This document shows positions 1 through 64,000 of a DNA stretch of 64,000 nt, piece by piece. Numbering within the stretch: position 1 is the first letter of the stretch; each line of letters opens with the position of its first letter. The DNA comes from a virus: IMG/VR virus record IMGVR_UViG_3300036766_002181, positions 180,716 to 244,715 of that record. One strand, written 5' to 3'. Both the position numbers and the translations under genes were made by a program. The notes beneath the pieces were generated by a model. The model worked only from the letters and a program-made list of their open reading frames with translations, did not search any database and had not been told where the DNA came from.

Positions 1-627
1 TATCTGATCGCAATTCGCAACAACCTAACCGGCCAGGAATATGACATTAATAGCCCAGAGGGAAGGCTTGAAGGCATTCCTCTTTGTGAAAGTTATTCTC
101 TTGGCAGCCTAAAAGAAATGCTGGACTTCGTTGCCAATCGCAGCCCTTCTGAATATGAGGGAATTGTTGCAATGGATTATCAGTTTAATAGAGTTAAGGT
201 GAAAAATGCCGGTTACCTTGCCCTGTCTCGCATTAAGGAATCGGCCATTCGATCCCCCCGTGCCTTGCTTGAACTTTGCCTTCTGGAGCGTCTAGACGAC
301 GCTCTGCCGCTCTTGCCTGCGCACCTGGTAGCAGAGGCAGGGTTGGTCAAGGAACGTCTAGGATCGTTTATAAATAATTCGAATAAGCTATATTCAGAAT
401 GCTTGGAAACGGCCAAGAATAATTCGCCTGATAAAAAGGATGAAAGGGAATGTCGAAAGCAGATGGCCCTGGCGATTCAGGCAACTGCCGGGGCCTGGAT
501 GCCATATATGATGGCCCTTTATCTTAGGAGGGTTTCTTCCTTTGAAGAATTCATGAATTCGCATAAAAGCGATCGTGGAGAATATAACGATAGCATTCTT
601 GACACTTTAATGAGATTAATTTCATAA
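1..627 (+). CDS. RNA ligase, C-terminal part (gene starts before the window)
   Basis: The frame is open from base 1, so the start lies upstream; 208 codons are visible. EGIVA (visible residues 53-57) matches nucleotidyltransferase motif IV and VKVKN (65-69) matches motif V, followed by a leucine-rich helical C-terminal domain, as in T4 Rnl1-type RNA ligases. Such enzymes seal RNA ends through an adenylated lysine and in T4 repair host-cleaved tRNA. A kinase-like P-loop protein at 6385-6825 could act with it. The catalytic KxDG motif lies outside the window, so activity cannot be judged, and a DNA-ligase-like relative is not fully excluded. Confidence 0.72.
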   Translation, partial: YLIAIRNNLTGQEYDINSPEGRLEGIPLCESYSLGSLKEMLDFVANRSPSEYEGIVAMDYQFNRVKVKNAGYLALSRIKESAIRSPRALLELCLLERLDDALPLLPAHLVAEAGLVKERLGSFINNSNKLYSECLETAKNNSPDKKDERECRKQMALAIQATAGAWMPYMMALYLRRVSSFEEFMNSHKSDRGEYNDSILDTLMRLIS

Positions 628-633
628 ATTTAT

Positions 634-888
634 ATGGGCATTTATATCAGGCTTATTTCTGGAAATCTATATAGGGTTACACTAAGTCCCGAATTTGATG
701 GCTATGCTGCCTTTCATCAGGTTCTTAATAGAGAACCATTTAGGCTTGGCAAAATGCTTAAAATTTGCGATGGACAAATCGCATTGTACTTGGAAAGAAA
801 CTATTTTCTAATTCACGGGCAAATAGTGATTCCTGCTGTTTTTGTTATGCAAAGTAATCCATTTGTACTAGTGGAAGAAAGTGATTGA
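634..888 (+). CDS. PGxLY-family small protein
   Basis: An 84-residue member. SGNLYRV is at residues 9-15, IALYLER forms the central strand, and FLIHGQIVI the C-terminal strand pair. It begins two codons after the RNA ligase stop in the same frame, and is followed in the same frame by two further copies, which suggests tandem duplication. Function unknown. Confidence 0.8.
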   Translation: MGIYIRLISGNLYRVTLSPEFDGYAAFHQVLNREPFRLGKMLKICDGQIALYLERNYFLIHGQIVIPAVFVMQSNPFVLVEESD

Positions 889-894
889 GCCGAT

Positions 895-1155
895 ATGGTG
901 CCATCCCATGCCAAGACATTTATAGAAGGACAATTATATAGAATTGTCGATCACGACGCCAGCCGTGCATGGTTCCATAAAATTATTTCAAACAAACCAT
1001 TGAAAACGAAAATGCTAGAAACCCCTTTGCCTGTTGGCTCCATAGCAATGTGCATTAATGCAAGGACGTTTATATTTTTAGTAAATGGGATCAGGGCAAT
1101 TCCTTCAAAGGGTACTTCGGCATCAGGGCTTCTTCTTCCAATAGAAGAGGATTAA
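895..1155 (+). CDS. PGxLY-family small protein
   Basis: An 86-residue member with EGQLYRI near residue 10, SIAMCI as the central strand and FLVNGIRAIPS at the C-terminal strand pair. It is the closest relative of the next copy (shared HKIIS, KPL, GIR.IPS and PIE), so the two arose by recent duplication. Confidence 0.8.
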   Translation: MVPSHAKTFIEGQLYRIVDHDASRAWFHKIISNKPLKTKMLETPLPVGSIAMCINARTFIFLVNGIRAIPSKGTSASGLLLPIEED

Positions 1156-1416
1156 AGGAACAACAGCGTTGGTTTTATTAATGGAGAACTTTATCGATTG
1201 AATTCAAACGAAGATGCCGGGTTTGGCTTTCTTCATAAAATTATTTCAGACAAGCCCCTGAATACCGCAATGTTTAGTTTGGGAACGGGAGGAATCCTAT
1301 TTTGTATTGACTCAAAAAGGCATATATTTTTATATAAAGGGATTAGAGTTATTCCCTCTGTCGGAACCATACAGCGGGGACTTATTAATCCAATAGAAAA
1401 AGAAGAAGAGAAATAA
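1156..1416 (+). pseudogene. PGxLY-family copy with lost start codon
   Basis: After the TAA at 1153-1155 the same frame continues as AGG AAC AAC AGC and gives a full family protein: NGELYRL, GILFCI and FLYKGIRVIPS. No ATG, GTG or TTG lies upstream of the motif. The TTG at 1198 is downstream of it, and the ATG at 1181 is out of frame and stops after six codons. AGG at 1156 is one base from ATG, and MNN is a usual family start, so the start codon has probably mutated. A rare ATT start (1177) or reading through the TAA are alternatives. Confidence 0.65.
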
Positions 1417-1429
1417 AAAGAATCATTCT

Positions 1430-2629
1430 TTACCAGGGAAGATCGTCAGGATCCACGAATCCGCCAATGTCCCGAATTCGGTTATTGCCGTCTTCATAAT
1501 CCTTGTGTCTTTGGAGATCCTTAACAAAGGTTTCGTCCTCAAACCAGTCTGCCGGTATTTCATTTTCATCCTCTAGATCAAAATCCTTTAGGGCCTCTGC
1601 TTCACTCTCTTCATCGCCAGGATAGACTTCTTCTCCCTTGTCTCCTTCTAGCGGGAAATCTTCAATGCCCTCTTCTCCGTCTTCTTGCGAGGAAGAAACA
1701 TCACTAGCGTCATCATCAAAAGAAATATCCATACCGGATTCCATTGCCGGATCTTCTTCATATTCAGGACCACCACCAGGCATCTTAGCCCGAGGCATTT
1801 TAACTCTGGCACCAGTACCCTGACGATTAGGGCCCTCGTTTGTTGTGTTGCTCATTTCTTCATTAACTCCTTCTTCTGATTCTTGGTGTTTTTTTGTTGT
1901 TGTTGTTGTTGTTGTGGGAATTTCTTTTATGTCAACTCTTCTTGTTCCATAAATTAGCCATCCACGCAGATCAGAAACCTGATCAAGAGCGGCCGTTAGG
2001 GCATCGTCTTCGCTATAAACATCATCTACTGTAACGGTTTCATTCTTTGGTAGACCAAGCTTTTTTGGATCCTGATGGCCCTCGTCTGTTTCCGTATCCC
2101 ACTCAATGCCTCTAAGTGTAACCTTAAATGATTTTCTTTCTTGATTATGTCTTTCGAAGGAAGCCTCTGATTCGGCCGTCCCCAATGATGGACTTGTGGC
2201 AGGATCAAAATCTTCTTTTACCAAATGATTCTTTCTAAATGTTTTTTCTTGGCCCTGTTGTCTGTCTTTATCATCAAAGTCTTCCCATTCCTTGTTTAGT
2301 TCAGACTTCTCTTTATTTGAGGCATTCTCCATATCCCACTTGGCTATATCAGGCCCACCATGACCTGTCAAGGAGGCTTTTTTGTCTTTGCCTTCTTTGC
2401 TTAGACCGCCTGTCGTTCCAGGAGCCGAGGAAGAACCTGGCTTAACATTCTCTGTTTGCATATCAAACAGCATTTTATCATCGTCGTCCTTTTTATCATC
2501 TTTATCTTTATTGGCATCTGCCTCTTTGCAGGTGCAGGGTTCTGATTCATGAATGGCACAAAAGGCCTTATCTTCTGTCTTCAGGGCAAAAACTTCTTTT
2601 AAAGACAGATTGTTATTCTTTTTTATCAT
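1430..2629 (-). CDS. acidic low-complexity protein, probably virion-associated
   Basis: A 399-residue, very acidic protein dominated by D, E, K and S. It starts with a basic/hydrophobic segment (LSLKEVFALK) like other proteins of this operon and 57298-57609. A more ordered stretch around residues 165-235 (VTLRGIEWD ... LRGWLIYGTRRVDI) may be a small fold. A run of seven threonines is encoded by a (GTT)n-type microsatellite near 1891-1915. Acidic, disordered proteins with short N-terminal tags are common as phage scaffold or core proteins, but I recognise no specific family. Confidence 0.7.
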   Translation of the reverse strand: MIKKNNNLSLKEVFALKTEDKAFCAIHESEPCTCKEADANKDKDDKKDDDDKMLFDMQTENVKPGSSSAPGTTGGLSKEGKDKKASLTGHGGPDIAKWDMENASNKEKSELNKEWEDFDDKDRQQGQEKTFRKNHLVKEDFDPATSPSLGTAESEASFERHNQERKSFKVTLRGIEWDTETDEGHQDPKKLGLPKNETVTVDDVYSEDDALTAALDQVSDLRGWLIYGTRRVDIKEIPTTTTTTTKKHQESEEGVNEEMSNTTNEGPNRQGTGARVKMPRAKMPGGGPEYEEDPAMESGMDISFDDDASDVSSSQEDGEEGIEDFPLEGDKGEEVYPGDEESEAEALKDFDLEDENEIPADWFEDETFVKDLQRHKDYEDGNNRIRDIGGFVDPDDLPW

Positions 2630-2634
2630 ATTGG

Positions 2635-2943
2635 TTATTTGCTCTTGGTATTTCTTGGCAGGGTAGCAAATCTACCCACGGCATCAACAACAGACTTTAT
2701 AATGCCCCTTTTCATTTCCTCGGCAATCTCAAAATATCTCTTTTGAAGGGCCGGCTGAAGCTTATCAGGCTCAACAAGGCCTAGTGCCTTTGTTATTTCT
2801 CGCTCAAATTCCATGCTTGCATGCTGAGCCGAATGAACAATTTGTCTTTTTGCAGAAAAGTCGGTGCTTTCATTAAGAGCCAATTTTGCCTTAACCGCCT
2901 CGTCAATTAACTTTTGAAGTTCTTTTTTTGTTATTTTAACCAT
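2635..2943 (-). CDS. small helical protein with KITKKELQKLI tag
   Basis: A 102-residue protein that begins VKITKKELQKLIDEA, a tag repeated almost exactly in the proteins at 43324 and 43599. The rest is predicted alpha-helical (FEREITKALGL, KRGIIKSVVDAVGRF). It sits five bases upstream of the acidic protein gene and is read leftward with it. The tag resembles N-terminal peptides on phage virion proteins; function not known. Confidence 0.7.
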   Translation of the reverse strand: MVKITKKELQKLIDEAVKAKLALNESTDFSAKRQIVHSAQHASMEFEREITKALGLVEPDKLQPALQKRYFEIAEEMKRGIIKSVVDAVGRFATLPRNTKSK

Positions 2944-2983
2944 AGTATATTCAATAAATAGACGGGATTTATGTCTTTTTCTT

Positions 2984-3691
2984 TTATCTTTCTCTTATAA
3001 ACAAAAGAAGTTTTCTGGCCACGGTCTTTAATATAGGATTTTCCGTATCCCATAAATATTGAATAATTGGGGCCGCATCCTCTACATTCCCAAAATTCCT
3101 TTGGATAGAGGCCTTTACGGCATTTAAGACTACCTGATCATCATTGGTCGTGTCAAGCATGCCAGAGGCCATATCAACCGTAGACTGAATCGGGTCGGTA
3201 GGCAAGGCAATGTCTTCTGGTTTTTTTGATGATTTTTTTGCGTCATCAGATGAATCTTTTTCTTTTGGTGCCTTATCCTTTTTGTCACTTCCACCGCCGC
3301 CGCCTAGGCCACCACCGCCAAAACTAAAGCCACCGCCGCTGCTTGAGCCTCCACCCAGAGGCTCGGCCTCAGAAGAATCTTTGTCATCCCCCGTGTCATC
3401 CTTTTCACCACCATCAGAAGGCCCGCCACTACCAAGATCCAGACCTTCGCCCTTGTCGTTGCCGCCATTCTCGGCATCAGATTCTTTTCCTGACTCATCA
3501 GAACCTACCTTGTCTTCTTCTGAGGTATCATCATCTTTTTCTTTTTTGTCGCCACCTTCTCCTCCCCCGTCATCAATCAGGGAATCAAGGCCGTCAAGAT
3601 CTGATGAAGGTTCTGCTTCTGTGAGCAATATAGAGAATTCCTCATTAACGACATTTTCAACAATTCGCTTTAAACTGATTTTTTTTGTCAT
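2984..3691 (-). CDS. Gly/Ser/Asp-rich acidic protein, probably virion-associated
   Basis: I start it at the ATG at 3691 (MTKKISLKRIVENVV), which gives the usual tag; a longer upstream reading lacks it. Of 235 residues, the first 30 carry the tag, roughly 35-150 are D/E/G/S-rich linker with a GGGG run, and the last 80 look folded (QSTVDMASGMLDTT ... APIIQYLW ... VARKLLLFIRER). First gene of the leftward operon. Possible scaffold or core component. Confidence 0.68.
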   Translation of the reverse strand: MTKKISLKRIVENVVNEEFSILLTEAEPSSDLDGLDSLIDDGGGEGGDKKEKDDDTSEEDKVGSDESGKESDAENGGNDKGEGLDLGSGGPSDGGEKDDTGDDKDSSEAEPLGGGSSSGGGFSFGGGGLGGGGGSDKKDKAPKEKDSSDDAKKSSKKPEDIALPTDPIQSTVDMASGMLDTTNDDQVVLNAVKASIQRNFGNVEDAAPIIQYLWDTENPILKTVARKLLLFIRER

Positions 3692-3716
3692 ATAATATAA
3701 GAAACTAACCTTAAAT

Positions 3717-3965
3717 ATGGAAAACAATATGTTAAAATCCGCTGAAGATCAAAATGATGGTTTAAATACTTTGCTTAAGGCCCTTGCAGAAAACAGGAAA
3801 GAAAGCACAGAACAAAGGATGGCAAAAATAGAACAAAAGATTGATGAAATAGCAAAGATCTTATCAGTCTTATTTAAACCTGCTGTCGGAATGTCGAAGC
3901 CATCAAACAAGAAACGTAGGAGCAAACAAAAAAAGAAAAGGCCCCTTTCTATTCTAAAAGGATGA
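3717..3965 (+). CDS. small coiled-coil basic-tail protein
   Basis: 82 residues: a heptad-like helix (LLKALAENRKESTEQRMAKI and onward through IDEIAKILSVLF) followed by a lysine/arginine tail. It is transcribed divergently from the acidic operon with only 25 bases between starts; TATAAT at 3691-3696 may serve it. Function unknown. Confidence 0.6.
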   Translation: MENNMLKSAEDQNDGLNTLLKALAENRKESTEQRMAKIEQKIDEIAKILSVLFKPAVGMSKPSNKKRRSKQKKKRPLSILKG

Positions 3966-3968
3966 ATA

Positions 3969-4394
3969 ATGACTCTTTTGCAATTTAAAAAATCTTCTTT
4001 AGGGCTTGCCTTCTCAGAAGCAAGACTGCAAGAAAGAGAAGAATATCTAAATTTAAAACCATTTAAAAACCAGGTTTATAAAGATTTGCATACTGCATAT
4101 CGAGGAATGGATCTTCCGGGACTTATTTATATGGGTCCAGATCTTGGTACGAACACTTTATATAAAAAACTTGTTTTATTTCATTTAGAAACCAAGATAA
4201 TAGGCCATCCAGACTATAGAGTAACGCAAGAAACCTATTATAAGGTTATGGTGTCTGACTTTTCTAACAAATCGAGTTTCAGGTTTTTTTGGGTAAATGA
4301 AAAATCTGTGGAACCATTTAATGGAGTAGTAGATAAGCATAGGGATCTTTGTAAGACGCTACTAAAAAAATATAAAAAACAAAAACCAACATGA
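3969..4394 (+). CDS. hypothetical protein
   Basis: A 141-residue basic protein without a recognised domain. It contains DLPGLIYMG near residue 48 and FRFFWVNEKSVEPF near residue 103, a layout faintly like the PGxLY proteins, but not enough to place it there. Its stop overlaps the ATG of the deformylase gene (ATGA), so the two are probably translationally coupled. Confidence 0.6.
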   Translation: MTLLQFKKSSLGLAFSEARLQEREEYLNLKPFKNQVYKDLHTAYRGMDLPGLIYMGPDLGTNTLYKKLVLFHLETKIIGHPDYRVTQETYYKVMVSDFSNKSSFRFFWVNEKSVEPFNGVVDKHRDLCKTLLKKYKKQKPT

Positions 4395-4990
4395 AAAAAT
4401 CAGCAAAAAATGTTGACGATATTCTTAAGTTTGATTTTAGAAAAATTCCAGAAGACACAAGGCTTGTTCATGCCATTGACTATAAACAAATAAATGGCAC
4501 GGCCCTTGATGTGGATTTTGTTTCAAATCCCAATGAAGCCTTTGAAGCGATGAAGGCCCTGGCCTGGAAAATGATAAAGACTTGCGATGTAGACGGCGGG
4601 GTTGGATTCGCCCTGCCCCAATATGGAATATCAAAAAAGGCCTTTGTTATGGTTGGCTTTGATGATCCCTTCTATTGGCAATTCAATGGATCCTTTACAC
4701 TTATTATGAATCCAACATTAAAACCAGTGGAGGGAACAGAAATAGTTACAGATATAGAGGGATGCCTCTCTGTTCCCGGAAAACAGTTGCCAATATCCAG
4801 GCCCAGAGAAATTAATGTTTCTTATTTCTCTTTTGATGAAAGTGGCAATGTAAAGAACTATGTAGATAGACTTACAGGTTATCCCTCAAGGATATTCCAG
4901 CACGAAAATCAACATCTTTTTGGAGGCAACATTGTTGATCTTCATGAAAGACAGAATGCTGGAAAAAGACAAAAGAAAAGAACAAGATAA
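4391..4990 (+). CDS. def: peptide deformylase
   Basis: 199 residues with all three deformylase motifs: GVGFALPQ (70-77), EGCLS (123-127, metal-ligand Cys) and QHENQH (170-175, the HExxH metal site). The enzyme removes formyl groups from nascent N-terminal methionine. Phage versions are known, particularly in marine phages, and are thought to act on the surge of newly made proteins. The sequence has an extra N-terminal segment (about 1-40) and a lysine/arginine tail. The start overlaps the previous stop. Confidence 0.9.
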   Translation: MKKSAKNVDDILKFDFRKIPEDTRLVHAIDYKQINGTALDVDFVSNPNEAFEAMKALAWKMIKTCDVDGGVGFALPQYGISKKAFVMVGFDDPFYWQFNGSFTLIMNPTLKPVEGTEIVTDIEGCLSVPGKQLPISRPREINVSYFSFDESGNVKNYVDRLTGYPSRIFQHENQHLFGGNIVDLHERQNAGKRQKKRTR

Positions 4991-4993
4991 GGG

Positions 4994-5419
4994 TTACTTG
5001 ACTTCTATTTCTGTCACGCTGCTTGGCTGCTCTGCTGGCTTGGCAATTTCTGCCGTTACTGTTAAAATGCCATTTTTGCAGGTTGCCTCAAGAGAGGTTT
5101 CCTCAATTTTATAAGGAACAAAAAGCTTGTAGGAATGTCGTGCGGTTGCCTTTTCGTCTTTTGGTATAACCGCCAGTATCCTACTTTTTGACCAGTAGCT
5201 TACCGACAGGTCTTCTTTTGCATGTCCCGGAACTTCAAAGGTTGCAATCATTCTATTGTCCTTAAGTTCCAATTGCTTTGTGTTTGATCTAATTTCAGCA
5301 TATGTCCATTCAAGAGGAGATAGGCGATCCATTGGTGATATTGACACGTTCCAAATCGGTGCAAATAGTCCATCGAAAAAGCCTTCAAAAAGAGATTGAC
5401 CATGATTTTTTGATTTCAT
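4994..5419 (-). CDS. Hsp20/alpha-crystallin small heat-shock protein
   Basis: 141 residues. The alpha-crystallin domain covers about 45-125: FEVPGHAKEDL (61-71) and NGILTV (116-121) match the family's conserved strands. The N-terminal arm is short. The ATG is preceded by AAAGGA, a good ribosome site, and by a likely promoter at 5458-5485. It converges on the deformylase gene with three bases between. ATP-independent holdase chaperones occur in T4-like phages, possibly for virion assembly. Confidence 0.9.
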   Translation of the reverse strand: MKSKNHGQSLFEGFFDGLFAPIWNVSISPMDRLSPLEWTYAEIRSNTKQLELKDNRMIATFEVPGHAKEDLSVSYWSKSRILAVIPKDEKATARHSYKLFVPYKIEETSLEATCKNGILTVTAEIAKPAEQPSSVTEIEVK

Positions 5420-5457
5420 TGTTATATTTCCTTTATTGTTAAATTAAGAATAAGAAT

Positions 5458-5485
5458 AATTTAAATCTGATATTTTTCTTGTCAA
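5458..5485 (-). promoter_or_regulatory. promoter for the Hsp20 gene
   Basis: Read on the minus strand: TTGACA at 5485-5480, a 16-base spacer, and TAAATT at 5463-5458. It overlaps the last codons of the upstream PGxLY gene. Confidence 0.45.
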
Positions 5486-5821
5486 GAGGACATATTAAAC
5501 GGTTCTAAGGCATTTGAAAAATCTATTGAGGCAATTACAATTTTTCCTCTATATAAAAAAGTACAAACCTTAACATGCATTAGAATCTCACCGGCCGGAA
5601 CAGTGATGAGGTCATTAAAAATTCCTCGCCATGCTCTTCGATGATCACTCGTGGGGCATGGTTGGGACACTATTCTTGTTCCCAAGGGAAATACGGGTTC
5701 AGGGGTCTTTATTATATAGGTTACCTGGCACCAAGTCATAACCAGAAATTCTTTTGAAAAACTCTTCATAAGACTCTTCTAAATCAAGCCATTGAGAATC
5801 TGAAAACTTCTTTTTATTCAT
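5482..5821 (-). pseudogene. PGxLY-family copy with single-base frameshift
   Basis: From the ATG at 5821 the frame encodes MNKKKFSDSQWLDLEESYEE then LVPGNLYNKDP and stops. A shift of one base at about 5724-5732 (tatataataaag) restores IKTPEP, ILMHVKV, FLYRGKIVI and ALEPF. The repaired protein aligns over its full length with the neighbour at 5814-6128 (EESYEEFF/KESYEEYF), which locates the lesion. Total length is 3n+1, consistent with one extra base. The start overlaps the previous stop (ATGAATAA). Confidence 0.75.
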
Positions 5822-6128
5822 AGCACAAGGGTTTTATATTTGGCAATAAACCAATTGATGGGACAGAGATCTTGCCCTGGTATAAAAATTGAGCATTGCC
5901 GATATACATTAAAATTCCACTACTAACAAATCGTATTGTTATTGGTCGAATCTCATTAAGAATATGCAACGCATAATCTTCATCATCAACCGCCGCCATT
6001 ATTTTATATAACTCGCCCTTAATCAATTTAAATGAAGAATACTTCTCAAAGTATTCTTCATAAGATTCTTTCTGTTTGTGCCAAGATGAATAGAGAAACG
6101 GATTAGCCTGTCTACTGAGCATACTCAT
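5814..6128 (-). CDS. PGxLY-family small protein
   Basis: 104 residues, with an N-terminal extension of about 35 residues that is shared with the frameshifted copy downstream (KESYEEYFEKY). The core follows as KGELYKI, ILMYI and FLYQGKISV. Its start overlaps the stop of the next gene upstream. Confidence 0.8.
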   Translation of the reverse strand: MSMLSRQANPFLYSSWHKQKESYEEYFEKYSSFKLIKGELYKIMAAVDDEDYALHILNEIRPITIRFVSSGILMYIGNAQFLYQGKISVPSIGLLPNIKPLCYE

Positions 6129-6385
6129 GTTACTTTAATCAACTGACTATCGTACTTGTAATTAAAAATAATTCTCTTTCCATCATAGAGAAAAACAGGT
6201 ATGCCAGACTTAATTTGAGGTATTTCAATATATTCTATAAACAAAATTGGCATCATTTGATTTTTCATATTAAAATGATGTAATAAGCGTGGCCCTTCGC
6301 CACTACCAGCAAGAATATTAAATTGTATACCAATTTCAGGAAGGCTTTGAAATTGATAAAGTTCGCCGGGAATAAATTTAATCAT
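6125..6385 (-). CDS. PGxLY-family small protein
   Basis: 86 residues: FIPGELYQF at 4-12, PILFIEYIEI centrally and PVFLYDGKRIIF near the C-terminus. It overlaps the kinase gene stop by one base, so it is the second gene of a tightly packed leftward operon. Confidence 0.82.
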   Translation of the reverse strand: MIKFIPGELYQFQSLPEIGIQFNILAGSGEGPRLLHHFNMKNQMMPILFIEYIEIPQIKSGIPVFLYDGKRIIFNYKYDSQLIKVT

Positions 6386-6825
6386 TATTCTGTTGAAACG
6401 ATTTGCTCTCCTGGATAGTCGGCAAATCTCTGTTGTATTTTTAATATGTTCTTTAGCGGTACGCCATGAAGATTTCTTGTGGCAGAAGTTTCAGGCGACA
6501 CTTGAAGTCGAACAACCTCAACCTCATAATCATTTGCCTGGGCAAGTTGAATATATGGCTGAAATTCTTTTAGCATAGTGTTTGTGCAATCCACAACAAT
6601 AAGAGGCTCTTTTGTTTTAATGGCCTGCTCAAATTTTCTTCGACAGGCATTGTGAGCATGGCCAATTAATTCTGGCTTAAACTTATATTCGCCAGTTTGC
6701 TTGTTAACAAAGAAGTTGTCGGCAGAACAAACAATTGCGTCAGGAAAATGTTTTTGGGTATAGGTTGACTTGCCTGCGCCTGGAATCCCACGAAGGATGA
6801 CAATTCTCTTTTTCTCCTGGTCCAT
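6385..6825 (-). CDS. P-loop kinase, polynucleotide-kinase-like (AAA_33 type)
   Basis: 146 residues. Walker A GIPGAGKST (13-21), SADNFF (34-39, the SxDxxF motif typical of Pnkp/N4BP2-like kinases) and VVDCTNT (77-83) identify a small nucleic-acid or nucleotide kinase. T4 Pnk pairs kinase and phosphatase domains; only the kinase half is seen here. With the RNA ligase at the left edge it could form an RNA repair pair, which is inference from proximity. Confidence 0.8.
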   Translation of the reverse strand: MDQEKKRIVILRGIPGAGKSTYTQKHFPDAIVCSADNFFVNKQTGEYKFKPELIGHAHNACRRKFEQAIKTKEPLIVVDCTNTMLKEFQPYIQLAQANDYEVEVVRLQVSPETSATRNLHGVPLKNILKIQQRFADYPGEQIVSTE

Positions 6826-6853
6826 ACAGCCGCCAAATAATCCGGCTAGTTAA

Positions 6854-7071
6854 TCAGGAATGTTCTTCCTGCACAACCTTAAGAATATGTTCCTTGAGTC
6901 TTGGATGCACAAGCGGAATGTTGGTTGTTGTTTGGCAAAGAGCACCCCATAGCTCAAGGATTCTTTGTTATTGGTTGCTTCCTTGATAAAAGTAACAACC
7001 TGATCTGCCTCTTCCTGAGAAAGGGTTTGCTTCTTTCCGGCAAGCTCTAGCCATTCTTGATATGTTTTCAT
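6854..7071 (-). pseudogene. MKTYQEW-type small protein, frameshifted
   Basis: The ORF begins MKTYQEWLELAGKK, close to the capsid-targeting peptide of T4 internal proteins (MKTYQEFI.E). As written, translation drifts after NNKES into an unlikely tail. Restoring one base at about 6960 lets it continue as ELWGAL ... IPLVHPRLKEHILKVV and end at TGA 6854-6856, which looks far more protein-like. Length is 3n-1, consistent with one missing base. The uncorrected frame ends at 6850. Confidence 0.5.
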
Positions 7072-7110
7072 GTTTTGTTTTATTCTCCTATTTCATTATT
7101 GTTAGTTGTT

Positions 7111-7341
7111 TTAATCAATCCAAGCGTTTACAAGGGCATCTACCATTTGTGGCGGCTCTACCTCTGCAACTTCGCGCATATCGGTATAATCCTCAAAATC
7201 CAGACCGACAATTGCCACATTGCCATCCTTATTCTTTTCAAACTTATTCTTCAGCTTATGATCTGCGATTAGAGACGTATCCAACAGAAAGTGGTCGGTA
7301 TCACCTGATCCCTCAAAGGATTCTTTTACAGAAATAATCAT
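7111..7341 (-). CDS. hypothetical acidic protein
   Basis: 76 residues, no recognised domain (FLLDTSLIADHK, VAIVGLDFEDY). It lies ten bases downstream of the VWA-metallopeptidase gene and is probably in the same transcript. Confidence 0.6.
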   Translation of the reverse strand: MIISVKESFEGSGDTDHFLLDTSLIADHKLKNKFEKNKDGNVAIVGLDFEDYTDMREVAEVEPPQMVDALVNAWID

Positions 7342-7350
7342 ATTGACCTT

Positions 7351-8790
7351 TTACATTCCATGTTTCTTGAAGGTTTTTTCTGCCTTCATTTTACATATCA
7401 GGTCACCTTCGCGCACGGCATCTGTGGTGCCGTGTTCTGTGATAACCCACAAAACCTTTGCACCATTGATCGCCCCCATTTTAGGAGCATAGCCGTCAGT
7501 TAATACCAAAATTCCGCTCCATTTGCCTCGATTTTCAGCAAGATTGCAGAAGTTGGCAACGCTTTGAAAATCTGTCCCGCCGCAACGTGTGCGCTTGACC
7601 GTGGGAAGCCTGGTTCCCTTCTTCCAAGACATATGTGACTTCTTGTCGATTTCAGTATCAAATACATAAACGTCAATGCCGGTAAGCTTGGCAAGATTTT
7701 CAAGTTCGCCAAACAACAGGGCAATATCTTCATCGCCCATGGAACCAGACTGATCGATAAAGGCGGCAAAGTTTGCTACCATGCGGCGCTTGACGCCAGG
7801 GAACATATAGGGAAGCTTCTTGTTAATCTTTCGAATCGTGCTGTCACGATCTGTGGTCCTACACCGACCAATGAAGTTTCGAACCACCGACCGCCAGTCA
7901 ACCTCGTTAGAAACCATCTTGCGGATTTCTTCCTGAATCTCTTGAGGAACCGTGCCCCATGAGTTGTCTCGGTCGGCTCGAATAACATTCTTTTGGACAA
8001 GGTTACGAATCTTATCACGAATTTCGTTCTGAACATCCTCTGGAAGATCCTTCCATCCGTCATGATCATCAATGGTATCAAGGCCTGAGCCAGTGATGAT
8101 ATCGACGCCACCCTGACCACCGCCTTGCTGTTCCTGAATCCTGCGTAGGCCATCGAAATACCAATCAGACGCCTGAAGCGGAGGAGCATTTGCAATGAAG
8201 TCTGCAACAGGATCAGTAGAAGGCTTCTTTGTCTTTGGATCCATAGGACGGATACCGGGAATAAGTGCCAGGGTTGGAAGATTGGGTGCGCCAATAATAG
8301 AATTTATTGCCAAGTCTGTTGCGACGTTCCAAAGTTTTGACAAAGACTCTTCTGAAACAGAGCGGCTAAGAACGTGCTGGAAAATCAGGTGATAAAGCTC
8401 GTGCTTAAGAATTCCCTGGCGTTCCTTTTCGTTCAGATTGCGGAAAAATTTTGCATTCAAGCCGAGAATCAATTCATACAGCTTGCCATTTGCGCGAACA
8501 CCCATGTAGGCCGTAGGAACCCGATTGTCGATAATCTTGGTAACCTCTGCTGACACGCCAGCAAAGAAAGGCTCAGACTGATAAAGCCTCATGAAGTCGC
8601 CGTTAAACTCTCCTGCCTGATAGACATTCTCGGGATCATGCTTCATTAGCCTGTCATGCTTGTTGGGCTTTTCGGCAATGGCTTCCCCGTTAGTGACCGC
8701 CCCAGCACTGTCTGGTTTGCCTGTCGGAAGTGCCGTATCTGTTGATGTGCCCACTGGAAGCTCGTCTGCCTTTTGACTCTGAATATCCAT
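7351..8790 (-). CDS. VWA-like domain metallopeptidase protein (DUF2201 type)
   Basis: 479 residues from the ATG at 8790, chosen because AGGAG lies at the right distance; reading can extend to 8829. HELYH (130-134) in an NxKxFRNLNEKERQ... context forms a HExxH zinc site. The C-terminal VWA domain has the MIDAS residues DQSGS (346-350), GGTDF (404-408) and LTDGY (430-434). Such proteins are encoded with MoxR AAA+ ATPases, as here with the divergent gene at 9362, and the pair is thought to remodel or activate targets. Codon use is noticeably GC-richer than in the neighbouring small genes. Confidence 0.88.
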   Translation of the reverse strand: MDIQSQKADELPVGTSTDTALPTGKPDSAGAVTNGEAIAEKPNKHDRLMKHDPENVYQAGEFNGDFMRLYQSEPFFAGVSAEVTKIIDNRVPTAYMGVRANGKLYELILGLNAKFFRNLNEKERQGILKHELYHLIFQHVLSRSVSEESLSKLWNVATDLAINSIIGAPNLPTLALIPGIRPMDPKTKKPSTDPVADFIANAPPLQASDWYFDGLRRIQEQQGGGQGGVDIITGSGLDTIDDHDGWKDLPEDVQNEIRDKIRNLVQKNVIRADRDNSWGTVPQEIQEEIRKMVSNEVDWRSVVRNFIGRCRTTDRDSTIRKINKKLPYMFPGVKRRMVANFAAFIDQSGSMGDEDIALLFGELENLAKLTGIDVYVFDTEIDKKSHMSWKKGTRLPTVKRTRCGGTDFQSVANFCNLAENRGKWSGILVLTDGYAPKMGAINGAKVLWVITEHGTTDAVREGDLICKMKAEKTFKKHGM

Positions 8791-8849
8791 TATTCTCCTG
8801 CTGGCTCTTTCTGCCCTTGTTTCGGGCATTCTCAAGTGTTCTGATAAGT

Positions 8850-8878
8850 ATCCTAGCTCATTTGGTTGAGGGTGTCAA
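8850..8878 (-). promoter_or_regulatory. sigma70-like promoter for the VWA gene
   Basis: On the minus strand: TTGACA 8878-8873, 17-base spacer, TAGGAT 8855-8850. Predicted start near 8843, giving a leader of about 50 bases to the ATG at 8790. Confidence 0.7.
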
Positions 8879-8952
8879 GAACCATTTGTCCAGAAAAATC
8901 TGTTGTCCCACATAGCCATACCTTAACATACAATAAATCTTTTGGTATATAC

Positions 8953-8981
8953 TTGACAGAACCAATAGAATGTCGTATTAT
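8953..8981 (+). promoter_or_regulatory. sigma70-like promoter, leaderless type
   Basis: TTGACA 8953-8958, 17-base spacer, TATTAT 8976-8981. The predicted start is at or next to the ATG at 8988. Confidence 0.75.
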
Positions 8982-8987
8982 ATCTTT

Positions 8988-9200
8988 ATGAATGATAACA
9001 ATAACGCAGACGAACGCCGAATCCGCATTCTATATCCAGAGCATAGATTGGTAACGCCAGAACAAATTCTGAGTTGGGCAAATGATTTATATGTAGACGA
9101 CCCAGAAGGTGATCCGCCTGCTACGCTCCAAGATGCAATGGCTCTGTTAGAGGATGAGGGTGTAGTAACCTTCGCCAAGGATCAACACAGGCGGCACTAA
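8988..9200 (+). CDS. hypothetical protein
   Basis: 70 residues (MNDNNNADERRIRIL...). An ATG at 8970 is also in frame but lies inside the promoter, so I use 8988, which makes the mRNA leaderless. The sequence has an HTH-like ring (VTPEQILSWANDLY ... LQDAMALLEDEGVV) but no recognised family. It precedes the MoxR gene. Confidence 0.6.
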   Translation: MNDNNNADERRIRILYPEHRLVTPEQILSWANDLYVDDPEGDPPATLQDAMALLEDEGVVTFAKDQHRRH

Positions 9201-9233
9201 ATGTCCCTTGAGGAAAAATAATAGATTTTAATC

Positions 9234-9262
9234 TTGACAAATCAAATCGCCTGAATTAAGAT
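9234..9262 (+). promoter_or_regulatory. sigma70-like promoter for the MoxR gene
   Basis: TTGACA 9234-9239, 17-base spacer, TAAGAT 9257-9262. The leader to 9362 is about 93 bases and contains the GTA repeat. Confidence 0.7.
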
Positions 9263-9288
9263 ACAGAACATCAAACGAAACACTTTCG

Positions 9289-9310
9289 GTAGTAGTAGTA
9301 GTAGTAGTAG
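9289..9310 (+). repeat. GTA trinucleotide microsatellite in a 5' leader
   Basis: Seven consecutive GTA units plus one base lie in the untranslated leader between promoter and MoxR start. Confidence 0.9.
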
Positions 9311-9361
9311 CAACAAGCAAACCAAACAACAATCAGAAAGAGAAGAAGAGGCAACAAAACA

Positions 9362-10639
9362 ATGTCAGCAGGAATTTCAGCATTGCCAGTAGACATGAAG
9401 GGGTTCAAGAGCCTGGTCTGTTCAATTTCGCCAGATATTTCGATCTGTGTCCGTGGACGACACGCAATCGGAAAGTCAGAAGGCGTTTACCAGGCCGCAG
9501 AGGAAATTCGGTCAGACTTCTACAAGGATCCGAAGAACCAGGCCCGTTATGGTTGGGAATATGACCAAGGCATGCCGGTTATTGAACGCCGCCTGTCTCA
9601 AATGACAGAAGGCGACACCATCGGCATTCCCTTCCAAAAGGGAGAAGACGAGTTCGATGAGGCAACCGGCCGCCGACTGGCCTATGCAAGCACTCAGTTC
9701 CGGGCCTGTGACTGGCTTGTGGAGGCCTGTGTTCGTCCCGTGGTTTTGTTCTTGGACGAGCGCAATCGTGCCCTTGAGGGTGTCAAGCAGGCGGTTTTCC
9801 AGCTTCTTGATTCCAAGGCCTTTTATGGCTATGAGTTGCATCCTGAAACCCGAGTTGTGGTTGCAGAAAACGTTGGTGACGAGTACCAGGTTCAATCCTG
9901 TGACCCGGCCGAAATTTCTCGGTGTGCAACCGTAACCCTTGAGCCTTCTGTCAAGGAATGGCTGGCCTATGCCAGTACCAAGTGCCACCAGGCAACCACG
10001 GAATTCATTCGTCAGAATGAGGCAAAGCTGGAACATCGTGGAGCCTTCCAGCCAAATCAGAAGTATCCTGATCGCCGGTCATGGATTAAGCTGGACGCAG
10101 AGCTTCGTCGTCTCGATCTTTTCGAGGAAACAGAAAATCCTTTGTTCCGGGTTTTCGCAGGCTCAATGCTCGGAGTTGAAGTCGGAACGGCTTTCCATAC
10201 CTTTTGCAAGGAACGGGAACGCCACGTCTCGGCCAAGGACATTATCAAGAATTGGGAAACCGCCAAGAAGCGTCTCAGCAATCCCACGCTTGGTATCAGC
10301 AATGAACAATACGTCGAATGTTCTTCAAAGCTTGGCGAGTTGTTGACCAAGCACGACCTGTCAGAAGATGAGGCCGGCCAGGTTTCTGCCTTCATGCATG
10401 ATGCACCTCCTGAGGTTGCCATGAACACCTTCTCGTTGCTGTCTCGTCACAGCGAAGGAAAGAACCTGATTCGAGTCCACAAGTACACCAAGGACTTGGT
10501 TCTTCGTCTGGCTCAGTGTCAGAATGCCGATGGAAGTTCTGCCGCTACGGCAGACAACAAGGCCCCAGAAGAGGTCGAAGGAAAGCCTTCTTCGCCAGAC
10601 AAGCTGGCGACTGGTACCTCACGAGGAGCACGAAAGTAA
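9362..10639 (+). CDS. MoxR-like AAA+ ATPase
   Basis: 425 residues. Walker A GRHAIGKS (32-39) and Walker B VVLFLDE (127-133), followed by AVFQLLDSK, typical of the MoxR/RavA/CbbQ branch. The C-terminal 60 residues are Ala/Ser/Lys-rich and probably disordered. MoxR ATPases work with VWA proteins; its divergent neighbour at 7351-8790 is one. Codon use is GC-rich and regular compared with the small-gene arrays, suggesting high expression. Confidence 0.85.
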   Translation: MSAGISALPVDMKGFKSLVCSISPDISICVRGRHAIGKSEGVYQAAEEIRSDFYKDPKNQARYGWEYDQGMPVIERRLSQMTEGDTIGIPFQKGEDEFDEATGRRLAYASTQFRACDWLVEACVRPVVLFLDERNRALEGVKQAVFQLLDSKAFYGYELHPETRVVVAENVGDEYQVQSCDPAEISRCATVTLEPSVKEWLAYASTKCHQATTEFIRQNEAKLEHRGAFQPNQKYPDRRSWIKLDAELRRLDLFEETENPLFRVFAGSMLGVEVGTAFHTFCKERERHVSAKDIIKNWETAKKRLSNPTLGISNEQYVECSSKLGELLTKHDLSEDEAGQVSAFMHDAPPEVAMNTFSLLSRHSEGKNLIRVHKYTKDLVLRLAQCQNADGSSAATADNKAPEEVEGKPSSPDKLATGTSRGARK

Positions 10640-10750
10640 AAGAGGAAAAGAACCAGAAAAAACTTCTTATTCTTCTTTTTTAAATCACTTAACATAAAAA
10701 AATTTGCTGCGGTTTAGCAACCTCCCTTCCTGCTGCTGCAAAAAAAGAGA

Positions 10751-10788
10751 CCTGGCAATTGGGCTTAAAAACCTGGTTGCCAGGTTTT
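10751..10788 (+). terminator. terminator/attenuator-like alternative hairpins
   Basis: CCTGGCAA (10751-10758) can pair with TTGCCAGG (10777-10784), which is followed by TTTT. AAACCTGG (10769-10776) can instead pair with CCAGGTTT (10780-10787). The two helices exclude each other, as in attenuators. Confidence 0.5.
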
Positions 10789-10840
10789 GACATTGTTAAT
10801 TCTGTATAAAGTTGAAGTTTATGCCGCCATAATTAAACTT

Positions 10841-11002
10841 ATGAAATTTATTAAAAGAATATTTTTAATATCAATATTTTTAATGTTTTATATAGGAATA
10901 CTATGTTTGGCTTTTGGTCATGTATTACCAAACAAGCAAGACGGCACCTGCAACAACAAGGCTCGTTGCGACTACGTTCCTTCCTATGACTTGACAAGAT
11001 AG
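10841..11002 (+). CDS. small membrane or exported protein
   Basis: 53 residues from the ATG at 10841: a basic start (MKFIKRI), one hydrophobic helix (FLISIFLMFYIGILCLAFG), then a short polar tail with two cysteines (DGTCNNKARCDYV). It could be an inner-membrane or periplasmic peptide. No strong ribosome site is seen. Confidence 0.5.
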   Translation: MKFIKRIFLISIFLMFYIGILCLAFGHVLPNKQDGTCNNKARCDYVPSYDLTR

Positions 11003-11019
11003 GATTTAAAGAACATAAT
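10991..11019 (+). promoter_or_regulatory. sigma70-like promoter
   Basis: TTGACA 10991-10996, 17-base spacer, CATAAT 11014-11019. It ends directly before the in-frame ATG at 11020, so that ATG is not on the transcript; translation should begin at 11071. Confidence 0.65.
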
Positions 11020-11070
11020 ATGTCTGTAGCAACAACAAGAAAGAAGAATGGGAAAGAAGAAACAACAATC

Positions 11071-11367
11071 ATGCATGCCAGTAGAAAGAGTCATAGTAAG
11101 CCGCTTCTAATTGAAGCAGAAGATATTCTGGCAACTGGCCTGAGACGTTTTAAGCTTCGCAGAAACGAGGACGAGTCAAAGGTCAGCGGAGTTGGCTTCG
11201 TGGCAGAAGGTGTACAGTTTTCTGATGGAACCTGCATGATCAAGTGGGTTACTGCCACAAGCAGCATTGGCATTTACCACAGCGCCGTAGAAATGATTCA
11301 CATTCATGGCCATGGTGGAAAGACCACGATTGAATGGATTGATGAAGCGCCAGATGTAATTGTTTAA
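11071..11367 (+). CDS. conserved phage-type hypothetical protein
   Basis: 98 residues from the ATG at 11071, chosen from the promoter position; an ATG at 11020 is in frame. VAEGVQFSDGTCMIKWVTA and IYHSAVEMIHIHGHGGKT make a compact beta domain. I recall similar VAEGVxFSDG proteins in other phages and mobile elements, but know no function. Confidence 0.7.
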   Translation: MHASRKSHSKPLLIEAEDILATGLRRFKLRRNEDESKVSGVGFVAEGVQFSDGTCMIKWVTATSSIGIYHSAVEMIHIHGHGGKTTIEWIDEAPDVIV

Positions 11368-11403
11368 TGGCTAGTGATCTATGAAAAATTAATTTATTTC
11401 TTT

Positions 11404-11477
11404 TCCCAGGTCGTACAACGGCAGTATATCGCTCTGTTAAAGCGAAAGATGGTTAGGTTCGAATCCTCCCCTGGGAG
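11404..11477 (+). tRNA. tRNA-Asn (GTT)
   Basis: Acceptor TCCCAGG (11404-11410) pairs with CCTGGGA (11470-11476). Anticodon stem TCGCT/AGCGA encloses the loop CTGTTAA, anticodon GTT. The T-loop is TTCGAAT, but the outer two T-stem pairs are mismatched. Confidence 0.8.
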
Positions 11478-11566
11478 GACAAACAAAATCAGAATACCTC
11501 CCCGTGGTGTTTGTTGGTAACTTAGAAAATATCTAAGGCTAAATTTTTGATCGTATTTAAAACATT

Positions 11567-11642
11567 GTCCCCATCTTCTAACAGATTAGGAATCCAGGCC
11601 TTCACCCTGGCAATCCGGGTTTGAGCCCCGGTAGGGACGCCA
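11567..11642 (+). tRNA. tRNA-Glu (TTC)
   Basis: Acceptor GTCCCCA pairs with TAGGGAC with one mismatch. Anticodon stem CCAGG/CCTGG and loop CCTTCAC give anticodon TTC. Encoded CCA follows at 11640-11642. Confidence 0.85.
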
Positions 11643-11670
11643 ACTTGAAAATTTCTTTCTTTTTTCTTTG

Positions 11671-11746
11671 GGGCCGATAGCTCAACAGATAGAGTCCCCC
11701 GCTCATAACGGGGTTTGTGTCGGTTTGAATCCGACTCGGCCCACCA
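11671..11746 (+). tRNA. tRNA with CAT anticodon (Met, or Ile2)
   Basis: Acceptor GGGCCGA (11671-11677) pairs with TCGGCCC (11736-11742). Anticodon stem CCCCG/CGGGG and loop CTCATAA. CCA is encoded at 11744-11746. Elongator Met and lysidine-modified Ile cannot be told apart by eye. Confidence 0.85.
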
Positions 11747-11860
11747 TCACTTGTTTTATTAACAGAAATTCAATTTCCTCGCAGAATTTGAATATCTCAT
11801 ATTCCATTATTTGAATATAATAAATTCTGACCAATAACCAGGTTTCCTATTTATAGGGTA

Positions 11861-12538
11861 GTGGCAACCAAAAAGAAAACAAAAAGAACAAAAAGAAAAT
11901 CGATCCCTTCTATGACGAGAGAAGAGTTTGTTTCCTTTGCTCTGAAGAATCTTTTTAAGCACGGCATCAGCGTTGAACTTGATTATGGAAAGATCAATGC
12001 AAAGAAAGAAAATGGCAATCTGTCCTCTTCTGGAGCCAACAAAATTAAATCAAATGGATATTTCTGCGAACAAGACAAGATTCTTTATTGCCGCATAAAC
12101 GACAAGGATGAAAGTTGGTTTGAAATCTTTGTTCACGAATATTGTCATTTTCTTCAACACTTAGACAACAAGTTTACAAACAGTTCCTATTGGGACGACA
12201 TGGACGCCTGGCTGCTTGGCAAGAAAAAGAGGCTTTCCAGGAAAAGGCTTGACCGCTGTTTCAGGGTTGTCATGAATTGCGAACTGGACTGCGAAAAAAG
12301 GGCTGTCAAGCTTATAAAGAGATATAATCTACCAATAAACGTAAAAACCTATACCAAGAAAGCCAATGTTTATATCCTCTTCTATACCATGGTTAGAAAG
12401 TATCGCAAATGGTACAAAAGGCTTCCTACAGCCATACCCGAACTGTATAATATGATGCCTTCTGAGGAATTCTGGAAAACCTGGAATAACCCACCAAAAG
12501 AATTTGAGAGAATTATCTTGCAAAAGTGTTTGGCTTAA
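11861..12538 (+). CDS. zinc-metallopeptidase-like protein
   Basis: 225 residues from a GTG start. VHEYCHFLQH holds a HExxH zinc-binding motif, and the downstream NCELDCEKRAV offers a glutamate at the place of a third ligand, as in gluzincin-like folds. The N-terminus is lysine/arginine-rich. Substrate unknown. An internal ATG (MTREEF) is an alternative start. Confidence 0.65.
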   Translation: MATKKKTKRTKRKSIPSMTREEFVSFALKNLFKHGISVELDYGKINAKKENGNLSSSGANKIKSNGYFCEQDKILYCRINDKDESWFEIFVHEYCHFLQHLDNKFTNSSYWDDMDAWLLGKKKRLSRKRLDRCFRVVMNCELDCEKRAVKLIKRYNLPINVKTYTKKANVYILFYTMVRKYRKWYKRLPTAIPELYNMMPSEEFWKTWNNPPKEFERIILQKCLA

Positions 12539-12546
12539 TGTATAAT
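12518..12546 (+). promoter_or_regulatory. sigma70-like promoter for the amidotransferase gene
   Basis: TTGCAA 12518-12523, 17-base spacer, TATAAT 12541-12546. It overlaps the end of the metallopeptidase gene and leaves a leader of about 40 bases. Confidence 0.7.
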
Positions 12547-12592
12547 AGGGGTATCTCAAAACGAGAGAAAGGCTACCAGGGATAAAAAAACA

Positions 12593-13519
12593 ATGTGTCT
12601 AATCGTATGGAATCCGAAGGGTCGCAAGTTGCATCCACGAATGATTGCTGCGGCAAATGCCAACAACTCTGACGGCTTTGGTATCATGTGGCCAGAGAAT
12701 GGTCGTGTGATGATCCAAAAGACCATGGGAAGTCTCAAGGAGATTCAGGAGATTATCAAGTCACGAGAAGGCAAGCCCTATGCCATGCACTTCCGATTCC
12801 GTACCAGGGGCGAAACGGCGGTCGAGCAGTGCCACCCATATACCGTCATGAGCAAGGACGGCGGTGACGGCATGGACCTCGTGATGATGCACAATGGCAC
12901 CTTTTCAGACGTTGGCTATGATGCCGTAAAGAGCGACTCGGCCCTCTTTGCAGAAAAGCTTCGAAACCATATTTTCGAAAATGGAAATATTGGTTTCTTT
13001 GACCATCTTAAGCACTTTAAGGAAATTATCGGTCATGGCAACAAGCTGGTGTTCATGTCCAGTGAGCTTGATGTTGTAACCGTCAATCAGACTCAGGGCA
13101 CCTGGATGGGTGGAGTTTGGTTCTCAAATACCTATTCTCTGATTCCGCCCCGTCGTTGGTATGCAAGTTCGACCCCATCGACGACAACGGCCGGCTCTTC
13201 ATCTCCCATGGAAGACGAAGACGAGAAGGGCAACTCAGAGACTTCAAGTAGTGTCGTACCAGGCTACAAGCCGCATATCATTGGTCAGAGAAGGTCTATT
13301 TCCTTTAAGTCAGACTTTTCGGCCGGCTCTTCTTCAAAGAAGAATGGCAGGGCAGCAAAGCGTGGCAATGGCCGACACAATGGCGGCGGCAGCAACAATC
13401 GTCCGGTCCAGGGCGACATTCGATTGAAGCGCAAGGTTCTAAGCCGCATGTCGCCAAACGGCAAGCTGGTTCAGGTGATTACCTATGTGCCAGACGACTC
13501 AAGGCCCAAGGGGCGGTAA
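12593..13519 (+). CDS. class II glutamine amidotransferase-like (Ntn hydrolase) protein
   Basis: 308 residues. The chain begins Met-Cys, so Cys2 becomes the N-terminal nucleophile as in GATase type 2 enzymes. NNSDGFG (24-30) and MHFRFRTRG (65-73) fit the family's substrate loops. After about residue 190 the sequence is low-complexity Ser/Gly/Arg-rich and ends in a short ordered segment. Class II amidotransferases release ammonia from glutamine. Three amidoligase genes elsewhere in the window could use amino donors, so a linked pathway is possible but unproved. Confidence 0.8.
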   Translation: MCLIVWNPKGRKLHPRMIAAANANNSDGFGIMWPENGRVMIQKTMGSLKEIQEIIKSREGKPYAMHFRFRTRGETAVEQCHPYTVMSKDGGDGMDLVMMHNGTFSDVGYDAVKSDSALFAEKLRNHIFENGNIGFFDHLKHFKEIIGHGNKLVFMSSELDVVTVNQTQGTWMGGVWFSNTYSLIPPRRWYASSTPSTTTAGSSSPMEDEDEKGNSETSSSVVPGYKPHIIGQRRSISFKSDFSAGSSSKKNGRAAKRGNGRHNGGGSNNRPVQGDIRLKRKVLSRMSPNGKLVQVITYVPDDSRPKGR

Positions 13520-13525
13520 TCAATT

Positions 13526-13711
13526 GTGCCTAGATCTTCAAAAAGAAAGTCAAAAAGACCATACTGGTATTTTATCAGATCAAAGGAATGTGTAGAGTGT
13601 GGCAGAGGAAGTTCAATCTAGCGTGAACGCCGTTATGGAAGGAAACCAAAAGACCCAGCAAAACGTTATGAGTTTGTTCAATATGCCTGTGGCTGTCATT
13701 TCTATTATTAA
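13526..13711 (+). pseudogene. zinc-ribbon protein interrupted by an in-frame TAG
   Basis: From GTG 13526 the frame encodes a basic start, then KECVECGRGSSI, TAG (13619-13621), then RERRYGRKPKDPAKRY and FVQYACGCHFYY, ending TAA 13709-13711. CxxC before and CxC after the TAG make one four-cysteine zinc site, so both halves belong to one 60-residue protein. I recall phage proteins of the form CxxCGR...YRERxY...PEDPxERY, where the TAG position would be a sense codon, probably tyrosine. It is either a nonsense mutation or a readthrough site. Confidence 0.65.
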
Positions 13712-13726
13712 TAGAATTATACCCTT

Positions 13727-13802
13727 GTCCCGATAGCTCAACGGACCAGAGCCATAGCCTTCTAAGCTATAGATGAAAGTTCAATTCTTTCTCGGGATGC
13801 CA
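13727..13802 (+). tRNA. tRNA-Arg (TCT)
   Basis: Acceptor GTCCCGA (13727-13733) pairs with TCGGGAT (13792-13798) with one G-U pair. Anticodon stem ATAGC/GCTAT and loop CTTCTAA give TCT. CCA is encoded at 13800-13802. Confidence 0.85.
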
Positions 13803-13872
13803 ATAGTTGTGATGTCTTAGTCGATGACAATTAGAGCATAAGAGAATGCATTTTGCCAACTAAAAAAACAAC

Positions 13873-14130
13873 ATGACCAATCAGATTAAAATTGGAGAGC
13901 TTTACAGAACAGAGCTTTTTGGTTATTTGTTTGAAGAAGAACCAAACAGAAGGCGGCATACTGATAAAAAATATTTTGATAAGAATGTTATTTTCTGCCT
14001 TATAGATAAAACCAAACTTATTCACAGCACTTATTTTAAATTGCTGTTACCAACAACCGGACAAATTTTATACACACCAACAGGAAAAGAACATTTGTTT
14101 TTAAAACATTTTAAGCTGGTGGAATTATAA
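13873..14130 (+). CDS. PGxLY-family small protein
   Basis: 85 residues: KIGELYRTELF at the start, NVIFCLIDKT centrally, GQILYTPTGKEHLF and HFKLVEL at the end. The proline of the motif is replaced by isoleucine. It lies alone between a tRNA and the exonuclease promoter. Confidence 0.75.
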   Translation: MTNQIKIGELYRTELFGYLFEEEPNRRRHTDKKYFDKNVIFCLIDKTKLIHSTYFKLLLPTTGQILYTPTGKEHLFLKHFKLVEL

Positions 14131-14144
14131 TTTTTTGTTAGTGC

Positions 14145-14173
14145 TTTACAGATCTTAGTAGCTCTGTTATAAT
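14145..14173 (+). promoter_or_regulatory. sigma70-like promoter, leaderless type
   Basis: TTTACA 14145-14150, 17-base spacer, TATAAT 14168-14173; the ATG follows ten bases later at 14183. Confidence 0.75.
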
Positions 14174-14182
14174 ATAGCCATT

Positions 14183-14728
14183 ATGACTTATATAATGGTA
14201 GACGTAGAGGCCGATGGACCCTGCCCAGGAGAATACTCCATGGTTTCTTTTGGGGCCGTTATTGTTGAGCCCGGCCTAAACAGAACGTTTTATGGTCAGC
14301 TAAAGCCTGTTTCAGATTTGTGGATACCTGGTGCTCTGGCTGTTTCGGGTCATTCAAGAGAAGAAACTCTTTTGTTTCCAGAGCCAGAGTTGGCTATGAA
14401 AGACTTTGATCGATGGCTAAGACAGAATCTACAACAAGGCCCTACCGACATATCGGTAAGATTTATTTCAGATAACAACGGATTTGATTGGCAGTTTATA
14501 AACTATTATTTTCATAGGTTCTTAAAACAAAACCCCTTTGGTTTTAGCTCGACCAATCTTGGTTCCCTTTATAAGGGAATGCAAAAAAACATGTTTGTTA
14601 ATTTTAAGAAGCTTAGAAAAACCAAGCATACTCATCATCCTGTTTCTGATGCCATAGGCAATGCAGAGGCCTTTCTTTATATGCAAGAAAAAATGGGCTT
14701 AAGAACAGAAAAGAAGAAGAAGAGATAA
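14183..14728 (+). CDS. DEDD-type 3'-5' exonuclease
   Basis: 181 residues with an RNase H-like exonuclease layout: DVEADG (7-12, motif I D-x-E), SDNNGFDW (motif II) and HHPVSDAIGNAEAF (motif III, H-x(4)-D). Similar to RNase T/DnaQ-type enzymes; whether the substrate is DNA or RNA is unclear. The stop overlaps the next start, so the exonuclease heads an operon of PGxLY genes. Confidence 0.8.
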   Translation: MTYIMVDVEADGPCPGEYSMVSFGAVIVEPGLNRTFYGQLKPVSDLWIPGALAVSGHSREETLLFPEPELAMKDFDRWLRQNLQQGPTDISVRFISDNNGFDWQFINYYFHRFLKQNPFGFSSTNLGSLYKGMQKNMFVNFKKLRKTKHTHHPVSDAIGNAEAFLYMQEKMGLRTEKKKKR

Positions 14729-14967
14729 TGACGGATTTCTTTGTTTCAGGAAACCTGTACAGAATAAAAAACCAGATATATTTTGGTAGCTTTGGGCTTA
14801 TAAACGTACAAGAGATTATCTTTTTGGTTGATGTAAAAAAGAAAAAGAGGCCAGGATATAGCAGATCTTTTAATGAAGTTGTTTTTCTCCATAATGGGAA
14901 ATTAGAAAAAGCAACAATTTCAAATATAGAATTAAACTATATTAGCAGAAGTCTGGAAGAGCTTTAA
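14728..14967 (+). CDS. PGxLY-family small protein
   Basis: 79 residues: VSGNLYRIKNQ, EIIFLVDV, then VVFLHNGKLEKA. Starts on the last base of the exonuclease stop. Confidence 0.82.
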   Translation: MTDFFVSGNLYRIKNQIYFGSFGLINVQEIIFLVDVKKKKRPGYSRSFNEVVFLHNGKLEKATISNIELNYISRSLEEL

Positions 14968-14968
14968 T

Positions 14969-15259
14969 ATGAGAACAGGCCTTAATATGAGAACAGATGG
15001 CAGCGAGATTCTTATACCTGGCTCTCTTTATCGTATAACAAAAAACAAAATGTTATTTTATCAAAGCGAATATGGGGAGTTTAAAGACGATTACATACAC
15101 GAACATGCTCGGATTATAAGCTCAGAGATTAATGACCTTATTATGTTTATTAAAACAAATTCAAAGGACTTTGATTATTTTGTTTTTGATGGAAAAGTGG
15201 TTTGCAACAAAGGCTACAGCCATTCTTATATTGGCTTAAAAAATTATGTTAAATTCTAA
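14969..15259 (+). CDS. PGxLY-family small protein
   Basis: 96 residues: ILIPGSLYRITKN, DLIMFIKTNS, YFVFDGKVVCNKG. Two near-identical starts (MRTGLN, MRTDGS) lie 18 bases apart. Overlaps the next member by 14 bases. Closest relative in the window is 15512-15781 (DLIMFIKT/DIIMFIKT, GK.VCN). Confidence 0.85.
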   Translation: MRTGLNMRTDGSEILIPGSLYRITKNKMLFYQSEYGEFKDDYIHEHARIISSEINDLIMFIKTNSKDFDYFVFDGKVVCNKGYSHSYIGLKNYVKF

Positions 15260-15507
15260 TTGCTATAAACCAGGAAGTTTATATAGGATGCGCCTTCCAC
15301 TTTATAAAATCGAATTTCCAACAACCCTCAATATCGACCATACCGTTGCCCCAAAGAGTATTTTTTTGCATATTAAAACTTCTACAATCGGCCGACCTGA
15401 TTCTGCAACCACATTTTATTATTTTTTTGGTTGAAGGCAAAATTATTTTTTTCTCAAAGTGGCGTCTTGAACGAAAATATTTCGCTCTTGAAGAGATAGT
15501 TTGCTAA
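15246..15507 (+). pseudogene. PGxLY-family copy with T7-tract frameshift
   Basis: The first frame gives YKPGSLYRM, IFLHIKT and then a stop at 15434. Dropping one T from the T7 run at 15422-15428 continues it as FLVEGKIIFFSKW and ALEEIVC to TAA 15505-15507, which is the expected C-terminal strand pair. Length is 3n+1. Either an inactive allele, a phase-variable tract, or a sequencing error. Confidence 0.75.
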
Positions 15508-15511
15508 AAAA

Positions 15512-15781
15512 ATGACAAACACGAATCAACAACAGTGTCGGCAACAATTTGAGCCAGGGAGGCTTTATCGTGTTCTCAAAGAAATCTTTTTTCTTCAAGA
15601 AAAATATAATGAATATAGACCAGAATTCGAGCCGGGTCATCAGACTGAGGCAAAAATAAATGATATTATAATGTTTATAAAAACAAGCCAAACACAATAT
15701 GATTTTTTTGTTTTAAATGGAAAAACGGTCTGTAATAGAAGATGGAGGTTGTTGGAGGAAGGGTTTATTTCGCCAATATGA
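15512..15781 (+). CDS. PGxLY-family small protein
   Basis: 89 residues: FEPGRLYRVLKE, DIIMFIKTS, FFVLNGKTVCNRRW. Begins four bases after the previous gene's repaired stop, and its TGA overlaps the next ATG. Confidence 0.85.
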   Translation: MTNTNQQQCRQQFEPGRLYRVLKEIFFLQEKYNEYRPEFEPGHQTEAKINDIIMFIKTSQTQYDFFVLNGKTVCNRRWRLLEEGFISPI

Positions 15782-16087
15782 TAATGAACAGTTCTGGCTT
15801 AATTCCTGGAAGCCTATACAAGATTGGTTCGATTGAGATGAAGTCAATCTTGACACAAGTCAATGCCATATATTCCCCACGAGGAGACATAAGAGAAGGT
15901 TATAAACATATAATAATTTATCCAAAAGATATTTGTCTGTTTGTTGGTTTGATATTAAAATTTTTTTGGATCGGCCGGCGATTCAAAAACCCTGTGTTCA
16001 TTTTTAGTCAATGGAAAGATTGTTTATATTAGTTCTTGGGTTTTAGACCGTCTTTGTTTTGTTAATGAAATTAAAGAAGAAGGATAG
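15778..16087 (+). pseudogene. PGxLY-family copy with T7-tract frameshift
   Basis: From ATG 15778 (overlapping the upstream TGA) the frame gives LIPGSLYKI and DICLFV, then leaves the family pattern after a T7 run at 15961-15967 and stops at 16032. Dropping one T yields SFLVNGKIVYISSW and FVNEIKEEG to TAG 16085-16087, the expected end. Length is 3n+1. It is the second frameshift at TTTTTTTGG within 540 bases. Confidence 0.75.
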
Positions 16088-16090
16088 TTT

Positions 16091-16354
16091 GTGGCAATGG
16101 AATCGCCTGCCAAATACAATTTATTAATTCCTGGGAATCTTTATAGATGCAAAAACAGACAGGTAGAAATTAAAATTGGTGATATTGTTATGGTTATCAG
16201 GGGTGAAAAAAGAGATTCTGGCATGTATTTTTCTGATTATTTTAATTTGATTTTTTTATATAACGGCAACCTTGTTTGCTCGTCAGGATGGCATAAAACC
16301 GCCGTAGACAAAGATGTTCGTGAGGCGCTTGAACCAATAGGAGATCATATTTAA
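16091..16354 (+). CDS. PGxLY-family small protein
   Basis: 87 residues from GTG 16091 (ATG 16097 also possible): LLIPGNLYRCKN, DIVMVIRGEK, LIFLYNGNLVCSSGW. All three motifs are complete. Confidence 0.85.
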   Translation: MAMESPAKYNLLIPGNLYRCKNRQVEIKIGDIVMVIRGEKRDSGMYFSDYFNLIFLYNGNLVCSSGWHKTAVDKDVREALEPIGDHI

Positions 16355-16361
16355 GAATGTT

Positions 16362-16991
16362 GTGAACAATGTTAATAACATTATTGTTTTAAGGGCCCTG
16401 ATTAAAGAAGAGCTAATATCAGAAAAACTGGCACTTAAAAATTATAAAAATTTTTGTGAGCTTGTGGCTGATGCCTATGACCAGCTTCCTGACCATGACC
16501 CAAAGGCAATTGCCTCTTATAAGTCCTTAATTGCCCATACAGAAAAAATGTACCAAAGAATGCTTTCTAAGATAAAGGTGGAATTTGTTGCCGGACAGCC
16601 TTATTCTTCTCAAAAGGAAATGAAGGAAGATGTAGAAAAAACTGGTATTCTTAAGATATCAACAGACTTTAATGAACATGATGTTTTCTCTCATGAACAG
16701 AATTTAAAGTTTCGAGCCGTTCATGATTATATTGTTCATATTCTTGCCAATGTAGACTTTAGTGATAAGGGAGAAATTGCTGCCTTTAATGCTCATAAGA
16801 AAATGCTTCCTCCTGCTGCCGTGCCTGCTGCCTTTACAGAGATCGTTGGCCAGGCCTGCTATGCAAATGCAAGAGGAAACTTTCCAAAACAAAAGATTGC
16901 CATTATGACCGGATTTGATTATGACAATCTTGGTAGTATCAAAGGCTACAACATAACCCCTCAAAAAGAGCTAGAAAAAAAGGCTCAATAA
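16362..16991 (+). CDS. conserved phage hypothetical protein
   Basis: 209 residues from a GTG start, mostly helical. A compact segment around 127-170 (FRAVHDYIVHI, GEIAAFNAHKKMLP, FTEIVGQACY) looks like a conserved core I have seen in phage genomes, without a known role. Not a PGxLY protein although it follows that array directly. Confidence 0.65.
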   Translation: MNNVNNIIVLRALIKEELISEKLALKNYKNFCELVADAYDQLPDHDPKAIASYKSLIAHTEKMYQRMLSKIKVEFVAGQPYSSQKEMKEDVEKTGILKISTDFNEHDVFSHEQNLKFRAVHDYIVHILANVDFSDKGEIAAFNAHKKMLPPAAVPAAFTEIVGQACYANARGNFPKQKIAIMTGFDYDNLGSIKGYNITPQKELEKKAQ

Positions 16992-17008
16992 TTCAATATA
17001 ATATCTTA

Positions 17009-17036
17009 TTGACATTATAAGAAATTGTGGTAGAAT
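17009..17036 (+). promoter_or_regulatory. sigma70-like promoter for tRNA-Lys and DNA ligase
   Basis: TTGACA 17009-17014, 16-base spacer, TAGAAT 17031-17036; the tRNA begins about 15 bases after the predicted start. Confidence 0.75.
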
Positions 17037-17057
17037 CATACTCATGCAAGATACGAA

Positions 17058-17129
17058 GGGTTCGTAGTGTAATGGTAGCACATCAACCTTTTAAGTTGCT
17101 CAGTGCGGGTCCGACTCCCGCCGAACCCA
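17058..17129 (+). tRNA. tRNA-Lys (TTT)
   Basis: Acceptor GGGTTCG (17058-17064) pairs with CGAACCC (17122-17128). The loop CTTTTAA gives anticodon TTT. The base run after the discriminator is CCC, so CCA is not encoded. Confidence 0.85.
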
Positions 17130-17177
17130 CCCACCCACCTAACTAGATGAAATCATTGATTATTTGAGCAAGGTAAT

Positions 17178-18335
17178 ATGTCAACAAAAGCCAAAAAGAC
17201 CACTTTTCCTACTCTCTACCACAAGACTGCCAAGGGAGCCACAAATATCTGGACGGTTTGGGCAGAGGGAAGTTGTGTTTATACTGAATGGGGGCAGCTA
17301 GAAGGCCTACTACAGACCTCCTGTAAGGAGGTTGTTCAAAAGAACCTCGGCCGTGCAAACGAAACCTCGGTAGGGGAACAGGCCATTCTAGAGGCCGAGT
17401 CTATGTGGCTATATAAGAAAGAAAGAAAGTACAGCGAAACCATTGAAGAGACAGAGGAAAGAATTTTCCTCCCCATGCTTGCTAAGAAGTTTGAAGATAG
17501 AAAACGATTTATTGGCCTGACCGAAGATGATTTTGAGGCCTATATTCAAGCAAAGCTAAACGGCACAAGGGCCCTTGCTTCCTGGATTGGTCATGGTAAG
17601 AACCGCAAAATTAAACTCACCAGTCGAGGCGGAAAAGAATATTTTCTTCCTCATGTCTGTAGGGAAATTGAAAATTCTGATTTACCAGAAAGCGACGTTC
17701 TTGATGGAGAGCTTTATGTCCATGGAACAGGACTACAAGAAATCAATACTCTTGTCCGCCCCACAAAGAACTTTAATCCCGAATCCGTTAAAATGGAATA
17801 TCATGTTTATGACTATATCCATGCCAATGAAAACAATGATGGCGGACTCTGGTCTGAGCGCAATAAGAATCTAAAGGATTTTTTTAAGAGAAACTCTTCT
17901 GTTCTAAATAAGGTTGTAATGGTTTCTGGAAAAACTGTTCGATCCGAAAAAGAAATCTATGCCTTTCATGATGAATGCGTTGCAGACGGATACGAGGGAG
18001 CCATTGTAAGGCTCTTGGATGGCGTCTACAAGTTTGGTTATAGAAGCGACAAGCTTCTTAAGGTCAAGGCTTTCATGGATGATGAATTTGAAATTATTGA
18101 TTTTACCAATGGTGACGGAAAGTTTTCGGAATGTATTATCTTCAAATGCAAGACCAAAGAGGGCGGAACCTTTAAGGTTGTACCAAAGGGCACATTTGAA
18201 AAGCGTGCCAAATGGCTAAAGCATGGCAAGTCCTTTATTGGAAAGAAGCTAACAGTTCAATACTTTGGATTTACCGAAGATGGCTTGCCCTATATTCCAA
18301 TTGGCTTGGCGGTCAGACTTGAAGAGGATATGTGA
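17178..18335 (+). CDS. ATP-dependent DNA ligase with N-terminal WGR-like domain
   Basis: 385 residues. Nucleotidyltransferase motifs are complete: KLNG (126-129, adenylated Lys126), LDGEL (175-179), EGAIVR (273-278) and LKVK (294-297), followed by an OB-fold region. Residues about 10-90 (NIWTVWAEGS, TEWGQLEG) resemble a WGR nucleic-acid-binding domain, as in some phage and bacterial ligases. It seals nicks in phage DNA. AAGGTAAT precedes the ATG. Confidence 0.88.
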   Translation: MSTKAKKTTFPTLYHKTAKGATNIWTVWAEGSCVYTEWGQLEGLLQTSCKEVVQKNLGRANETSVGEQAILEAESMWLYKKERKYSETIEETEERIFLPMLAKKFEDRKRFIGLTEDDFEAYIQAKLNGTRALASWIGHGKNRKIKLTSRGGKEYFLPHVCREIENSDLPESDVLDGELYVHGTGLQEINTLVRPTKNFNPESVKMEYHVYDYIHANENNDGGLWSERNKNLKDFFKRNSSVLNKVVMVSGKTVRSEKEIYAFHDECVADGYEGAIVRLLDGVYKFGYRSDKLLKVKAFMDDEFEIIDFTNGDGKFSECIIFKCKTKEGGTFKVVPKGTFEKRAKWLKHGKSFIGKKLTVQYFGFTEDGLPYIPIGLAVRLEEDM

Positions 18336-18619
18336 AAATTCTACGCAAAGGTCTGGTCAAAAGAATTCATGTGGACCAGCATCGAATTAAAAAGAATCAC
18401 AAGGAAGGCACGAGTCTTCCCGTGTTAACCGTACAGGTTCGTGGAGGCCCTTACAAGACACAGGGAATCTATATAGATGGCCCGTCTAGGCTGGTTTACA
18501 GGCCAGAGAAGCCTCTCTCTTGTGGCGCAAAGGTTTGGATTGAAACGTTATCAGCCGTAAGACTATACAGACCAGATGCTCGTATTAAGATTAATATCTG
18601 TCAAATTAAAAGGACATAG
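18332..18619 (+). CDS. conserved phage hypothetical protein
   Basis: 95 residues from GTG 18332, overlapping the ligase stop (ATGTGA). The core VLTVQVRGGPYKTQGIYIDG then SRLVYRPEKPLSCGAKVWIE is a beta domain I recall from phages and plasmids (QHxIKxNxK...GPSRLVYxPxKPLSCGA); its function is unknown to me. Coupling suggests a link to DNA metabolism. Confidence 0.7.
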   Translation: MKILRKGLVKRIHVDQHRIKKNHKEGTSLPVLTVQVRGGPYKTQGIYIDGPSRLVYRPEKPLSCGAKVWIETLSAVRLYRPDARIKINICQIKRT

Positions 18620-18623
18620 GCCA

Positions 18624-18995
18624 ATGGACAAACAAGAAGAAAACAAAGAAGTCTCGCCACGACAGCCAGATTCCTCTTCTCCTGCTTTGCCGCCAAGAGT
18701 TAAAATTCATGCGGTCAAACCAGATAAGTTTGATTTTATCTTTGCTCCACTAAATCGATGGTGGATTCACTATGTAAACGGAATCGTTACAGCCTATTGG
18801 ATTATCCTGGGTACAAAATTGGCCTATTCAGCCTGGCTTATTGCCATTCCCATTGTAATTCTTGTAATTCTTTCTCTTGTTATTCAAACCTCCGGGCACG
18901 TAGTTGACATTTTTGAATTTATTTTAAAGGCAGAAGTGCCGAAGGACGACAGTGGCTCTACTCCTCCTGTCGAAAAGAAGAACACAGAAGAATAG
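18624..18995 (+). CDS. small integral membrane protein
   Basis: 123 residues from ATG 18624; a longer reading from 18576 is unlikely. Two hydrophobic helices (GIVTAYWIILGTKLAYSAW and LIAIPIVILVILSLVIQ) lie between a polar Pro/Ser-rich N-terminus and an acidic tail. Function unknown. Confidence 0.65.
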   Translation: MDKQEENKEVSPRQPDSSSPALPPRVKIHAVKPDKFDFIFAPLNRWWIHYVNGIVTAYWIILGTKLAYSAWLIAIPIVILVILSLVIQTSGHVVDIFEFILKAEVPKDDSGSTPPVEKKNTEE

Positions 18996-19022
18996 CTTCC
19001 TTTTTGCTATTTATCCTTATTC

Positions 19023-19298
19023 ATGATTAAAGATGAAGAAAAGAAGGAAACCGATGCCCAGATTATTGATCGTTTAATTAATGAGCAAAATCAAACAAGA
19101 GAAGTTTTAAACCAGGTTAGGCAAGAACTTTATAACGATTCTGAGTTTGATGGATTATCTTTAATTGGTGGTATAAAAACTCTTAAAAGAAGATATTATG
19201 AAGAAAGAGCCAAAGTAGAAAGGCTTAATAAAGAATTGGACAAAATGTTAAAAGACCATTTAAAGGAACAGAAAAGAATTTCATTGGACAATCGTTAG
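19023..19298 (+). CDS. small coiled-coil protein
   Basis: 91 charged residues with heptad-like spacing in two helices (IIDRLINEQNQTREVLNQV and VERLNKELDKMLKDHLKEQ). No domain recognised. Confidence 0.6.
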   Translation: MIKDEEKKETDAQIIDRLINEQNQTREVLNQVRQELYNDSEFDGLSLIGGIKTLKRRYYEERAKVERLNKELDKMLKDHLKEQKRISLDNR

Positions 19299-19314
19299 AC
19301 CTGAATAAAAACTC

Positions 19315-19343
19315 TTGCTTTCCTAACAAAGAGAGGCTATAAT
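19315..19343 (+). promoter_or_regulatory. sigma70-like promoter, leaderless type
   Basis: TTGCTT 19315-19320, 17-base spacer, TATAAT 19338-19343; ATG follows ten bases later at 19353. Confidence 0.75.
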
Positions 19344-19352
19344 AGATTCATT

Positions 19353-19640
19353 ATGAGAAAACGATTTGGAATTTGTGGTCACAATGGAAATGGTACCTAC
19401 TGCCACAGGTGCAGGCAGGCAGAAGAGTTTGCTGCCCTTGCAAAGGAGAACAAAACATATTCTCTCTTTAAAAAGCGAACCAAGGAAAATGGCGGGCCTG
19501 TTGTTTGGAAGAAAAATGAACTTTTGGCCGAGTCCAAAAGACTTAAGGGCCCACAAAAGGCTACTAGTCGCAGAGCCCTCTTGGCTGCATCGGTAGAGGC
19601 AGAGACTTCTACCTCAAATGAAGATTCGTCCAGAGAATAA
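19353..19640 (+). CDS. small zinc-finger-like protein
   Basis: 95 residues. FGICGHNGNGTYCHRCRQ near the start has a C-x-H ... C-x-x-C arrangement that could bind one zinc; the rest is basic and Ala/Ser-rich. First gene of a rightward operon driven by the promoter just upstream. Confidence 0.65.
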   Translation: MRKRFGICGHNGNGTYCHRCRQAEEFAALAKENKTYSLFKKRTKENGGPVVWKKNELLAESKRLKGPQKATSRRALLAASVEAETSTSNEDSSRE

Positions 19641-19644
19641 GAAT

Positions 19645-20076
19645 ATGTCAAAAGGTATATCTTACAACATTCAGCCACGGATTAAACTTTCCTTTCCGTT
19701 TGTCGAGGGAAATCTTTTTAAGACAAAAGAAGAATTTATGGGAACGGATGCTGTTGGAATCCTAAAGGACGACGAAGAAAGAGCCTATGGCCAAGAGGAG
19801 ATTGCTGTTCCTGTAGATACGGTTTGTATGTATGTAGAAAATGAACAGTTTATTGCTCCTGGCGAAATGACTCCTGTCTCTGCCTGGGTAAGACTTAAGT
19901 TTCTCTTAGATAGTGAAAGAGTTGTTTGGTTTACTGCCTGTAGTATTCCTCTTAAGATTTGGAATTTTGAAACCTATCTTGGCAGAAAAAAACTTATTGA
20001 ACAGACAATTAACAATACTTTCACCTCATTTGGTAAGCCCGAGGAAGCGACAAAAAAGAAAGTCTTGGCAGCATAA
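19645..20076 (+). CDS. divergent PGxLY-like protein
   Basis: 143 residues from ATG 19645. FVEGNLFKTKEEF has the shape of the family motif, VDTVCMYVENEQF the central strand, and FLLDSERVVWFTA the C-terminal strands, with longer loops and a helical tail. I place it at the edge of the family. Confidence 0.55.
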   Translation: MSKGISYNIQPRIKLSFPFVEGNLFKTKEEFMGTDAVGILKDDEERAYGQEEIAVPVDTVCMYVENEQFIAPGEMTPVSAWVRLKFLLDSERVVWFTACSIPLKIWNFETYLGRKKLIEQTINNTFTSFGKPEEATKKKVLAA

Positions 20077-20078
20077 AA

Positions 20079-20402
20079 ATGTTTTCATTTAGTGGCAGCG
20101 GCGATGGAAATCAAAGTGGCAACGGCCAGGGCTCCTTGCCTATTCTCTCTTTAGAAGAGGCCATTTTTCAGCAAATGGAAAAGCTAGATAAGGATCTGGC
20201 TATAATGATTGCCATATCAGGAGTGTCGCTGGATGTAAAAAAGGTAGTTGAAACCGTTTCTGTGATTAATCAGGTTTCCTTAGAAAGGAAGCTTCTAGAT
20301 CCAAAGTTTAAGGATCTTACAAAAACAGAACAGGAACATGTTGATTATATGAGAGAATTGTTTTTATCAACCCGCTTTCAAAAAGGAAAAACTTTAAACT
20401 AA
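20079..20402 (+). CDS. hypothetical helical protein
   Basis: 107 residues: Gly/Ser/Asn-rich start (about 20 residues), then helices (SLEEAIFQQMEKLDKDLAIM, VVETVSVINQV). Starts two bases after the previous stop. No family recognised. Confidence 0.6.
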   Translation: MFSFSGSGDGNQSGNGQGSLPILSLEEAIFQQMEKLDKDLAIMIAISGVSLDVKKVVETVSVINQVSLERKLLDPKFKDLTKTEQEHVDYMRELFLSTRFQKGKTLN

Positions 20403-20428
20403 ATTTTGGCAACAACACAACCAATTCA

Positions 20429-20522
20429 CGGCTCGGGGCGGAAGATTCGCGGGAAGATTTATAATCTTCGTAATGCATCAGATTGGTGCGCAAAGCTGGT
20501 TTGAGTCCAGACGAGCCGACCA
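20429..20522 (+). tRNA. unusual type II (long variable arm) tRNA, apparent anticodon TAT
   Basis: Acceptor CGGCTCG (20429-20435) pairs fully with CGAGCCG (20512-20518), and CCA is encoded at 20520-20522. GAAGA/TCTTC closes the loop TTTATAA, anticodon TAT. A five-pair variable arm (GCATC/GGTGC) and T-arm CTGG/CCAG with loop TTTGAGT follow. The D-arm (GCG/CGC) is short and lacks the usual GG. Long variable arms belong to Leu, Ser and Tyr tRNAs, which do not use TAT, so identity is uncertain. Confidence 0.6.
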
Positions 20523-20544
20523 AATTTAATAAAGAAACAAATTT

Positions 20545-21912
20545 ATGGAAAATCCTATATCAACAGCAGCAGCAGTAGAGACAAAAATGGTAATGACGGA
20601 CACGATTCGGGGCAAGCTTCTTCCTGGCTGGCTAAAAAGCAATTTTGTTGAACTTGGTCAGTTTGGTACCCATGGAGTTTTTGATTGGTTCCAGGCCATG
20701 GTTTTTAGATTGTTTTTTGCAGAGAGCTTTAAACAACAAAAGGTAATCTATGATAAAGTCTTTTCAGGTTTTTTTGATGTAACAAAGACTTCTCTTATTC
20801 TTGACTTTATTCAAAAGTCAAGAAATGGAAACCTGCTTGCCCTGGAAGATAATGTGATAGAAACATTTCATATGTTTGTAGGCGACGACTTTGTTGCCTA
20901 TGTTTCTTGTGAAAGAAACTTTATCAGCGTTAAGTTTGGCATATCCGTAGATCTCCAATCAGACACGAGAGATCCCTTGTTACTTTTTAAGAATGAAATT
21001 GAATTCTTTGCAAAGGAATTGTCGCCAAGAGAAAAGACAAATGAGGGAAATGTGTATGTGCTTGCCACAGACTATGAGGGTCTTGACGTAAAGAAGCTCG
21101 GGTTTGCCGCCTCTAGATTTGAGAAAGAAAACTATGCTCCTGACGTGCAGGTTGGCATGGAAGCCATTCTTTCTGATCTTAAATCAGCAAACCCAAAGGG
21201 AAAGTTAACCATTATTGAGGGCGATCCAGGATCTGGAAAAACGTTTTTTGTTCGAAGCCTTGTTTCAGAAACGCCAAATGCATGCTTTATTGTAATTCCC
21301 CCAAACATGGTTGAAAGAATTAGCGACCCTGCAATCATTCCTGTCTTTTTAAGACTAAAATCAGGAGATCAGCCACAGGAGTCCTATGGACCATCGGGAC
21401 AGCCTGTATCTAAAACAGATATTGTTCTTCCTCTTATTTCTGAATCTGAGAAAAAGGAAGCCTTTATAAATCCCATTATTCTTATCGTCGAGGATGCAGA
21501 CGAATGCTTGGTTAGACGCAATGGTGGAAACATGCCGGCAATTAGTGCCGTGTTAAATCTTACTTCAGGCATTCTTGGAGACTTGTTAGACATAAGAGTT
21601 GTTGCAACAACCAACGCAAAGAAAACAGACATGGACGAGGCTCTATTAAGAGACGGCAGACTTTCTTATAATCTTGAGGTTGGTAGACTTCCTCCTGAAC
21701 AGGCAACAAAAATTTATCGCAGACTAATGAACAACGACTCTGCTGAATATCCTCATAAAAACGAACCTGTTCTTCTTGCAAGTATTTATGCCCAAGCTAA
21801 AGTCTCGCTACAAAAAGAAAAACAATTAAATGCCGGCGAAGAAGTAGAGAAGACAGTAGAAACCACAAACAAGTCCTCTACTTCTCCATCAAGAAAAATT
21901 GGCTTTGGTTGA
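20545..21912 (+). CDS. AAA+ ATPase
   Basis: 455 residues. The N-terminal 200 residues are a specific domain of unknown type. The AAA core has GDPGSGKT (226-233), ILIVEDADE (312-320), VVATTN (352-357, sensor 1) and LLRDGRLS (arginine finger region), closest in layout to BCS1/Cdc48-like ATPases. The tail is polar. Its partner is not evident; the next genes are a lipoprotein and membrane proteins. Confidence 0.82.
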   Translation: MENPISTAAAVETKMVMTDTIRGKLLPGWLKSNFVELGQFGTHGVFDWFQAMVFRLFFAESFKQQKVIYDKVFSGFFDVTKTSLILDFIQKSRNGNLLALEDNVIETFHMFVGDDFVAYVSCERNFISVKFGISVDLQSDTRDPLLLFKNEIEFFAKELSPREKTNEGNVYVLATDYEGLDVKKLGFAASRFEKENYAPDVQVGMEAILSDLKSANPKGKLTIIEGDPGSGKTFFVRSLVSETPNACFIVIPPNMVERISDPAIIPVFLRLKSGDQPQESYGPSGQPVSKTDIVLPLISESEKKEAFINPIILIVEDADECLVRRNGGNMPAISAVLNLTSGILGDLLDIRVVATTNAKKTDMDEALLRDGRLSYNLEVGRLPPEQATKIYRRLMNNDSAEYPHKNEPVLLASIYAQAKVSLQKEKQLNAGEEVEKTVETTNKSSTSPSRKIGFG

Positions 21913-21913
21913 T

Positions 21914-22174
21914 ATGAAAAGATTTTTGGTGATTTTGTTTTTCATATTGGCATGTTCTTCTTCCTCTGCTTCCGGTAGCAGCAATGATCATAGTCAAACT
22001 GGTAATAATGAAAATACCACGGCGGCATTAACAGAATGTGAACAGCATAATGCAAAAGGTGTTCTTTGCCATTATGAAGAATCCATGGCAACAGAATGTT
22101 TGTGTCAATCAAACAAAACCAAAAAATTATTTTGGTTAAACTTTAAACATAAAAAAGAGGTTGCGCCATGGTGA
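21914..22174 (+). CDS. small lipoprotein
   Basis: 86 residues from ATG 21914: MKRF then a hydrophobic stretch and the lipobox ILAC, so lipidation at Cys is likely. The mature part is Ser/Asn-rich with four further cysteines. It overlaps the next gene by seven bases. Possibly a superinfection-exclusion or lysis-related lipoprotein, which is only a guess. Confidence 0.65.
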   Translation: MKRFLVILFFILACSSSSASGSSNDHSQTGNNENTTAALTECEQHNAKGVLCHYEESMATECLCQSNKTKKLFWLNFKHKKEVAPW

Positions 22175-22530
22175 CAATGACAAGCTGGATACTTTTTGCC
22201 ATCTTGCTGTTAAATTCTCTTTTCTCTTTTGCTGTTGGTTATATTCTTTGTAGAGAGATAAATGATCTTAAAAGAAAGAACCTACAGGCAATTTTATCAA
22301 AAGACATTTATAATCTAACCATAGTTGCCGTTGAAAATGTTCTTAAGGCATTTAAGATTGCCCTGTTGCAGGAAGTAAATGCAACTCAAAATGAAATAAT
22401 GCAGGCCACAGAGGAGGCAATGCAACAGGTCAGAAAGGCAGAAGAGGGAGCAGTTGACAAAGAAAAAGAAGAATCTGACGATGAAGGTGGCTTGCCTTTT
22501 GAAAAAAAGAAAAAGACTTATTTAAATTAA
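22168..22530 (+). CDS. membrane-anchored coiled-coil protein
   Basis: 120 residues: one N-terminal membrane helix (WILFAILLLNSLFSFAVGYI), then a long amphipathic helix (ILSKDIYNLTIVAVENVL ... NEIMQATEEAMQQVRKAEE) and a charged tail. Function unknown. Confidence 0.65.
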   Translation: MVTMTSWILFAILLLNSLFSFAVGYILCREINDLKRKNLQAILSKDIYNLTIVAVENVLKAFKIALLQEVNATQNEIMQATEEAMQQVRKAEEGAVDKEKEESDDEGGLPFEKKKKTYLN

Positions 22531-22562
22531 ACAACAAAAGAAATATTATCTATGATGGTGAT

Positions 22563-23042
22563 ATGAAGAATAAGCTATTTCTTTTGTTGATTTTACTTTT
22601 TGTCCTGCTGAATGGTTGTGTTAAGCCTTTAAGCCATATTAATTACCAGCCAGTTGATCCGACCTCATTGAAGCCAGAATATAATTCTGATCAGCTTAGA
22701 GCAAGAATTGGTGAACTAACCCCTGTAGTTTATGACATAATTGGAAAAAGAGTTAGTTTTGATTGTAGCGTCAAAATAGATCATGTTTTGTGTTTTAATG
22801 AAACTGCGCTGTATGAATATTATCTTCAAACAACAGCAGTAACACAAAATGATTTTGTTATTTCCGAAACAGCAGAGGTAGTGCCAGGAGAGCGACTAAG
22901 AAGAACAACCTATGCTGTTGATTTTTTAAAAGAATATGAAAGATTGGTTTTTCTTTATTTAACTGAAATAAACAAGGCAAACGAAAAATTTGTTTGCGTG
23001 CAAAACAGTTATATATCCAACAGCACTTTCTATTGCCTGTAA
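22563..23042 (+). CDS. lipoprotein
   Basis: 159 residues: signal peptide with the lipobox LLNGC at residues 15-19, then a folded domain with two cysteine pairs (FDCSVKIDHVLCF, FVCVQNSYI ... FYCL). Likely periplasmic or outer-membrane in a Gram-negative host. Confidence 0.7.
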   Translation: MKNKLFLLLILLFVLLNGCVKPLSHINYQPVDPTSLKPEYNSDQLRARIGELTPVVYDIIGKRVSFDCSVKIDHVLCFNETALYEYYLQTTAVTQNDFVISETAEVVPGERLRRTTYAVDFLKEYERLVFLYLTEINKANEKFVCVQNSYISNSTFYCL

Positions 23043-23051
23043 TGCATTAAT

Positions 23052-23086
23052 TTGACATATTCAAATTGGTGATTACCTTGAATATG
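23052..23086 (+). promoter_or_regulatory. inverted repeat upstream of the sigma gene
   Basis: CATATTCAA (23056-23064) and TTGAATATG (23078-23086) are perfect inverted copies 13 bases apart. The 13-mer TTGACATATTCAA (23052-23064) recurs exactly at 37217-37229. Candidate operator in the 153-base gap before the sigma factor. Confidence 0.5.
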
Positions 23087-23195
23087 AATTAATTCAAACT
23101 GTGTCTATGATGAATGTGGTATAAAACACAAGCATCAGATGATATATTTTTGATTAACACCAATACTGCTTCTGCTTGTTGCATAATGGCAATGG

Positions 23196-24242
23196 TTGCC
23201 TCTTAAGACAAGCAAGATAGGAAAGATAGCGAAAAAGAGAAACTTATTTGTGAAAAAAGAAGAACAGAAAAAGAACAAGCTTACAACAAAATCAGAGGCT
23301 CACGAAAATAATAAAGAGCTATTTGAGCTTTATATAAAGGGTGGGAGAAAAGACATAAAGCTTAGAAATGAAATTGTAATTAAAAATCAGGCCCTAATCA
23401 GTTACATATTAACCAAATATTTTCCGTCAGGACCAACCTCTCATACCTTTGGATACGGATACATTTCAGAGGATCTTCGCAAGGAACTATTTCAGGAGGG
23501 CACTCTCGGCCTTCTGGCGGCCATTGAAGGATATAATCCTGCTCTTGGATACAAATTCAGCACCTACTCCGGGTGGTGGCTTAGACAGGCTATAAACAAT
23601 TATCTTACCAACATAAATCCTATTATAAAAATACCAAGTCATATTAGAGCGGCTCAAAGCAAACTCTTTAAAGAACTTAAGCTTCAAAAGAAAGACGTTG
23701 CCTCTATCTTATTTTTTAATGAGGACGAATATAATCAAAACTATGATTATGATACCGACGAAAATAATAAGACTTCAAAAAAGACAGGTGGGACAAACGA
23801 CAACAACGGCAAGAAGAAAAAAAGCAAAAAGAAGGAAAGAAAATACGGGGTCACAGAAAAAATGCTAAGTTCTATTGGCAGCGCCCTGAAATCAAAACAG
23901 ATTATATCCCTAAGTGCCCCAAGTGTTTCTCCTGGTGCAGATCCTTCTGATGGCAATTATTGTCTTGAGGATATCCTGTTTAAGACAGAACAAGGAGCCA
24001 TTCATCTTGGTGGTAGCTCTGGTGGGGGCAGGGTCGGCACCGCCGGCAGCGGGCGAACAGCAATAGGAGGAGAATCTTCTTCTTCCTCTTCTTCTGTATT
24101 CCATAAAATGGACAAAGAACAATTAACTGCAATTGTTGGAGGAGTTCTTGAGAACATGTCAGAGAAAAAGAAAATGATTCTTCTTCTCAGATATGGAATT
24201 TTAGAAGAAAAAGACCTAATTGGAAAGAAGGCGCAGGCATAG
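23196..24242 (+). CDS. sigma70-family factor, N-terminal part (regions 2 to 4.1)
   Basis: 348 residues from TTG 23196; GTG 23250 is an alternative start. Region 2 is clear at about 60-150 (ELFQEGTLGLLAAIEGYNP, FSTYSGWWLRQAINNYL), covering core binding and -10 recognition. A low-complexity insert (about 175-215, and a Gly/Ser stretch near 270-300) replaces the usual region 3. VLENMSEKKKMILLLRYGI matches region 4.1, and the frame then hits TAG at 24240-24242. The missing helix-turn-helix is encoded in the same frame immediately downstream. Confidence 0.82.
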   Translation: MPLKTSKIGKIAKKRNLFVKKEEQKKNKLTTKSEAHENNKELFELYIKGGRKDIKLRNEIVIKNQALISYILTKYFPSGPTSHTFGYGYISEDLRKELFQEGTLGLLAAIEGYNPALGYKFSTYSGWWLRQAINNYLTNINPIIKIPSHIRAAQSKLFKELKLQKKDVASILFFNEDEYNQNYDYDTDENNKTSKKTGGTNDNNGKKKKSKKKERKYGVTEKMLSSIGSALKSKQIISLSAPSVSPGADPSDGNYCLEDILFKTEQGAIHLGGSSGGGRVGTAGSGRTAIGGESSSSSSSVFHKMDKEQLTAIVGGVLENMSEKKKMILLLRYGILEEKDLIGKKAQA

Positions 24243-24245
24243 GAT

Positions 24246-24554
24246 ATGAAAAGCGATAATAAAAAAACATATGTTACCCTTGGAGAAGGAATTGGCGGGT
24301 GTGACTTTAGAAGCCTGGCCAGGATTATGACCAAATTTGGCTATAAAATGAATCATGCCACGGCAAGAAATCAGCTTATTCTTGCTACCGAATCCCTGCT
24401 GCAACAAACGGCAATAAGACTCAAGGTAAAGCTTGCACAAGAGGATATAAGGGAAATGCTTGAAAGCGAAGACATTCAGGAAAGTATTGCAGACATGTTG
24501 TATTTAGCATATAGTAAGAACCGGCAGATGAAACAGAAACAACAAACAACATGA
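24246..24554 (+). CDS. sigma factor region 4.2-like HTH protein, in frame with the upstream gene
   Basis: 102 residues. FRSLARIMTKFGYKMNHATA is a helix-turn-helix segment of the type expected right after region 4.1, and the rest is helical. The ATG lies one codon after the upstream TAG, in the same frame, and there is no clear ribosome site. Readthrough would give a 451-codon complete sigma factor; otherwise the cell makes a split one. Confidence 0.65.
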   Translation: MKSDNKKTYVTLGEGIGGCDFRSLARIMTKFGYKMNHATARNQLILATESLLQQTAIRLKVKLAQEDIREMLESEDIQESIADMLYLAYSKNRQMKQKQQTT

Positions 24555-25330
24555 CCACCGTGCCAACAAATTCTCCATATATGATCACCTATAAAAGTAA
24601 TCAAGTTTCTCCATGGAACAATCCGGTCAAGAACGCATACGACTGGCAACTTAAGGCCGGTCCCTATTGCACAACTCCTGAAGAAAATTTGCCAAAACAA
24701 AAGACAAAGATAAAAAAGGATTATCCCATAGGAAGCCTATGGAGAGTAAAAAGCGAGTTTCCACTTATAATTGCCAAAAAGGATGATTATGACTTTGTTT
24801 ATCTTAATGAGAAAAAGTCTGCATTTTTTCTCCTTGAGCATATATGGACAAAAAACTTACACCTAAACTATGATTGGAATAGTAATGAAATATCAAACAA
24901 CAAATATTATTTTAATCAGCAATATCTGATGCCTGAAATCAAATATACTTCGTATACCACCACTGTATATGTGCCTCAAAAACAACAGCCCGCAGAAGAC
25001 AACTCTGGTTGCTCCTGGCCGGCATATGAAGAACCATTTACATATAAACAATCTGACTACAATGAATACTGGAAAAATAACCTTCCTCTAAAAAAGGAGA
25101 GTCGGCAACAATGGGGCAACCAAAAAGATCTTCTGCCAGTGGATTATTATAAAAATCCTTGGGAAAAGTATTCAGATAATTACGGAAAAGAACAAGGGCA
25201 GTTTGTAGGATATACAAATGAAACAGTAAAAGAGATCACCTATAACTGTACATTAAAGATTTTGATTGAGGGTAGATCACTTATCATAGATGCTGATGAT
25301 ATGATCTATATGGAAAAACTTGCTGCCTAG
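24551..25330 (+). CDS. large divergent PGxLY-like protein
   Basis: 259 residues. YPIGSLWRVKSEFPL near residue 58 matches the motif with W for Y; AFFLLEHIW could be the central strand; TLKILIEGRSLIIDAD near the C-terminus matches the last strands. Between lies an inserted region of about 120 Tyr/Asn/Pro-rich residues. Overlaps the HTH gene by four bases. Confidence 0.6.
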   Translation: MTTVPTNSPYMITYKSNQVSPWNNPVKNAYDWQLKAGPYCTTPEENLPKQKTKIKKDYPIGSLWRVKSEFPLIIAKKDDYDFVYLNEKKSAFFLLEHIWTKNLHLNYDWNSNEISNNKYYFNQQYLMPEIKYTSYTTTVYVPQKQQPAEDNSGCSWPAYEEPFTYKQSDYNEYWKNNLPLKKESRQQWGNQKDLLPVDYYKNPWEKYSDNYGKEQGQFVGYTNETVKEITYNCTLKILIEGRSLIIDADDMIYMEKLAA

Positions 25331-25745
25331 AAAAAACAGCCGGATATCCACAGTGGCAAGCAATAAAAAAAGGAGGACGCAACACAATTCTCATATAGAC
25401 GAATTGGCAGCAAAGCACTATGGCCCGATATCAAACCTATTAAAGGAATTTGATGCCAAGAAGGGAGAGCCAGAACTTGAGCTTGGAACCCTTTGGAGAA
25501 CAAGAAAAAAACTTGTCGGTTATAATGATATTACCTATGAGCAAACAATCCTTTCTTTTAATTCAATTTTCATGTTAATTGATCATATTAAAACCATTGA
25601 AAGAGAAAACAATCAGGATCATATAAAGCTTCTTTATCAGGGCAAGGTTTGCTACATCATAAATGTAGACATACACCATGACATAAAACCAGAAGAAAAT
25701 GATGATGATGATGATGATGACAAGAAAAAGAAGAAGGGTGCCTAG
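25320..25745 (+). CDS. PGxLY-family protein with Asp-rich tail
   Basis: 141 residues (TTG 25320; GTG 25353 also possible): a basic N-terminal extension, then LELGTLWRTRK, SIFMLIDHI, KLLYQGKVCYI, and an Asp7-Lys tail encoded by a GAT repeat. Closest to the preceding protein (GSLWRV/GTLWRT). Converges on the next gene with overlapping ends. Confidence 0.7.
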   Translation: MLPRKNSRISTVASNKKRRTQHNSHIDELAAKHYGPISNLLKEFDAKKGEPELELGTLWRTRKKLVGYNDITYEQTILSFNSIFMLIDHIKTIERENNQDHIKLLYQGKVCYIINVDIHHDIKPEENDDDDDDDKKKKKGA

Positions 25746-26116
25746 ACCTTTTTCAGCGACAATAATTTATATCGATGTTGGCACACCACTATAAGTCTTC
25801 CTATTTTTGGATTAAAGAAAAGAACATCACTTCCACAGGATGTTTCAGCAACCTCTTGGCCAGTACCAGGCTCTGGGGCGAACAGCTTTTCTCCTGGGTT
25901 TAGATTTCTAATAAAAATCAATAAATCATTCCTTGCCAAAGAAGTATAGGATTCAGGAGAGGAATATGGAGACATATAAATTGCAACTCCCTCTATTGAA
26001 TCAAGGGAGGAATAGAGGGCACCCGGCACCCCTAACAGGTATAGGGTTTCCTGGCTCTGTGAGCCTTTCTGGGGAGTTCTGATCCCTTGTGGGTAGCTGG
26101 AGGCCGGCATGAACAA
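25742..26116 (-). CDS. PGxLY-family small protein
   Basis: 124 residues: GVPGALYSSLD near 29, DLLIFIRNLNPGEK, VLFFNPKIGRLIV. The DxLxFIRxxxPxE part is shared with 26636-26914 (DILMFIRKIRPHEQ). First of the long leftward array. Confidence 0.8.
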   Translation of the reverse strand: MFMPASSYPQGIRTPQKGSQSQETLYLLGVPGALYSSLDSIEGVAIYMSPYSSPESYTSLARNDLLIFIRNLNPGEKLFAPEPGTGQEVAETSCGSDVLFFNPKIGRLIVVCQHRYKLLSLKKV

Positions 26117-26127
26117 TTTGTCTTTAA

Positions 26128-26172
26128 ATGGCCTTTAAATTGATTCTTCCCGGAAGTCTTTATGCAATATAA
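26128..26172 (+). pseudogene. truncated PGxLY-family N-terminus
   Basis: ATG 26128 opens a 14-codon frame ending TAA 26170-26172 that reads LILPGSLYAI, a perfect family motif, between two leftward copies. No central or C-terminal motif follows. It looks like a vestige of a deleted copy. Confidence 0.55.
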
Positions 26173-26202
26173 TAGATAAATTTGGCTTATTCATAATATC
26201 GT

Positions 26203-26541
26203 TTAATTAACGGGTATATATCTTGTATATTCAATTGCATCAAAAACATGCCGGGTTCCAACTCTTCTGTGCGAGGGAATAAAAAACCATAGACGTTCGG
26301 TGTTGGTGGTAATAGCCAAAGAAGGAGTTGCCTCATAATCCTTTTTGATTATATCTTTTTTTATAAAGATAATGATTTCATTCTTTTGACAGTGTAATTC
26401 ATTTCTGTTGCTGTTGCCTCCGGGCTCGCCGGTAAACCAAACTTCGCCTCCATTGCCCAGGGGGTTTACTCTATAAAGACTTCCAGGATTAAGGGAGACG
26501 GAAGGAGAAGAAGAAGAAGAAGAAGGAGAGAGGGAGGACAT
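26203..26541 (-). CDS. PGxLY-family small protein
   Basis: 112 residues: Ser-rich start encoded by a TTC-type microsatellite, then LNPGSLYRVNP, EIIIFIKKD, and LWFFIPSHRRVG. Last strand pair is weaker than usual. Confidence 0.75.
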   Translation of the reverse strand: MSSLSPSSSSSSPSVSLNPGSLYRVNPLGNGGEVWFTGEPGGNSNRNELHCQKNEIIIFIKKDIIKKDYEATPSLAITTNTERLWFFIPSHRRVGTRHVFDAIEYTRYIPVN

Positions 26542-26635
26542 GATGTGTGTGTTTTTTTATTGAGGTTCTTTTTCTGTTGCCAGTTTTTCAAGACAAGAGA
26601 AGTGGCCAGAAAGCATTTCCTCTCCGTTTCCTTCC

Positions 26636-26914
26636 CTAAGATTTAGACAAAAAAACAATCAATTTTGCATGCTGGGGATCAAAGAATAGGTGATCCCCAG
26701 GACAGTCATAGGTTTTGTCTTTTTCTGCATATATCTGCTCATGGGGCCTTATCTTTCTGATAAACATCAGAATATCATTCTTTATTAAAGGAATATTCAT
26801 GTCGGTTTCTGGGGCAAGATATTGGTGGCAAGATTCTTTGGTGGTGGTTTTTATTCTGTAGAGATGCCCAGGACGAAACCGCATCTGCTGTTGTTGCTGT
26901 TGATAGGAGATCAT
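26636..26914 (-). CDS. PGxLY-family small protein with Gln run
   Basis: 92 residues from ATG 26914 (the ORF is open to 27136 but only this start gives the family N-terminus): Gln6 run, FRPGHLYRIKT, DILMFIRKIRP, LFFDPQHAKLIVF. The Gln run is encoded by a TTG/TGC-type microsatellite. Confidence 0.78.
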   Translation of the reverse strand: MISYQQQQQQMRFRPGHLYRIKTTTKESCHQYLAPETDMNIPLIKNDILMFIRKIRPHEQIYAEKDKTYDCPGDHLFFDPQHAKLIVFLSKS

Positions 26915-27071
26915 GGTATTTTCACAAACAAGAATAGCAGGGTTTGGACTCTTTGGCAAGGGAGGATGGAGGGAAAGATGGAATGGGATGGAATCAAGAA
27001 AGATACTATTTCTTTTTCTTCCCTCCTCCACCACCACCAGCACTTGAATTTGCACACAAATTGTGCTATAG

Positions 27072-27533
27072 ATGGGTATTGAAGAAAGAAGACAAAAATA
27101 TATGATATTTGTTCCAGGAAATTTATATAAAGTCAAGAAAAAAGAACAAAAATCAAATCTGGCTTATTATTATTATGTAAGAATTGTTACCATAAATAAG
27201 CATGGTTGCTGTTTTGAACAAATACCTCTATCTCTAAATGTAGAACACATGGAAAAAGGGTTGAGGATGATGGCGGTTGCCATGATTCCCTATACCAATA
27301 AACATGGTGTTATTAGTTCAAGTGTTTATCCTATATTTTTGTATGAGGGAAGATTAATTTATTGGGTTGATTATTTTAGGGGTCTAGAAGAAGAAGAAGA
27401 AGAAGAAAAGGGGGAAGAAGAAAAAAAGACTAGGGAGCCGGCAATTAACAATATGTTTAATAAGGCCTTTATAGAAAACAAAAGGAAGGAAGGAAGGAAG
27501 GTTGGTTCCTATCTTGATTTTTCTTTGCATTAG
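27072..27533 (+). CDS. PGxLY-family protein with Glu-rich C-terminal tail
   Basis: 153 residues (ATG 27102 is an alternative start): FVPGNLYKVKK, MMAVAMIPYT, PIFLYEGRLIYW, then a tail with a Glu7 run from a GAA microsatellite and a basic end. Runs against its neighbours, head to head with 26636-26914. Confidence 0.75.
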   Translation: MGIEERRQKYMIFVPGNLYKVKKKEQKSNLAYYYYVRIVTINKHGCCFEQIPLSLNVEHMEKGLRMMAVAMIPYTNKHGVISSSVYPIFLYEGRLIYWVDYFRGLEEEEEEEKGEEEKKTREPAINNMFNKAFIENKRKEGRKVGSYLDFSLH

Positions 27534-27953
27534 CCAGTCAGTGAAAGTTAATTGCCTTTTGTCCCCTATATGATTCATAATGGTCTGCTTCTCTCCAATT
27601 GTGATTGATTTTCCCCACCTCCCCCCTTTTTTTTTTGATGGCCAAAAATCCCAGAAAAATTTTTTCAAAAATGGGGTCTGATATGAGACATTGTTTTGAT
27701 TTTGGAAAATATCAAAAATTATTTTTTTCAAATCTCCTTTCTCCCTCTGTCTGTGGTTTTGGAAATATTTTTAAATCTGGATTTTTTCTGAAAGTGTGCA
27801 GAGGGGCCTAACCCCCTGTTTTTGCCCCTGAATGACCGTCACATCCTGGACGTGGGGGGGCCCTGGTTAATAGACCTACCTCCCCTACCCCTTCAAGGGG
27901 TACCCCTACACTACCCGGTGTGTATAGGAGGCCCTTTTGATTGATTGATGGAT

Positions 27954-28029
27954 GGCTATTAAAAAAAGATAAGGGCAAATCCCTTAATTTGCTATTAAAA
28001 CTTAATTGGCTATTAAAAAAAGATAAGGG
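27954..28029 (+). repeat. exact 22-bp direct repeat
   Basis: The same 22 bases (GGCTATT, seven A, GATAAGGG) occur at 27954-27975 and 28008-28029, 54 bases apart, with a partial third copy (GCTATTAAAA) between. Confidence 0.85.
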
Positions 28030-28207
28030 TTATAGGGGAGTTAGGGGAATTTGGTAATATCCATAAACTTTATAAACTCTATATAAATCTCCGAAAATTA
28101 ACAAACCTTATAAACTTTTCCTCCGCCGGCTGGAGAGATAAACTTCACACCAACACCAAGACAAGGGGGGAATATCATTAATTGGCAGTGATCGCTGACA
28201 GTTGATT

Positions 28208-28391
28208 GAATATGAGAAATTGGGCATATCTGGCCAAAATGAATATGAGAAATGGGCTTGATGAATATGAGAAATTGGGCCGAACCCCTATCCCCACTAT
28301 TTGTTAATATTTATTATGGGTTAACTCCATGTTTTTATTAAGAATACAAGAATGTTTGTCTCTCTGTTGGCCTGATTGGAATATGAGAAAC
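28208..28391 (+). repeat. GAATATGAG direct repeats
   Basis: GAATATGAGAAATTGGGC at 28208-28225 and 28263-28280; a copy lacking one T at 28241-28257; and GAATATGAGAAAC near 28379-28391. The inverse (CTCATATTC) lies in the non-coding gap near 11797. Confidence 0.8.
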
Positions 28392-28439
28392 TCTAATATG
28401 TGAAAATACATGTCCCCACCCTTTCTCCAACATCACTTA

Positions 28440-28853
28440 TCAAGTAACAACAAGCGGGACAAATCGTTCCCCCTCGGACTCGGATAGAGGAGAATTAAAA
28501 TACATCCAACAACAACAAATGGGAATTGCCCTGCCGACTCTCACACCAACCTCTTCTTCTTCTTCTTCTTCTTCGCTTGCTGTTAGACTTAAAAAGTGAT
28601 ATTCAATAAGGCCTCCATTAGGCCAGTCTATCTCCCTCGGTAACTCAATAAGCATTAATATACTATTTGATTTAAGTTTTATGGAATTCTTAAACAAATT
28701 ATTGTCTGGCTTAATAAAGTCATAGGTATGTTTCCAAGCCCAAAGAGAAGTTTCTCCTTCTTTCATGTGTAGTCTATATAAAGCGCCAGGAATTAATATT
28801 CTTCTTTCTTCTTCTTCTTCTTCTTCTTCTTCTGATGATTTTTTGTTAATCAT
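28440..28853 (-). CDS. PGxLY-family protein with two Glu runs
   Basis: 137 residues from ATG 28853, with the ORF open further upstream without family similarity. Glu run, then ILIPGALYRLHMKEG, SILMLIELP, a second Glu8 run, and a divergent tail with CCC. Both Glu runs come from (TTC)n microsatellites, which could expand or contract in frame. Confidence 0.75.
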   Translation of the reverse strand: MINKKSSEEEEEEEEERRILIPGALYRLHMKEGETSLWAWKHTYDFIKPDNNLFKNSIKLKSNSILMLIELPREIDWPNGGLIEYHFLSLTASEEEEEEEEVGVRVGRAIPICCCWMYFNSPLSESEGERFVPLVVT

Positions 28854-29163
28854 GTGGAACAAGCATTTTATTAAGAAGGCATAATGGATCTGTATAATAT
28901 ATTTTTCCATTATAAAGAAAGGAATAGTATTGCAATTCTGGCGCATAGTTGCCAAAAGCCGGCGTGCCTTCTTTAATACAAAAAAGAATGCCACCTCTGT
29001 TGGGATGCAATATTCTATAATGAACCCTCCCGGTTGACGGCTTACCTGCTCCTCCTGGTGAACAAATCGGATAATTATAAAGATATAGGCCAAAATTATC
29101 AATGATTTTATAAAGATTGCCTGGAATAAACTGCCAGTCCTTGACTCCATTGTTATTCATCAT
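28846..29163 (-). CDS. PGxLY-family small protein
   Basis: 105 residues from ATG 29163 (or 29160), overlapping the upstream gene's stop: FIPGNLYKIID, GGILFCIKEG, YSFLYNGKIYYTD. A textbook member. Confidence 0.85.
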   Translation of the reverse strand: MMNNNGVKDWQFIPGNLYKIIDNFGLYLYNYPICSPGGAGKPSTGRVHYRILHPNRGGILFCIKEGTPAFGNYAPELQYYSFLYNGKIYYTDPLCLLNKMLVPHD

Positions 29164-29755
29164 TTGTTTGAACCTCTTCTTCTTCTGCCGCCATTTCATG
29201 ATCCCTATTGACACCACCACCTCTACCATCATCAATCAACTCTATGTTTCTTAAAAAGTCATATTTGTCCTGTCTAGAATAAACATTGGCAGAATATAGA
29301 GTTTTATTTAATTGTGGGCACCAAAAAACATATTCATGAATTGGCTTTGCCCTTGCATACTCAGGAGACTGATATTCAATCTCGTGACTGTCTTTTCTTA
29401 AAAAGATTAATACTTGGTCTTTTGATTTCTCTAAAATAAGAGATGGTTGAAGAATAATAGGAGGGGCTTTAAAGACGCCATATGGTTTAAGTGAAAAGCC
29501 AACAGCAAATCTTTTTGGCCCATAAGGCACCAGGTTAAAAAATTGATATTCGTGTGTAATTCTATATAACTGTCCTGGAACCGGATCTTTGAGAAAAAGG
29601 AACCGAAACCAGCAGAAGGAGGATCGGTCCAAACCGTCCTCGACAATTTCCTTTAACTCTCCAAAAAGGCTGACAATCCACCAAAAGATATAGGTTATTC
29701 CATCTAGGAATTCCTCCTCCAACAACAGCAATAGACCATTTTTATTGTTATTCAT
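29153..29755 (-). CDS. PGxLY-family protein with long N-terminal extension
   Basis: 200 residues from ATG 29755. About 55 hydrophobic and charged residues, including a possible membrane-like helix (GITYIFWWIVSLFG), precede VPGQLYRITHEY. Then VLIFLRKDSHE, YVFWCPQLNKTLYS and an acidic tail. Possibly membrane-tethered. Confidence 0.75.
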   Translation of the reverse strand: MNNNKNGLLLLLEEEFLDGITYIFWWIVSLFGELKEIVEDGLDRSSFCWFRFLFLKDPVPGQLYRITHEYQFFNLVPYGPKRFAVGFSLKPYGVFKAPPIILQPSLILEKSKDQVLIFLRKDSHEIEYQSPEYARAKPIHEYVFWCPQLNKTLYSANVYSRQDKYDFLRNIELIDDGRGGGVNRDHEMAAEEEEVQTNDE

Positions 29756-30017
29756 GAAAAATGATTGGTCCTTCAAGTTTGTCATAAATTGTGCGTTGAA
29801 GACCGGCTTCCCTCATGGCATTCATTATAAGAGCACCATTCTTATCCAAGAAGACGACAGAGGCCAAATCATGGTATAAAAAATCTCCCCAACTCAGTTT
29901 AATAAAAACCAGAAGTTCTCCTGGATTATTATCTGGGCAGAGTTTATGATTGTGTTGAAACATAAACAACATAGTTTCCTTTACTCTATACAATTCTCCT
30001 GGTATTAGCTTATTCAT
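29748..30017 (-). CDS. PGxLY-family small protein
   Basis: 89 residues: KLIPGELYRVKE at 3-14, ELLVFIKLS, VVFLDKNGALIMNAMR. Shares I.NAMR/ITNVMR with the next gene upstream, so the pair is a recent duplication. Confidence 0.85.
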   Translation of the reverse strand: MNKLIPGELYRVKETMLFMFQHNHKLCPDNNPGELLVFIKLSWGDFLYHDLASVVFLDKNGALIMNAMREAGLQRTIYDKLEGPIIFHE

Positions 30018-30023
30018 ATGGAA

Positions 30024-30299
30024 TCAGTTTGTTATAAACAATGGGATCAAAAATAGACTCCCCCTCATGACGTTTGTTATAAGACAGTTTTCCCTGGGAT
30101 CCAGGAAAATGAATTTGTTCAAGTCAGGTCTTTCTTTTAGGCCAACGAATGGTATTGGGATTAATTCAAGGAACATTAACAAGTCTCCGGGCACAAAAGT
30201 CTTAAAGTTACCGCCTCCTATTTGCAGGGGATGGCAACGAAGAAAGAGAATTTGCCTTTCGACCATATACAAGTTACCAGGAATCAATCTATCGATCAT
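30024..30299 (-). CDS. PGxLY-family small protein
   Basis: 91 residues: RLIPGNLYMVER, DLLMFLELIP, FIFLDPRENCLITNVMR. Stop of the upstream gene overlaps its start by one base. Confidence 0.85.
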   Translation of the reverse strand: MIDRLIPGNLYMVERQILFLRCHPLQIGGGNFKTFVPGDLLMFLELIPIPFVGLKERPDLNKFIFLDPRENCLITNVMRGSLFLIPLFITN

Positions 30300-30784
30300 T
30301 ATTTGATTTCCTCTAGCCTATTAAAGACCTCTGCAAAAACATCTTCTTTTGTGTGGACATAGGTAAAATAAGATCTGCCCAGCATGGGAATATAAAATTC
30401 AAATTCATATCGAATCTCCTTCTTCTCAGGAGCAATAAGAGATCTCTCGCCCATGTAAAGCAGAACCGAGTTATAAAAAACTGCTCCTCTATTGGAAATA
30501 AGAATATTTGGATTTTTCTTTATATAATCGCTGGAAAAAATTGTAATGAATGCCCTGTTATTATACATTCCCATCATTGTTGCTGGACCAACAAGACTTG
30601 GTGCCTTGTTAGTTGTAACGACAGAATTATCATCATCATTTTTCTTTTTAAGAAACGGCGTACGAAACAGAGTTATGCAATAAAAGGATTTGTCATCCTC
30701 CGAAGGAGACAAATGAGGGCTTCCCTGGTCTGATCTTACTTTAAACAGGGTTCCTGCGGCAGGATAGGAAGAAATATAAGACAT
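30299..30784 (-). CDS. PGxLY-family protein, long form
   Basis: 161 residues: AAGTLFKVRSD, a long inserted loop, RAFITIFSSDYI, VLLYMGERSLIAPE, and a helical end. The longer spacing between motifs is its own variation. Confidence 0.7.
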   Translation of the reverse strand: MSYISSYPAAGTLFKVRSDQGSPHLSPSEDDKSFYCITLFRTPFLKKKNDDDNSVVTTNKAPSLVGPATMMGMYNNRAFITIFSSDYIKKNPNILISNRGAVFYNSVLLYMGERSLIAPEKKEIRYEFEFYIPMLGRSYFTYVHTKEDVFAEVFNRLEEIK

Positions 30785-30801
30785 TTGTAATATGACTTAT
30801 T

Positions 30802-31125
30802 TTAACACATTTCCTCAAGTGAGTCAAGAAGGCACTGAATGGCAGCATTATGGTCATAATGGTAGTAAATTGTAGGATAATATACATTCATGTTTTTCTT
30901 GGGATCATAAAAAGTATATTCACGAGAACAAGAGACAGAATCTCTGATCCTGTCTTCTATCCTTAGCAATATTAAGATATCGCCTGAATCATAGGAAAGT
31001 AGCTCCGTCCAGCTTGGTTGAAGAAAGTAGTGATTGGGTTGTTTTACCTCTATATAAAATTCTGCATATCTTCTTGTTTTATATAATTTTCCAGGAACCA
31101 AGGCATCAAGACTTTTATTGGTCAT
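30802..31125 (-). CDS. PGxLY-family small protein
   Basis: 107 residues from ATG 31125: LVPGKLYKTRR, DILILLRIED, YTFYDPKKNMNVYYP, then a helical tail ending LDSLEEMC. Resembles the next copy (YVFYD, FDCLKQI), so both share the FYDxxxN variant of the last motif. Confidence 0.82.
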   Translation of the reverse strand: MTNKSLDALVPGKLYKTRRYAEFYIEVKQPNHYFLQPSWTELLSYDSGDILILLRIEDRIRDSVSCSREYTFYDPKKNMNVYYPTIYYHYDHNAAIQCLLDSLEEMC

Positions 31126-31453
31126 GGGATATTTGTTTAAGGCAATCAAAAAATTCTCCTACCTCTGTCTCTTGTCCAGCACCGCAAAAAAGTTGAGAAT
31201 GGTAGACTGTTGTGTTTTCCATTAGATCATAAAAAACATATTCTTCAAGTTCGTTTAGTTTACTTTCTGGTACAAACTTAAGGATGCCCTGTTTGTATAT
31301 ATTTCTTTTTAAAAAGATTAAAATAGAATCCTGATCACGAGATGTAACCTTGTTATCTGATTCATAGGTTTTTGTTATTGGGCTATAATAAAAGTACATG
31401 GTCTTAGTTGGTCTGTAAGCCTCGCCCTCGATTAATAATAACTTATTTGCCAT
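31115..31453 (-). CDS. PGxLY-family small protein
   Basis: 112 residues from ATG 31453: LIEGEAYRPTK, SILIFLKRNIY, YVFYDLMENTTVYHS. Proline and leucine of the motif are Glu and Ala here. Confidence 0.8.
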   Translation of the reverse strand: MANKLLLIEGEAYRPTKTMYFYYSPITKTYESDNKVTSRDQDSILIFLKRNIYKQGILKFVPESKLNELEEYVFYDLMENTTVYHSQLFCGAGQETEVGEFFDCLKQISHDQ

Positions 31454-31890
31454 ACTGGCCAACAGTCCCAGCGAGCAGTGTTAGGGATTCGATAAAATCT
31501 ATTTCATATAAATCGCTTGACAAAAGGATAGAAAATAGCCTTGTGTTTAGGGCTGGAGAATAAAAAACATATTCAACAATCATGTTTCTTTTAAACTTTT
31601 TCTTCTCTGCGTGCGAATAAAACTCATATTCTATCATCTTCTCTAGAGTATATTCGTTTATACTAAGAAACACAAGAATGTCACTGGCATGGAGAAGATG
31701 ACTTGGAACTTTGCTATCAACCATTTTATCTCGCCTCTTTCCATCTTCTTCTGCTGAGCAATAAAAGAAATCTGATATACCTCTTTCCATCTTCTTCTGC
31801 TGAGCAATAAAAGAAATCTGATATACCTTTTTCTGCCCTATAAAGACTTCCTGGCACAGGAATAGGAATCATATTATCATTGCTATTCAT
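31443..31890 (-). pseudogene. PGxLY-family gene broken by a 46-bp tandem duplication
   Basis: From ATG 31890 the frame reads PVPGSLYRAEKGISDFF then a 46-bp segment (31741-31786) and its near-copy (31787-31832) shift the frame. Removing one unit gives a continuous 133-codon protein: SLYRAEK, DILVFLSINEY, EYVFYSPALNTRLFS. Without it only a 115-codon 3' part is open, lacking the N-terminal motif. Confidence 0.75.
31741..31832 (-). repeat. 46-bp tandem duplication inside a coding region
   Basis: Two adjacent 46-base units that differ at one position. Forty-six is not a multiple of three, so copy number decides the frame. Confidence 0.9.
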
Positions 31891-31892
31891 GG

Positions 31893-32236
31893 TTAATCTG
31901 TTATTTTTTCTAGGCGGCTTTTAAAAAGACTATCATGCGAATATGGCCCTCCATTATCAACATAGTGCTGAGAATAAATTTTTGCATTCTTTATAGGCAA
32001 ATAAAAACAGTGTTGTCTGTAGTTTATATTACGAATATTTTTTATTCTGGTTGACAAATAAATCAGAGGACTTTCATCGGAAACACAGCAGGCGTCAAGA
32101 CCAAATCGAGGAGAATCTAAATGGGGCCGAAGATAAAAAATAATCTGTTGCATTCATCAAAGGCCTGAGTTTTTTTAATAATAAACAAGGAGCCAGGAGC
32201 AAGATCATTCTCTTTGGCTTCTTTAATTTTTAGCAT
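31893..32236 (-). pseudogene. PGxLY-family copy with A6-tract frameshift
   Basis: From ATG 32236 (overlapping the upstream stop) the frame gives DLAPGSLFIIKKTQ then leaves the pattern at an A6 run on the plus strand (32135-32140). One extra base there joins it to FYLRPHLDSPRFG, LIYLSTRI, CFYLPIKNAKIYS. Length is 3n-1, consistent with a one-base loss. The remaining 86-codon ORF lacks the N-terminal motif. Confidence 0.75.
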
Positions 32237-32589
32237 ATTCTTATCATGTTCTTATTTTTTAACAGATTTTCTTCAAACAAGTAATCATTATAACCATAAT
32301 GATAGCTGTATATCCACTGATTTGTGGATAGATTTAAAAACGTATATCTACAAAGAATAGACTTTGATTCACTCGGCCTAGATGTTTGTTGAAAGAATTC
32401 AGAGTCATTGGCATATATAAGCTTTTCAACAAATAAAAAGATGCTATTTTTAGAATTGATGGAACTAAAACTAACTGGTATATTTTTGTCAGAGGAAGGG
32501 ATATAAGGCGCAGACAAACCACCAAGATGGCCAAGGATTATGAGAGAATATAAACAACCTGGAATAAATTTGTCTTTTTGGTCTAGCAT
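32230..32589 (-). CDS. PGxLY-family small protein
   Basis: 119 residues: FIPGCLYSLII, SIFLFVEKLIY, YTFLNLSTNQWIYSY, ending KNMIRIC. Sister of the next gene upstream (FFNISTRASLYVY, KRMVKIC). Confidence 0.82.
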   Translation of the reverse strand: MLDQKDKFIPGCLYSLIILGHLGGLSAPYIPSSDKNIPVSFSSINSKNSIFLFVEKLIYANDSEFFQQTSRPSESKSILCRYTFLNLSTNQWIYSYHYGYNDYLFEENLLKNKNMIRIC

Positions 32590-32930
32590 ATTTTTACCAT
32601 TCTTTTAGAAAAAAGATAGTTTTCAAGACTAGAGATATTTCCTGTATAAACATACAGAGAAGCCCTGGTTGATATATTAAAAAAAGAATATTTCCATAGC
32701 ATAAAACCCTGATGATTTGTCATGTCATCTGGACCTTTATTTAAAAACATTACAGTTTCGCCCTGGTATAAACCAATGGTTTGTTTGCTGCTGGTCGGCG
32801 TATATGGAAACCTCCATCCATACAGTTCGGATTGTCCTGTAAACATATACAGAGATCCCGGAACAAAAGTGAGAGGTTTAGGTTCTGTGCAATTATCAGT
32901 GTCCAACATTATATTGGCCCTCTTAAACAT
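32583..32930 (-). CDS. PGxLY-family small protein
   Basis: 115 residues: FVPGSLYMFTG, ETVMFLNKGPD, YSFFNISTRASLYVY. The start overlaps the previous gene by about 20 bases; an internal ATG (MLDTDN) could be used instead. Confidence 0.82.
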   Translation of the reverse strand: MFKRANIMLDTDNCTEPKPLTFVPGSLYMFTGQSELYGWRFPYTPTSSKQTIGLYQGETVMFLNKGPDDMTNHQGFMLWKYSFFNISTRASLYVYTGNISSLENYLFSKRMVKIC

Positions 32931-33289
32931 GACAAAAGTCTTTTTTCAATCTCTTCAAACTCTCCAAACAATTCAGACCAAATATAGGGCCTGACAAGAT
33001 TTTCCTTTAGAGTGCCCACACTTCCCAACAAAAAACGATATTCCACGCATAGCTGTCCATCATATACGATATCAACGGTTCTTACGTCCAATGGAATAAG
33101 AAGAGATTTCATGGGAAGAACAAATCCATTGCCTAAAGATTCTGACAGGTAGGGAGTTGCGAAAAAGTGTTTCATCTGGACTTTCTTGCCTGGATCTTTT
33201 TCTTCTTCACCATTCTCCTTTGCGGTCCATAGATACAATTCTCCTGGAATCAGGCCATCTTCCCTATCATCAAAAAGAGAAACTTTCAT
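32909..33289 (-). CDS. PGxLY-family small protein
   Basis: 126 residues: LIPGELYLWTA, SLLIPLDVRT, DIVYDGQLCVEY, then a long helical tail. Overlaps both neighbours by a few bases. Confidence 0.8.
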   Translation of the reverse strand: MKVSLFDDREDGLIPGELYLWTAKENGEEEKDPGKKVQMKHFFATPYLSESLGNGFVLPMKSLLIPLDVRTVDIVYDGQLCVEYRFLLGSVGTLKENLVRPYIWSELFGEFEEIEKRLLSCLRGPI

Positions 33290-33585
33290 AGCAATGAAAC
33301 CTTCTGTATACCAAGCATTCCATTTGTAATGCCCCTTTCAAGCACAATTAATTTTCCATCGAAAATAAAAACAGGTTCTAGACTCTCGTTTCTTTTTTCA
33401 TATTCATGATAAAGGGAGTATCCAAGAAACATACCAACCTGATCGTCGTCTCGAATAATTCTCCAATTAGCACTAAGATCCTTATGTAGTTCTGTGGTTA
33501 TTCTTTGAATTGGTCTGTAGTTGATACCAAGTGGCAACTCATACAGTTCCCCAGGAATGAAAGGACTATTTGTTGCAAGGGTCAT
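33286..33585 (-). CDS. PGxLY-family small protein
   Basis: 99 residues: FIPGELYELPL, QVGMFLGYSLY, PVFIFDGKLIVLERG. Shares NYRPIQR/IYKPSQW and EPxFIxxGKL with the next copy, so they are sisters. Confidence 0.85.
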   Translation of the reverse strand: MTLATNSPFIPGELYELPLGINYRPIQRITTELHKDLSANWRIIRDDDQVGMFLGYSLYHEYEKRNESLEPVFIFDGKLIVLERGITNGMLGIQKVSLL

Positions 33586-33926
33586 AATGGACCAATCGTA
33601 ATTTTCGCAAATTCTTCTGTTTCCGAGTAGGATATAAAGGGCATTGCGACCAATTTGCCATTAAGAATAAAGATTGGCTCCATAGAACCATAAGGCAAAT
33701 AACTAGAAATTGTTATAAACATGGCCGTTTCAAGCTTTCTTGTTTCAAACCAATCAGAATCTACCGGGGCCTTTCCATCAGACTTGTCTGTGTGGCTTGG
33801 ATGTTGGTTGTTTGAGGTTTTTGCCCACTGGCTAGGTTTATAGATAATACCAGGAGGAATTTTGTAAAGACTTCCAGCAATAAAAAGATGCTGCTGATAA
33901 CCTTTTCCATCTGCCAGATCAGTCAC
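33582..33926 (-). CDS. PGxLY-family small protein
   Basis: 114 residues: FIAGSLYKIPPG, ETAMFITISSY, PIFILNGKLVAMPF. Overlaps both neighbours by four bases (ATGA). Confidence 0.85.
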   Translation of the reverse strand: MTDLADGKGYQQHLFIAGSLYKIPPGIIYKPSQWAKTSNNQHPSHTDKSDGKAPVDSDWFETRKLETAMFITISSYLPYGSMEPIFILNGKLVAMPFISYSETEEFAKITIGPL

Positions 33927-34228
33927 AAGGATGCCCTTCTTCTTACTTTTTCAGAATCTATTAAAGTAAGACATGCAAAGTTGTCTCTATATCTGTTTCT
34001 CGGATATGACAAGGAATATATTACTTTTCCATTTGCTGTATTAAAAAATCTGTGTTGCAGGCTTCCAATCGATTGATTTATATAAATCAAAACGTGGTCC
34101 TCTTCTACCCAGGTTTTATCGTCTAAAAAAATATTACCTGCGGGATTTAAAAACATCAAAATTCTTTTATACTCGGGCTTAATTTTATATAATTCACCGG
34201 GAGTAAAAAAATTATTGTTTGTTTTCAT
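33923..34228 (-). CDS. PGxLY-family small protein
   Basis: 101 residues: FTPGELYKIKPEY, HVLIYINQSIG, FFNTANGKVIYSL. Basic tail. Confidence 0.85.
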   Translation of the reverse strand: MKTNNNFFTPGELYKIKPEYKRILMFLNPAGNIFLDDKTWVEEDHVLIYINQSIGSLQHRFFNTANGKVIYSLSYPRNRYRDNFACLTLIDSEKVRRRASL

Positions 34229-34586
34229 TGTTAACCTCTATCATCTCTATCATCTCTATCATCTCTATCATCTCTATCCAAAAATCAAGGTTCCTTCTTG
34301 GAAACGTGCCAGTATACCCAAATCGACCATGCTCAATATCAAAAACAAAAAGTTCCATAACCGATGAATCTGAAGATGAATCGGAAGATAAAAAAAGAAG
34401 ACTAACAAATACAAAAATAGAGCCGGGCTTACAGTCCCAGGATTTATTTTTGTTCCTTATGAAATTCAACGGATAGACAGGTTGTTCTATAGAACAATTA
34501 AAGATTCGAAAATTTGTTTTAAATCTATATAGATTTCCAGGAACAAGTCCTAACAAGGGTGCATACTTTTTGGCAGGAGCATTCAT
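34212..34586 (-). CDS. PGxLY-family protein with EMI repeat tail
   Basis: 124 residues from ATG 34586: LVPGNLYRFKT, SIFVFVSLLFL, ELFVFDIEHGRFGY. The tail is four to five EMI triplets encoded by a 9-bp tandem repeat at about 34229-34270. Confidence 0.8.
   Translation of the reverse strand: MNAPAKKYAPLLGLVPGNLYRFKTNFRIFNCSIEQPVYPLNFIRNKNKSWDCKPGSIFVFVSLLFLSSDSSSDSSVMELFVFDIEHGRFGYTGTFPRRNLDFWIEMIEMIEMIEMIEVNNENKQ
34229..34270 (-). repeat. 9-bp in-frame tandem repeat
   Basis: CTCTATCAT repeated more than four times. Unit is three codons, so changes in copy number would keep the frame and lengthen the EMI tail. Confidence 0.9.
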
Positions 34587-34632
34587 TATTGTTAACAATC
34601 CAGTCTTTTAAGATGCCTCTTCTAGAAGGACG

Positions 34633-35199
34633 TTAATCAAAGACAGAATCCTGTTGATTCTTAACATCGTCAGCATGTTGCCCAAATAGGGGCAAATACT
34701 TTTCTCTGGTTTCCTTGATTTGTTTTTCCTGAAATGCCTTTGGGCATTCGTGAAGGGATCTAAGGTTATCCAACCTATCACAGGCCTTGATAAGAACAAC
34801 CTGCCATGGAGCCGAGAATAACTTGTCAATATAACTTGGCTGTCCTAGCTTGTCAGTTGTCTTGGTTAGAAGCTGGACATATTGGGCAACGCCACGACCA
34901 AAGAAGAGTTCAATAATCTCGGCGTTAATGTCATCTGTATCCTCTATGGAATCATGAAGCAGGGCAGCACAGATTAGGCTTGGTTCAAAACAGCTTGCCT
35001 CGTCCATAAGAATAAGGGCAACTCGACGGACGTGTTCGAAATATCTTAGCTGCTTTCCGGTAACAGCATCCCTTTCCTGTCTCAGTTGAGCCCTGTGACC
35101 GTATTTTGCCAGATAATAGGCACCACGGATCACTGTGAGTTCAGAAGGACTTAGCCTGGATTCTAGGCGGGCAAAAAAGGTTGCCTTGTTTTCTAGCAT
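34633..35199 (-). CDS. HD-domain (p)ppGpp hydrolase-like protein (SpoT/MESH1 type)
   Basis: 188 residues. YGHRAQ (33-38), FEHVRRV with His56, LLHDSIEDT (81-88, with the HD pair and the ED) and KACDRLDNL (Asp141, Asp144) match the metal and nucleotide site of the SpoT hydrolase domain; no synthetase domain is present. Small enzymes of this kind cleave the alarmone ppGpp. A phage version could keep host growth and transcription going during infection. Confidence 0.8.
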   Translation of the reverse strand: MLENKATFFARLESRLSPSELTVIRGAYYLAKYGHRAQLRQERDAVTGKQLRYFEHVRRVALILMDEASCFEPSLICAALLHDSIEDTDDINAEIIELFFGRGVAQYVQLLTKTTDKLGQPSYIDKLFSAPWQVVLIKACDRLDNLRSLHECPKAFQEKQIKETREKYLPLFGQHADDVKNQQDSVFD

Positions 35200-35290
35200 G
35201 ATTTAACCATATCACAGTTATAGACAAATTGCCAGTCATGTGACTAAGATTTTGGTAGACTTGTCAAGATAGGATCACAAATGATACCTG

Positions 35291-35318
35291 TTGTTTTTGT
35301 GGAGAATTGATATATAAT
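35291..35318 (+). promoter_or_regulatory. sigma70-like promoter, leaderless type
   Basis: TTGTTT 35291-35296, 16-base spacer, TATAAT 35313-35318; ATG at 35329. Confidence 0.6.
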
Positions 35319-35328
35319 TGATGCAACT

Positions 35329-35643
35329 ATGAATGCGCTAAGTCAATCCTATTTACAAACAGACGATTTTAAATTTAAGCTCGGAAATTTATATCGGTTA
35401 AATCTAATAGGAAAAGACACCGCATACAGACGGGTCTTTCCACTTACTACTAAAAACGAAATTTCACTGTTGTACAAGGAAGGATTTTCTATTTTAGATG
35501 GAGAAACTTTAATGGTAGTGGATTTTTTTACATCAGAAAGTAATATTCCAATTTTTCTTTGTCATGGAAAAAGGGTTTATGTGGATTTCCAGGCAAGAAG
35601 AAATCTGTTGTTTGAGATTTCTACAGAAGACAAGGAATTGTGA
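35329..35643 (+). CDS. PGxLY-family small protein
   Basis: 104 residues: FKLGNLYRLNLIG, ETLMVVDFFTS, PIFLCHGKRVYVD. Has its own promoter directly at the start. Confidence 0.82.
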   Translation: MNALSQSYLQTDDFKFKLGNLYRLNLIGKDTAYRRVFPLTTKNEISLLYKEGFSILDGETLMVVDFFTSESNIPIFLCHGKRVYVDFQARRNLLFEISTEDKEL

Positions 35644-35656
35644 GGCCTTTTGGTAT

Positions 35657-35980
35657 ATGAAAACAAAAAAGAAAAAAGACGCCTTCTTAAAGCCAGGAAG
35701 CCTTTATCGGCCGAGCAAAAAATCATGGGCCTTTATGCAATCAATATATTGTGGTGCAATTGATCCGGTTGCTTCCTTTAAATACAATGAATACAGAGAT
35801 TTTTTTAGAGCATCTTACTGGGCAAATATAGATTCTATCGGTATATTGATGTTTATTAAAAAGCTTCGCTTGAGGGAAGATGGGAATATCTACCCAATTT
35901 TTCTCGATCAGAAAGGACGGTATATTTGTCTTGGCGGGGTTTATGATGATTCCTGTTTTGACGAAGTAAGAGAAGAATAA
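35657..35980 (+). CDS. PGxLY-family small protein
   Basis: 107 residues from ATG 35657: FLKPGSLYRPSKK, GILMFIKKLRL, PIFLDQKGRYICLGG. Confidence 0.85.
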   Translation: MKTKKKKDAFLKPGSLYRPSKKSWAFMQSIYCGAIDPVASFKYNEYRDFFRASYWANIDSIGILMFIKKLRLREDGNIYPIFLDQKGRYICLGGVYDDSCFDEVREE

Positions 35981-35989
35981 AAAAGAGAT

Positions 35990-36283
35990 TTATAGTACAA
36001 AGAGTTTGAAGGTATTAAAAAGCCTTTTTTCTGTTGATTTATTTGCAAGCCAAGAATAAACAATTCTTTGTTTATCAGGAGAATAAAATTCAATTTCTTT
36101 TAAGTTATTGCCTTCTACAAGAGAAGAAGAAACTTTTTTTATGCTGATAAAAATTAATAGAGTTCCTTCTGGCAGGGCGATTGTGGGCTCATGAGATGGA
36201 GATATAGAATAGGACACATAATAGAAATTATCGATTTCTGTAGTTTTATACAGACTTCCCCTAACAAACTTATTATCATTCAT
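35990..36283 (-). CDS. PGxLY-family small protein
   Basis: 97 residues from ATG 36283: FVRGSLYKTTE, TLLIFISIKK, IEFYSPDKQRIVYS. Converges on the previous gene. Confidence 0.82.
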   Translation of the reverse strand: MNDNKFVRGSLYKTTEIDNFYYVSYSISPSHEPTIALPEGTLLIFISIKKVSSSLVEGNNLKEIEFYSPDKQRIVYSWLANKSTEKRLFNTFKLFVL

Positions 36284-36319
36284 ATAGAGCCAACCTGTAT
36301 TCCTCAACTGCGGCACTTT

Positions 36320-36451
36320 CTAGTGCTGATTTTTATAAAGGCTCGTGACATGGGTTCTGATTACAGGCATACATTGACCACACGTTGGAGAATCTTCTTC
36401 GTCTAAACCACTTGCATCATCAGTACAATAAGCACATTGCAGAGTTTTCAT
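36320..36451 (-). CDS. 43-residue zinc-binding protein
   Basis: MKTLQCAYC ... CGQC gives a CxxC-x(14)-CxxC knuckle in a very short protein. Its ATG overlaps nothing but lies one base past the stop of the gene at 36453, in the same transcript. Confidence 0.6.
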   Translation of the reverse strand: MKTLQCAYCTDDASGLDEEDSPTCGQCMPVIRTHVTSLYKNQH

Positions 36452-36452
36452 T

Positions 36453-36662
36453 TTAAACCTTCTTTAGAAAGAAGATCCTTGTTGTTGGCTTGTCAGACTC
36501 ATAATAACAACTGCCATAGTCCGTTTCCGTGCGAACATGTGTCGTTCCCGCAGGAGCCTCGATTGTTTGATCACAATTCTCGAAATGAGAATCCTCTCCC
36601 AAGATTTCAAATCCAGGAAAGCGTGGCACAACTGGTTCTCTATGTTGGCGATATCTTGGCAT
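36453..36662 (-). CDS. hypothetical protein
   Basis: 69 residues with a compact beta-rich look (PRFPGFEILGEDSHF, PAGTTHVRTETDYGSCYYE). AAAGAGAG precedes the ATG. Probably the first coding gene of the transcript that starts near 37175. Confidence 0.55.
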   Translation of the reverse strand: MPRYRQHREPVVPRFPGFEILGEDSHFENCDQTIEAPAGTTHVRTETDYGSCYYESDKPTTRIFFLKKV

Positions 36663-37386
36663 TAAAATTGTCTCTCTTTCTTTTCTTCTATTTGATCGAG
36701 ACTCAGAGGGCAGCTTGGACTCGCAACTTAGGTTGTTACCAAGATCTACAGGCTAATGGCCTATTGCTCTTTAACTCGGTGCAGAAACTCCGGTAGACTC
36801 TGTTTCCAGGAAAAAATTCTAGACTCCCTTCCTGGCTTTTCTGAGTTAATGCATTTGCTGCTTGAACTACAACCCTCTCAATCTCGATTAAAATTTCTAT
36901 TTTGTTGTTTTGTTTCTATTCAAAGTCTGTTACCCAAAAAAGGAGTCGAACCTTTTATTTTTCAGCAACCCTTCTTTTCATTCTACGAAAAATTACACGG
37001 AAGAGAAGTCGTATCTGAAAAACGCCACCACACTCGGGCATAAAAAGAAAAAACATATTGGCGGAAATATTAACGACCTTTCCTCTTGTCACTGGTACGG
37101 TCAGGCAGGGACCAATCTGTTTTTTCTATTCTCTCTCTGTCTGTCTTTGCCTGTGTCGGTTCCCTTTGTTTTGATAAGTCGAATATAACATATTCAAGCC
37201 TGGTGTCAAGAATCTTTTGACATATTCAATAAAATAATAAGGGCGTATCAAGCAGGATACCTCCCATAGTAACCAAAGGTAGGAGATTGTCCTACATGCA
37301 AATACAGGCCGGCTTTCCGCACTTTTCAGGCCTTCTGGCCCTTCCAGACTTTCCAGATTTATTTTCATCAATTTGTTAAAAAGAAC
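36663..37386. other. non-coding leader region with RNA-like features
   Basis: No convincing protein gene. A minus-strand promoter at 37182-37209 would transcribe about 500 bases of this region before the gene at 36662. On that strand a T-arm-like helix (AAAGG/CCTTT around TTCGACT, 36938-36956) is flanked by TTGGGTA/TGCCCGA, but the 110-base span and lack of a sound anticodon arm stop me from calling a tRNA. A CCAGGAA/TTCCTGG hairpin lies near 36808-36838. Confidence 0.45.
37182..37209 (-). promoter_or_regulatory. sigma70-like promoter (leftward)
   Basis: On the minus strand: TTGACA 37209-37204, 16-base spacer, TATATT 37187-37182. Two CATATTCAA motifs (37189-37197, 37221-37229) overlap or flank it. 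Confidence 0.6.
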
Positions 37387-37414
37387 TTGTTTTTGAATTA
37401 GTTTAGATTATAAT
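37387..37414 (+). promoter_or_regulatory. sigma70-like promoter for amidoligase 1
   Basis: TTGTTT 37387-37392, 16-base spacer, TATAAT 37409-37414; the first usable ATG is at 37434. Confidence 0.65.
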
Positions 37415-37433
37415 GATATTCATCCAATCAAGG

Positions 37434-38591
37434 ATGCCAGGGAGAAACGACAAGATGCCAACCCTTCCGACCGCCGCCAGTGTTCGCCAGTGTTCGATTT
37501 GCCAGGTTATTGGCCACAACAGCCGCACCTGTCCTTCAGAGGCTGCCGTTGCTCTTCGTGGTGTCGTTCCTGCCGAGCTTGTTGCCTCAATCCGCTCTAA
37601 CCGTACCTTTGGCATCGAAGTCGAGTTTATCGGTTCCATGCAACGTGCTGCCGATGCCCTGAACCAGGCCGGGATTCCTTGCAGCGTCCAGGGCCACAAC
37701 CACTCGGTTTGTACGGCTTGGAAGGTCGTCACGGATGGTTCGGTGTCTGCCGGGGGTGAGCTTGTCTCCCCAATTCTCTCAGGCGCAGAAGGCCTTACAA
37801 CGGCTTACAAGGCCGTTCGTGCTCTTGCCGCCGCAGGTCTGTCGGCCAATCGTTCATGCGGCCTGCATGTTCATGTTGGGGCTGTCGATACGACTTCTGA
37901 GAAGCGTCTTTCGATTGCCCGGCGCTATGCCAAGTTTGAATCCCAGATTGATTCTTGGATGGCTCCTTCACGCCGGGCCAATGCCAGCCGATGGTGCCAG
38001 TCGATTATCGGTAGGACAGAGGGAACCAATCCTTCGATTCTTAATGATCGCTATTTCAAGGTCAACCTGACCGCCTTTAGCCGTCACCAGACCATTGAAT
38101 TCCGTCAGCATCAGGGTACGGTCAATGCCAAGAAGGTCTGCAACTGGGTCAAGTTCTGCGTGAACTTCGTGGAAGAGTCGCTTAATCGTTTGGTGTCTCC
38201 TGTCCAGCAGGAAACCCCTGTTTCGACCTGCCGTGTCGATAATGACATTCGTCTTACCCGCAGCCTTAACCGCATGGTTCAATACTTGGAGAGCCGTGGA
38301 ATTGCTTGCACCTCTGCGGACGTGCTTGCTCGTGACTGCAACGTTGGTTCCACGACGGTTGCGGTCATGATTTCTAACCTTCGCACCCGTTACGGCTACC
38401 AGATTTCACATCGTCGTGGCCAGGGCTACAGGCTGGTTAGCTCGCCTCTTGCTACTCGCCAGACGCTTGTCCCTGTCGTTGCTCCTGTTGCGCCCATGGC
38501 CGACGATTCCAGCCCCCTGGTTGGCCTGGACTTGGAGGCGACTCGCTTCTTCGCCGGCCGAGTGCAAGGCGTTGCAGTGACGGCAATTTAA
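37434..38591 (+). CDS. zinc knuckle-amidoligase-winged helix protein 1
   Basis: 385 residues (ATG 37455 also possible). A CCHC zinc knuckle (CSICQVIGHNSRTC, about 20-33) precedes an amidoligase_2-type domain: FGIEVEFIGS, GGELVSPILSG, CGLHVHVGA, IEFRQHQGTVNAKKVCNW. The last 100 residues hold a winged-helix-like segment (TTVAVMISNLRTRYGYQI, GQGYRLV). Amidoligases of the GCS/glutamine-synthetase-like fold join an amine to a carboxylate using ATP. GC-rich codon use contrasts with flanking PGxLY genes. Confidence 0.82.
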   Translation: MPGRNDKMPTLPTAASVRQCSICQVIGHNSRTCPSEAAVALRGVVPAELVASIRSNRTFGIEVEFIGSMQRAADALNQAGIPCSVQGHNHSVCTAWKVVTDGSVSAGGELVSPILSGAEGLTTAYKAVRALAAAGLSANRSCGLHVHVGAVDTTSEKRLSIARRYAKFESQIDSWMAPSRRANASRWCQSIIGRTEGTNPSILNDRYFKVNLTAFSRHQTIEFRQHQGTVNAKKVCNWVKFCVNFVEESLNRLVSPVQQETPVSTCRVDNDIRLTRSLNRMVQYLESRGIACTSADVLARDCNVGSTTVAVMISNLRTRYGYQISHRRGQGYRLVSSPLATRQTLVPVVAPVAPMADDSSPLVGLDLEATRFFAGRVQGVAVTAI

Positions 38592-38603
38592 CGAGAAGAA
38601 ACA

Positions 38604-38906
38604 ATGCCCATGGTGACAAATAAGAAAACAAGCAAACGTGCGAGAACGGAGCTTGTTAAGAAAGCAAGGCCAGGATCACCGTGGAAGGCAGCATGGCCTT
38701 TAAAGGTCTATGATGATAGCGAATCCAGCAAGTTCAAAACCTGCACCTTAAATGAAGGTGAAATTTTTATGATTATAGGTGTTCTAAACTTGCCAGGGAC
38801 ACAGGTACCGGCCTTGAAGATTCTTATACCAAAAACAGGCCAAATTTATTTAGACTGTTTTCGTAAAGATGAAATTATAGAGGTTTGCAGCAATGGCAAC
38901 AAGTAA
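38604..38906 (+). CDS. divergent PGxLY-family protein
   Basis: 100 residues: ARPGSPWKAAWPL, EIFMIIGVLN, ALKILIPKTGQIYLD. The motif reads PGSPW. Starts twelve bases after the amidoligase and overlaps the next gene by 14 bases. Confidence 0.65.
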   Translation: MPMVTNKKTSKRARTELVKKARPGSPWKAAWPLKVYDDSESSKFKTCTLNEGEIFMIIGVLNLPGTQVPALKILIPKTGQIYLDCFRKDEIIEVCSNGNK

Positions 38907-39156
38907 TAACAAGTTAATTCCAGGAGAATTATACAGATTAGATCCAGAATTTCATAGTAACCTGGAAGTACATTTTGAATTTCGTGTCTGTCCAGTTGAT
39001 CCTAGATCATATGAGGATTTTGTTCTTGGCTATATACTCTTGGATAGCGATATTCTTATGGCCCTATCTAGCATTGATGGAGGAATGTTTTTATATGAAG
39101 GCGAAAAAGTTAAAATCGGCGGCCAATGGCTGAATAGGCTTGAAAGAATCTCATGA
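38893..39156 (+). CDS. PGxLY-family small protein
   Basis: 87 residues: LIPGELYRLDPEF, DILMALSSIDG, MFLYEGEKVKIGG, LERIS. The LERIS ending is shared by the next gene. Confidence 0.85.
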   Translation: MATSNNKLIPGELYRLDPEFHSNLEVHFEFRVCPVDPRSYEDFVLGYILLDSDILMALSSIDGGMFLYEGEKVKIGGQWLNRLERIS

Positions 39157-39473
39157 CAAAGAAGCTCGTTATTAACGATTGGTATCTAGAGGAGGCCAAC
39201 AGACTTTTAGACATACTAAAGATAGGAAAGTTGTATTGCTATAAACCAAACGCCACAACAAGTGCTAATTCCCCATGGAATCCTCTTAACCCAGACGGCC
39301 TACCAACTTTGGGAATAATCTATTATCCTGTGGGACAAGAAATATTATTGTTGGTAAGATTTGTGGAGAAAAACTCCTGGATTAATAGAAGTTATCCCAT
39401 GTTTCTTCATAATGGCCAACTTTTTTATATTAGCGTTATCCACCAAAGTATGCTTGAAAGAATCTCGGCATGA
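39153..39473 (+). CDS. PGxLY-family small protein
   Basis: 106 residues: LKIGKLYCYKPN after a 20-residue helix, EILLLVRFVEK, PMFLHNGQLFYIS, MLERISA. Overlaps both neighbours by four bases. Confidence 0.83.
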   Translation: MTKKLVINDWYLEEANRLLDILKIGKLYCYKPNATTSANSPWNPLNPDGLPTLGIIYYPVGQEILLLVRFVEKNSWINRSYPMFLHNGQLFYISVIHQSMLERISA

Positions 39474-39493
39474 AAGATAGAAAAATAAGGTTA

Positions 39494-39757
39494 ATGAACA
39501 ATAACAAAATTGTTCCAGGAGAATTGTATTGTTATACTACTCTTGAAAATGACCAGGATTATTATGTTTGGCCCATCGATATACAATTCAAATTTAACAA
39601 GACCGCCTACTTTGGCGGATTTAAAGTTTCAAACAAAACAATTCTGTTGGCCTTGGCAATGCATATCGGCATATCCAGACTAAACGTATTTTTGTATCAG
39701 AATACAAAGGTTGTTACTAACCATTTTTATCAGGACCAACTTAAAAAGATTTCTTAA
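39494..39757 (+). CDS. PGxLY-family small protein
   Basis: 87 residues from ATG 39494 (a start at 39470 overlaps the previous stop): IVPGELYCYTTLE, TILLALAMHIG, NVFLYQNTKVV. Confidence 0.83.
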   Translation: MNNNKIVPGELYCYTTLENDQDYYVWPIDIQFKFNKTAYFGGFKVSNKTILLALAMHIGISRLNVFLYQNTKVVTNHFYQDQLKKIS

Positions 39758-39765
39758 CACTTAAA

Positions 39766-40044
39766 ATGTCAACAGCGCCATTATTATTGTCCAGCAAGAA
39801 CCCTATTCCAGGAAGTTTATATAGACTTGATAGACGCTATGATTATGCGCATTGCATTTATGTTTACAACCCAGCAACGAGAACGGCCAAGACTGAAACT
39901 TATCTCGATTATAAAGGGGCCGATTTTATTCTGCATATTTGCCATATTGGTAAACCATGGAATGAACTATGGTTATATAACAATCAATTGGTTGTATTGG
40001 TATTGTTTTGCGAACAGAAGCTAATCGAGGCTTCATGTCTATAA
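39766..40044 (+). CDS. PGxLY-family small protein
   Basis: 92 residues: PIPGSLYRLDRRY, DFILHICHIGK, LWLYNNQLVVLVL. Confidence 0.83.
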   Translation: MSTAPLLLSSKNPIPGSLYRLDRRYDYAHCIYVYNPATRTAKTETYLDYKGADFILHICHIGKPWNELWLYNNQLVVLVLFCEQKLIEASCL

Positions 40045-40271
40045 AACACAAAAATAGAGAAGGTACCATTTGGAGACTTATGCAAAGTCATAATCTTTAT
40101 TATTCACATGAAAGCGTGGTTGGGCAAATGGATGAGGCCTTTATTATTTTAAATAAATCAGTTTATTCTTCATATGAAGATAATATTTGGTGGCATGTCT
40201 ACTTGATAGAAAGCAAAAAAGTCGGAGAGATCTCAGAAAGAAGCCTGTTAATCGTCGGCAGAGAATTATAG
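40035..40271 (+). CDS. PGxLY-family small protein
   Basis: 78 residues from ATG 40035: NREGTIWRLMQSH, EAFIILNKSVY, VYLIESKKVGEI. Degenerate first motif (EGTIW). Confidence 0.72.
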   Translation: MSIKHKNREGTIWRLMQSHNLYYSHESVVGQMDEAFIILNKSVYSSYEDNIWWHVYLIESKKVGEISERSLLIVGREL

Positions 40272-40274
40272 ATT

Positions 40275-40517
40275 ATGATTTCTCCATGGTGGATTAGATT
40301 TGGCGGACTTTATGCTTTAAAACATTCTGGATATCTTCTAAAAGAAGAGGACGACAACACGTCTGCCCATGAAGCCTTTAAAGGGAAAACCATTTTTATT
40401 CCCTTGTGTGAATGGCCGCATCATCAACGATATATTTCTTGTTTTTGCTTATATAATGGGAAAAAATATCTGATAGACAGACTTTATTTTTATGATACTT
40501 TTCATTTTATCTCCTAA
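40275..40517 (+). CDS. PGxLY-family small protein
   Basis: 80 residues: RFGGLYALKHSG, KTIFIPLCEWP, FCLYNGKKYLIDR. Last gene of the rightward run; meets the tail-chaperone gene tail to tail. Confidence 0.78.
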   Translation: MISPWWIRFGGLYALKHSGYLLKEEDDNTSAHEAFKGKTIFIPLCEWPHHQRYISCFCLYNGKKYLIDRLYFYDTFHFIS

Positions 40518-40710
40518 GCTTTGGTGGAGCAAAAACATGGTGCTTTCCTAGCATTGCCCTTAATGAAGGATCATTGTGATGCGCCGCATGGGTAGGAACA
40601 TCTGAATTGCCGCCCCCCTGTTCCTGGCTCTTCTTAATCTCGTCGTTAAGACGCTTCATCGTCCAACGTCTATAGGCAATCGGGAAGTTATAATAGGTTT
40701 CCCAAGACAT
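40507..40710 (-). CDS. tail chaperone 3' part (frameshift extension) or separate small protein
   Basis: 67 residues from ATG 40710 (ETYYNFPIAYRRWTMKRLND). The frame is open upstream to 40777, into the end of the gp26-like gene, and encodes EPFFNLAYYFG just before the ATG, so it continues a protein rather than starting one. In tail assembly chaperones this kind of W/R-rich segment is added by ribosomal frameshift. Confidence 0.65.
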   Translation of the reverse strand: MSWETYYNFPIAYRRWTMKRLNDEIKKSQEQGGGNSDVPTHAAHHNDPSLRAMLGKHHVFAPPKLRR

Positions 40711-40759
40711 TCCAAAATAATATGCCAGATTAAAGAATGGTTCTAAAAGAATCTCTTCT

Positions 40760-41671
40760 CTATGCTCGTTTTTTAGGCCAAAAGAAATCCGAAGACATTG
40801 GCAATTGGATCTTTTCGGAATGATCGCAACTTGCGCAAATGAATTCTACCTCCATGTCTACGCCTGGCTCATTGGCGTCAATATATTCTCTAAGAGCCCG
40901 GCTATCCTGGGCCCTTAGATAATTAACAAACTTTGCAACATGACCCGGACTTGAGTTTCCATTAACAGAAAGAATTTGCGAAGAAAGGCGAGTTGTAACA
41001 ATGTTTGTGTTGGCCTGGCCTCTCTTTCTTTTTGTTTCAAGTTCCTTAATAATCTTTTCTTCTTCCTCGCCGGTTAAAAACTTAAATTCAACTCTTAGCT
41101 TTGAAACAGGTAAATCAAAACCAAAGACATTCTGTCCTGGAACAGACGGCTCAAGTTCTAGTGGTTTGACCGCAAGGTTTGCAAGATCAATATTCATTTC
41201 ATTCTTGTGCTCGCACTGAGGGCAGTCAAAGGTTGGCTGATATTCTCTGCCATAGCCTGAAATTCTTATACCGACCATTAGGGCATTTCTATCTCCTGAA
41301 AGAAGAGATGAAACGTTAATGCTTTTATCAATTAGACTTGACTTAATAAGTTCTGTAATAACCGTGCCCTTTTTAATAAGGCCCTGACTCATAAGAATGT
41401 CTTCTTCTCGGGCTGTCATTGCCCTATACTCAACCTGCGCAGCACCATGCAAAGGATGACCTTCAGGATATACCTTGCCGGACGAGGGAAGCGGAACCGC
41501 ATCTACAGGAATATCAAAGCCAAACTCTTTTTTGGCATAGTCTTCTCTTGAAACCGAAGCCATTCCTCCACCACCAGATAGGGCAGAAAATACTTCATTT
41601 CCTTTTCTTACCTCTGTTGCTGCTGTGGTCTGTTGTTCGCTATCTTGTTGTTCTGAGGATGATGATGCCAT
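40760..41671 (-). CDS. T4 gp26-like baseplate/tail assembly protein
   Basis: 303 residues. A Ser/Gln/Gly-rich start (1-45) leads to LPSSGKVYPEGHPLHGAAQV (62-81) and ISGYGREYQPTFDCPQC (137-153); a second pair, CASC (279-282), completes a four-cysteine zinc site. This pattern fits the T4 baseplate hub gp26-type family. It ends FFWPKKRA just at an A6 slippery run, where a +1 (or -2) shift would join it to the gene at 40507-40710. Long helices around 205-215 (EEEEKIIKELETKRKRG) are charged. Confidence 0.78.
   Translation of the reverse strand: MASSSSEQQDSEQQTTAATEVRKGNEVFSALSGGGGMASVSREDYAKKEFGFDIPVDAVPLPSSGKVYPEGHPLHGAAQVEYRAMTAREEDILMSQGLIKKGTVITELIKSSLIDKSINVSSLLSGDRNALMVGIRISGYGREYQPTFDCPQCEHKNEMNIDLANLAVKPLELEPSVPGQNVFGFDLPVSKLRVEFKFLTGEEEEKIIKELETKRKRGQANTNIVTTRLSSQILSVNGNSSPGHVAKFVNYLRAQDSRALREYIDANEPGVDMEVEFICASCDHSEKIQLPMSSDFFWPKKRA
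40769..40774 (-). promoter_or_regulatory. candidate programmed frameshift site
   Basis: CCT AAA AAA CGA GCA TAG: a +1 slip on AAA continues as AAC GAG CAT AGA with no stop through to 40507. Confidence 0.6.
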
Positions 41672-41779
41672 AGTTCTTTTACTTTAATCCTTACTGCTAT
41701 TTTATCTCTCTGCAAAAGATATGTATAGCAAGCCCTAGGTTTTGAGTTTGCCCACAAAAGAATAAGAGTAATATTCTGA

Positions 41780-42391
41780 TTATTTTTTGTAATGTTGCTG
41801 AAAAACTTCACGAGAAAGACCATAATCAACAAGGACGGCAAACTGCCTACCATTTCTTGTGACTTTACCCCAGGAGCTTAATCTATCAAGATCTCCTGGT
41901 TGCTGACCAAAATCCCTTATAAAGGAAACCATCTTTTCTAACAAGGGAGAATCATAAATTTCTCTAGCAAGACCAGGATCAACAGACATGGTAGGTCTTT
42001 TGCTAATTTCGTTAATTAAAACAGAACCAAAGGTATCAAAATCAAAGCCGGTTAATTTCCTAAAATCTGCCTTTGTTATTTTGTCGGCCCGCTCAACCTC
42101 TAGCCAAAAGTAGTTTTCCTGATCATAGGCCTTTACCATGGCAATGATTTCTGAATAACCAGAAGACAAATCAGATATTTCTGCCTCAACCTCATTCTGG
42201 GCAAGTCCCTTTTTGTTTTTGGCCAGCTTCAAAACAGAAATGCCTCCATCGCCGGAACTGTCGTCTTTAACGGGAAATACAACCCTTGCACTTCCTGCAC
42301 CAAGCTTGCTTCCAAGTTGTTTGGTTGCATATTCGACCCTTGCCCTAAAAGAGGGCAATTGCTTAAAGTGCTCTAAATCCCAGGGTATCAT
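41780..42391 (-). CDS. protein kinase-fold-like phage protein
   Basis: 203 residues. GAGSARVVF (31-39) resembles a glycine-rich loop, VLKLAKNKKGLAQNEVEAE the strand-3 lysine and helix C, and VDYGL near the C-terminus a DFG-like site. The HRD catalytic loop is not evident, so it may be a pseudokinase or a remote relative. Found next to virion genes; substrate unknown. Confidence 0.62.
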   Translation of the reverse strand: MIPWDLEHFKQLPSFRARVEYATKQLGSKLGAGSARVVFPVKDDSSGDGGISVLKLAKNKKGLAQNEVEAEISDLSSGYSEIIAMVKAYDQENYFWLEVERADKITKADFRKLTGFDFDTFGSVLINEISKRPTMSVDPGLAREIYDSPLLEKMVSFIRDFGQQPGDLDRLSSWGKVTRNGRQFAVLVDYGLSREVFQQHYKK

Positions 42392-42424
42392 ATGGCCAGA
42401 TATCCTTAACTATACCCAATAATT

Positions 42425-42430
42425 TATAAT
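42425..42430 (+). promoter_or_regulatory. -10 box of a putative sRNA/leader
   Basis: TATAAT with no good -35 box; the predicted start falls in the 5' arm of the structured element. Confidence 0.4.
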
Positions 42431-42431
42431 C

Positions 42432-42574
42432 GATTTGAGGCCCTTTCTGAGTTGTCTGTGTCCTGATGGCCGTCAGGAATACCAAGGGCTCAGAACGGCT
42501 CCCAGAGGCCTTGGAGGGGCAAGGTTTAAGGCTCTTGTCTCGACAGTAGAAGGTTTGTTTTGGTCCCTCAAATC
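42432..42574 (+). ncRNA. structured RNA element (sRNA or amidase leader)
   Basis: A 9-bp perfect terminal stem, GATTTGAGG (42432-42440) with CCTCAAATC (42566-42574), closes 143 bases. Inside, TTCTGAG pairs with CTCAGAA around the hairpin TCCTGA/TCAGGA, CCAAGG can pair with CCTTGG, and TGTC/GACA forms a further small hairpin. No ORF covers it. A single long rod-like RNA with hairpins is reminiscent of 6S-like RNAs or of a cis leader for the endolysin gene 25 bases downstream. Confidence 0.6.
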
Positions 42575-42598
42575 AAAGGAGAAAAGGAGTCACTATTT

Positions 42599-43303
42599 AT
42601 GATTAATCATATTATGAAAATAATAAATTATAAACTTTATAATGACGACGATTCTGCGGTGCAGTTTATAAACAGTCCAAATCAGTCTGTTGGAATTGCC
42701 CACAAATATCTCATAATGCATTACACCGCAGCCAATTCGTTAAATGGAGCAATTCAAACTCTTACGAACAAGGCAGCCAAGGCATCTGCTCATCTTATTA
42801 TAGATAAAGATGGAAAGACCGTGCAGCTTGTTGACTTTAATCACAAGGCCTGGCACGCCGGATCGTCTACCTGGAAAGATTTGGTTGGCATGAATGCCTA
42901 TAGCCTTGGTATAGAGTTGGTTAACTCTGGCCCTCTTCGTCAAGATCAATCGGGCCAGTTTAAAACATGGTATGGAGAGGTCATTCCAAAGGACCAGGTT
43001 CAAATGGTAGAATTTAAAGGAAAAATATCTGCCTGGCAAGAGTATCCAGAGGCACAGTTAATGAAAGCCATAGAAATTGGACATCTATTGTTTGAAGAAT
43101 ATAAGCTTATTGATGTTTTGGCACATTCGGATATTGCACCCAACCGAAAACAAGACACAGGCCCTGCCTTTCCCATGGACTCTTTTCGTTCTAAAATGTT
43201 GGGTAGAGAGTCAGACACTCTTGATACTGGCCCCATTACGCACATAGAGGTTCCAAAATTTGTTTATTGGCAACAACAACCATCACCATCGCCAATAAAG
43301 TAA
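42599..43303 (+). CDS. N-acetylmuramoyl-L-alanine amidase (endolysin)
   Basis: 234 residues from ATG 42599, behind AAGGAG at about 42575-42580 and AAAAGGAG at 42581-42588. Amidase_2/AmpD fold: LIMHYTA (first zinc His), AHLIIDKDGKTVQLVD, KAWHAG, YSLGIELVN and VLAHSDIAPNRKQDTGP (second His and Lys/Asp site). It cleaves the peptide from MurNAc in peptidoglycan. No signal peptide or cell-wall domain is seen, so a holin is needed. Confidence 0.85.
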   Translation: MINHIMKIINYKLYNDDDSAVQFINSPNQSVGIAHKYLIMHYTAANSLNGAIQTLTNKAAKASAHLIIDKDGKTVQLVDFNHKAWHAGSSTWKDLVGMNAYSLGIELVNSGPLRQDQSGQFKTWYGEVIPKDQVQMVEFKGKISAWQEYPEAQLMKAIEIGHLLFEEYKLIDVLAHSDIAPNRKQDTGPAFPMDSFRSKMLGRESDTLDTGPITHIEVPKFVYWQQQPSPSPIK

Positions 43304-43323
43304 TAAGATAAGAAGGCACCAAA

Positions 43324-43593
43324 ATGAAAATAACAAAACAAGAATTAAAGCGATTAATCAAAGAAGAATTTTTAAAGGAAGCGCCAAAAAAATCAAAAAA
43401 GCTAAAACCAATTGCTTGGGTAAGTTATAAAATACATATTCCTGTTTATTTGCACGAACTTCCTCCTGGAGCCGATCCACGGGACGCTTTAGACGAATCT
43501 ATCGAAAATGCGGCAGAAGAAAAATTAAAAGTTGCTTGCCCAAATATCAAAAGTCAATTTGATCTTGAATATGAAGAAACACACCAGAGATAA
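43324..43593 (+). CDS. KITKQELK-tagged small protein
   Basis: 89 residues: the tag MKITKQELKRLIKEEFLKE, then a beta-alpha domain (PIAWVSYKIHIPVYLHE). Next gene has nearly the same tag. Both follow the endolysin. Confidence 0.65.
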   Translation: MKITKQELKRLIKEEFLKEAPKKSKKLKPIAWVSYKIHIPVYLHELPPGADPRDALDESIENAAEEKLKVACPNIKSQFDLEYEETHQR

Positions 43594-43598
43594 ACAAC

Positions 43599-44060
43599 AT
43601 GAAAATAACAAAACAAGAACTTAAGAAGATTATAAGAGAAGCGTTGGCTGAAGAAAAGATTCCTTTTGGTGGATCCATAAGTGCAGATCTCAGCAATGCA
43701 GAACAGCAGGCAAGACAATCTCCACACTACAACAAGTGGAAAAGAGAATATGTTAAAGCCAGAAAGACTCAGAATATAACAAATTCAATAAAGGCAGCAA
43801 ATAAGGTTCTTAACATGAGTGAGGGCATCGGCATAAGTCACAAAGCAAAAGAATTGTCAGAGCACCGCACCGATGCCGAACGAGACGAGGATAGAGGAGA
43901 ATCGGTTGCAACTGTAGAAGAATTTAAAAAAATCTTAAAGCATCTAAGAGACAATAATGCAGGCAATTTCTCTGATTATTCCATCGGCTATAAGAGGGCA
44001 ATCGAAGATGTGGCAGAAGCATTTATGCCGTGGGACAGAGGAAATTTTCTTGAAGAATAA
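43599..44060 (+). CDS. KITKQELK-tagged hypothetical protein
   Basis: 153 residues: tag MKITKQELKKIIREALAEE, then polar helices. The tag is shared with 2635-2943 and 43324-43593 while the bodies differ, so the tag is a portable element. Confidence 0.65.
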   Translation: MKITKQELKKIIREALAEEKIPFGGSISADLSNAEQQARQSPHYNKWKREYVKARKTQNITNSIKAANKVLNMSEGIGISHKAKELSEHRTDAERDEDRGESVATVEEFKKILKHLRDNNAGNFSDYSIGYKRAIEDVAEAFMPWDRGNFLEE

Positions 44061-44068
44061 TATAACCC

Positions 44069-44389
44069 ATGGCCATCTCTCTAGCGTCTCTTATAACTCC
44101 TGAAATAAAATCCCTTATTGAACAAGGAAAATCCAGGCACGTAGAGATTTATCTTACCACTTCTTTTGAAAGCAACAACAAGTGGTATATTCATTATCCT
44201 GAAAGAGAATTTGGACATGCAGGAGAATCAGATACCTATGGTCCTTTTGATTCTGAGGAGTTGGCAAGGAACTTTTTAAGAGAAAGATTTGCCGTTGGCA
44301 ATTTTAAGAAAGTAATTATAGATAATTCAGGACAAAGAGAAGTGCCAAAAAGAAGTCCAAGTGGAAAGAGAATAGAGAGAGGAGTTTAA
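44069..44389 (+). CDS. hypothetical protein
   Basis: 106 residues with a small alpha/beta fold (HVEIYLTTSFESNNKWYIHY, TYGPFDSEELARNFLRERF) and a basic tail. No family recognised. Confidence 0.6.
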   Translation: MAISLASLITPEIKSLIEQGKSRHVEIYLTTSFESNNKWYIHYPEREFGHAGESDTYGPFDSEELARNFLRERFAVGNFKKVIIDNSGQREVPKRSPSGKRIERGV

Positions 44390-44393
44390 TGGT

Positions 44394-44738
44394 ATGATAA
44401 AATTAAGCAAAAATACAAAGGTAACCCTTTCTCTTGAAACCATTATAAGTCTGGCCGTGACCATCGTTATGGGTGCCAGTCTTTATTATAATATGGCCAC
44501 GAAGGATTATGTTGACAATAGAATTAAGGATGCAACAGAACAGAGAATAGAAAAAATTGAATCAAAGGCAGATTCAACAAATGAACAAATACATAAAATT
44601 GACACAGCAATTGAACTTCTTTCCAAGTCTGTAAGCAACCACGACAAGAACATGGAAGCCTTTACGACGGCCCTAGAGAAGCTCAGAGACTCTTTGGTGT
44701 CTTCCTCTTCTGGCCGCCGATCTTCCGGCGATCGTTAA
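44394..44738 (+). CDS. single-helix membrane protein with coiled coil, possible holin/spanin
   Basis: 114 residues: one N-terminal membrane helix (TIISLAVTIVMGASLYYNMA) and a long coiled coil (EQRIEKIESKADSTNEQIHK). Place near the endolysin suggests a lysis role, but hole formation is not shown. Overlaps the convergent gene at its 3' end. Confidence 0.6.
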   Translation: MIKLSKNTKVTLSLETIISLAVTIVMGASLYYNMATKDYVDNRIKDATEQRIEKIESKADSTNEQIHKIDTAIELLSKSVSNHDKNMEAFTTALEKLRDSLVSSSSGRRSSGDR

Positions 44739-45192
44739 AAGAATAGTCTTTAAGATTCCTGGTCATCAATACGGGTATAACCTCTAATATATCAAGGGAA
44801 TGAATCCACCAGGACTTTCCTTCTGATAAAATTTTAATTCCATGAATTAGCTTTGGAAAAAAGCTATAGGTTTGTACCTCTAGAACCATTAGGGTTTCAT
44901 CTGAAATTCTGTTTTTGTTAAGTTGCAGATATCTTATTGAGCTTCTATATGGATCTGTTTTTAAACTATCAAAGGTCTTATAAAGACCAACATCATCATT
45001 TTCATATTTATCAAAGGCTCTTATTTTTATAAGGTCACCAACATATAGGGTCATTATTTTTCCTTCTAGGAAAGGAAGAAAGGGAGCGTCGGTGGAATTA
45101 GAAACGATGGCTGTCGTAGTAGCGACCGCCATTTGTTTTGCTTTTCTTTTCCGGCCTGTTGCTATTGTTTTTCTTATTCTTTTTGCTACCAT
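44683..45192 (-). CDS. divergent PGxLY-like protein with basic N-terminus
   Basis: 169 residues from ATG 45192: Lys/Arg-rich start, then YVGDLIKIRAFDKY, ETLMVLEVQTY, IKILSEGKSWWIHS and DILEVI. The layout and the KxLxxGKSWWI end fit the family, the first motif reads VGDLIKI. Confidence 0.58.
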   Translation of the reverse strand: MVAKRIRKTIATGRKRKAKQMAVATTTAIVSNSTDAPFLPFLEGKIMTLYVGDLIKIRAFDKYENDDVGLYKTFDSLKTDPYRSSIRYLQLNKNRISDETLMVLEVQTYSFFPKLIHGIKILSEGKSWWIHSLDILEVIPVLMTRNLKDYSFNDRRKIGGQKRKTPKSL

Positions 45193-45196
45193 GTTA

Positions 45197-45646
45197 TTAT
45201 GGTGCCTTTTTCTTCTCTTTATTGACTTCAAAGAATTCATGAGTTAACAAAGAAACATCAGAGGCAGGAAACCACAGGGGTCTTGCTACTTCTCTTTTTA
45301 CGTCAGGAATTAGAACCTTGTAAAATCTAGAAATATTAAAAGTAGCATATGGTTTTTCTAGCTTCCAATCATCAAAATCCAAGACCATTCCTGATATTGG
45401 AGTTTCATCTCCTCGATCATTGTCTATGCCCTGGGCAATAAAACCTAATTCATAGAAAAAGTGATTAATCTTAGCATAACCATAGGCCTGCCATTTTTCT
45501 GTAAAAGACTTGATCTGAACCGGAGCAAGCTGATTTCCATTTGGGCCACATAAAAGAGTGGCCGGCCAAACCTTAACCAAAACAAGCGAGCCCTTTTTGA
45601 TAAGGGCTTCATTGGATTTAAGAAGAAATGGTTCTTCGGTTCTCAT
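45197..45646 (-). CDS. hypothetical protein, remote PGxLY similarity
   Basis: 149 residues. KKGSLVLVKVWPATLL could be the first strand, but the central and last motifs are unclear (YKVLIPDV, RPLWFPASDVSLL). Its stop overlaps the next gene region, so the pair is one transcript. Confidence 0.55.
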   Translation of the reverse strand: MRTEEPFLLKSNEALIKKGSLVLVKVWPATLLCGPNGNQLAPVQIKSFTEKWQAYGYAKINHFFYELGFIAQGIDNDRGDETPISGMVLDFDDWKLEKPYATFNISRFYKVLIPDVKREVARPLWFPASDVSLLTHEFFEVNKEKKKAP

Positions 45647-45696
45647 AATATCTATAAATAGGCTTCTACTTAATCGTTTAGAACGATTGCATTTGT

Positions 45697-46671
45697 GTGC
45701 AAAACAATAAACGAAAAAAGTATGTCCTTGCCTCTGTTGCTATAACGGCCTTTTATCTTATTTTTGCATTTGCCTCTTATATTTATAACTCCGTTACTTC
45801 TGACAATCTTGGCATTAGTACAATCGTACAACAATCATCGCCGGGCTCTCACATAAAATCAGGCACGCCAACAACCATTAAGGTTTTAACCTTTAATGTT
45901 CACGGGCTACCAAACACCAAGGATGTTTCTTGTGATAATCTTATTAAGATTGGTCTGGCCCTAAGAGATCTAAGAAAAAAGAATCTTGCACCAGACATAG
46001 TTGCAATTCAAGAAGGCTTTCACATAAAGACCAGAAAATTAATCGAGCTTTCTGGCTATCCCTATGCAATGGAAGGACCAACAGGAGACAAGGGAGAAGT
46101 CGTTTCGGGTTTATGGATTTTAAGTGAATATCCTATCGTTCTAAATAAAACAAGCATTTTCAATGTTTGCATTTCCTGGGATTGTTTGGTAAACAAGGGA
46201 ATTCAACTTGCTGCAATAAAACTATCTGGCGATATTGAACTACAAATTTTTAATACTCACATGAATTCCTTTCCTGACTCAGACCCAATTACTTCTAGAA
46301 AGGCAACAGTGGGGATAAAAGAAAATCAAATAAATCAATTTTTTAGCTGGTTTGCTTCTACGATAAATGACAAATTGCCGGCAATTGTTTTAGGAGATTT
46401 TAATTTTAAGGCAAGGGATCCGCTTTATAGAAAATTTGAAGGGTTAATTTCAAAACACGTTCCAATAAACAACGTCTTTGAAGAATTTCTGGGAAAAACC
46501 TTAAAGGCTGTACCAGGAACAGTGGATCATCAGTTTTTAATTAAAACTAAGAATACAAATGTTAAACTTGTGCCAGTTCGTTATGAAAGAATGTTTACAG
46601 ATAGAACAATGTCAGATCATAGAGGCGTACTTGTCGAGTATAGGATTATCAAAGTTCTTCAAAATATGTAA
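45697..46671 (+). CDS. membrane-anchored EEP-family phosphodiesterase/nuclease
   Basis: 324 residues from GTG 45697. An N-terminal membrane helix (YVLASVAITAFYLIFAFASY) precedes an endonuclease/exonuclease/phosphatase domain: LTFNVHGLP, VAIQEG (metal Glu), FNTHMNS, VLGDFNFKA and SDHRGVLVEY (final His-Asp). Family members include DNase I-like nucleases, sphingomyelinase-like and phosphoinositide phosphatases. The membrane anchor and periplasm-facing orientation suggest action on membrane lipid head groups or on incoming DNA; which one is open. Confidence 0.78.
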   Translation: MQNNKRKKYVLASVAITAFYLIFAFASYIYNSVTSDNLGISTIVQQSSPGSHIKSGTPTTIKVLTFNVHGLPNTKDVSCDNLIKIGLALRDLRKKNLAPDIVAIQEGFHIKTRKLIELSGYPYAMEGPTGDKGEVVSGLWILSEYPIVLNKTSIFNVCISWDCLVNKGIQLAAIKLSGDIELQIFNTHMNSFPDSDPITSRKATVGIKENQINQFFSWFASTINDKLPAIVLGDFNFKARDPLYRKFEGLISKHVPINNVFEEFLGKTLKAVPGTVDHQFLIKTKNTNVKLVPVRYERMFTDRTMSDHRGVLVEYRIIKVLQNM

Positions 46672-46960
46672 CGATAAATCTTGTGTGATAAAAGTCGTCA
46701 GGAAGATTTTTTCCGCCTTCTATCGTAGATACGGTTCCATGGCCCTTTCGACCGTGCTTTAAATAAGAAACAACTATAATGGCACCTTCTTTTTTTGCCT
46801 TCTCAAAGTTTTTATGAGGCCTTAAATCAAAAGTCTTGGGCCAATCCTGCACTAAAGGATAAAAAACGTATTCTAAAAACATCACAATGGCAGAAGACCT
46901 GTCTTCTTCATAGTTTATTCTTACCAGAGATCCAGGTTCTAACTCTCTTATATTTAACAC
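46649..46960 (-). CDS. PGxLY-family small protein
   Basis: 103 residues: LEPGSLVRINYEE, SAIVMFLEYVFYPL close behind, then GAIIVVSYLKHGR and FIVTYFEEL. Order of the later strands is altered compared with most copies. Confidence 0.7.
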   Translation of the reverse strand: MLNIRELEPGSLVRINYEEDRSSAIVMFLEYVFYPLVQDWPKTFDLRPHKNFEKAKKEGAIIVVSYLKHGRKGHGTVSTIEGGKNLPDDFYHTRFIVTYFEEL

Positions 46961-46986
46961 TTATTTAAAGAATAAATATGAATAAA

Positions 46987-47511
46987 CTATTTGTTATTTT
47001 CATTTGAAGAACTGTTATTTTCAATTTTTGAATAGGACTGATGAAAGTATTCACAAATAACAGATTCAGGAGTAAAATACCAAATCTTGTCCTGAAAGAG
47101 CATTTTTGCTCTTTGTCTTTTCTTCTTAATTTCTTCGTCTGTAAATGTTTCTATGCCAAGAAACATTACGATGCTTCGGGGCTCAATCTTACAGCGAACG
47201 TGGTTTGCAGTCCAAATAGTATTTTCTTTTATTGCTCTATATAAGGTACCTGGCAACCCAAAGATTTCTTTATGAGCATTTGAAAAGAAGCGTCTTCTTT
47301 TCTTCTTTTCTTTCTTTATAAGAATTGGTCTACGTCTTTTCAGACCACCACTGGAAGAACTATTGGCAGCTACAAGTCTTTCCCAGGTATAGTTTAGGTT
47401 TTCCTTGTTCGGAAAATAATCAACATTTTCTTTATGAAGACTATCCTTGCTGGCACTAATAGTGGGATTGGCCCTGTTGTTGCTGTTGCTTGATTTTTTT
47501 ATCATTGCCAT
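46987..47511 (-). CDS. PGxLY-family protein with long basic N-terminal extension
   Basis: 174 residues: about 85 Asn/Ser- and Lys/Arg-rich residues, then FGLPGTLYRAIKEN, SIVMFLGIETF, KMLFQDKIWYFT and a polar tail. Confidence 0.75.
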   Translation of the reverse strand: MAMIKKSSNSNNRANPTISASKDSLHKENVDYFPNKENLNYTWERLVAANSSSSGGLKRRRPILIKKEKKKRRRFFSNAHKEIFGLPGTLYRAIKENTIWTANHVRCKIEPRSIVMFLGIETFTDEEIKKKRQRAKMLFQDKIWYFTPESVICEYFHQSYSKIENNSSSNENNK

Positions 47512-47554
47512 AGCAATTTACACCAATTTGATGTTAAATTAAACCAAATTTATG

Positions 47555-47704
47555 TTATTGGGCTTCTTCTGCTGTGGCCGCCTGTTTCTTTTTTCTTTTT
47601 CTGCGTTCATTGCAAAGTTTACAATTTTCTTTTGGCTCACACCAGAACTCTTCTTCCTCAAAGGGCTCGTCAATGGTTTTTAGATGTTTCCAGTTGGGCG
47701 ACAT
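47555..47704 (-). CDS. 49-residue CxxC protein
   Basis: Acidic first half, then FWCEPKENCKLCNERRKRKK, with three cysteines (one CxxC) that could bind zinc, and a basic tail. Lies between a PGxLY gene and amidoligase 2. Confidence 0.5.
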   Translation of the reverse strand: MSPNWKHLKTIDEPFEEEEFWCEPKENCKLCNERRKRKKKQAATAEEAQ

Positions 47705-47722
47705 AAAAATGTTTTTTCTTGC

Positions 47723-49402
47723 TTATGTCAATCGAGCCAATCGGGCACGCTCTGTTCGACAAGAAAAACAATTGCAGGGCAGATCATTTACACCCACAAC
47801 ACTTGCCTCAATATTACTAATATCATTATTTAGGTTTCTATCGGCCCTAATAGACAGGTTGGTTTGAGCCATGTTCGGCACGGTGGTATTGATATAAACG
47901 CTAGGAGAGGCAACAGGCGGTCTTGCTCGGCCTGGCCGACGAAATAGCTCGGGCGGGGGAATAAATCCAAAATTCATGCCATCTTCTCCATTGTCGGGAG
48001 GAGCAAGAGGAGGAGGAGGAGGAGGAGGAGGAGGAGGATCGACATAGTTTATAGTAATGCCACTTGCCGGACGATTCATAGGAGCGGCAACTTCGCCGGC
48101 AGCGACAAGGGAGTTAACTCGATCATTGCTGTTTAGTTCTAGATCTTCATTATCAAAGTCTGGGGAAGGAGCATCAGGCGATTCTCTCTGATTTCCTCGT
48201 GCAAGAGAGGCAAGCATTCTACGATTATAAAAGTCTGCCGAGTCAGAATCTAGGCCTCTCCAATATCTGTCTGACTCGGCAGTAATGGCAAGACCTTCGG
48301 TATCAGTACCTGTTGTGGCCAGTGCAACAGGTACTGTTGCAACTTGGCCCCTTCTTCTACGAGGAGGTCTAGGAATATATGGAACTGCCGGCAGCATCAT
48401 ATTGCCAAATCTATAGACATAGTATTCTCTGTTCCTGTATCTTGCCTCAATATCAAATCCAAACTGATTGACAAGCCTTTTTATCGTAGTAATAAGCACA
48501 CGAGAAGACATGCCTGTAGTTGTCGAGGCTCTTTGAATGTTGAGTAAGACGTGTCCTCTGGGTGGACAATGGTGGTAGTATGTGTTCATTGTTAGAGCAG
48601 AAGGCCTTCTGCTCGGAGGAAGCTGGCTGTTATCTTCTTGTTCAATATCAAGACAATATTGAATAAGTTTGTTAAAGTTTTGCATTCCTCTTGTGCCAAT
48701 TGGATAAAATGGCGTAACATAGGTGTCTCTGCCACGCCTTCTCTGTGCCCTCTCGGCACCTGTAAAGGGAAACTCTTCTGTATAAAGCGAACAATTTTTG
48801 CCGGCCTCGACAAAGTTAACACAAAACTTAATCCAGTTAGAAATCTTTTTAATGTTCAGGGTTCCATGATGGTGTCGAAATTCAATTGTCCTGTGTCTCT
48901 GATAGGCGGCAAGATTAATCTTAAAATAACGATTATTATAAATGTTAGAATTTCTAATAGGAGAGAGAGATCTACAATAGGTGTTTAATTCTCCTCTTCT
49001 TGAGGGAGCCATAAGATTGTCAATTTGAGATTCAAAGTGTCCATAACGCCGGGCAATGTTTAGGCGTTCGATGGGAGACAGATCTCCTGCGTCTACGTGA
49101 ACATGTAGACCACAGGTAGAATTAACTCTTGCTCCTGCTGCCACAAGGGCCGCAACGGCAATTTTAACCTGCTCTAGACCAGCCTCGCCGGACAGGGGAG
49201 GAGAAACAAGCTCTCCACCATGGCCATTGTTGCTTCTAACCGAACCATCTGTGGTAATTTTCCAGGTCGTAGAGGTTCGATGATTATAGTCCTGAACGTC
49301 ACAAAAAATATTTCTGGCATTTAAGGCCTCTGCCGCCGTGTGTAGAGAAATCCAGGTAAATTCAATTTCTACACCAAATCTTCGGTCGCTAGCAATTGCC
49401 AT
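47723..49402 (-). CDS. amidoligase-winged helix protein 2, long form
   Basis: 559 residues. Amidoligase_2-type motifs start at the N-terminus: FGVEIEFTW, GGELVSPPLSG, CGLHVHVDA, PSRRGE, IEFRHHHGTLNIKKISNW. The N-terminal zinc knuckle of the other two is missing; instead CNCFSC lies near the C-terminus. A winged-helix-like region (ASTTTGMSSRVLITTIKRLV) is followed by a 200-residue disordered part with a run of ten prolines from a (GGA)n-type microsatellite at about 48003-48037. Confidence 0.8.
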   Translation of the reverse strand: MAIASDRRFGVEIEFTWISLHTAAEALNARNIFCDVQDYNHRTSTTWKITTDGSVRSNNGHGGELVSPPLSGEAGLEQVKIAVAALVAAGARVNSTCGLHVHVDAGDLSPIERLNIARRYGHFESQIDNLMAPSRRGELNTYCRSLSPIRNSNIYNNRYFKINLAAYQRHRTIEFRHHHGTLNIKKISNWIKFCVNFVEAGKNCSLYTEEFPFTGAERAQRRRGRDTYVTPFYPIGTRGMQNFNKLIQYCLDIEQEDNSQLPPSRRPSALTMNTYYHHCPPRGHVLLNIQRASTTTGMSSRVLITTIKRLVNQFGFDIEARYRNREYYVYRFGNMMLPAVPYIPRPPRRRRGQVATVPVALATTGTDTEGLAITAESDRYWRGLDSDSADFYNRRMLASLARGNQRESPDAPSPDFDNEDLELNSNDRVNSLVAAGEVAAPMNRPASGITINYVDPPPPPPPPPPLAPPDNGEDGMNFGFIPPPELFRRPGRARPPVASPSVYINTTVPNMAQTNLSIRADRNLNNDISNIEASVVGVNDLPCNCFSCRTERARLARLT

Positions 49403-49520
49403 GAATGAAATATTCCTTTGTTGTGGGACTTTGTTTATTGTGGTGGAATTTCTAGATTATTGCAATAGGAAATGAATTTCTCATAAAAGATATATTCTTT
49501 TTATTTCAGACTTTTCAGAT

Positions 49521-49739
49521 TTATGCCAAATTCCGCTGTGTCAAGTTTGTGTATTGAAGAAATTTAAGCTGAATTACGGTTCTGTCTAAATTAACAAGTC
49601 TTTTTTCTTTTATTGAATATGCTGTAAAGAAATTGCCTTGGCGACTAGAGCTCATGCATACAAAATAGTAGGGTCTTAATGGTTTGCGGTCTGTTTTTGC
49701 GAGACTAAATAAGTCACCAATTTTGGGAAATTCAAGCAT
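49521..49739 (-). CDS. small protein of the divergent GDL subgroup
   Basis: 72 residues: PKIGDLFSLAKTD, PYYFVCMSS, FFTAYSIKEKRLVNL. Shares the order of strands with the PGxLY family but with IGDL in place of PGxL. Groups with the three genes that follow upstream. Confidence 0.65.
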   Translation of the reverse strand: MLEFPKIGDLFSLAKTDRKPLRPYYFVCMSSSRQGNFFTAYSIKEKRLVNLDRTVIQLKFLQYTNLTQRNLA

Positions 49740-49947
49740 AAATTGTCATAGTATTGAGATATTCTGGGCTCATAATCAGATATTTATGAGTTTGCAGTGA
49801 GTATACCTGAAACCAAATTGCTCCGTTGGAGTTTTTAATAGGTTTTAAAAATAGAAAATAAAACAATCTACCTCGAAACTCTCTGAAAAATATATTTCCA
49901 GACACCAAATTATTGGCCACTTCCCATAAGTCAATAGAATTAGACAT
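49732..49947 (-). CDS. small protein of the divergent GDL subgroup
   Basis: 71 residues: VSGNIFFREFRGR, FYFLFLKPI, WFQVYSLQTHKYLIMSPEY. The VYSLxxxK element recurs in its neighbours (AYSIKEK, VYSLEEK). Confidence 0.65.
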   Translation of the reverse strand: MSNSIDLWEVANNLVSGNIFFREFRGRLFYFLFLKPIKNSNGAIWFQVYSLQTHKYLIMSPEYLNTMTIYA

Positions 49948-49954
49948 TTTATCT

Positions 49955-50131
49955 TTAGAATGGGAGTGTTAAGTTTTGAAGATTGTGCCAACTTGTTTCT
50001 CCTAAAACATAGACGGCTTTTTCTTCTAACGAATATACAAAAAACCAAAATTCTGCATATGGACCCAAGTATATCATGTGCCGGCCGTTTTGATCTATCA
50101 ACAAATCTCCAGCGTTTACCGATTTAGACAT
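49955..50131 (-). CDS. small protein of the divergent GDL subgroup
   Basis: 58 residues from ATG 50131: VNAGDLLIDQNG, MIYLGPYAEFWFFVYSLEEKAVYV. Confidence 0.62.
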   Translation of the reverse strand: MSKSVNAGDLLIDQNGRHMIYLGPYAEFWFFVYSLEEKAVYVLGETSWHNLQNLTLPF

Positions 50132-50138
50132 CTTTCTT

Positions 50139-50378
50139 TTAATCTGGCGAAGAAATAACCTCAAAATTATCAAGATGTTCCATTAGAAAAAATCTGGTTG
50201 CATTGGATCTGCACGAATAGGCTGAGAAATAATCTAGGTCACTTGAGGTATGAGAAATATATATAAAGATTCCTTGTGTCCATTTAAATCCCCCAAGATA
50301 AGAGTTTTTATTAATCTGAATTAAATCTCCCTTTCTAGGCGGGCATTCACTAAGAGGAAGTACATTCTGAATGGCCAT
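50139..50378 (-). CDS. small protein of the divergent GDL subgroup
   Basis: 79 residues from ATG 50378: PRKGDLIQINKNS, GIFIYISHTS, YFSAYSCRSNATRFF. Confidence 0.65.
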   Translation of the reverse strand: MAIQNVLPLSECPPRKGDLIQINKNSYLGGFKWTQGIFIYISHTSSDLDYFSAYSCRSNATRFFLMEHLDNFEVISSPD

Positions 50379-50662
50379 CACAGTTTTTGAAATTCTAGAA
50401 TATGATTAACTGAAACAAAAGTAAACTTCTTCTCAGAAACGTGCAGGGCAACCATAAAGGTGTTGGTAATATACAGACACATAAATATACCACGATATTC
50501 AACGTATTTATCAAGCCAAGAATCTTTATGCAATTTAAACAGGCATCCCGGCTTAAAGGACTTGATGTGACATTGCTGATTGACCACCTCGTTCATACTC
50601 GCAAGCTTTGGGTTGTGGGGCCAGGAAGTATTTGTCCAGGCAGATGGATTGTTACCAGTCAC
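50378..50662 (-). CDS. PGxLY-family small protein, intermediate form
   Basis: 94 residues: FKPGCLFKLHKDS, GIFMCLYITN, VALHVSEKKFTFVSV. It has the classical PGxL motif but the IFMxxYI centre of the GDL subgroup, which links the two. Confidence 0.7.
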   Translation of the reverse strand: MTGNNPSAWTNTSWPHNPKLASMNEVVNQQCHIKSFKPGCLFKLHKDSWLDKYVEYRGIFMCLYITNTFMVALHVSEKKFTFVSVNHILEFQKL

Positions 50663-50852
50663 ATTCTTTTTCTCTTTCTCTCTGCCGCCTTATGCGTCTA
50701 CGCTCTTCGTGCTTATGCTTTTTGTGTTGCATGCGCTCATATTTGTTTGGAGGGACAGGCGAACCTTCATCAGAAGAGGAAGACGCTTCTTCTTCGCCGC
50801 CCTCTTCGTCGTCGGTGCCTTCAAAGAAAAAGAATTTATTTGAAAAAGTCAT
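50652..50852 (-). CDS. acidic-basic low-complexity protein
   Basis: 66 residues: FFFFEGTDDEEGG, acidic and Ser-rich middle, Arg/Glu/Lys-rich end. Overlaps the next gene by eleven bases. Real but uninformative. Confidence 0.5.
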   Translation of the reverse strand: MTFSNKFFFFEGTDDEEGGEEEASSSSDEGSPVPPNKYERMQHKKHKHEERRRIRRQREREKECDW

Positions 50853-51011
50853 TTTATGACCTATTTTTTTGAGGGAGAGAGTGAGGGAGATTAACAGTAA
50901 TAGACAGAATCGGAAATAAGTCGCACGTCACGCATGAAATATTCTGCGCCCATCCAAAGTATAGACAAATCAAATAGAATTTGCATTTTGTAGATGTTTT
51001 CCCTTTATTTG

Positions 51012-51254
51012 TTACGGAGCGGTTGGAGTCTTATACTTTCCATCTGGAAAACGTTCCTTGTCTCCCATTGGTTTTCGTGCAACCTTTTGTTTAAGGCCGT
51101 GGGCTCCATGACTGCCGCCTGTGCTTCTCTGAAGCAGCTTGCTGATGGTTCTTCCGCCCTGATTGCCAGCACAAGAACACGAGCGCAAGACTCGCTTGCA
51201 CCAATCACACCATGGAATTTTCTCGGTCTTTGTTGCTACTACAATATCGCCCAT
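51012..51254 (-). CDS. small CxxC protein
   Basis: 80 residues: PWCDWCKRVLRSCSCAG holds four cysteines in a tight cluster, followed by a Gly/Arg/Lys-rich tail (KPMGDKERFPDGKYKTP). A zinc-binding, possibly nucleic-acid-binding peptide. Confidence 0.55.
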   Translation of the reverse strand: MGDIVVATKTEKIPWCDWCKRVLRSCSCAGNQGGRTISKLLQRSTGGSHGAHGLKQKVARKPMGDKERFPDGKYKTPTAP

Positions 51255-51322
51255 TTTAGAATCCTCTGCTTTCCAGTTCTTTCAAAGTGTTAAGTATAAT
51301 ATCGCATATTTTTTTACAAATG

Positions 51323-51598
51323 TCAATAAGAAATCAATTCAAAAAAATACATAAAATCCTCTTTTATAACAACATTGCCAAAATATTTCTTATTATCTTT
51401 TGGACAATACAAAAGAAAGCCCTTTAGATCCTTTGTCGTTTCAATACAAACAAATTTTTCGCCAGCCTCAAAGTGCCTATAAACCGTTATAGCAGGATTT
51501 GGCTTTAGAGAATCACTCTGCCAAAATCCTGTACAGCCTATTAGTTTAATCAGGGATCCTGGCTTAAGACCTCTATTATCTTGAATGGTCACAGACAA
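51323..51598 (-). CDS. PGxLY-family small protein
   Basis: 91 residues: LKPGSLIKLIGCTG, EKFVCIETTK, GFLLYCPKDNKKYFG. Sister of the next gene (GFxLYCPKxNKKYxx, GEKFxx). Confidence 0.75.
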   Translation of the reverse strand: MSVTIQDNRGLKPGSLIKLIGCTGFWQSDSLKPNPAITVYRHFEAGEKFVCIETTKDLKGFLLYCPKDNKKYFGNVVIKEDFMYFFELISY

Positions 51599-51849
51599 GA
51601 AAAGACCCTGAAAAACCTATCGATCCGCGCATAATATTTTTTGTTAGTTTTGGGGCAGTATAGAATAAAGCCGCGCTTATCTATACCCTTGTTATTTGCA
51701 AGTAAAATAAATTTTTCGCCTGATTTAAAATTCTCGCAAGTGGGAAAATTAAAATTTGTTAACGGATCTTCCAGCCAAAATCCTGCATCTTGATTTAAAC
51801 AAATCAGGCTTCCTTCTTGTGCCGAATTTCTATTCTTTAGCATTTGCAT
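51589..51849 (-). CDS. PGxLY-family small protein
   Basis: 86 residues: AQEGSLICLNQDAG, EKFILLANNKG, GFILYCPKTNKKYYAR. Overlaps its sister by ten bases. Confidence 0.75.
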   Translation of the reverse strand: MQMLKNRNSAQEGSLICLNQDAGFWLEDPLTNFNFPTCENFKSGEKFILLANNKGIDKRGFILYCPKTNKKYYARIDRFFRVFSCL

Positions 51850-51919
51850 TTTCTATTTAATTTCTTTGGCGGACATCGATCCTTGGTAACGATAGCAGAC
51901 ACCTTTCTTTCGCTCTTTT

Positions 51920-53134
51920 TTATGTTCTTTCCGCAGCAGCACCCCGACGAGAAGCAAAGGCAGTTACCCTTCGAGCAAACCATCCAACTGTGGGAGCATC
52001 AAGGCCGATATAGGGATTATCGTTTTCACGAGCGACAAGAACGGGCGCTTGATCAAGTCTCCTGCGCCCATCCAGTTCCAGGACAGCATAATGGCTGCCA
52101 CCACGAGCATAAACAGAGGAAGGTGTAGTGTTTTCAGGCAAAACCAGCACACGATAACCCTGAAGTCGAGAAGTAATTCTATAGCCATGGACATGGCGAA
52201 GCCTAGAAACCATCGTGGAAATTGTCGTGGGCGCAAGACCCATGCTTCTGGCTGCGCGCTGCAATCCCATACCAGGGAAATTTTGAAGATTTTCAACAAG
52301 TTCGGTCATACGACCTTCTGTCGCAGGCCATTGATTATGACCAACATTATTTGAAACTGCCGGCACTTCAATGGCGGCGATATTTCCACTCCCTCCGCTC
52401 AGAGTTTCCTCTACAAAGTTAACACAAAACTTAATCCAGTTGCAAACCTTTCGAGCATTCACGGTTCCCTGGTGGTGCCGAAACTCTACGGTTCCATGCC
52501 GCTCAAAGGCAGAAATGTTAACCTTATAATATCGTTCATGGCGAAGACTTTCCATGCTGGCTCCACGATTGGAGCAACAAAAATAATTTTCGCTGCTACG
52601 GCGAGAGGGAGCAACAACCCGATCAATCTCGGCTTCAAGCTGTCCGTACCTATGGGCAATGGCATATCTTTGTTGGGGTGTAGAATTACGCATATCAACA
52701 TGGACATGCAGGCCACAGGAACGGTTGGCAGACATACCAGCAGTACGCATTGCCTTTAAAGCCCTATAGGCAGTTCTAAGCCCCTCTGAACCTGAAAGAA
52801 TGGGAGATACAAGTTCTCCACCAGCAGACACAGAGCCGTCTGTAACCACTCGCCAAGACCTTGAGACGCCATGGCCATATCCTTGGGTGTTGCAAGGAAT
52901 GCCAGCACGAGAAACAGCCCGTGCAGCAGATGCCATGGAACCAATAAATTCAATTTCAACACCAAAGCTACGATTTGAACGAATGGTGTTGAGATATTCA
53001 GGAAACTCAAGGTTACCAAGGGCCGCAGTTGCCTGGGGACAGGTGCGAGAGTTATGACCAGGTTCATGACAGGTTCCACAGTTGACCTGTCTGCGCGAGG
53101 ATCGTCGTGATTGGCGTCTAATGGCGGCTGGCAT
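51920..53134 (-). CDS. zinc knuckle-amidoligase-winged helix protein 3
   Basis: 404 residues, the closest paralog of the protein at 37434. CCHC knuckle CGTCHEPGHNSRTC (20-33); amidoligase motifs FGVEIEFIGS, GGELVSPILSG, CGLHVHVDM, VEFRHHQGTVNARKVCNW; winged-helix-like LAPTTISTMVSRLRHVHGYR ... LQGYRVL; a short C-terminal region. GC-rich codon use as in copy 1. Its own promoter lies at 53158-53185. Confidence 0.83.
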   Translation of the reverse strand: MPAAIRRQSRRSSRRQVNCGTCHEPGHNSRTCPQATAALGNLEFPEYLNTIRSNRSFGVEIEFIGSMASAARAVSRAGIPCNTQGYGHGVSRSWRVVTDGSVSAGGELVSPILSGSEGLRTAYRALKAMRTAGMSANRSCGLHVHVDMRNSTPQQRYAIAHRYGQLEAEIDRVVAPSRRSSENYFCCSNRGASMESLRHERYYKVNISAFERHGTVEFRHHQGTVNARKVCNWIKFCVNFVEETLSGGSGNIAAIEVPAVSNNVGHNQWPATEGRMTELVENLQNFPGMGLQRAARSMGLAPTTISTMVSRLRHVHGYRITSRLQGYRVLVLPENTTPSSVYARGGSHYAVLELDGRRRLDQAPVLVARENDNPYIGLDAPTVGWFARRVTAFASRRGAAAERT

Positions 53135-53157
53135 GATAGTGTTTCCCTGTGCCTCTG

Positions 53158-53185
53158 ATTATACCCAAAAGATTTCACTTGGCAA
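53158..53185 (-). promoter_or_regulatory. sigma70-like promoter for amidoligase 3
   Basis: On the minus strand: TTGCCA 53185-53180, 16-base spacer, TATAAT 53163-53158. ATG at 53134, with AGGGA in the leader. Confidence 0.65.
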
Positions 53186-53291
53186 GTAACAAGTGAAAGA
53201 AAGATAAAAATAAGTCTGGAAAATAGGGATATTCCCACCATATCTTACCTTGTCCCACATACCAAAATAATGAATTATTCATAAAAAGAGG

Positions 53292-53327
53292 TTATACACT
53301 CTTGACTTATCTACTTATAGTGTATAA
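53292..53327 (+). promoter_or_regulatory. operator-like inverted repeats over the NAD module promoter
   Basis: TTATACACT (53292-53300) and AGTGTATAA (53319-53327) are perfect inverted copies that bracket the -35 box. The right site is itself a palindrome, CTTATAGTGTATAAG (53314-53328), covering the -10 box. Fits repression by a dimer. Confidence 0.7.
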
Positions 53328-53330
53328 GAT
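53302..53330 (+). promoter_or_regulatory. promoter of the NAD salvage module, leaderless type
   Basis: TTGACT 53302-53307, 17-base spacer, TAAGAT 53325-53330 (or TATAAG 53323-53328). ATG at 53338. Confidence 0.7.
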
Positions 53331-53337
53331 GGTAAAT

Positions 53338-54114
53338 ATGAATCAGCAGAAGAACAAGCCCCATTCTTATGAATATCCCCGTCCATCCGTTACGGTCGAT
53401 GGTTTGGTTTTTGGTTTTGATCCTGAAAAGCTAACCTTGGAAGTCTTGTTGATGAGGCGTGCAAGCGATACCTTTGACGGCTTCTGGGCCCTTCCAGGAG
53501 GCTTTGTTGAGGTATCAGATGGGGGTAGCCAGGGCGAGTCTCTTGATACCGCCGTAAGGCGTGAGATTCAAGAGGAAACTGGTGCCAATATCGAATATCT
53601 AGAGCAACTCTATACCTTTGGAGATACGGGACGAGATCCCCGTGGCCGAGTGATCTCAATTGCCTATTTTGGTCTGGTTAGAACCAAGAGTCTTTCGATT
53701 AAAAGCGGTTCAGATGCCTCTGAGGCTGCCTGGTTCTCCATTGAAGAAGCCCTGCAAAAGACCCTGGCATTTGACCATAATAAGATTTTGACAATGGGAA
53801 TTCAAAGGCTACAGGCAAAGATTCGTTACTCTCCAATCGGCATTGATCTTTTGCCAACCAGATTTAGTCTTTGGGATTTGCAGAAGCTTTATGAGGCCAT
53901 TTTGTTGGGCCCCCTAAACAAGAATGCCTTTAGGAAGCAGGTACTTTTTTATCTTGATGGCATTCTTGATAAGGCCGGTACTGAAATGGGTCCGGTTTCT
54001 CGCCGACCTGCTCAACTTTATTCCTTTAACAAAGATGCATATTCAAAGGCCATTGAAAATGGTGGATTAAATTTTGAGATTTCACAAACGATAGTAGTAA
54101 CAAAAAAGATATAA
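53338..54114 (+). CDS. Nudix-winged helix protein, NrtR-like regulator of NAD metabolism
   Basis: 258 residues from ATG 53338, set by the promoter. Residues about 10-150 are a Nudix domain with RREIQEETG and a six-residue insertion between GG and the following glutamate (GGFVEVSDGGSQGES). The C-terminal 90 residues (FSLWDLQKLYEAIL, NAFRKQVLFYLDGIL, RRPAQLYSF) match the winged-helix part of NrtR-type regulators, which sense ADP-ribose and repress NAD genes. It leads the NAMPT gene by 27 bases and sits under a palindromic operator, so autoregulation is likely. Confidence 0.8.
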   Translation: MNQQKNKPHSYEYPRPSVTVDGLVFGFDPEKLTLEVLLMRRASDTFDGFWALPGGFVEVSDGGSQGESLDTAVRREIQEETGANIEYLEQLYTFGDTGRDPRGRVISIAYFGLVRTKSLSIKSGSDASEAAWFSIEEALQKTLAFDHNKILTMGIQRLQAKIRYSPIGIDLLPTRFSLWDLQKLYEAILLGPLNKNAFRKQVLFYLDGILDKAGTEMGPVSRRPAQLYSFNKDAYSKAIENGGLNFEISQTIVVTKKI

Positions 54115-54141
54115 AAGAAAGAAAGAAAAGAGGATATCAAT

Positions 54142-55590
54142 ATGACATGGAGCGACAAGGTAACTGAGAGGCCGGCAGTATCGGCAAATAGGGTTTTAGA
54201 ATTTAATCCCTGTTTAGCCACAGACTCATATAAGGCTACTCATGCCAGACAATACCCCAAGGGAACAACCAAGATCTATTCCTATTTTGAAAGTCGAGGA
54301 AAGCCTGATTCTTGGTCAGATGAAGTAGTTTTCTTTGGCTTGCAATACATGCTATCCCGGTTGGTTGGCAGCATTGTTACAAAGCAGCATGTTCAAGAAG
54401 CCAAAGAAATTTGGGCAATGCACTTTGGAAACGACGAACTATTCAATTATGATGGATGGATGCACATTGTTAATTCCCATGGTGGAAAACTTCCGGTTTC
54501 AATTAAGGCCATACCAGAAGGAACAGTCGTTCCTACACGAAATGTTTTAATGACGATCGAAAATACAGATCCCCGTTGTTTTTGGTTAACCAACTGGCTA
54601 GAAACCTATTTGGTTCAAGCCTGGTATCCTTCAACCGTAGCCACACAGTCCAGAGAAATGAAAAAGATTTTGTTGCAAGGATTAAATCTGACAGGAGATC
54701 CTTCCGGTTTACCATTTAAGCTACACGATTTTGGTTTTCGTGGCGTTACAAGCTACGAACAGGCCGGAATCGGCGGTGCAGCACACTTGGTAAACTTCCA
54801 GGGAACAGATACTATGGCCGGGATCGTTTTGGCTCGTCAATTTTATGAAGCTAAAATGCCCGGATATTCCATTCCGGCGTCTGAACATAGCACAATTACC
54901 TCATGGGGCAAAGAAAACGAAGTTGAAGCCTTTAGAAATATGCTTGATATCTATCCCAAAGGTTTGGTTGCCTGCGTATCTGATTCTTTTGATATTATTA
55001 AAGCTTGTAAGCTACTATGGGGTGGAGCCTTAAAAGAAAAGGTTCTTGCCAGAGACGGAACCCTGGTTGTAAGACCTGATTCGGGCGAACCAGTTGAAAC
55101 GGTTTTGGCAGTTATCGAAGCTCTGGGCTCGGCATTTGGTTTTACCAAAAATGCAAAAGGTTTTAAGGTTTTGCCTTCACAGATTAGAATGATACAGGGT
55201 GATGGAATTGATTTTGAAACAATGAAAAAGGTTGTAGAAAATTTGGCCAACAATGGCTGGTCTATTGACAACATTGCCTTCGGTTCCGGTGGAGGACTTT
55301 TGCAGAAAGTAAACAGAGATACCCTACAGTTTGCTTTTAAGTGTTCTGCTATTGATGGAGAATATGAAGGTGAAACTTTTTCACGAGAAGTTTTTAAAGA
55401 TCCAATTACAAGCTCCGCCAAAAAATCAAAACACGGGCGGCTTGCTCTGATTAGAGATAATAATGGAAAATTTCAAACCGTGTCTGAGTTGGTGGCTCAG
55501 GGCCGAGACGAACTAAGAGAAGTCTTTAGAGATGGAGAGTTGCTCGAAAAATCTACTTTTGACGAAATTAAAACAAGGGCTATTTTATAG
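54142..55590 (+). CDS. nadV: nicotinamide phosphoribosyltransferase (NAMPT)
   Basis: 482 residues, full length for the family. N-terminal LATDSYKATHARQYP, HDFGFRGVTSYEQAG, EHSTITSWG, VSDSFDI, LVVRPDSGEP and FGSGGGLLQKVNRDT are the conserved NAMPT active-site segments. It converts nicotinamide and PRPP to NMN. AAGAGG precedes the ATG. Phages with NAMPT plus an adenylyltransferase rebuild NAD+ after host defences have destroyed it (the NARP2 pathway). Confidence 0.92.
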   Translation: MTWSDKVTERPAVSANRVLEFNPCLATDSYKATHARQYPKGTTKIYSYFESRGKPDSWSDEVVFFGLQYMLSRLVGSIVTKQHVQEAKEIWAMHFGNDELFNYDGWMHIVNSHGGKLPVSIKAIPEGTVVPTRNVLMTIENTDPRCFWLTNWLETYLVQAWYPSTVATQSREMKKILLQGLNLTGDPSGLPFKLHDFGFRGVTSYEQAGIGGAAHLVNFQGTDTMAGIVLARQFYEAKMPGYSIPASEHSTITSWGKENEVEAFRNMLDIYPKGLVACVSDSFDIIKACKLLWGGALKEKVLARDGTLVVRPDSGEPVETVLAVIEALGSAFGFTKNAKGFKVLPSQIRMIQGDGIDFETMKKVVENLANNGWSIDNIAFGSGGGLLQKVNRDTLQFAFKCSAIDGEYEGETFSREVFKDPITSSAKKSKHGRLALIRDNNGKFQTVSELVAQGRDELREVFRDGELLEKSTFDEIKTRAIL

Positions 55591-55631
55591 TGTCAGAACA
55601 TGGATAGAAAAAACTTATAAATATATTTTCC

Positions 55632-56735
55632 ATGCCAACAACAAACCTACAACATCTGTTGAATAATCATTTTAGACTCTATGTTGTTGCAACAGGGGCA
55701 GGAGCAGGGATTCAACAGGCTCTTTGGTCTGTTCCTGGATGCTCTTCTTTTCTTGTTGGCGCATCCTTTCCTTATGATCCAAGGCAGACAGAGGAGTTTT
55801 TGGGCTTTAAACCAGAGAAGAGCTTCTGTTCTGCTGAAACTGCCATCGATCTTTCCATGGCCGCCTATATGAGGGCCTGTGGAGAGGATCTCTTGTTGGA
55901 TAAACAGTCCATTGGTCTTGGCCTTACTGCCTCTGTGGCCACTCTTAAGTCACACAGGGGCGAGCATAGGGTTTATGCGTCGGTTACAACAAAAGACAAA
56001 GTATGGTTGTCTGAGTTGATTCTGCCGAAGCCATCAACAGATGAACAGGATATTAGTGCTATTAGAATTAGGGATGGAAATCTGGCAGATGAACTTGGCC
56101 TAAATCTTCTTTATTCTGTACTTGATATTCAAACCGATTCCAATAAAGAAGATGTAACAGACCTGGCAAGAACCAGATTTTTTATGCATCCATTTTTCGA
56201 TAATGATGGTGGAAGGCGTTATGAGGGGGCACCAAAGGGTCACAAGATTTTGTTTCCCGGAGCCTTCAATCCTCCGCATGCAGGACACTTCTTTAATGCA
56301 AAGAATGCTGGTGGAAATGATACGATCTTTAATATCACGGCAAATCCGCCGCACAAGGAAGAATTAACTCTAGGAGAAATGCTACAAAGGGCATGTTTTC
56401 TTAAGGGACACAAGGTTCTCTTTACAAGGGACGATCCCTATTATCTGGACAAGGCCAAGAATTTTCCTGGTTGTAATTTTGTAATTGGGGCAGATGCCCT
56501 GATCAGATTGCTTGATCAAAAGTGGTATGACCGCCCGGTTAGGGATATCTTGGTAGAATTTAATCGCCTTGGAACAATATTTTTGGTTGGCGAACGAAAT
56601 GGAGAAGGTTTAGAGAAGATTATTATGGATGGAAGGCTGCCAAGATATCATTCCAATATATTCTCCTCTCTTCCTACTTCTCCCTATTCAAATCTTAGTT
56701 CAACTCAAATTAGAGAAGAGCGATTAATCAAGTAG
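55632..56735 (+). CDS. bifunctional CinA/PncC-like and NMN adenylyltransferase
   Basis: 367 residues. The N-terminal half (about 10-185) resembles the CinA C-terminal/PncC NMN-deamidase-like domain (GAGAGIQQALWSVPG, FCSAETAIDLSMAAYM, GLGLTASVAT, HRVYASVTT). The C-terminal half (205-367) is a nucleotidyltransferase with GAFNPPHAGHF (210-220) and SSTQIR (356-361), the two adenylyl-transfer motifs of NadD/NadR-type NMNATs. It makes NAD+ from NMN supplied by the upstream NAMPT. The fusion of an NMN-handling fold to NMNAT is notable. Confidence 0.85.
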   Translation: MPTTNLQHLLNNHFRLYVVATGAGAGIQQALWSVPGCSSFLVGASFPYDPRQTEEFLGFKPEKSFCSAETAIDLSMAAYMRACGEDLLLDKQSIGLGLTASVATLKSHRGEHRVYASVTTKDKVWLSELILPKPSTDEQDISAIRIRDGNLADELGLNLLYSVLDIQTDSNKEDVTDLARTRFFMHPFFDNDGGRRYEGAPKGHKILFPGAFNPPHAGHFFNAKNAGGNDTIFNITANPPHKEELTLGEMLQRACFLKGHKVLFTRDDPYYLDKAKNFPGCNFVIGADALIRLLDQKWYDRPVRDILVEFNRLGTIFLVGERNGEGLEKIIMDGRLPRYHSNIFSSLPTSPYSNLSSTQIREERLIK

Positions 56736-57278
56736 GTTTAATCTATCAAGAGCAAGATAGGCAAGATCAAATCCTCTGACCTGTCCTGTTTTTAATAGTT
56801 TTTCTTTAAAGTCATTTAAATCCCAAACAACAACCTCTAGGAATTCATTGGGATCCAGGTCTAGCCTGGCCACTTTTTTACATCCTGTGGCCAGAAACAT
56901 ATGTCTAATTCCGCTTGAATAGGGAGAATAGTTTAAGGAAGAAATGTGAAGCATCTCCTCGGCATCTAAACCAGTTTCCTCTTTTAACTCACGTCGAGCA
57001 GCACCTTCCAAGTCTTCTCCGTCTGATAGACCACCACCAGGAAGTTCAATCTGTTCTTTTTCCAAACCAGGCCGCCACTGTTTAACCGTATAAACTTTGT
57101 GGTCTGATGTAATCGGAAAAATCTGAACAGAACTTTTATCCTGGTCGGTGAAGAAGTTCTCAATCATTCCGTTTTCAAGTCTAAACTGTTTAACGTTTAT
57201 TCTTTTTTCAAAGCCAGAACTTTTATCACGAAGCTTTACAATGAATTCTCTTTGCTTTTTGTTTCGTTTCTTTTTCAC
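56724..57278 (-). CDS. Nudix hydrolase, ADP-ribose pyrophosphatase type
   Basis: 184 residues. Nudix box with intact REL.EETG (GGGLSDGEDLEGAARRELKE then ETGL) inside a NudF-like fold: VYTVKQWRPGLEKEQIELPGG upstream. Such enzymes split ADP-ribose into AMP and ribose-5-phosphate. Convergent with, and overlapping by twelve bases, the NMNAT gene; it may recycle the ADP-ribose made when NAD is degraded. Confidence 0.85.
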   Translation of the reverse strand: MKKKRNKKQREFIVKLRDKSSGFEKRINVKQFRLENGMIENFFTDQDKSSVQIFPITSDHKVYTVKQWRPGLEKEQIELPGGGLSDGEDLEGAARRELKEETGLDAEEMLHISSLNYSPYSSGIRHMFLATGCKKVARLDLDPNEFLEVVVWDLNDFKEKLLKTGQVRGFDLAYLALDRLNLLD

Positions 57279-57297
57279 AATATAATTGTGGTTCCCC

Positions 57298-57609
57298 CTA
57301 AGAAACAGAGACTGTCTTACTCTTTTTTATTTGATTTTCAACTTCTTCGATTCTTTTTGAAAAGGCATTATGAATAACCTTCTTTATTACAGTCTCAGAA
57401 ATTCCCTGTTCTCTTGCCTCTTCTACGGCATCGCCTGCCAGGGGCCAATCTGCGTCTATAATTGCCTCTTCAAGAACCTTTAAGAAGCCGCTAAGATCCT
57501 CTTCTCTGGCAGAATTATCATAGGGGGCCTTATAGGGGCTTGATGATGAGGGTATGGCGAATTTGTTTTTCTTTTTGTTGAAAAAAACTTCTTTAAGAGT
57601 TAATGTCAT
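57298..57609 (-). CDS. hypothetical virion-type protein
   Basis: 103 residues from ATG 57609. LTLKEVFFNKKK at the start resembles LSLKEVFALK of the protein at 1430-2629; the rest is helical (FLKVLEEAIIDADWPLAGDA, ETVIKKVIHNAF). Likely a virion or assembly protein because it borders tail genes. Confidence 0.62.
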   Translation of the reverse strand: MTLTLKEVFFNKKKNKFAIPSSSSPYKAPYDNSAREEDLSGFLKVLEEAIIDADWPLAGDAVEEAREQGISETVIKKVIHNAFSKRIEEVENQIKKSKTVSVS

Positions 57610-57630
57610 AATGACCAACAATAAATTCGT

Positions 57631-57993
57631 CTATAAGGGCCAAATTTTCCCAGTTCGCTTCAAAAAGTCATTCTTTGCCATATTTCTTTGCTTTAACTTT
57701 TCAAGGACTCCCTCAATGGTTGCGCCTTCTCTGGTAATTTCATCCTGATATTCTTTTGAGGTAACAATGGCATTGGTTATTGCCTGAATTTGTTCAGGGG
57801 TTCCCTTTACCTTAATTGGGATACTAGGAATCTTGGTACCTGTATCACTTGTATTATCACCAATATCTTCATTATTAAGTTTTTTTACTGCCTTATAGGC
57901 CTTTCCAGCCAAATAGGCTGCCACGCCGGCAAAAAAAATCTGCCCAGCCCATGACATACGAATTTCATTTAATTGTTTCTTTGTATCTGTCAT
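57631..57993 (-). CDS. hypothetical protein with one membrane-like helix
   Basis: 120 residues: MTDTKKQLNEI, then SWAGQIFFAGVAAYLAGKAY (hydrophobic), a Thr/Pro-rich linker and a helical end (IQAITNAIVTSKEYQDEI). Divergent from the tape-measure gene. Confidence 0.62.
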   Translation of the reverse strand: MTDTKKQLNEIRMSWAGQIFFAGVAAYLAGKAYKAVKKLNNEDIGDNTSDTGTKIPSIPIKVKGTPEQIQAITNAIVTSKEYQDEITREGATIEGVLEKLKQRNMAKNDFLKRTGKIWPL

Positions 57994-58054
57994 TTGTTAT
58001 ATCCGCTTTTCTTAAAAACCGTTGCTTATTCTAATTATTGATCAGTTATCCAAG

Positions 58055-61000
58055 ATGGCAACCAATATAGATTCGGCAATTCAATTAAATAAATTATTGA
58101 AGGAACAAAATCAACTTATATTAACCCAGGCAAAAGTTGGCAAGGGCCAGCTTGAAACCATGAAGGCCATGGTTCAAATTATGGCCAAACTCTCTGCTGA
58201 TCCGGCCCTTGAATCCTTTCAGAAAATGGATGAGGCAATTAAGTCTGCTGATGAGGCCCTAGAGGAATTTGGCAAAAACGGGCAGGCCAGACTTGAGGAA
58301 ATGAATGAGAGTGTAAAGAAGGGTTCTGATGGCATAAAAGATTTTGGGGATCAGGCACTTATATTTTCGAAGAAGTCAACATTAATTGCAGCCTTCCTGG
58401 TTCCCTTTAATGCAATCAACTCTGCAACAAGATTAGGAATTGGCGTATTTAGTTCCCTAATTTCTGTAGTTGCCACTCTTGGCGAAACATTTCTTTCACT
58501 GGGAGTTTCCATTATAGCCGTGCCGTTTAAAATGCTTAATGCCCTAATGCAGCAGGCACAATCATTTACAGGCACGGCACTTTGGCAGGCAATTGAGGAT
58601 ACAAGAAAAGCCTTTGGCAATTTGGCCAAGAATGAGGGCCAAGCAATTATAAAGGGATTTAGAAATATTCAAGGAGAATTGGCCAATACCGGCCTGTCTA
58701 CCAGAAGAGTTCTTGGAAACATGGCAGAGCGTCTAACCTTTGTTAGAGAAACAGCAGAGGCCCTTGGAAGGACTTTCTCTGCCTTAAAGCTTGACATAAG
58801 AGACAACATAGAGGTTGCTGCTGCCTATGTTAAGGGTCTTGGTCTGGCAAACGAAGGAACCAAGGCTCTTGGCAAGATTTCAATTGCCCTTGGTCAGAAG
58901 TTTACTGAAACCGGCAGACAGATTACAACCATGGCCTATGGAATGGGAGAAACCTTTGGCATTAGCGGCAAATTAATTTCAAGAGATGTTTCTGAGATGG
59001 TTGGCGATTTTGAGAATTTTGGTTCTGTTGGTATTAAGACAATGACCCAGGTTTCTGTGTTTACAAGAAAACTTGGAATTGAACTTAAAGACCTATTGGG
59101 CGTTGTTGGTAAATTTGATGATTTTGAAACGGCGGCCCAATCAGCCGCACAACTAAGCCAGGCCTTTGGCATTCAGGTTGATGCCCTTGAAATGATGAAG
59201 GAACAAGATCCTGCTGCCAGATTTGAGAACCTACGCAAGGCATTTCTTGCAACAGGTAGATCAGTAGAGGGGCTTTCAAGGCAGGAGAGATCCCTGCTGG
59301 CCCAACAAACAGGTTTAACTGCCGATGCAATATCTCTTGGGTTTGCTCAAAGCAACGTTGGAATGAGTTATGATGAAATTCAAAAGAAGGCTGGCCTAAC
59401 AGAAAAGAAACAACTTTCTCAGGCAGAGGCCATGGAAAAACTTTCAAAATCAATTGAACGTCTTGTTAAACAGGGACCACAATTAACCGGCGGATTCTTT
59501 GATATCTTTGTTCAGGGATTTGTTCGTGGAGTTAAGTGGACAAGAGAGTTCTGGGGCTTGATGATGGCTCTTAGCAGGGCAATGAGAATCACCTATTGGG
59601 AAGGTATTCGAGTTGGTCAAATGTTTGTTAAGAATTTCCCTGGCGTATCAGATGTGTTTGAGGGTTTAAGAGAATTGTTTCAGCCACAGGCCTGGCGGAC
59701 AATGATGAGAGGAATAGGAAGAATCTTTGAAGATTTCTTTAAATCGCTTAAGTCAGGCGGCGAGTTTTCTTTTACAAAAATGTTAGAGGCCTTTAGACAG
59801 AATTTCTTCAATTGGTTTGATTCAAGATCCCCTGCTGGCAAAAAAGTATTAGATGGATTTAGAAACTTCTTTTTGGCAATGAGAAGAATTGGAGTAGAGG
59901 CACTAAGATTTGTTGTTGAAAATCTAACAAGCGGAGTTAAGATTGTTACAGGTCTAATCAGGGACATGCTGGATCCCAAGAAGTCTTTTGGCTCTAGCAT
60001 GTCAGGAACAGGCTCTAAGCTAGTGCGGTTCATTAAAGATGAAGTTTTTGGTCCCTTTATACCAGTTATTAAAGAACAATGGCCGGCACTAAAGAGTGCC
60101 TTTGGTGATTTGTTTGAACTATTAAAGAATTTCTTTGTTACGACAATTTGGCCAAAAGCCAAGGCCATGATTTGGGATATATTCATAAAGGCAATAGAAT
60201 GGACCGTACTGGGCCAAGTTATAAGCTTTACAGCCATGACCGTGTTTAAGAAAATTGCAGGATCTATTGTTGAGGCAGGAATTCCTTTGTTAGGAAACGC
60301 ATTTAAGAAACTAGGCTCAGGCATACCAAAGGCGGCAGTCGAAGGATCCGAAGCCACCAAAAAGGCCATTGAAGGCGCGACAGGACTTGGTTCAAGTTTT
60401 ACAAAATTTGCAAATGTTCCTTGGTCTTCAATTGGGAAGGCCGTTGGTCGAGGCGTAGTTGGATTGGTCGTCCTTGCCGGGGTTACGGTTGTTATGGCTG
60501 GCAATTTCTTGTTATTAAGAAAAATTCTAAGTGGAGTTAAGATTGAAGATGCCAAGATGATAGCCATGTCTCTTTCTGCCATGACCGCGGCTTATATAGA
60601 GGCAGCAGGAGTTGCGGTCCTTGCGGCAGGACTAGGGATTTTGACTAACCCGACAACAATAGGTCTTGTTGGCATTGGTCTTGCTGCCCTTGCGACAATT
60701 GTTACAGGCTTGGCAACGCATTCAATTGTCATAATCCAACAAATACAGGCTGCCGGATTTTCTTCAGACGTTAAAGATAAGGTTGATATTTTTATAAACG
60801 TCGCAAGAGTAATGATTGATTTTGCAAAATCAATTGGAAACATTATCTCTCTTGCAACGCCCTCCTTTAAAACGTTCTTTACAGGAAACCCAGATAAAGA
60901 ATTTCGAAAAAATCTTGGCAAGATTAAGGATATTATTCAGGCAATTGCCTGGCAAGTCAAAGACATAATCACAATTGTTGTTTCAGACGTGATGCTTCTC

Positions 61001-62053
61001 TCCCCGCAAGATCTTGAGGCTGCCAAGGTTCTTGGCCCCCTACTAAGTACGATAGGAGAGCTGGCAACCGCAATGACTCCACCCCCAGAGCTTACAGGAA
61101 ACTGGTTCGATAAGCTTATCGGGGTAGACACTCTGGGTGCAGTTTCTTCATATATGCTTAGAACGGCAGATGTTATGAAGACGCTTATAGCCAATGTAAA
61201 GCCAATTTTTGATTCTCTTGCCGGAGAAAGTGCCCTGTTTTTAAACAGCGAAAGAATAGCCTCCTTCTCAGGATTTATGCAGGGAGTTGCTGGCCTACTC
61301 AAGTCATTAACGCCAACCTCTGATATTTTAAATGCATTTCAACCAGCCAAGGAAACCCCTTCTGTCTTTGGTCTGTTTAAGGGCGAGGTCGAGACTAGCC
61401 CTGACCAAGGAATTAAGTCAGTTACAGATTTCATGGGCAAAATGATAGATGCTATGACAGGGCCAGATGGTGCCCTTAATAAAATAAAAGATTTCACCTC
61501 TGGTTTAATAGGAAGCATAGGCAAACTTGGAACACCAGAACAAATCAAGGCAGCCCAGGACGTGTTTCAAGGCTCTCTAGCCTCTGTGGTAACTATTACT
61601 GATATGTTTTCTCCTGACAAGGTTAAAAATCTCGAAGCTACCTCGGCAAAAAATATTCAACCAATTCTTCAAGGGCTTGTTACGAATGTATTTGATCCGC
61701 TTAAGGGCAATCTTCCTGCTCTTCTTACCGGGTTTGATGGCGTTGCCCAGGATACAAAGCTTTTAAACAAAGTATACAAGGGAAAAATATCTTCTGGTCT
61801 TTCTGATTTGATTTTAGAAATTAATTTGATTTCAATGCAAATTGAAAAGCTTGGCCCAATTGATATAAAAACACAGCTTAAACAAACCTCAGACAAGCTT
61901 GGGCTTAAGGGTGACAGTGAATTAAAGATTGATAGAAACGATTTAAAGATTCTTGTTAATGTAAATGTTACAATGGATGCAGATGATCTTGAGATGGCCC
62001 TTCACACAAGACCACGAGGTAGCAATTTTGCCTGGACTGGTAGGAAAGGCTAA
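58055..62053 (+). CDS. tape measure protein
   Basis: 1332 residues from ATG 58055. N-terminal coiled coil (20-110), then long helical stretches broken by hydrophobic segments (FLVPFNAINSATRLGIGVFS, GVVGLVVLAGVTVVMAGNFL, EAAGVAVLAAGLGILTNP) typical of tail length-determining proteins, and Lys/Glu-rich repeats. It spans the tail tube and sets its length, then may help DNA entry. The size implies a long tail. The intact 4-kb frame argues against widespread indel errors in this sequence. Confidence 0.85.
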   Translation: MATNIDSAIQLNKLLKEQNQLILTQAKVGKGQLETMKAMVQIMAKLSADPALESFQKMDEAIKSADEALEEFGKNGQARLEEMNESVKKGSDGIKDFGDQALIFSKKSTLIAAFLVPFNAINSATRLGIGVFSSLISVVATLGETFLSLGVSIIAVPFKMLNALMQQAQSFTGTALWQAIEDTRKAFGNLAKNEGQAIIKGFRNIQGELANTGLSTRRVLGNMAERLTFVRETAEALGRTFSALKLDIRDNIEVAAAYVKGLGLANEGTKALGKISIALGQKFTETGRQITTMAYGMGETFGISGKLISRDVSEMVGDFENFGSVGIKTMTQVSVFTRKLGIELKDLLGVVGKFDDFETAAQSAAQLSQAFGIQVDALEMMKEQDPAARFENLRKAFLATGRSVEGLSRQERSLLAQQTGLTADAISLGFAQSNVGMSYDEIQKKAGLTEKKQLSQAEAMEKLSKSIERLVKQGPQLTGGFFDIFVQGFVRGVKWTREFWGLMMALSRAMRITYWEGIRVGQMFVKNFPGVSDVFEGLRELFQPQAWRTMMRGIGRIFEDFFKSLKSGGEFSFTKMLEAFRQNFFNWFDSRSPAGKKVLDGFRNFFLAMRRIGVEALRFVVENLTSGVKIVTGLIRDMLDPKKSFGSSMSGTGSKLVRFIKDEVFGPFIPVIKEQWPALKSAFGDLFELLKNFFVTTIWPKAKAMIWDIFIKAIEWTVLGQVISFTAMTVFKKIAGSIVEAGIPLLGNAFKKLGSGIPKAAVEGSEATKKAIEGATGLGSSFTKFANVPWSSIGKAVGRGVVGLVVLAGVTVVMAGNFLLLRKILSGVKIEDAKMIAMSLSAMTAAYIEAAGVAVLAAGLGILTNPTTIGLVGIGLAALATIVTGLATHSIVIIQQIQAAGFSSDVKDKVDIFINVARVMIDFAKSIGNIISLATPSFKTFFTGNPDKEFRKNLGKIKDIIQAIAWQVKDIITIVVSDVMLLSPQDLEAAKVLGPLLSTIGELATAMTPPPELTGNWFDKLIGVDTLGAVSSYMLRTADVMKTLIANVKPIFDSLAGESALFLNSERIASFSGFMQGVAGLLKSLTPTSDILNAFQPAKETPSVFGLFKGEVETSPDQGIKSVTDFMGKMIDAMTGPDGALNKIKDFTSGLIGSIGKLGTPEQIKAAQDVFQGSLASVVTITDMFSPDKVKNLEATSAKNIQPILQGLVTNVFDPLKGNLPALLTGFDGVAQDTKLLNKVYKGKISSGLSDLILEINLISMQIEKLGPIDIKTQLKQTSDKLGLKGDSELKIDRNDLKILVNVNVTMDADDLEMALHTRPRGSNFAWTGRKG

Positions 62054-62064
62054 TAATAAATTCA

Positions 62065-62238
62065 ATGTCTATATTTGATGAAATGTTAAAAAATAAAGAA
62101 TATCAGAGTCTTTTAAATAAGCTACCAGAAGATGAAAAAAAGGCAATAATGGAATCTCTTCGCAGGGTTGCAGAGGATTTCGAAAATCAAATAATCAAGC
62201 CTATTAAACGACACGGTTTGACAAAGAAAAACAGTTAA
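62065..62238 (+). CDS. 57-residue helical protein
   Basis: Charged helices (IFDEMLKNKEYQSLLNKLPE, AIMESLRRVAEDFENQIIK). Lies between the tape measure and a large tail protein, twelve bases after the former. Possibly a small tail component or chaperone. Confidence 0.6.
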   Translation: MSIFDEMLKNKEYQSLLNKLPEDEKKAIMESLRRVAEDFENQIIKPIKRHGLTKKNS

Positions 62239-62252
62239 TAAAGAATAGTATT

Positions 62253-64000
62253 ATGGCAGATTCAAAAAAAATCTATGAACTAGAAACCTCTAGAAAAATT
62301 CAACCAATTACAATAACGCTTGAAAATTCTGGAAAGGATAATACGGTTGCCTTTGATCAAGACGACATTACAGAGGATGTTTTAGATAAAATCGGAGACT
62401 ACGTTTCCACAATAACAAAAGAGGCACATAATGATCCTGTTTTACAAAATGAATCTTCTTCTGTTGAAAAGGTTTCACAACAAACCTCTCTGGGAAATCC
62501 TGCTGCCCTAACAACAGACAAGGGTAGTGCCAATTATAGATTTATTGATAGCATCGGCTCAGGAAATGCAAAGGCCATATTTGATCAGTCTTCCAATAGT
62601 GGATTTTTGCCAATAACGATTAGAAAAGGAAAGACTGATGATAAAAGCCAAGATAGCGGCCAAAATCTATTAACAGAGGTTAATGTTATTGGTAAGAATT
62701 CAAAACTGGTAAGGGCCATAGGTGAAGCCCTCACAAAAAACAACAGATATTCTTCTGAAGAAAATACCTATATAGATCCCAACATCAGATTGTCTGAAGA
62801 AAATTCAGACAACAGGGTTGGACATGCCATTCTTCAAAAAGAGCTTGGTATACATACTCCTGGTGCGCTTCCTTCCATTGCCGGTGACGGCAGCAACACA
62901 ATTTTTAGAATATCCAACTTAAAAAATCTTGGTCTACAAACCCTGCTAGAGGCAAGCGGAGAATACTTTGTTCCCGATGATACTGAAGACTTTGCAAGCG
63001 TCGTTGCAGCCAAGGCCGCCTCTTCTGCTCCTGGTCTATCAAGGCTTGGCCTAAAGGTTCCTGTTTCTAGATTTTCTGCGGCCACAATAGCAGCGCAGGT
63101 TAATCCAGAGTTTAAAAAAGATAGCAGATTTCCTAGCCTAAATGCACCAAGGCAATGGTCATATGGCAACCCAAACAATCCTCTTGTTCCCTTTGATGCA
63201 ATAAGCTCAACCTCTGCCGGAATTGCGGCTGTTCTTTTAACCATTACCATTACCCTGTTAATCAAGGCCCTGGCAGAAGTAATTGGTCCTGATCCTATTG
63301 ATATAGATCTCCCAAGCATAAATCTTGGCGGAGCAAAGGACAGACCAACGCAAACAAGCCACGAAGTAAGAGTAAAACGACTTGGAAGTTATCTGGGCGA
63401 AGATAACGTGCAAGAGGGCAAATCAAATTCTTTAGGTGGTCTTGTTGGTTCGTTTGGTAGGAATTTTTTCTTATTAAAGCACACAGAGGCAGAATATTCC
63501 AAGGCAGTACAGAGGGGTTCAGAAATCTTTTTTGGTGCCGATCCATCCGGTGGAGTTCTTGGCGGAATTGTCGGCGTAGCAAAAGCCTCTTTTGGCTTTG
63601 GAGATACTTTTAAGAATGTTTCCCAAAATCCCGGCTACTTTAATGTTCTTCTAAGAATGCTGGTAAGATCTGTTGCCGAATCAATCGGAAGCGCAGTAGA
63701 CACGATTGGTGGCCTAACCTCCAGCATTATGGGCACCGTCAATCCTGTTGAACAATCAAGCCTCATGGGGCCACTTGATATTGATAGAAGTATTGGTCTA
63801 GATGCAGATCCAACAAATGCCCTAAATGCCCTTAATTCAATTAAAGAATCAAAGATTTTAAGATTCATGGATATTCTGGCCACCATTGGAGATATAAGTC
63901 TTGCAATAGAAGAAAATTCAAAACAAAACTTTATCTCTTCAATAGATGCGGTCGATGATGAGGATCTTGAATCCAAGTTTCCAAATCCTGCATCTCTTAT
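62253..64000 (+). CDS. large tail/baseplate-type structural protein, 5' part
   Basis: The frame is open from ATG 62253 to the window end (582 codons seen). Early part polar (YELETSRKIQPITITLENSG); a hydrophobic helix at about 322-341 (STSAGIAAVLLTITITLLIK), then Gly/Ala-rich and amphipathic segments (GGVLGGIVGVAKASFGFGD). Its position right after the tape measure suggests a tail or baseplate protein; no specific family recognised. Confidence 0.65.
   Translation, partial: MADSKKIYELETSRKIQPITITLENSGKDNTVAFDQDDITEDVLDKIGDYVSTITKEAHNDPVLQNESSSVEKVSQQTSLGNPAALTTDKGSANYRFIDSIGSGNAKAIFDQSSNSGFLPITIRKGKTDDKSQDSGQNLLTEVNVIGKNSKLVRAIGEALTKNNRYSSEENTYIDPNIRLSEENSDNRVGHAILQKELGIHTPGALPSIAGDGSNTIFRISNLKNLGLQTLLEASGEYFVPDDTEDFASVVAAKAASSAPGLSRLGLKVPVSRFSAATIAAQVNPEFKKDSRFPSLNAPRQWSYGNPNNPLVPFDAISSTSAGIAAVLLTITITLLIKALAEVIGPDPIDIDLPSINLGGAKDRPTQTSHEVRVKRLGSYLGEDNVQEGKSNSLGGLVGSFGRNFFLLKHTEAEYSKAVQRGSEIFFGADPSGGVLGGIVGVAKASFGFGDTFKNVSQNPGYFNVLLRMLVRSVAESIGSAVDTIGGLTSSIMGTVNPVEQSSLMGPLDIDRSIGLDADPTNALNALNSIKESKILRFMDILATIGDISLAIEENSKQNFISSIDAVDDEDLESKFPNPASL

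Follow-up and report, generated by a model that had tools for sequence, protein, structure and literature searches.

The window analyzed here covers the final 64 kb of a virus record of 244,715 bases and sits at the end of the contig; the 245-kb record may itself be a fragment. Its genes include those for a T4-type baseplate protein, a sigma-70 region 2 protein, and a DNA ligase of the ATP type, which identify the source as a large tailed phage. Three consecutive plus-strand genes, lying between 53292 and 56735, encode an NrtR-type Nudix/winged-helix regulator, a 482-aa nicotinamide phosphoribosyltransferase (NAMPT; 54142 to 55590), and a 367-aa fusion (55632 to 56735) of a PncC/CinA-like N-terminal domain to a NadD/NMNAT-like C-terminal domain. 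A preliminary description had placed an NAD+ module of four genes here, and all four are open, intact reading frames at that place. Three of them make up the operon from 53292 to 56735, but the fourth does not belong to it. This gene, for a NudE/ADPRase-like Nudix hydrolase (56724 to 57278; NUDIX, 1.4e-15; best NCBIfam match, NudE), is convergent on the minus strand and overlaps the fusion gene by 12 bp, and no equivalent of it flanks the module in related loci; we therefore no longer count an ADP-ribose Nudix hydrolase as part of the module. No riboswitch or other known RNA was found in 53000 to 57400, and a scan with a defense library returned weak Nudix matches only. The 64-kb window also encodes three separate Amidoligase_2 proteins (37413 to 38591, 47723 to 49402, and 51920 to 53134), the last of them divergent from the NAD operon.

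The product of the middle gene matched PRK09198 with 597 bits, against an NCBIfam cutoff of 405, and NAMPT_N above the Pfam cutoff; its match to PHROG 448 (1.6e-166) was nearly full length. Animal NAMPT structures were matched at 2e-157 (about 525 to 527 bits) and the phage Namat 9w5w with 247 bits. The NARP1 route (Namat plus Adps, by way of ADPR-PP) was considered and rejected: the sole NAPRTase-family gene found in the record is this NAMPT-like one, with its 247 bits to Namat, and no PRPP-synthetase-family N domain was found in the record, which may be incomplete. The enzyme would combine nicotinamide, freed when NAD+ is split, with host PRPP to give NMN. PRPP synthetase had no match in the 245-kb record, with the same proviso that this may be a fragment. 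Since PRPP and ATP must be supplied by the host, the module had been called "complete" with some overstatement.

Among other phage NAMPT genes, those of L015, L016, and L017 (5995 to 8334) are interrupted in frame by about 290 aa that separate their two matching halves; the insert is probably an intein given a weak match to Pfam Intein_splicing (0.003, below the cutoff). Another phage NAMPT gene (L018, 4549 to 6870) is split by a group I intron (Rfam RF00028, 73.5 bits, 5046 to 5297) that is followed by a 214-aa homing endonuclease-like ORF.

The third gene was less easily placed. Single-sequence searches with the whole fusion matched no PHROG and, in phmmer, no PDB chain. Scanning viral contigs with a pattern from the fusion protein alone found nothing, nor did the first genome scan, made with a two-row alignment. 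Deeper alignments did recover homologs, and our alignment comprises 25 of them (17 phage and 8 cellular). In Pfam, 55632-56735 matched CTP_transf_like above the cutoff (7.1e-6) and CinA weakly (0.019), and both families were matched in all eight phage homologs scanned. In a profile of the 25 homologs, the second half matched NadD (1kam, 3.2e-9) and the first half the NMN deamidase PncC (2a9s, 3.1e-4). The AlphaFold model of the fusion has a mean pLDDT of 91.2, and Foldseek assigned its first half to the CinA/PncC family with a probability of 1.00 and its second half to human NMNAT3 and NMNAT1 at about 1.00. What had been described simply as an NMNAT fusion is thus, more specifically, a PncC/CinA-like domain joined to an NMNAT-like one, and no other CTP_transf_like gene was found in the record. 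We take the protein to resemble the Arabidopsis plant proteins At2g01220/At3g27610; a literature search returned nothing about function.

The NMNAT-like domain (about residues 205 to 367; 56244 to 56735) carries the motifs GAFNPPHxGH, PPHK, GADxxxR, KW, and SSTxxR. H216, H219, H241, K242, and S357 are present in all 17 phage rows and W298 in 16 of them; the cellular homologs have Asp at 241 and Tyr at 298. The NadD-like His and Trp presumably provide phosphate contact and pyridine stacking, as in NadD. By sequence and fold (the NadD match, the NMNAT fold, and the motifs), the phage therefore encodes an NMNAT domain of the kind expected for NARP2, and the proposed likeness to NARP2 stands to the extent that NAMPT and NMNAT form such a pair. 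The domain would convert NMN and ATP to NAD+, although its NadD-family similarity leaves room for a preference for NaMN over NMN. It is not of the NadM-Nudix (NatV) or NadR type, as its N-terminal partner has the CinA/PncC fold. In the portions that we drew on, surveys from 2021 and 2022 (PMC9503650, PMC7824862) mention no phage NMNATs other than NadM-Nudix and NadR. The salvage systems they describe, NadV with NadM-Nudix (NatV) or NadR, share with ours the combination of NadV (that is, NAMPT) with a fused NMNAT partner, but there the NMNAT is joined either to a Nudix domain or to a P-loop kinase, whereas here its partner is a PncC/CinA-like domain.

That domain (about residues 1 to 190; 55632 to 56201) shares its fold with the PncC/CinA-C NMN deamidases, with a Foldseek probability of 1.0 and TM to target reaching 0.74, but differs from them in its catalytic residues and in the attached nucleotidyltransferase. 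In Agrobacterium tumefaciens PncC, S31 and K63 are required for catalysis, as S31A and K63A abolish activity, and S48 and Y58 are the residues that bind phosphate (PMC5384747). The position likely to correspond to S31 is an invariant Gly (about G22, or one of its neighbors, in the window protein) in the gap-free reading. Although hhalign places a gap there, neither reading gives a Ser in the window protein, and no phage member has a Ser at the gap-free position. At the K63 position (column 53), the window protein has T53, 15 of the 17 phage rows have Thr or Gln, and none of the 25 homologs has Lys. G36, S38, and Y48, the equivalents of G46, S48, and Y58, are invariant. Because the Ser/Lys dyad appears to be lost while the phosphate-binding residues are kept, we regard this half as probably an NMN-binding, non-deamidating domain. 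It would still bind NMN-like ligands, and it may pass on substrate, or regulate or dimerize, rather than divert NMN to NaMN.

We also considered whether the fusion might be bifunctional, with the PncC-like half converting NMN to NaMN by a changed mechanism, the NadD-like half producing NaAD, and host NadE completing NAD+, in which case the operon would be a nicotinamide-to-NaAD route. The C-terminal half is nearest in sequence to NadD, a NaMN-preferring family, a PncC-fold domain is attached to it, and the new invariant residues G110, R113, and R145 (with H108/H112 in most members) could serve another mechanism. This arrangement nevertheless seems improbable to us, since the dyad whose alanine substitutions abolish PncC activity (PMC5384747) is replaced in the phage members and the Foldseek neighbors of the second half are dual NMN/NaMN NMNATs.

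Searches with fusion patterns alone located the fusion gene in 16 viral contigs; it also occurs in 12 cellular genomes, of which 11 belong to Planctomycetota. The order NrtR-NAMPT-fusion, all on one strand, is present in the window and in four further phage contigs (L043/L026, L073/L046, L076, and L077/L047). Recurrence at about 40 to 52% protein identity argues that this order did not arise by chance. Related arrangements are a Nudix gene without a winged helix followed by NAMPT and the fusion (L045), the order NAMPT, fusion, Nudix (L044), and one ORF intervening between NAMPT and the fusion (L021). Of the 16 contigs recovered with the fusion sequence as the sole query, 4 have NAMPT next to it; if chance adjacency is assumed to occur at a rate of 0.01 to 0.05, the binomial probability of this is 1.7e-5 to 7e-3. 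In 8 of the 16 records, several of them longer than 300 kb, no NAMPT was seen, and in G004, G007, and G010 it lies far from the fusion. In G004 and G010, NAMPT apparently adjoins a NadM-Nudix-type ORF, identified by its size, position, and Nudix match. The fusion is therefore not simply an obligate partner of NAMPT and may have a role independent of it. In a phage lineage with NAMPT elsewhere, a zinc-ribbon Nudix-like protein is encoded just upstream of the fusion (L024, 518 to 1099; L048, 5001 to 5525).

Such records bear on the idea that the nucleotidyltransferase uses another substrate and that in some phages it lies near NAMPT only by coincidence. Several large contigs have the fusion but show no NAMPT, the fusion is apparently accompanied by NadM in G004 and G010, and the cellular relatives are standalone genes in which Asp and Tyr replace His and Trp. 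Against this, adjacency to NAMPT is repeated, and the NadD-like His and Trp are retained in the phage proteins; we consider another substrate quite unlikely.

Phage and cellular fusion clades split with full support (100/100). Resolution within the phage part of the tree is poor, and the NAMPT-linked fusions are scattered over it. The CinA-like plus nucleotidyltransferase proteins of Planctomycetota share the two-domain architecture at 26 to 32% identity but form the separate clade and lack the PPHK His and the Trp of the phage fusions. In none of the seven cellular loci whose neighbors were read does the gene lie beside NAMPT. These Planctomycetota genes (L028 to L039) are standalone, and some of the genomes have another CinA-family match.

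The regulator gene at the head of the operon occupies 53329 to 54114. Its longest ORF begins at TTG 53302, but the homolog alignment and the sequence itself make ATG 53329 or 53338 the likely start. Translated from 53302, it matched NUDIX (PF00293, 8.8e-20) and NrtR_WHD (PF21906, 7.7e-13) above the Pfam cutoffs, and thus a Nudix sensor and an NrtR-class winged helix are combined in one chain. The claim that the module has a regulator of its own is borne out in that an NrtR-class protein is encoded at its head. Full-length matches to both solved structures were of similar strength (AraR 5bs6, 2e-31, 112 bits; Shewanella NrtR 3gz5, 3e-29, 105 bits). That the protein scores about equally against AraR, an arabinose regulator, and reaches only 161.9 of the 400 bits set as the cutoff for the NCBIfam equivalog NF050029 (NtrR) counts against a role in NAD metabolism. 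The main support for that role comes from its genomic company, described below. Bacterial NrtR and AraR have the same Nudix plus winged-helix layout (about 105 to 112 bits), but the full REx2EE box of the phage members is absent from the Shewanella NrtR and AraR chains in our alignments. R78, E79, E82, and E83 of this box are invariant in six phage homologs. With its Nudix box intact, unlike those of the AraR and NrtR structures, the regulator may also hydrolyze its own ligand. NrtR-class regulators sense ADP-ribose, according to the relevant part of one survey (PMC9503650), and by family membership we infer the same ligand here.

Immediately upstream, at 53292 to 53327 on the plus strand, a 9-bp perfect inverted repeat, TTATACACT-N18-AGTGTATAA, overlies a sigma-70-like promoter (TTGACT, 17 nt, TAAGAT). 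A 9-bp arm was reached in 16 of 1,000 dinucleotide shuffles of the 76-bp region, and we treat the repeat as a candidate operator only. Short ACAC..GTGT repeats lie at the same position upstream of the regulators in L043, L040/L042, L046, and L047, which are the loci in which the motif was discovered. As a general operator of phage NrtR the motif was rejected, since it occurred in 1 of 18 held-out loci versus 0.5 expected. Many of the held-out regulators appear to start directly after or inside other ORFs, and other repeats were seen by eye in L074 and L078.

Phage NrtR genes also lie near NAMPT, NadM, PncB, PncA-like, NadD-like, or ADP-ribosylglycohydrolase genes. NAMPT alone is the neighbor of the winged-helix regulators of L040, L042, and L075, and NadM-Nudix together with NAMPT is found in L074 and L084, the NadM of L084 being identical to the one in LR756504.1. 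In L086, L087, and L092 the regulator has as neighbors phosphoribosyltransferases similar to the PncB of phage G, and in L081 and L082 its neighbors include NadD-like proteins. ADP-ribosylglycohydrolase genes were seen within a few kilobases of NrtR-type regulators in L082, L086, and L091. Bacillus phage G, an isolated phage, has a parallel regulated NAD salvage cluster, gp273-gp277 (L072), in which the NrtR-type gp273 is followed by an isochorismatase-family gene and then a nicotinate phosphoribosyltransferase gene. An NrtR-type Nudix regulator thus heads the NAD salvage genes in both phages, but phage G encodes an isochorismatase-family (PncA-like) protein and nicotinate phosphoribosyltransferase where our phage encodes NAMPT and NMNAT.

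Considered as a whole, the locus is best explained, we believe with moderate confidence, as a regulated NARP2-type NAD+ salvage operon whose likeliest benefit would be countering NAD-depleting immunity. The NrtR-type protein would bind the inverted repeat over its own promoter and repress the operon until ADP-ribose or a related NAD breakdown product bound its Nudix domain and relieved repression; the pathway would therefore be on while NAD+ is being consumed. Counter-defense of the NARP2 type has been described for NAMPT and NMNAT-type enzymes (PMC11984713, PMC12028318). NARP2 and the window operon have in common a phage-encoded NAMPT adjoining an NMNAT domain and the predicted conversion of nicotinamide to NMN to NAD+, but the operon has a PncC-like/NadD-like fusion as its NMNAT and has an NrtR-type regulator at its head.

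The same genes might simply supply NAD+ for large-phage replication, tuned by NAD turnover, any counter-defense being no more than a by-product. NAMPT is ordinary in phages (1,913 of 50,697 records) and common among the large ones (33% of jumbo phages in the figure given by one survey [PMC9503650]), and the regulator resembles an ordinary NAD-homeostasis repressor. On the other hand, the DNA ligase in the window is ATP dependent, so that no special NAD+ demand is evident, and a counter-defense function is on record for such enzymes (PMC11984713, PMC12028318). We think general metabolism somewhat unlikely as the main purpose.

Returning to the regulated salvage operon, we put forward tentatively, as a possibility beyond it, that phage NAD+ reconstitution is inducible. 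A breakdown-product-sensing, possibly self-clearing Nudix repressor would induce NAMPT along with an NMNAT class not described from phages before, in which a pseudoenzyme domain derived from PncC senses or channels NMN, and several phage lineages would share the regulator type while exchanging the salvage enzymes.

With its link to NAMPT in divergent phages, the PncC-fused NMNAT would be a further phage NMNAT type, beside the NadM-Nudix and NadR types named in the portions of the surveys cited above. The phage locus also gives a testable function to a two-domain family that is found in Planctomycetota as well. Finally, regulators of the NrtR class accompany several unrelated sets of phage NAD salvage genes, which suggests that certain phages detect the breakdown of NAD and respond to it on demand.
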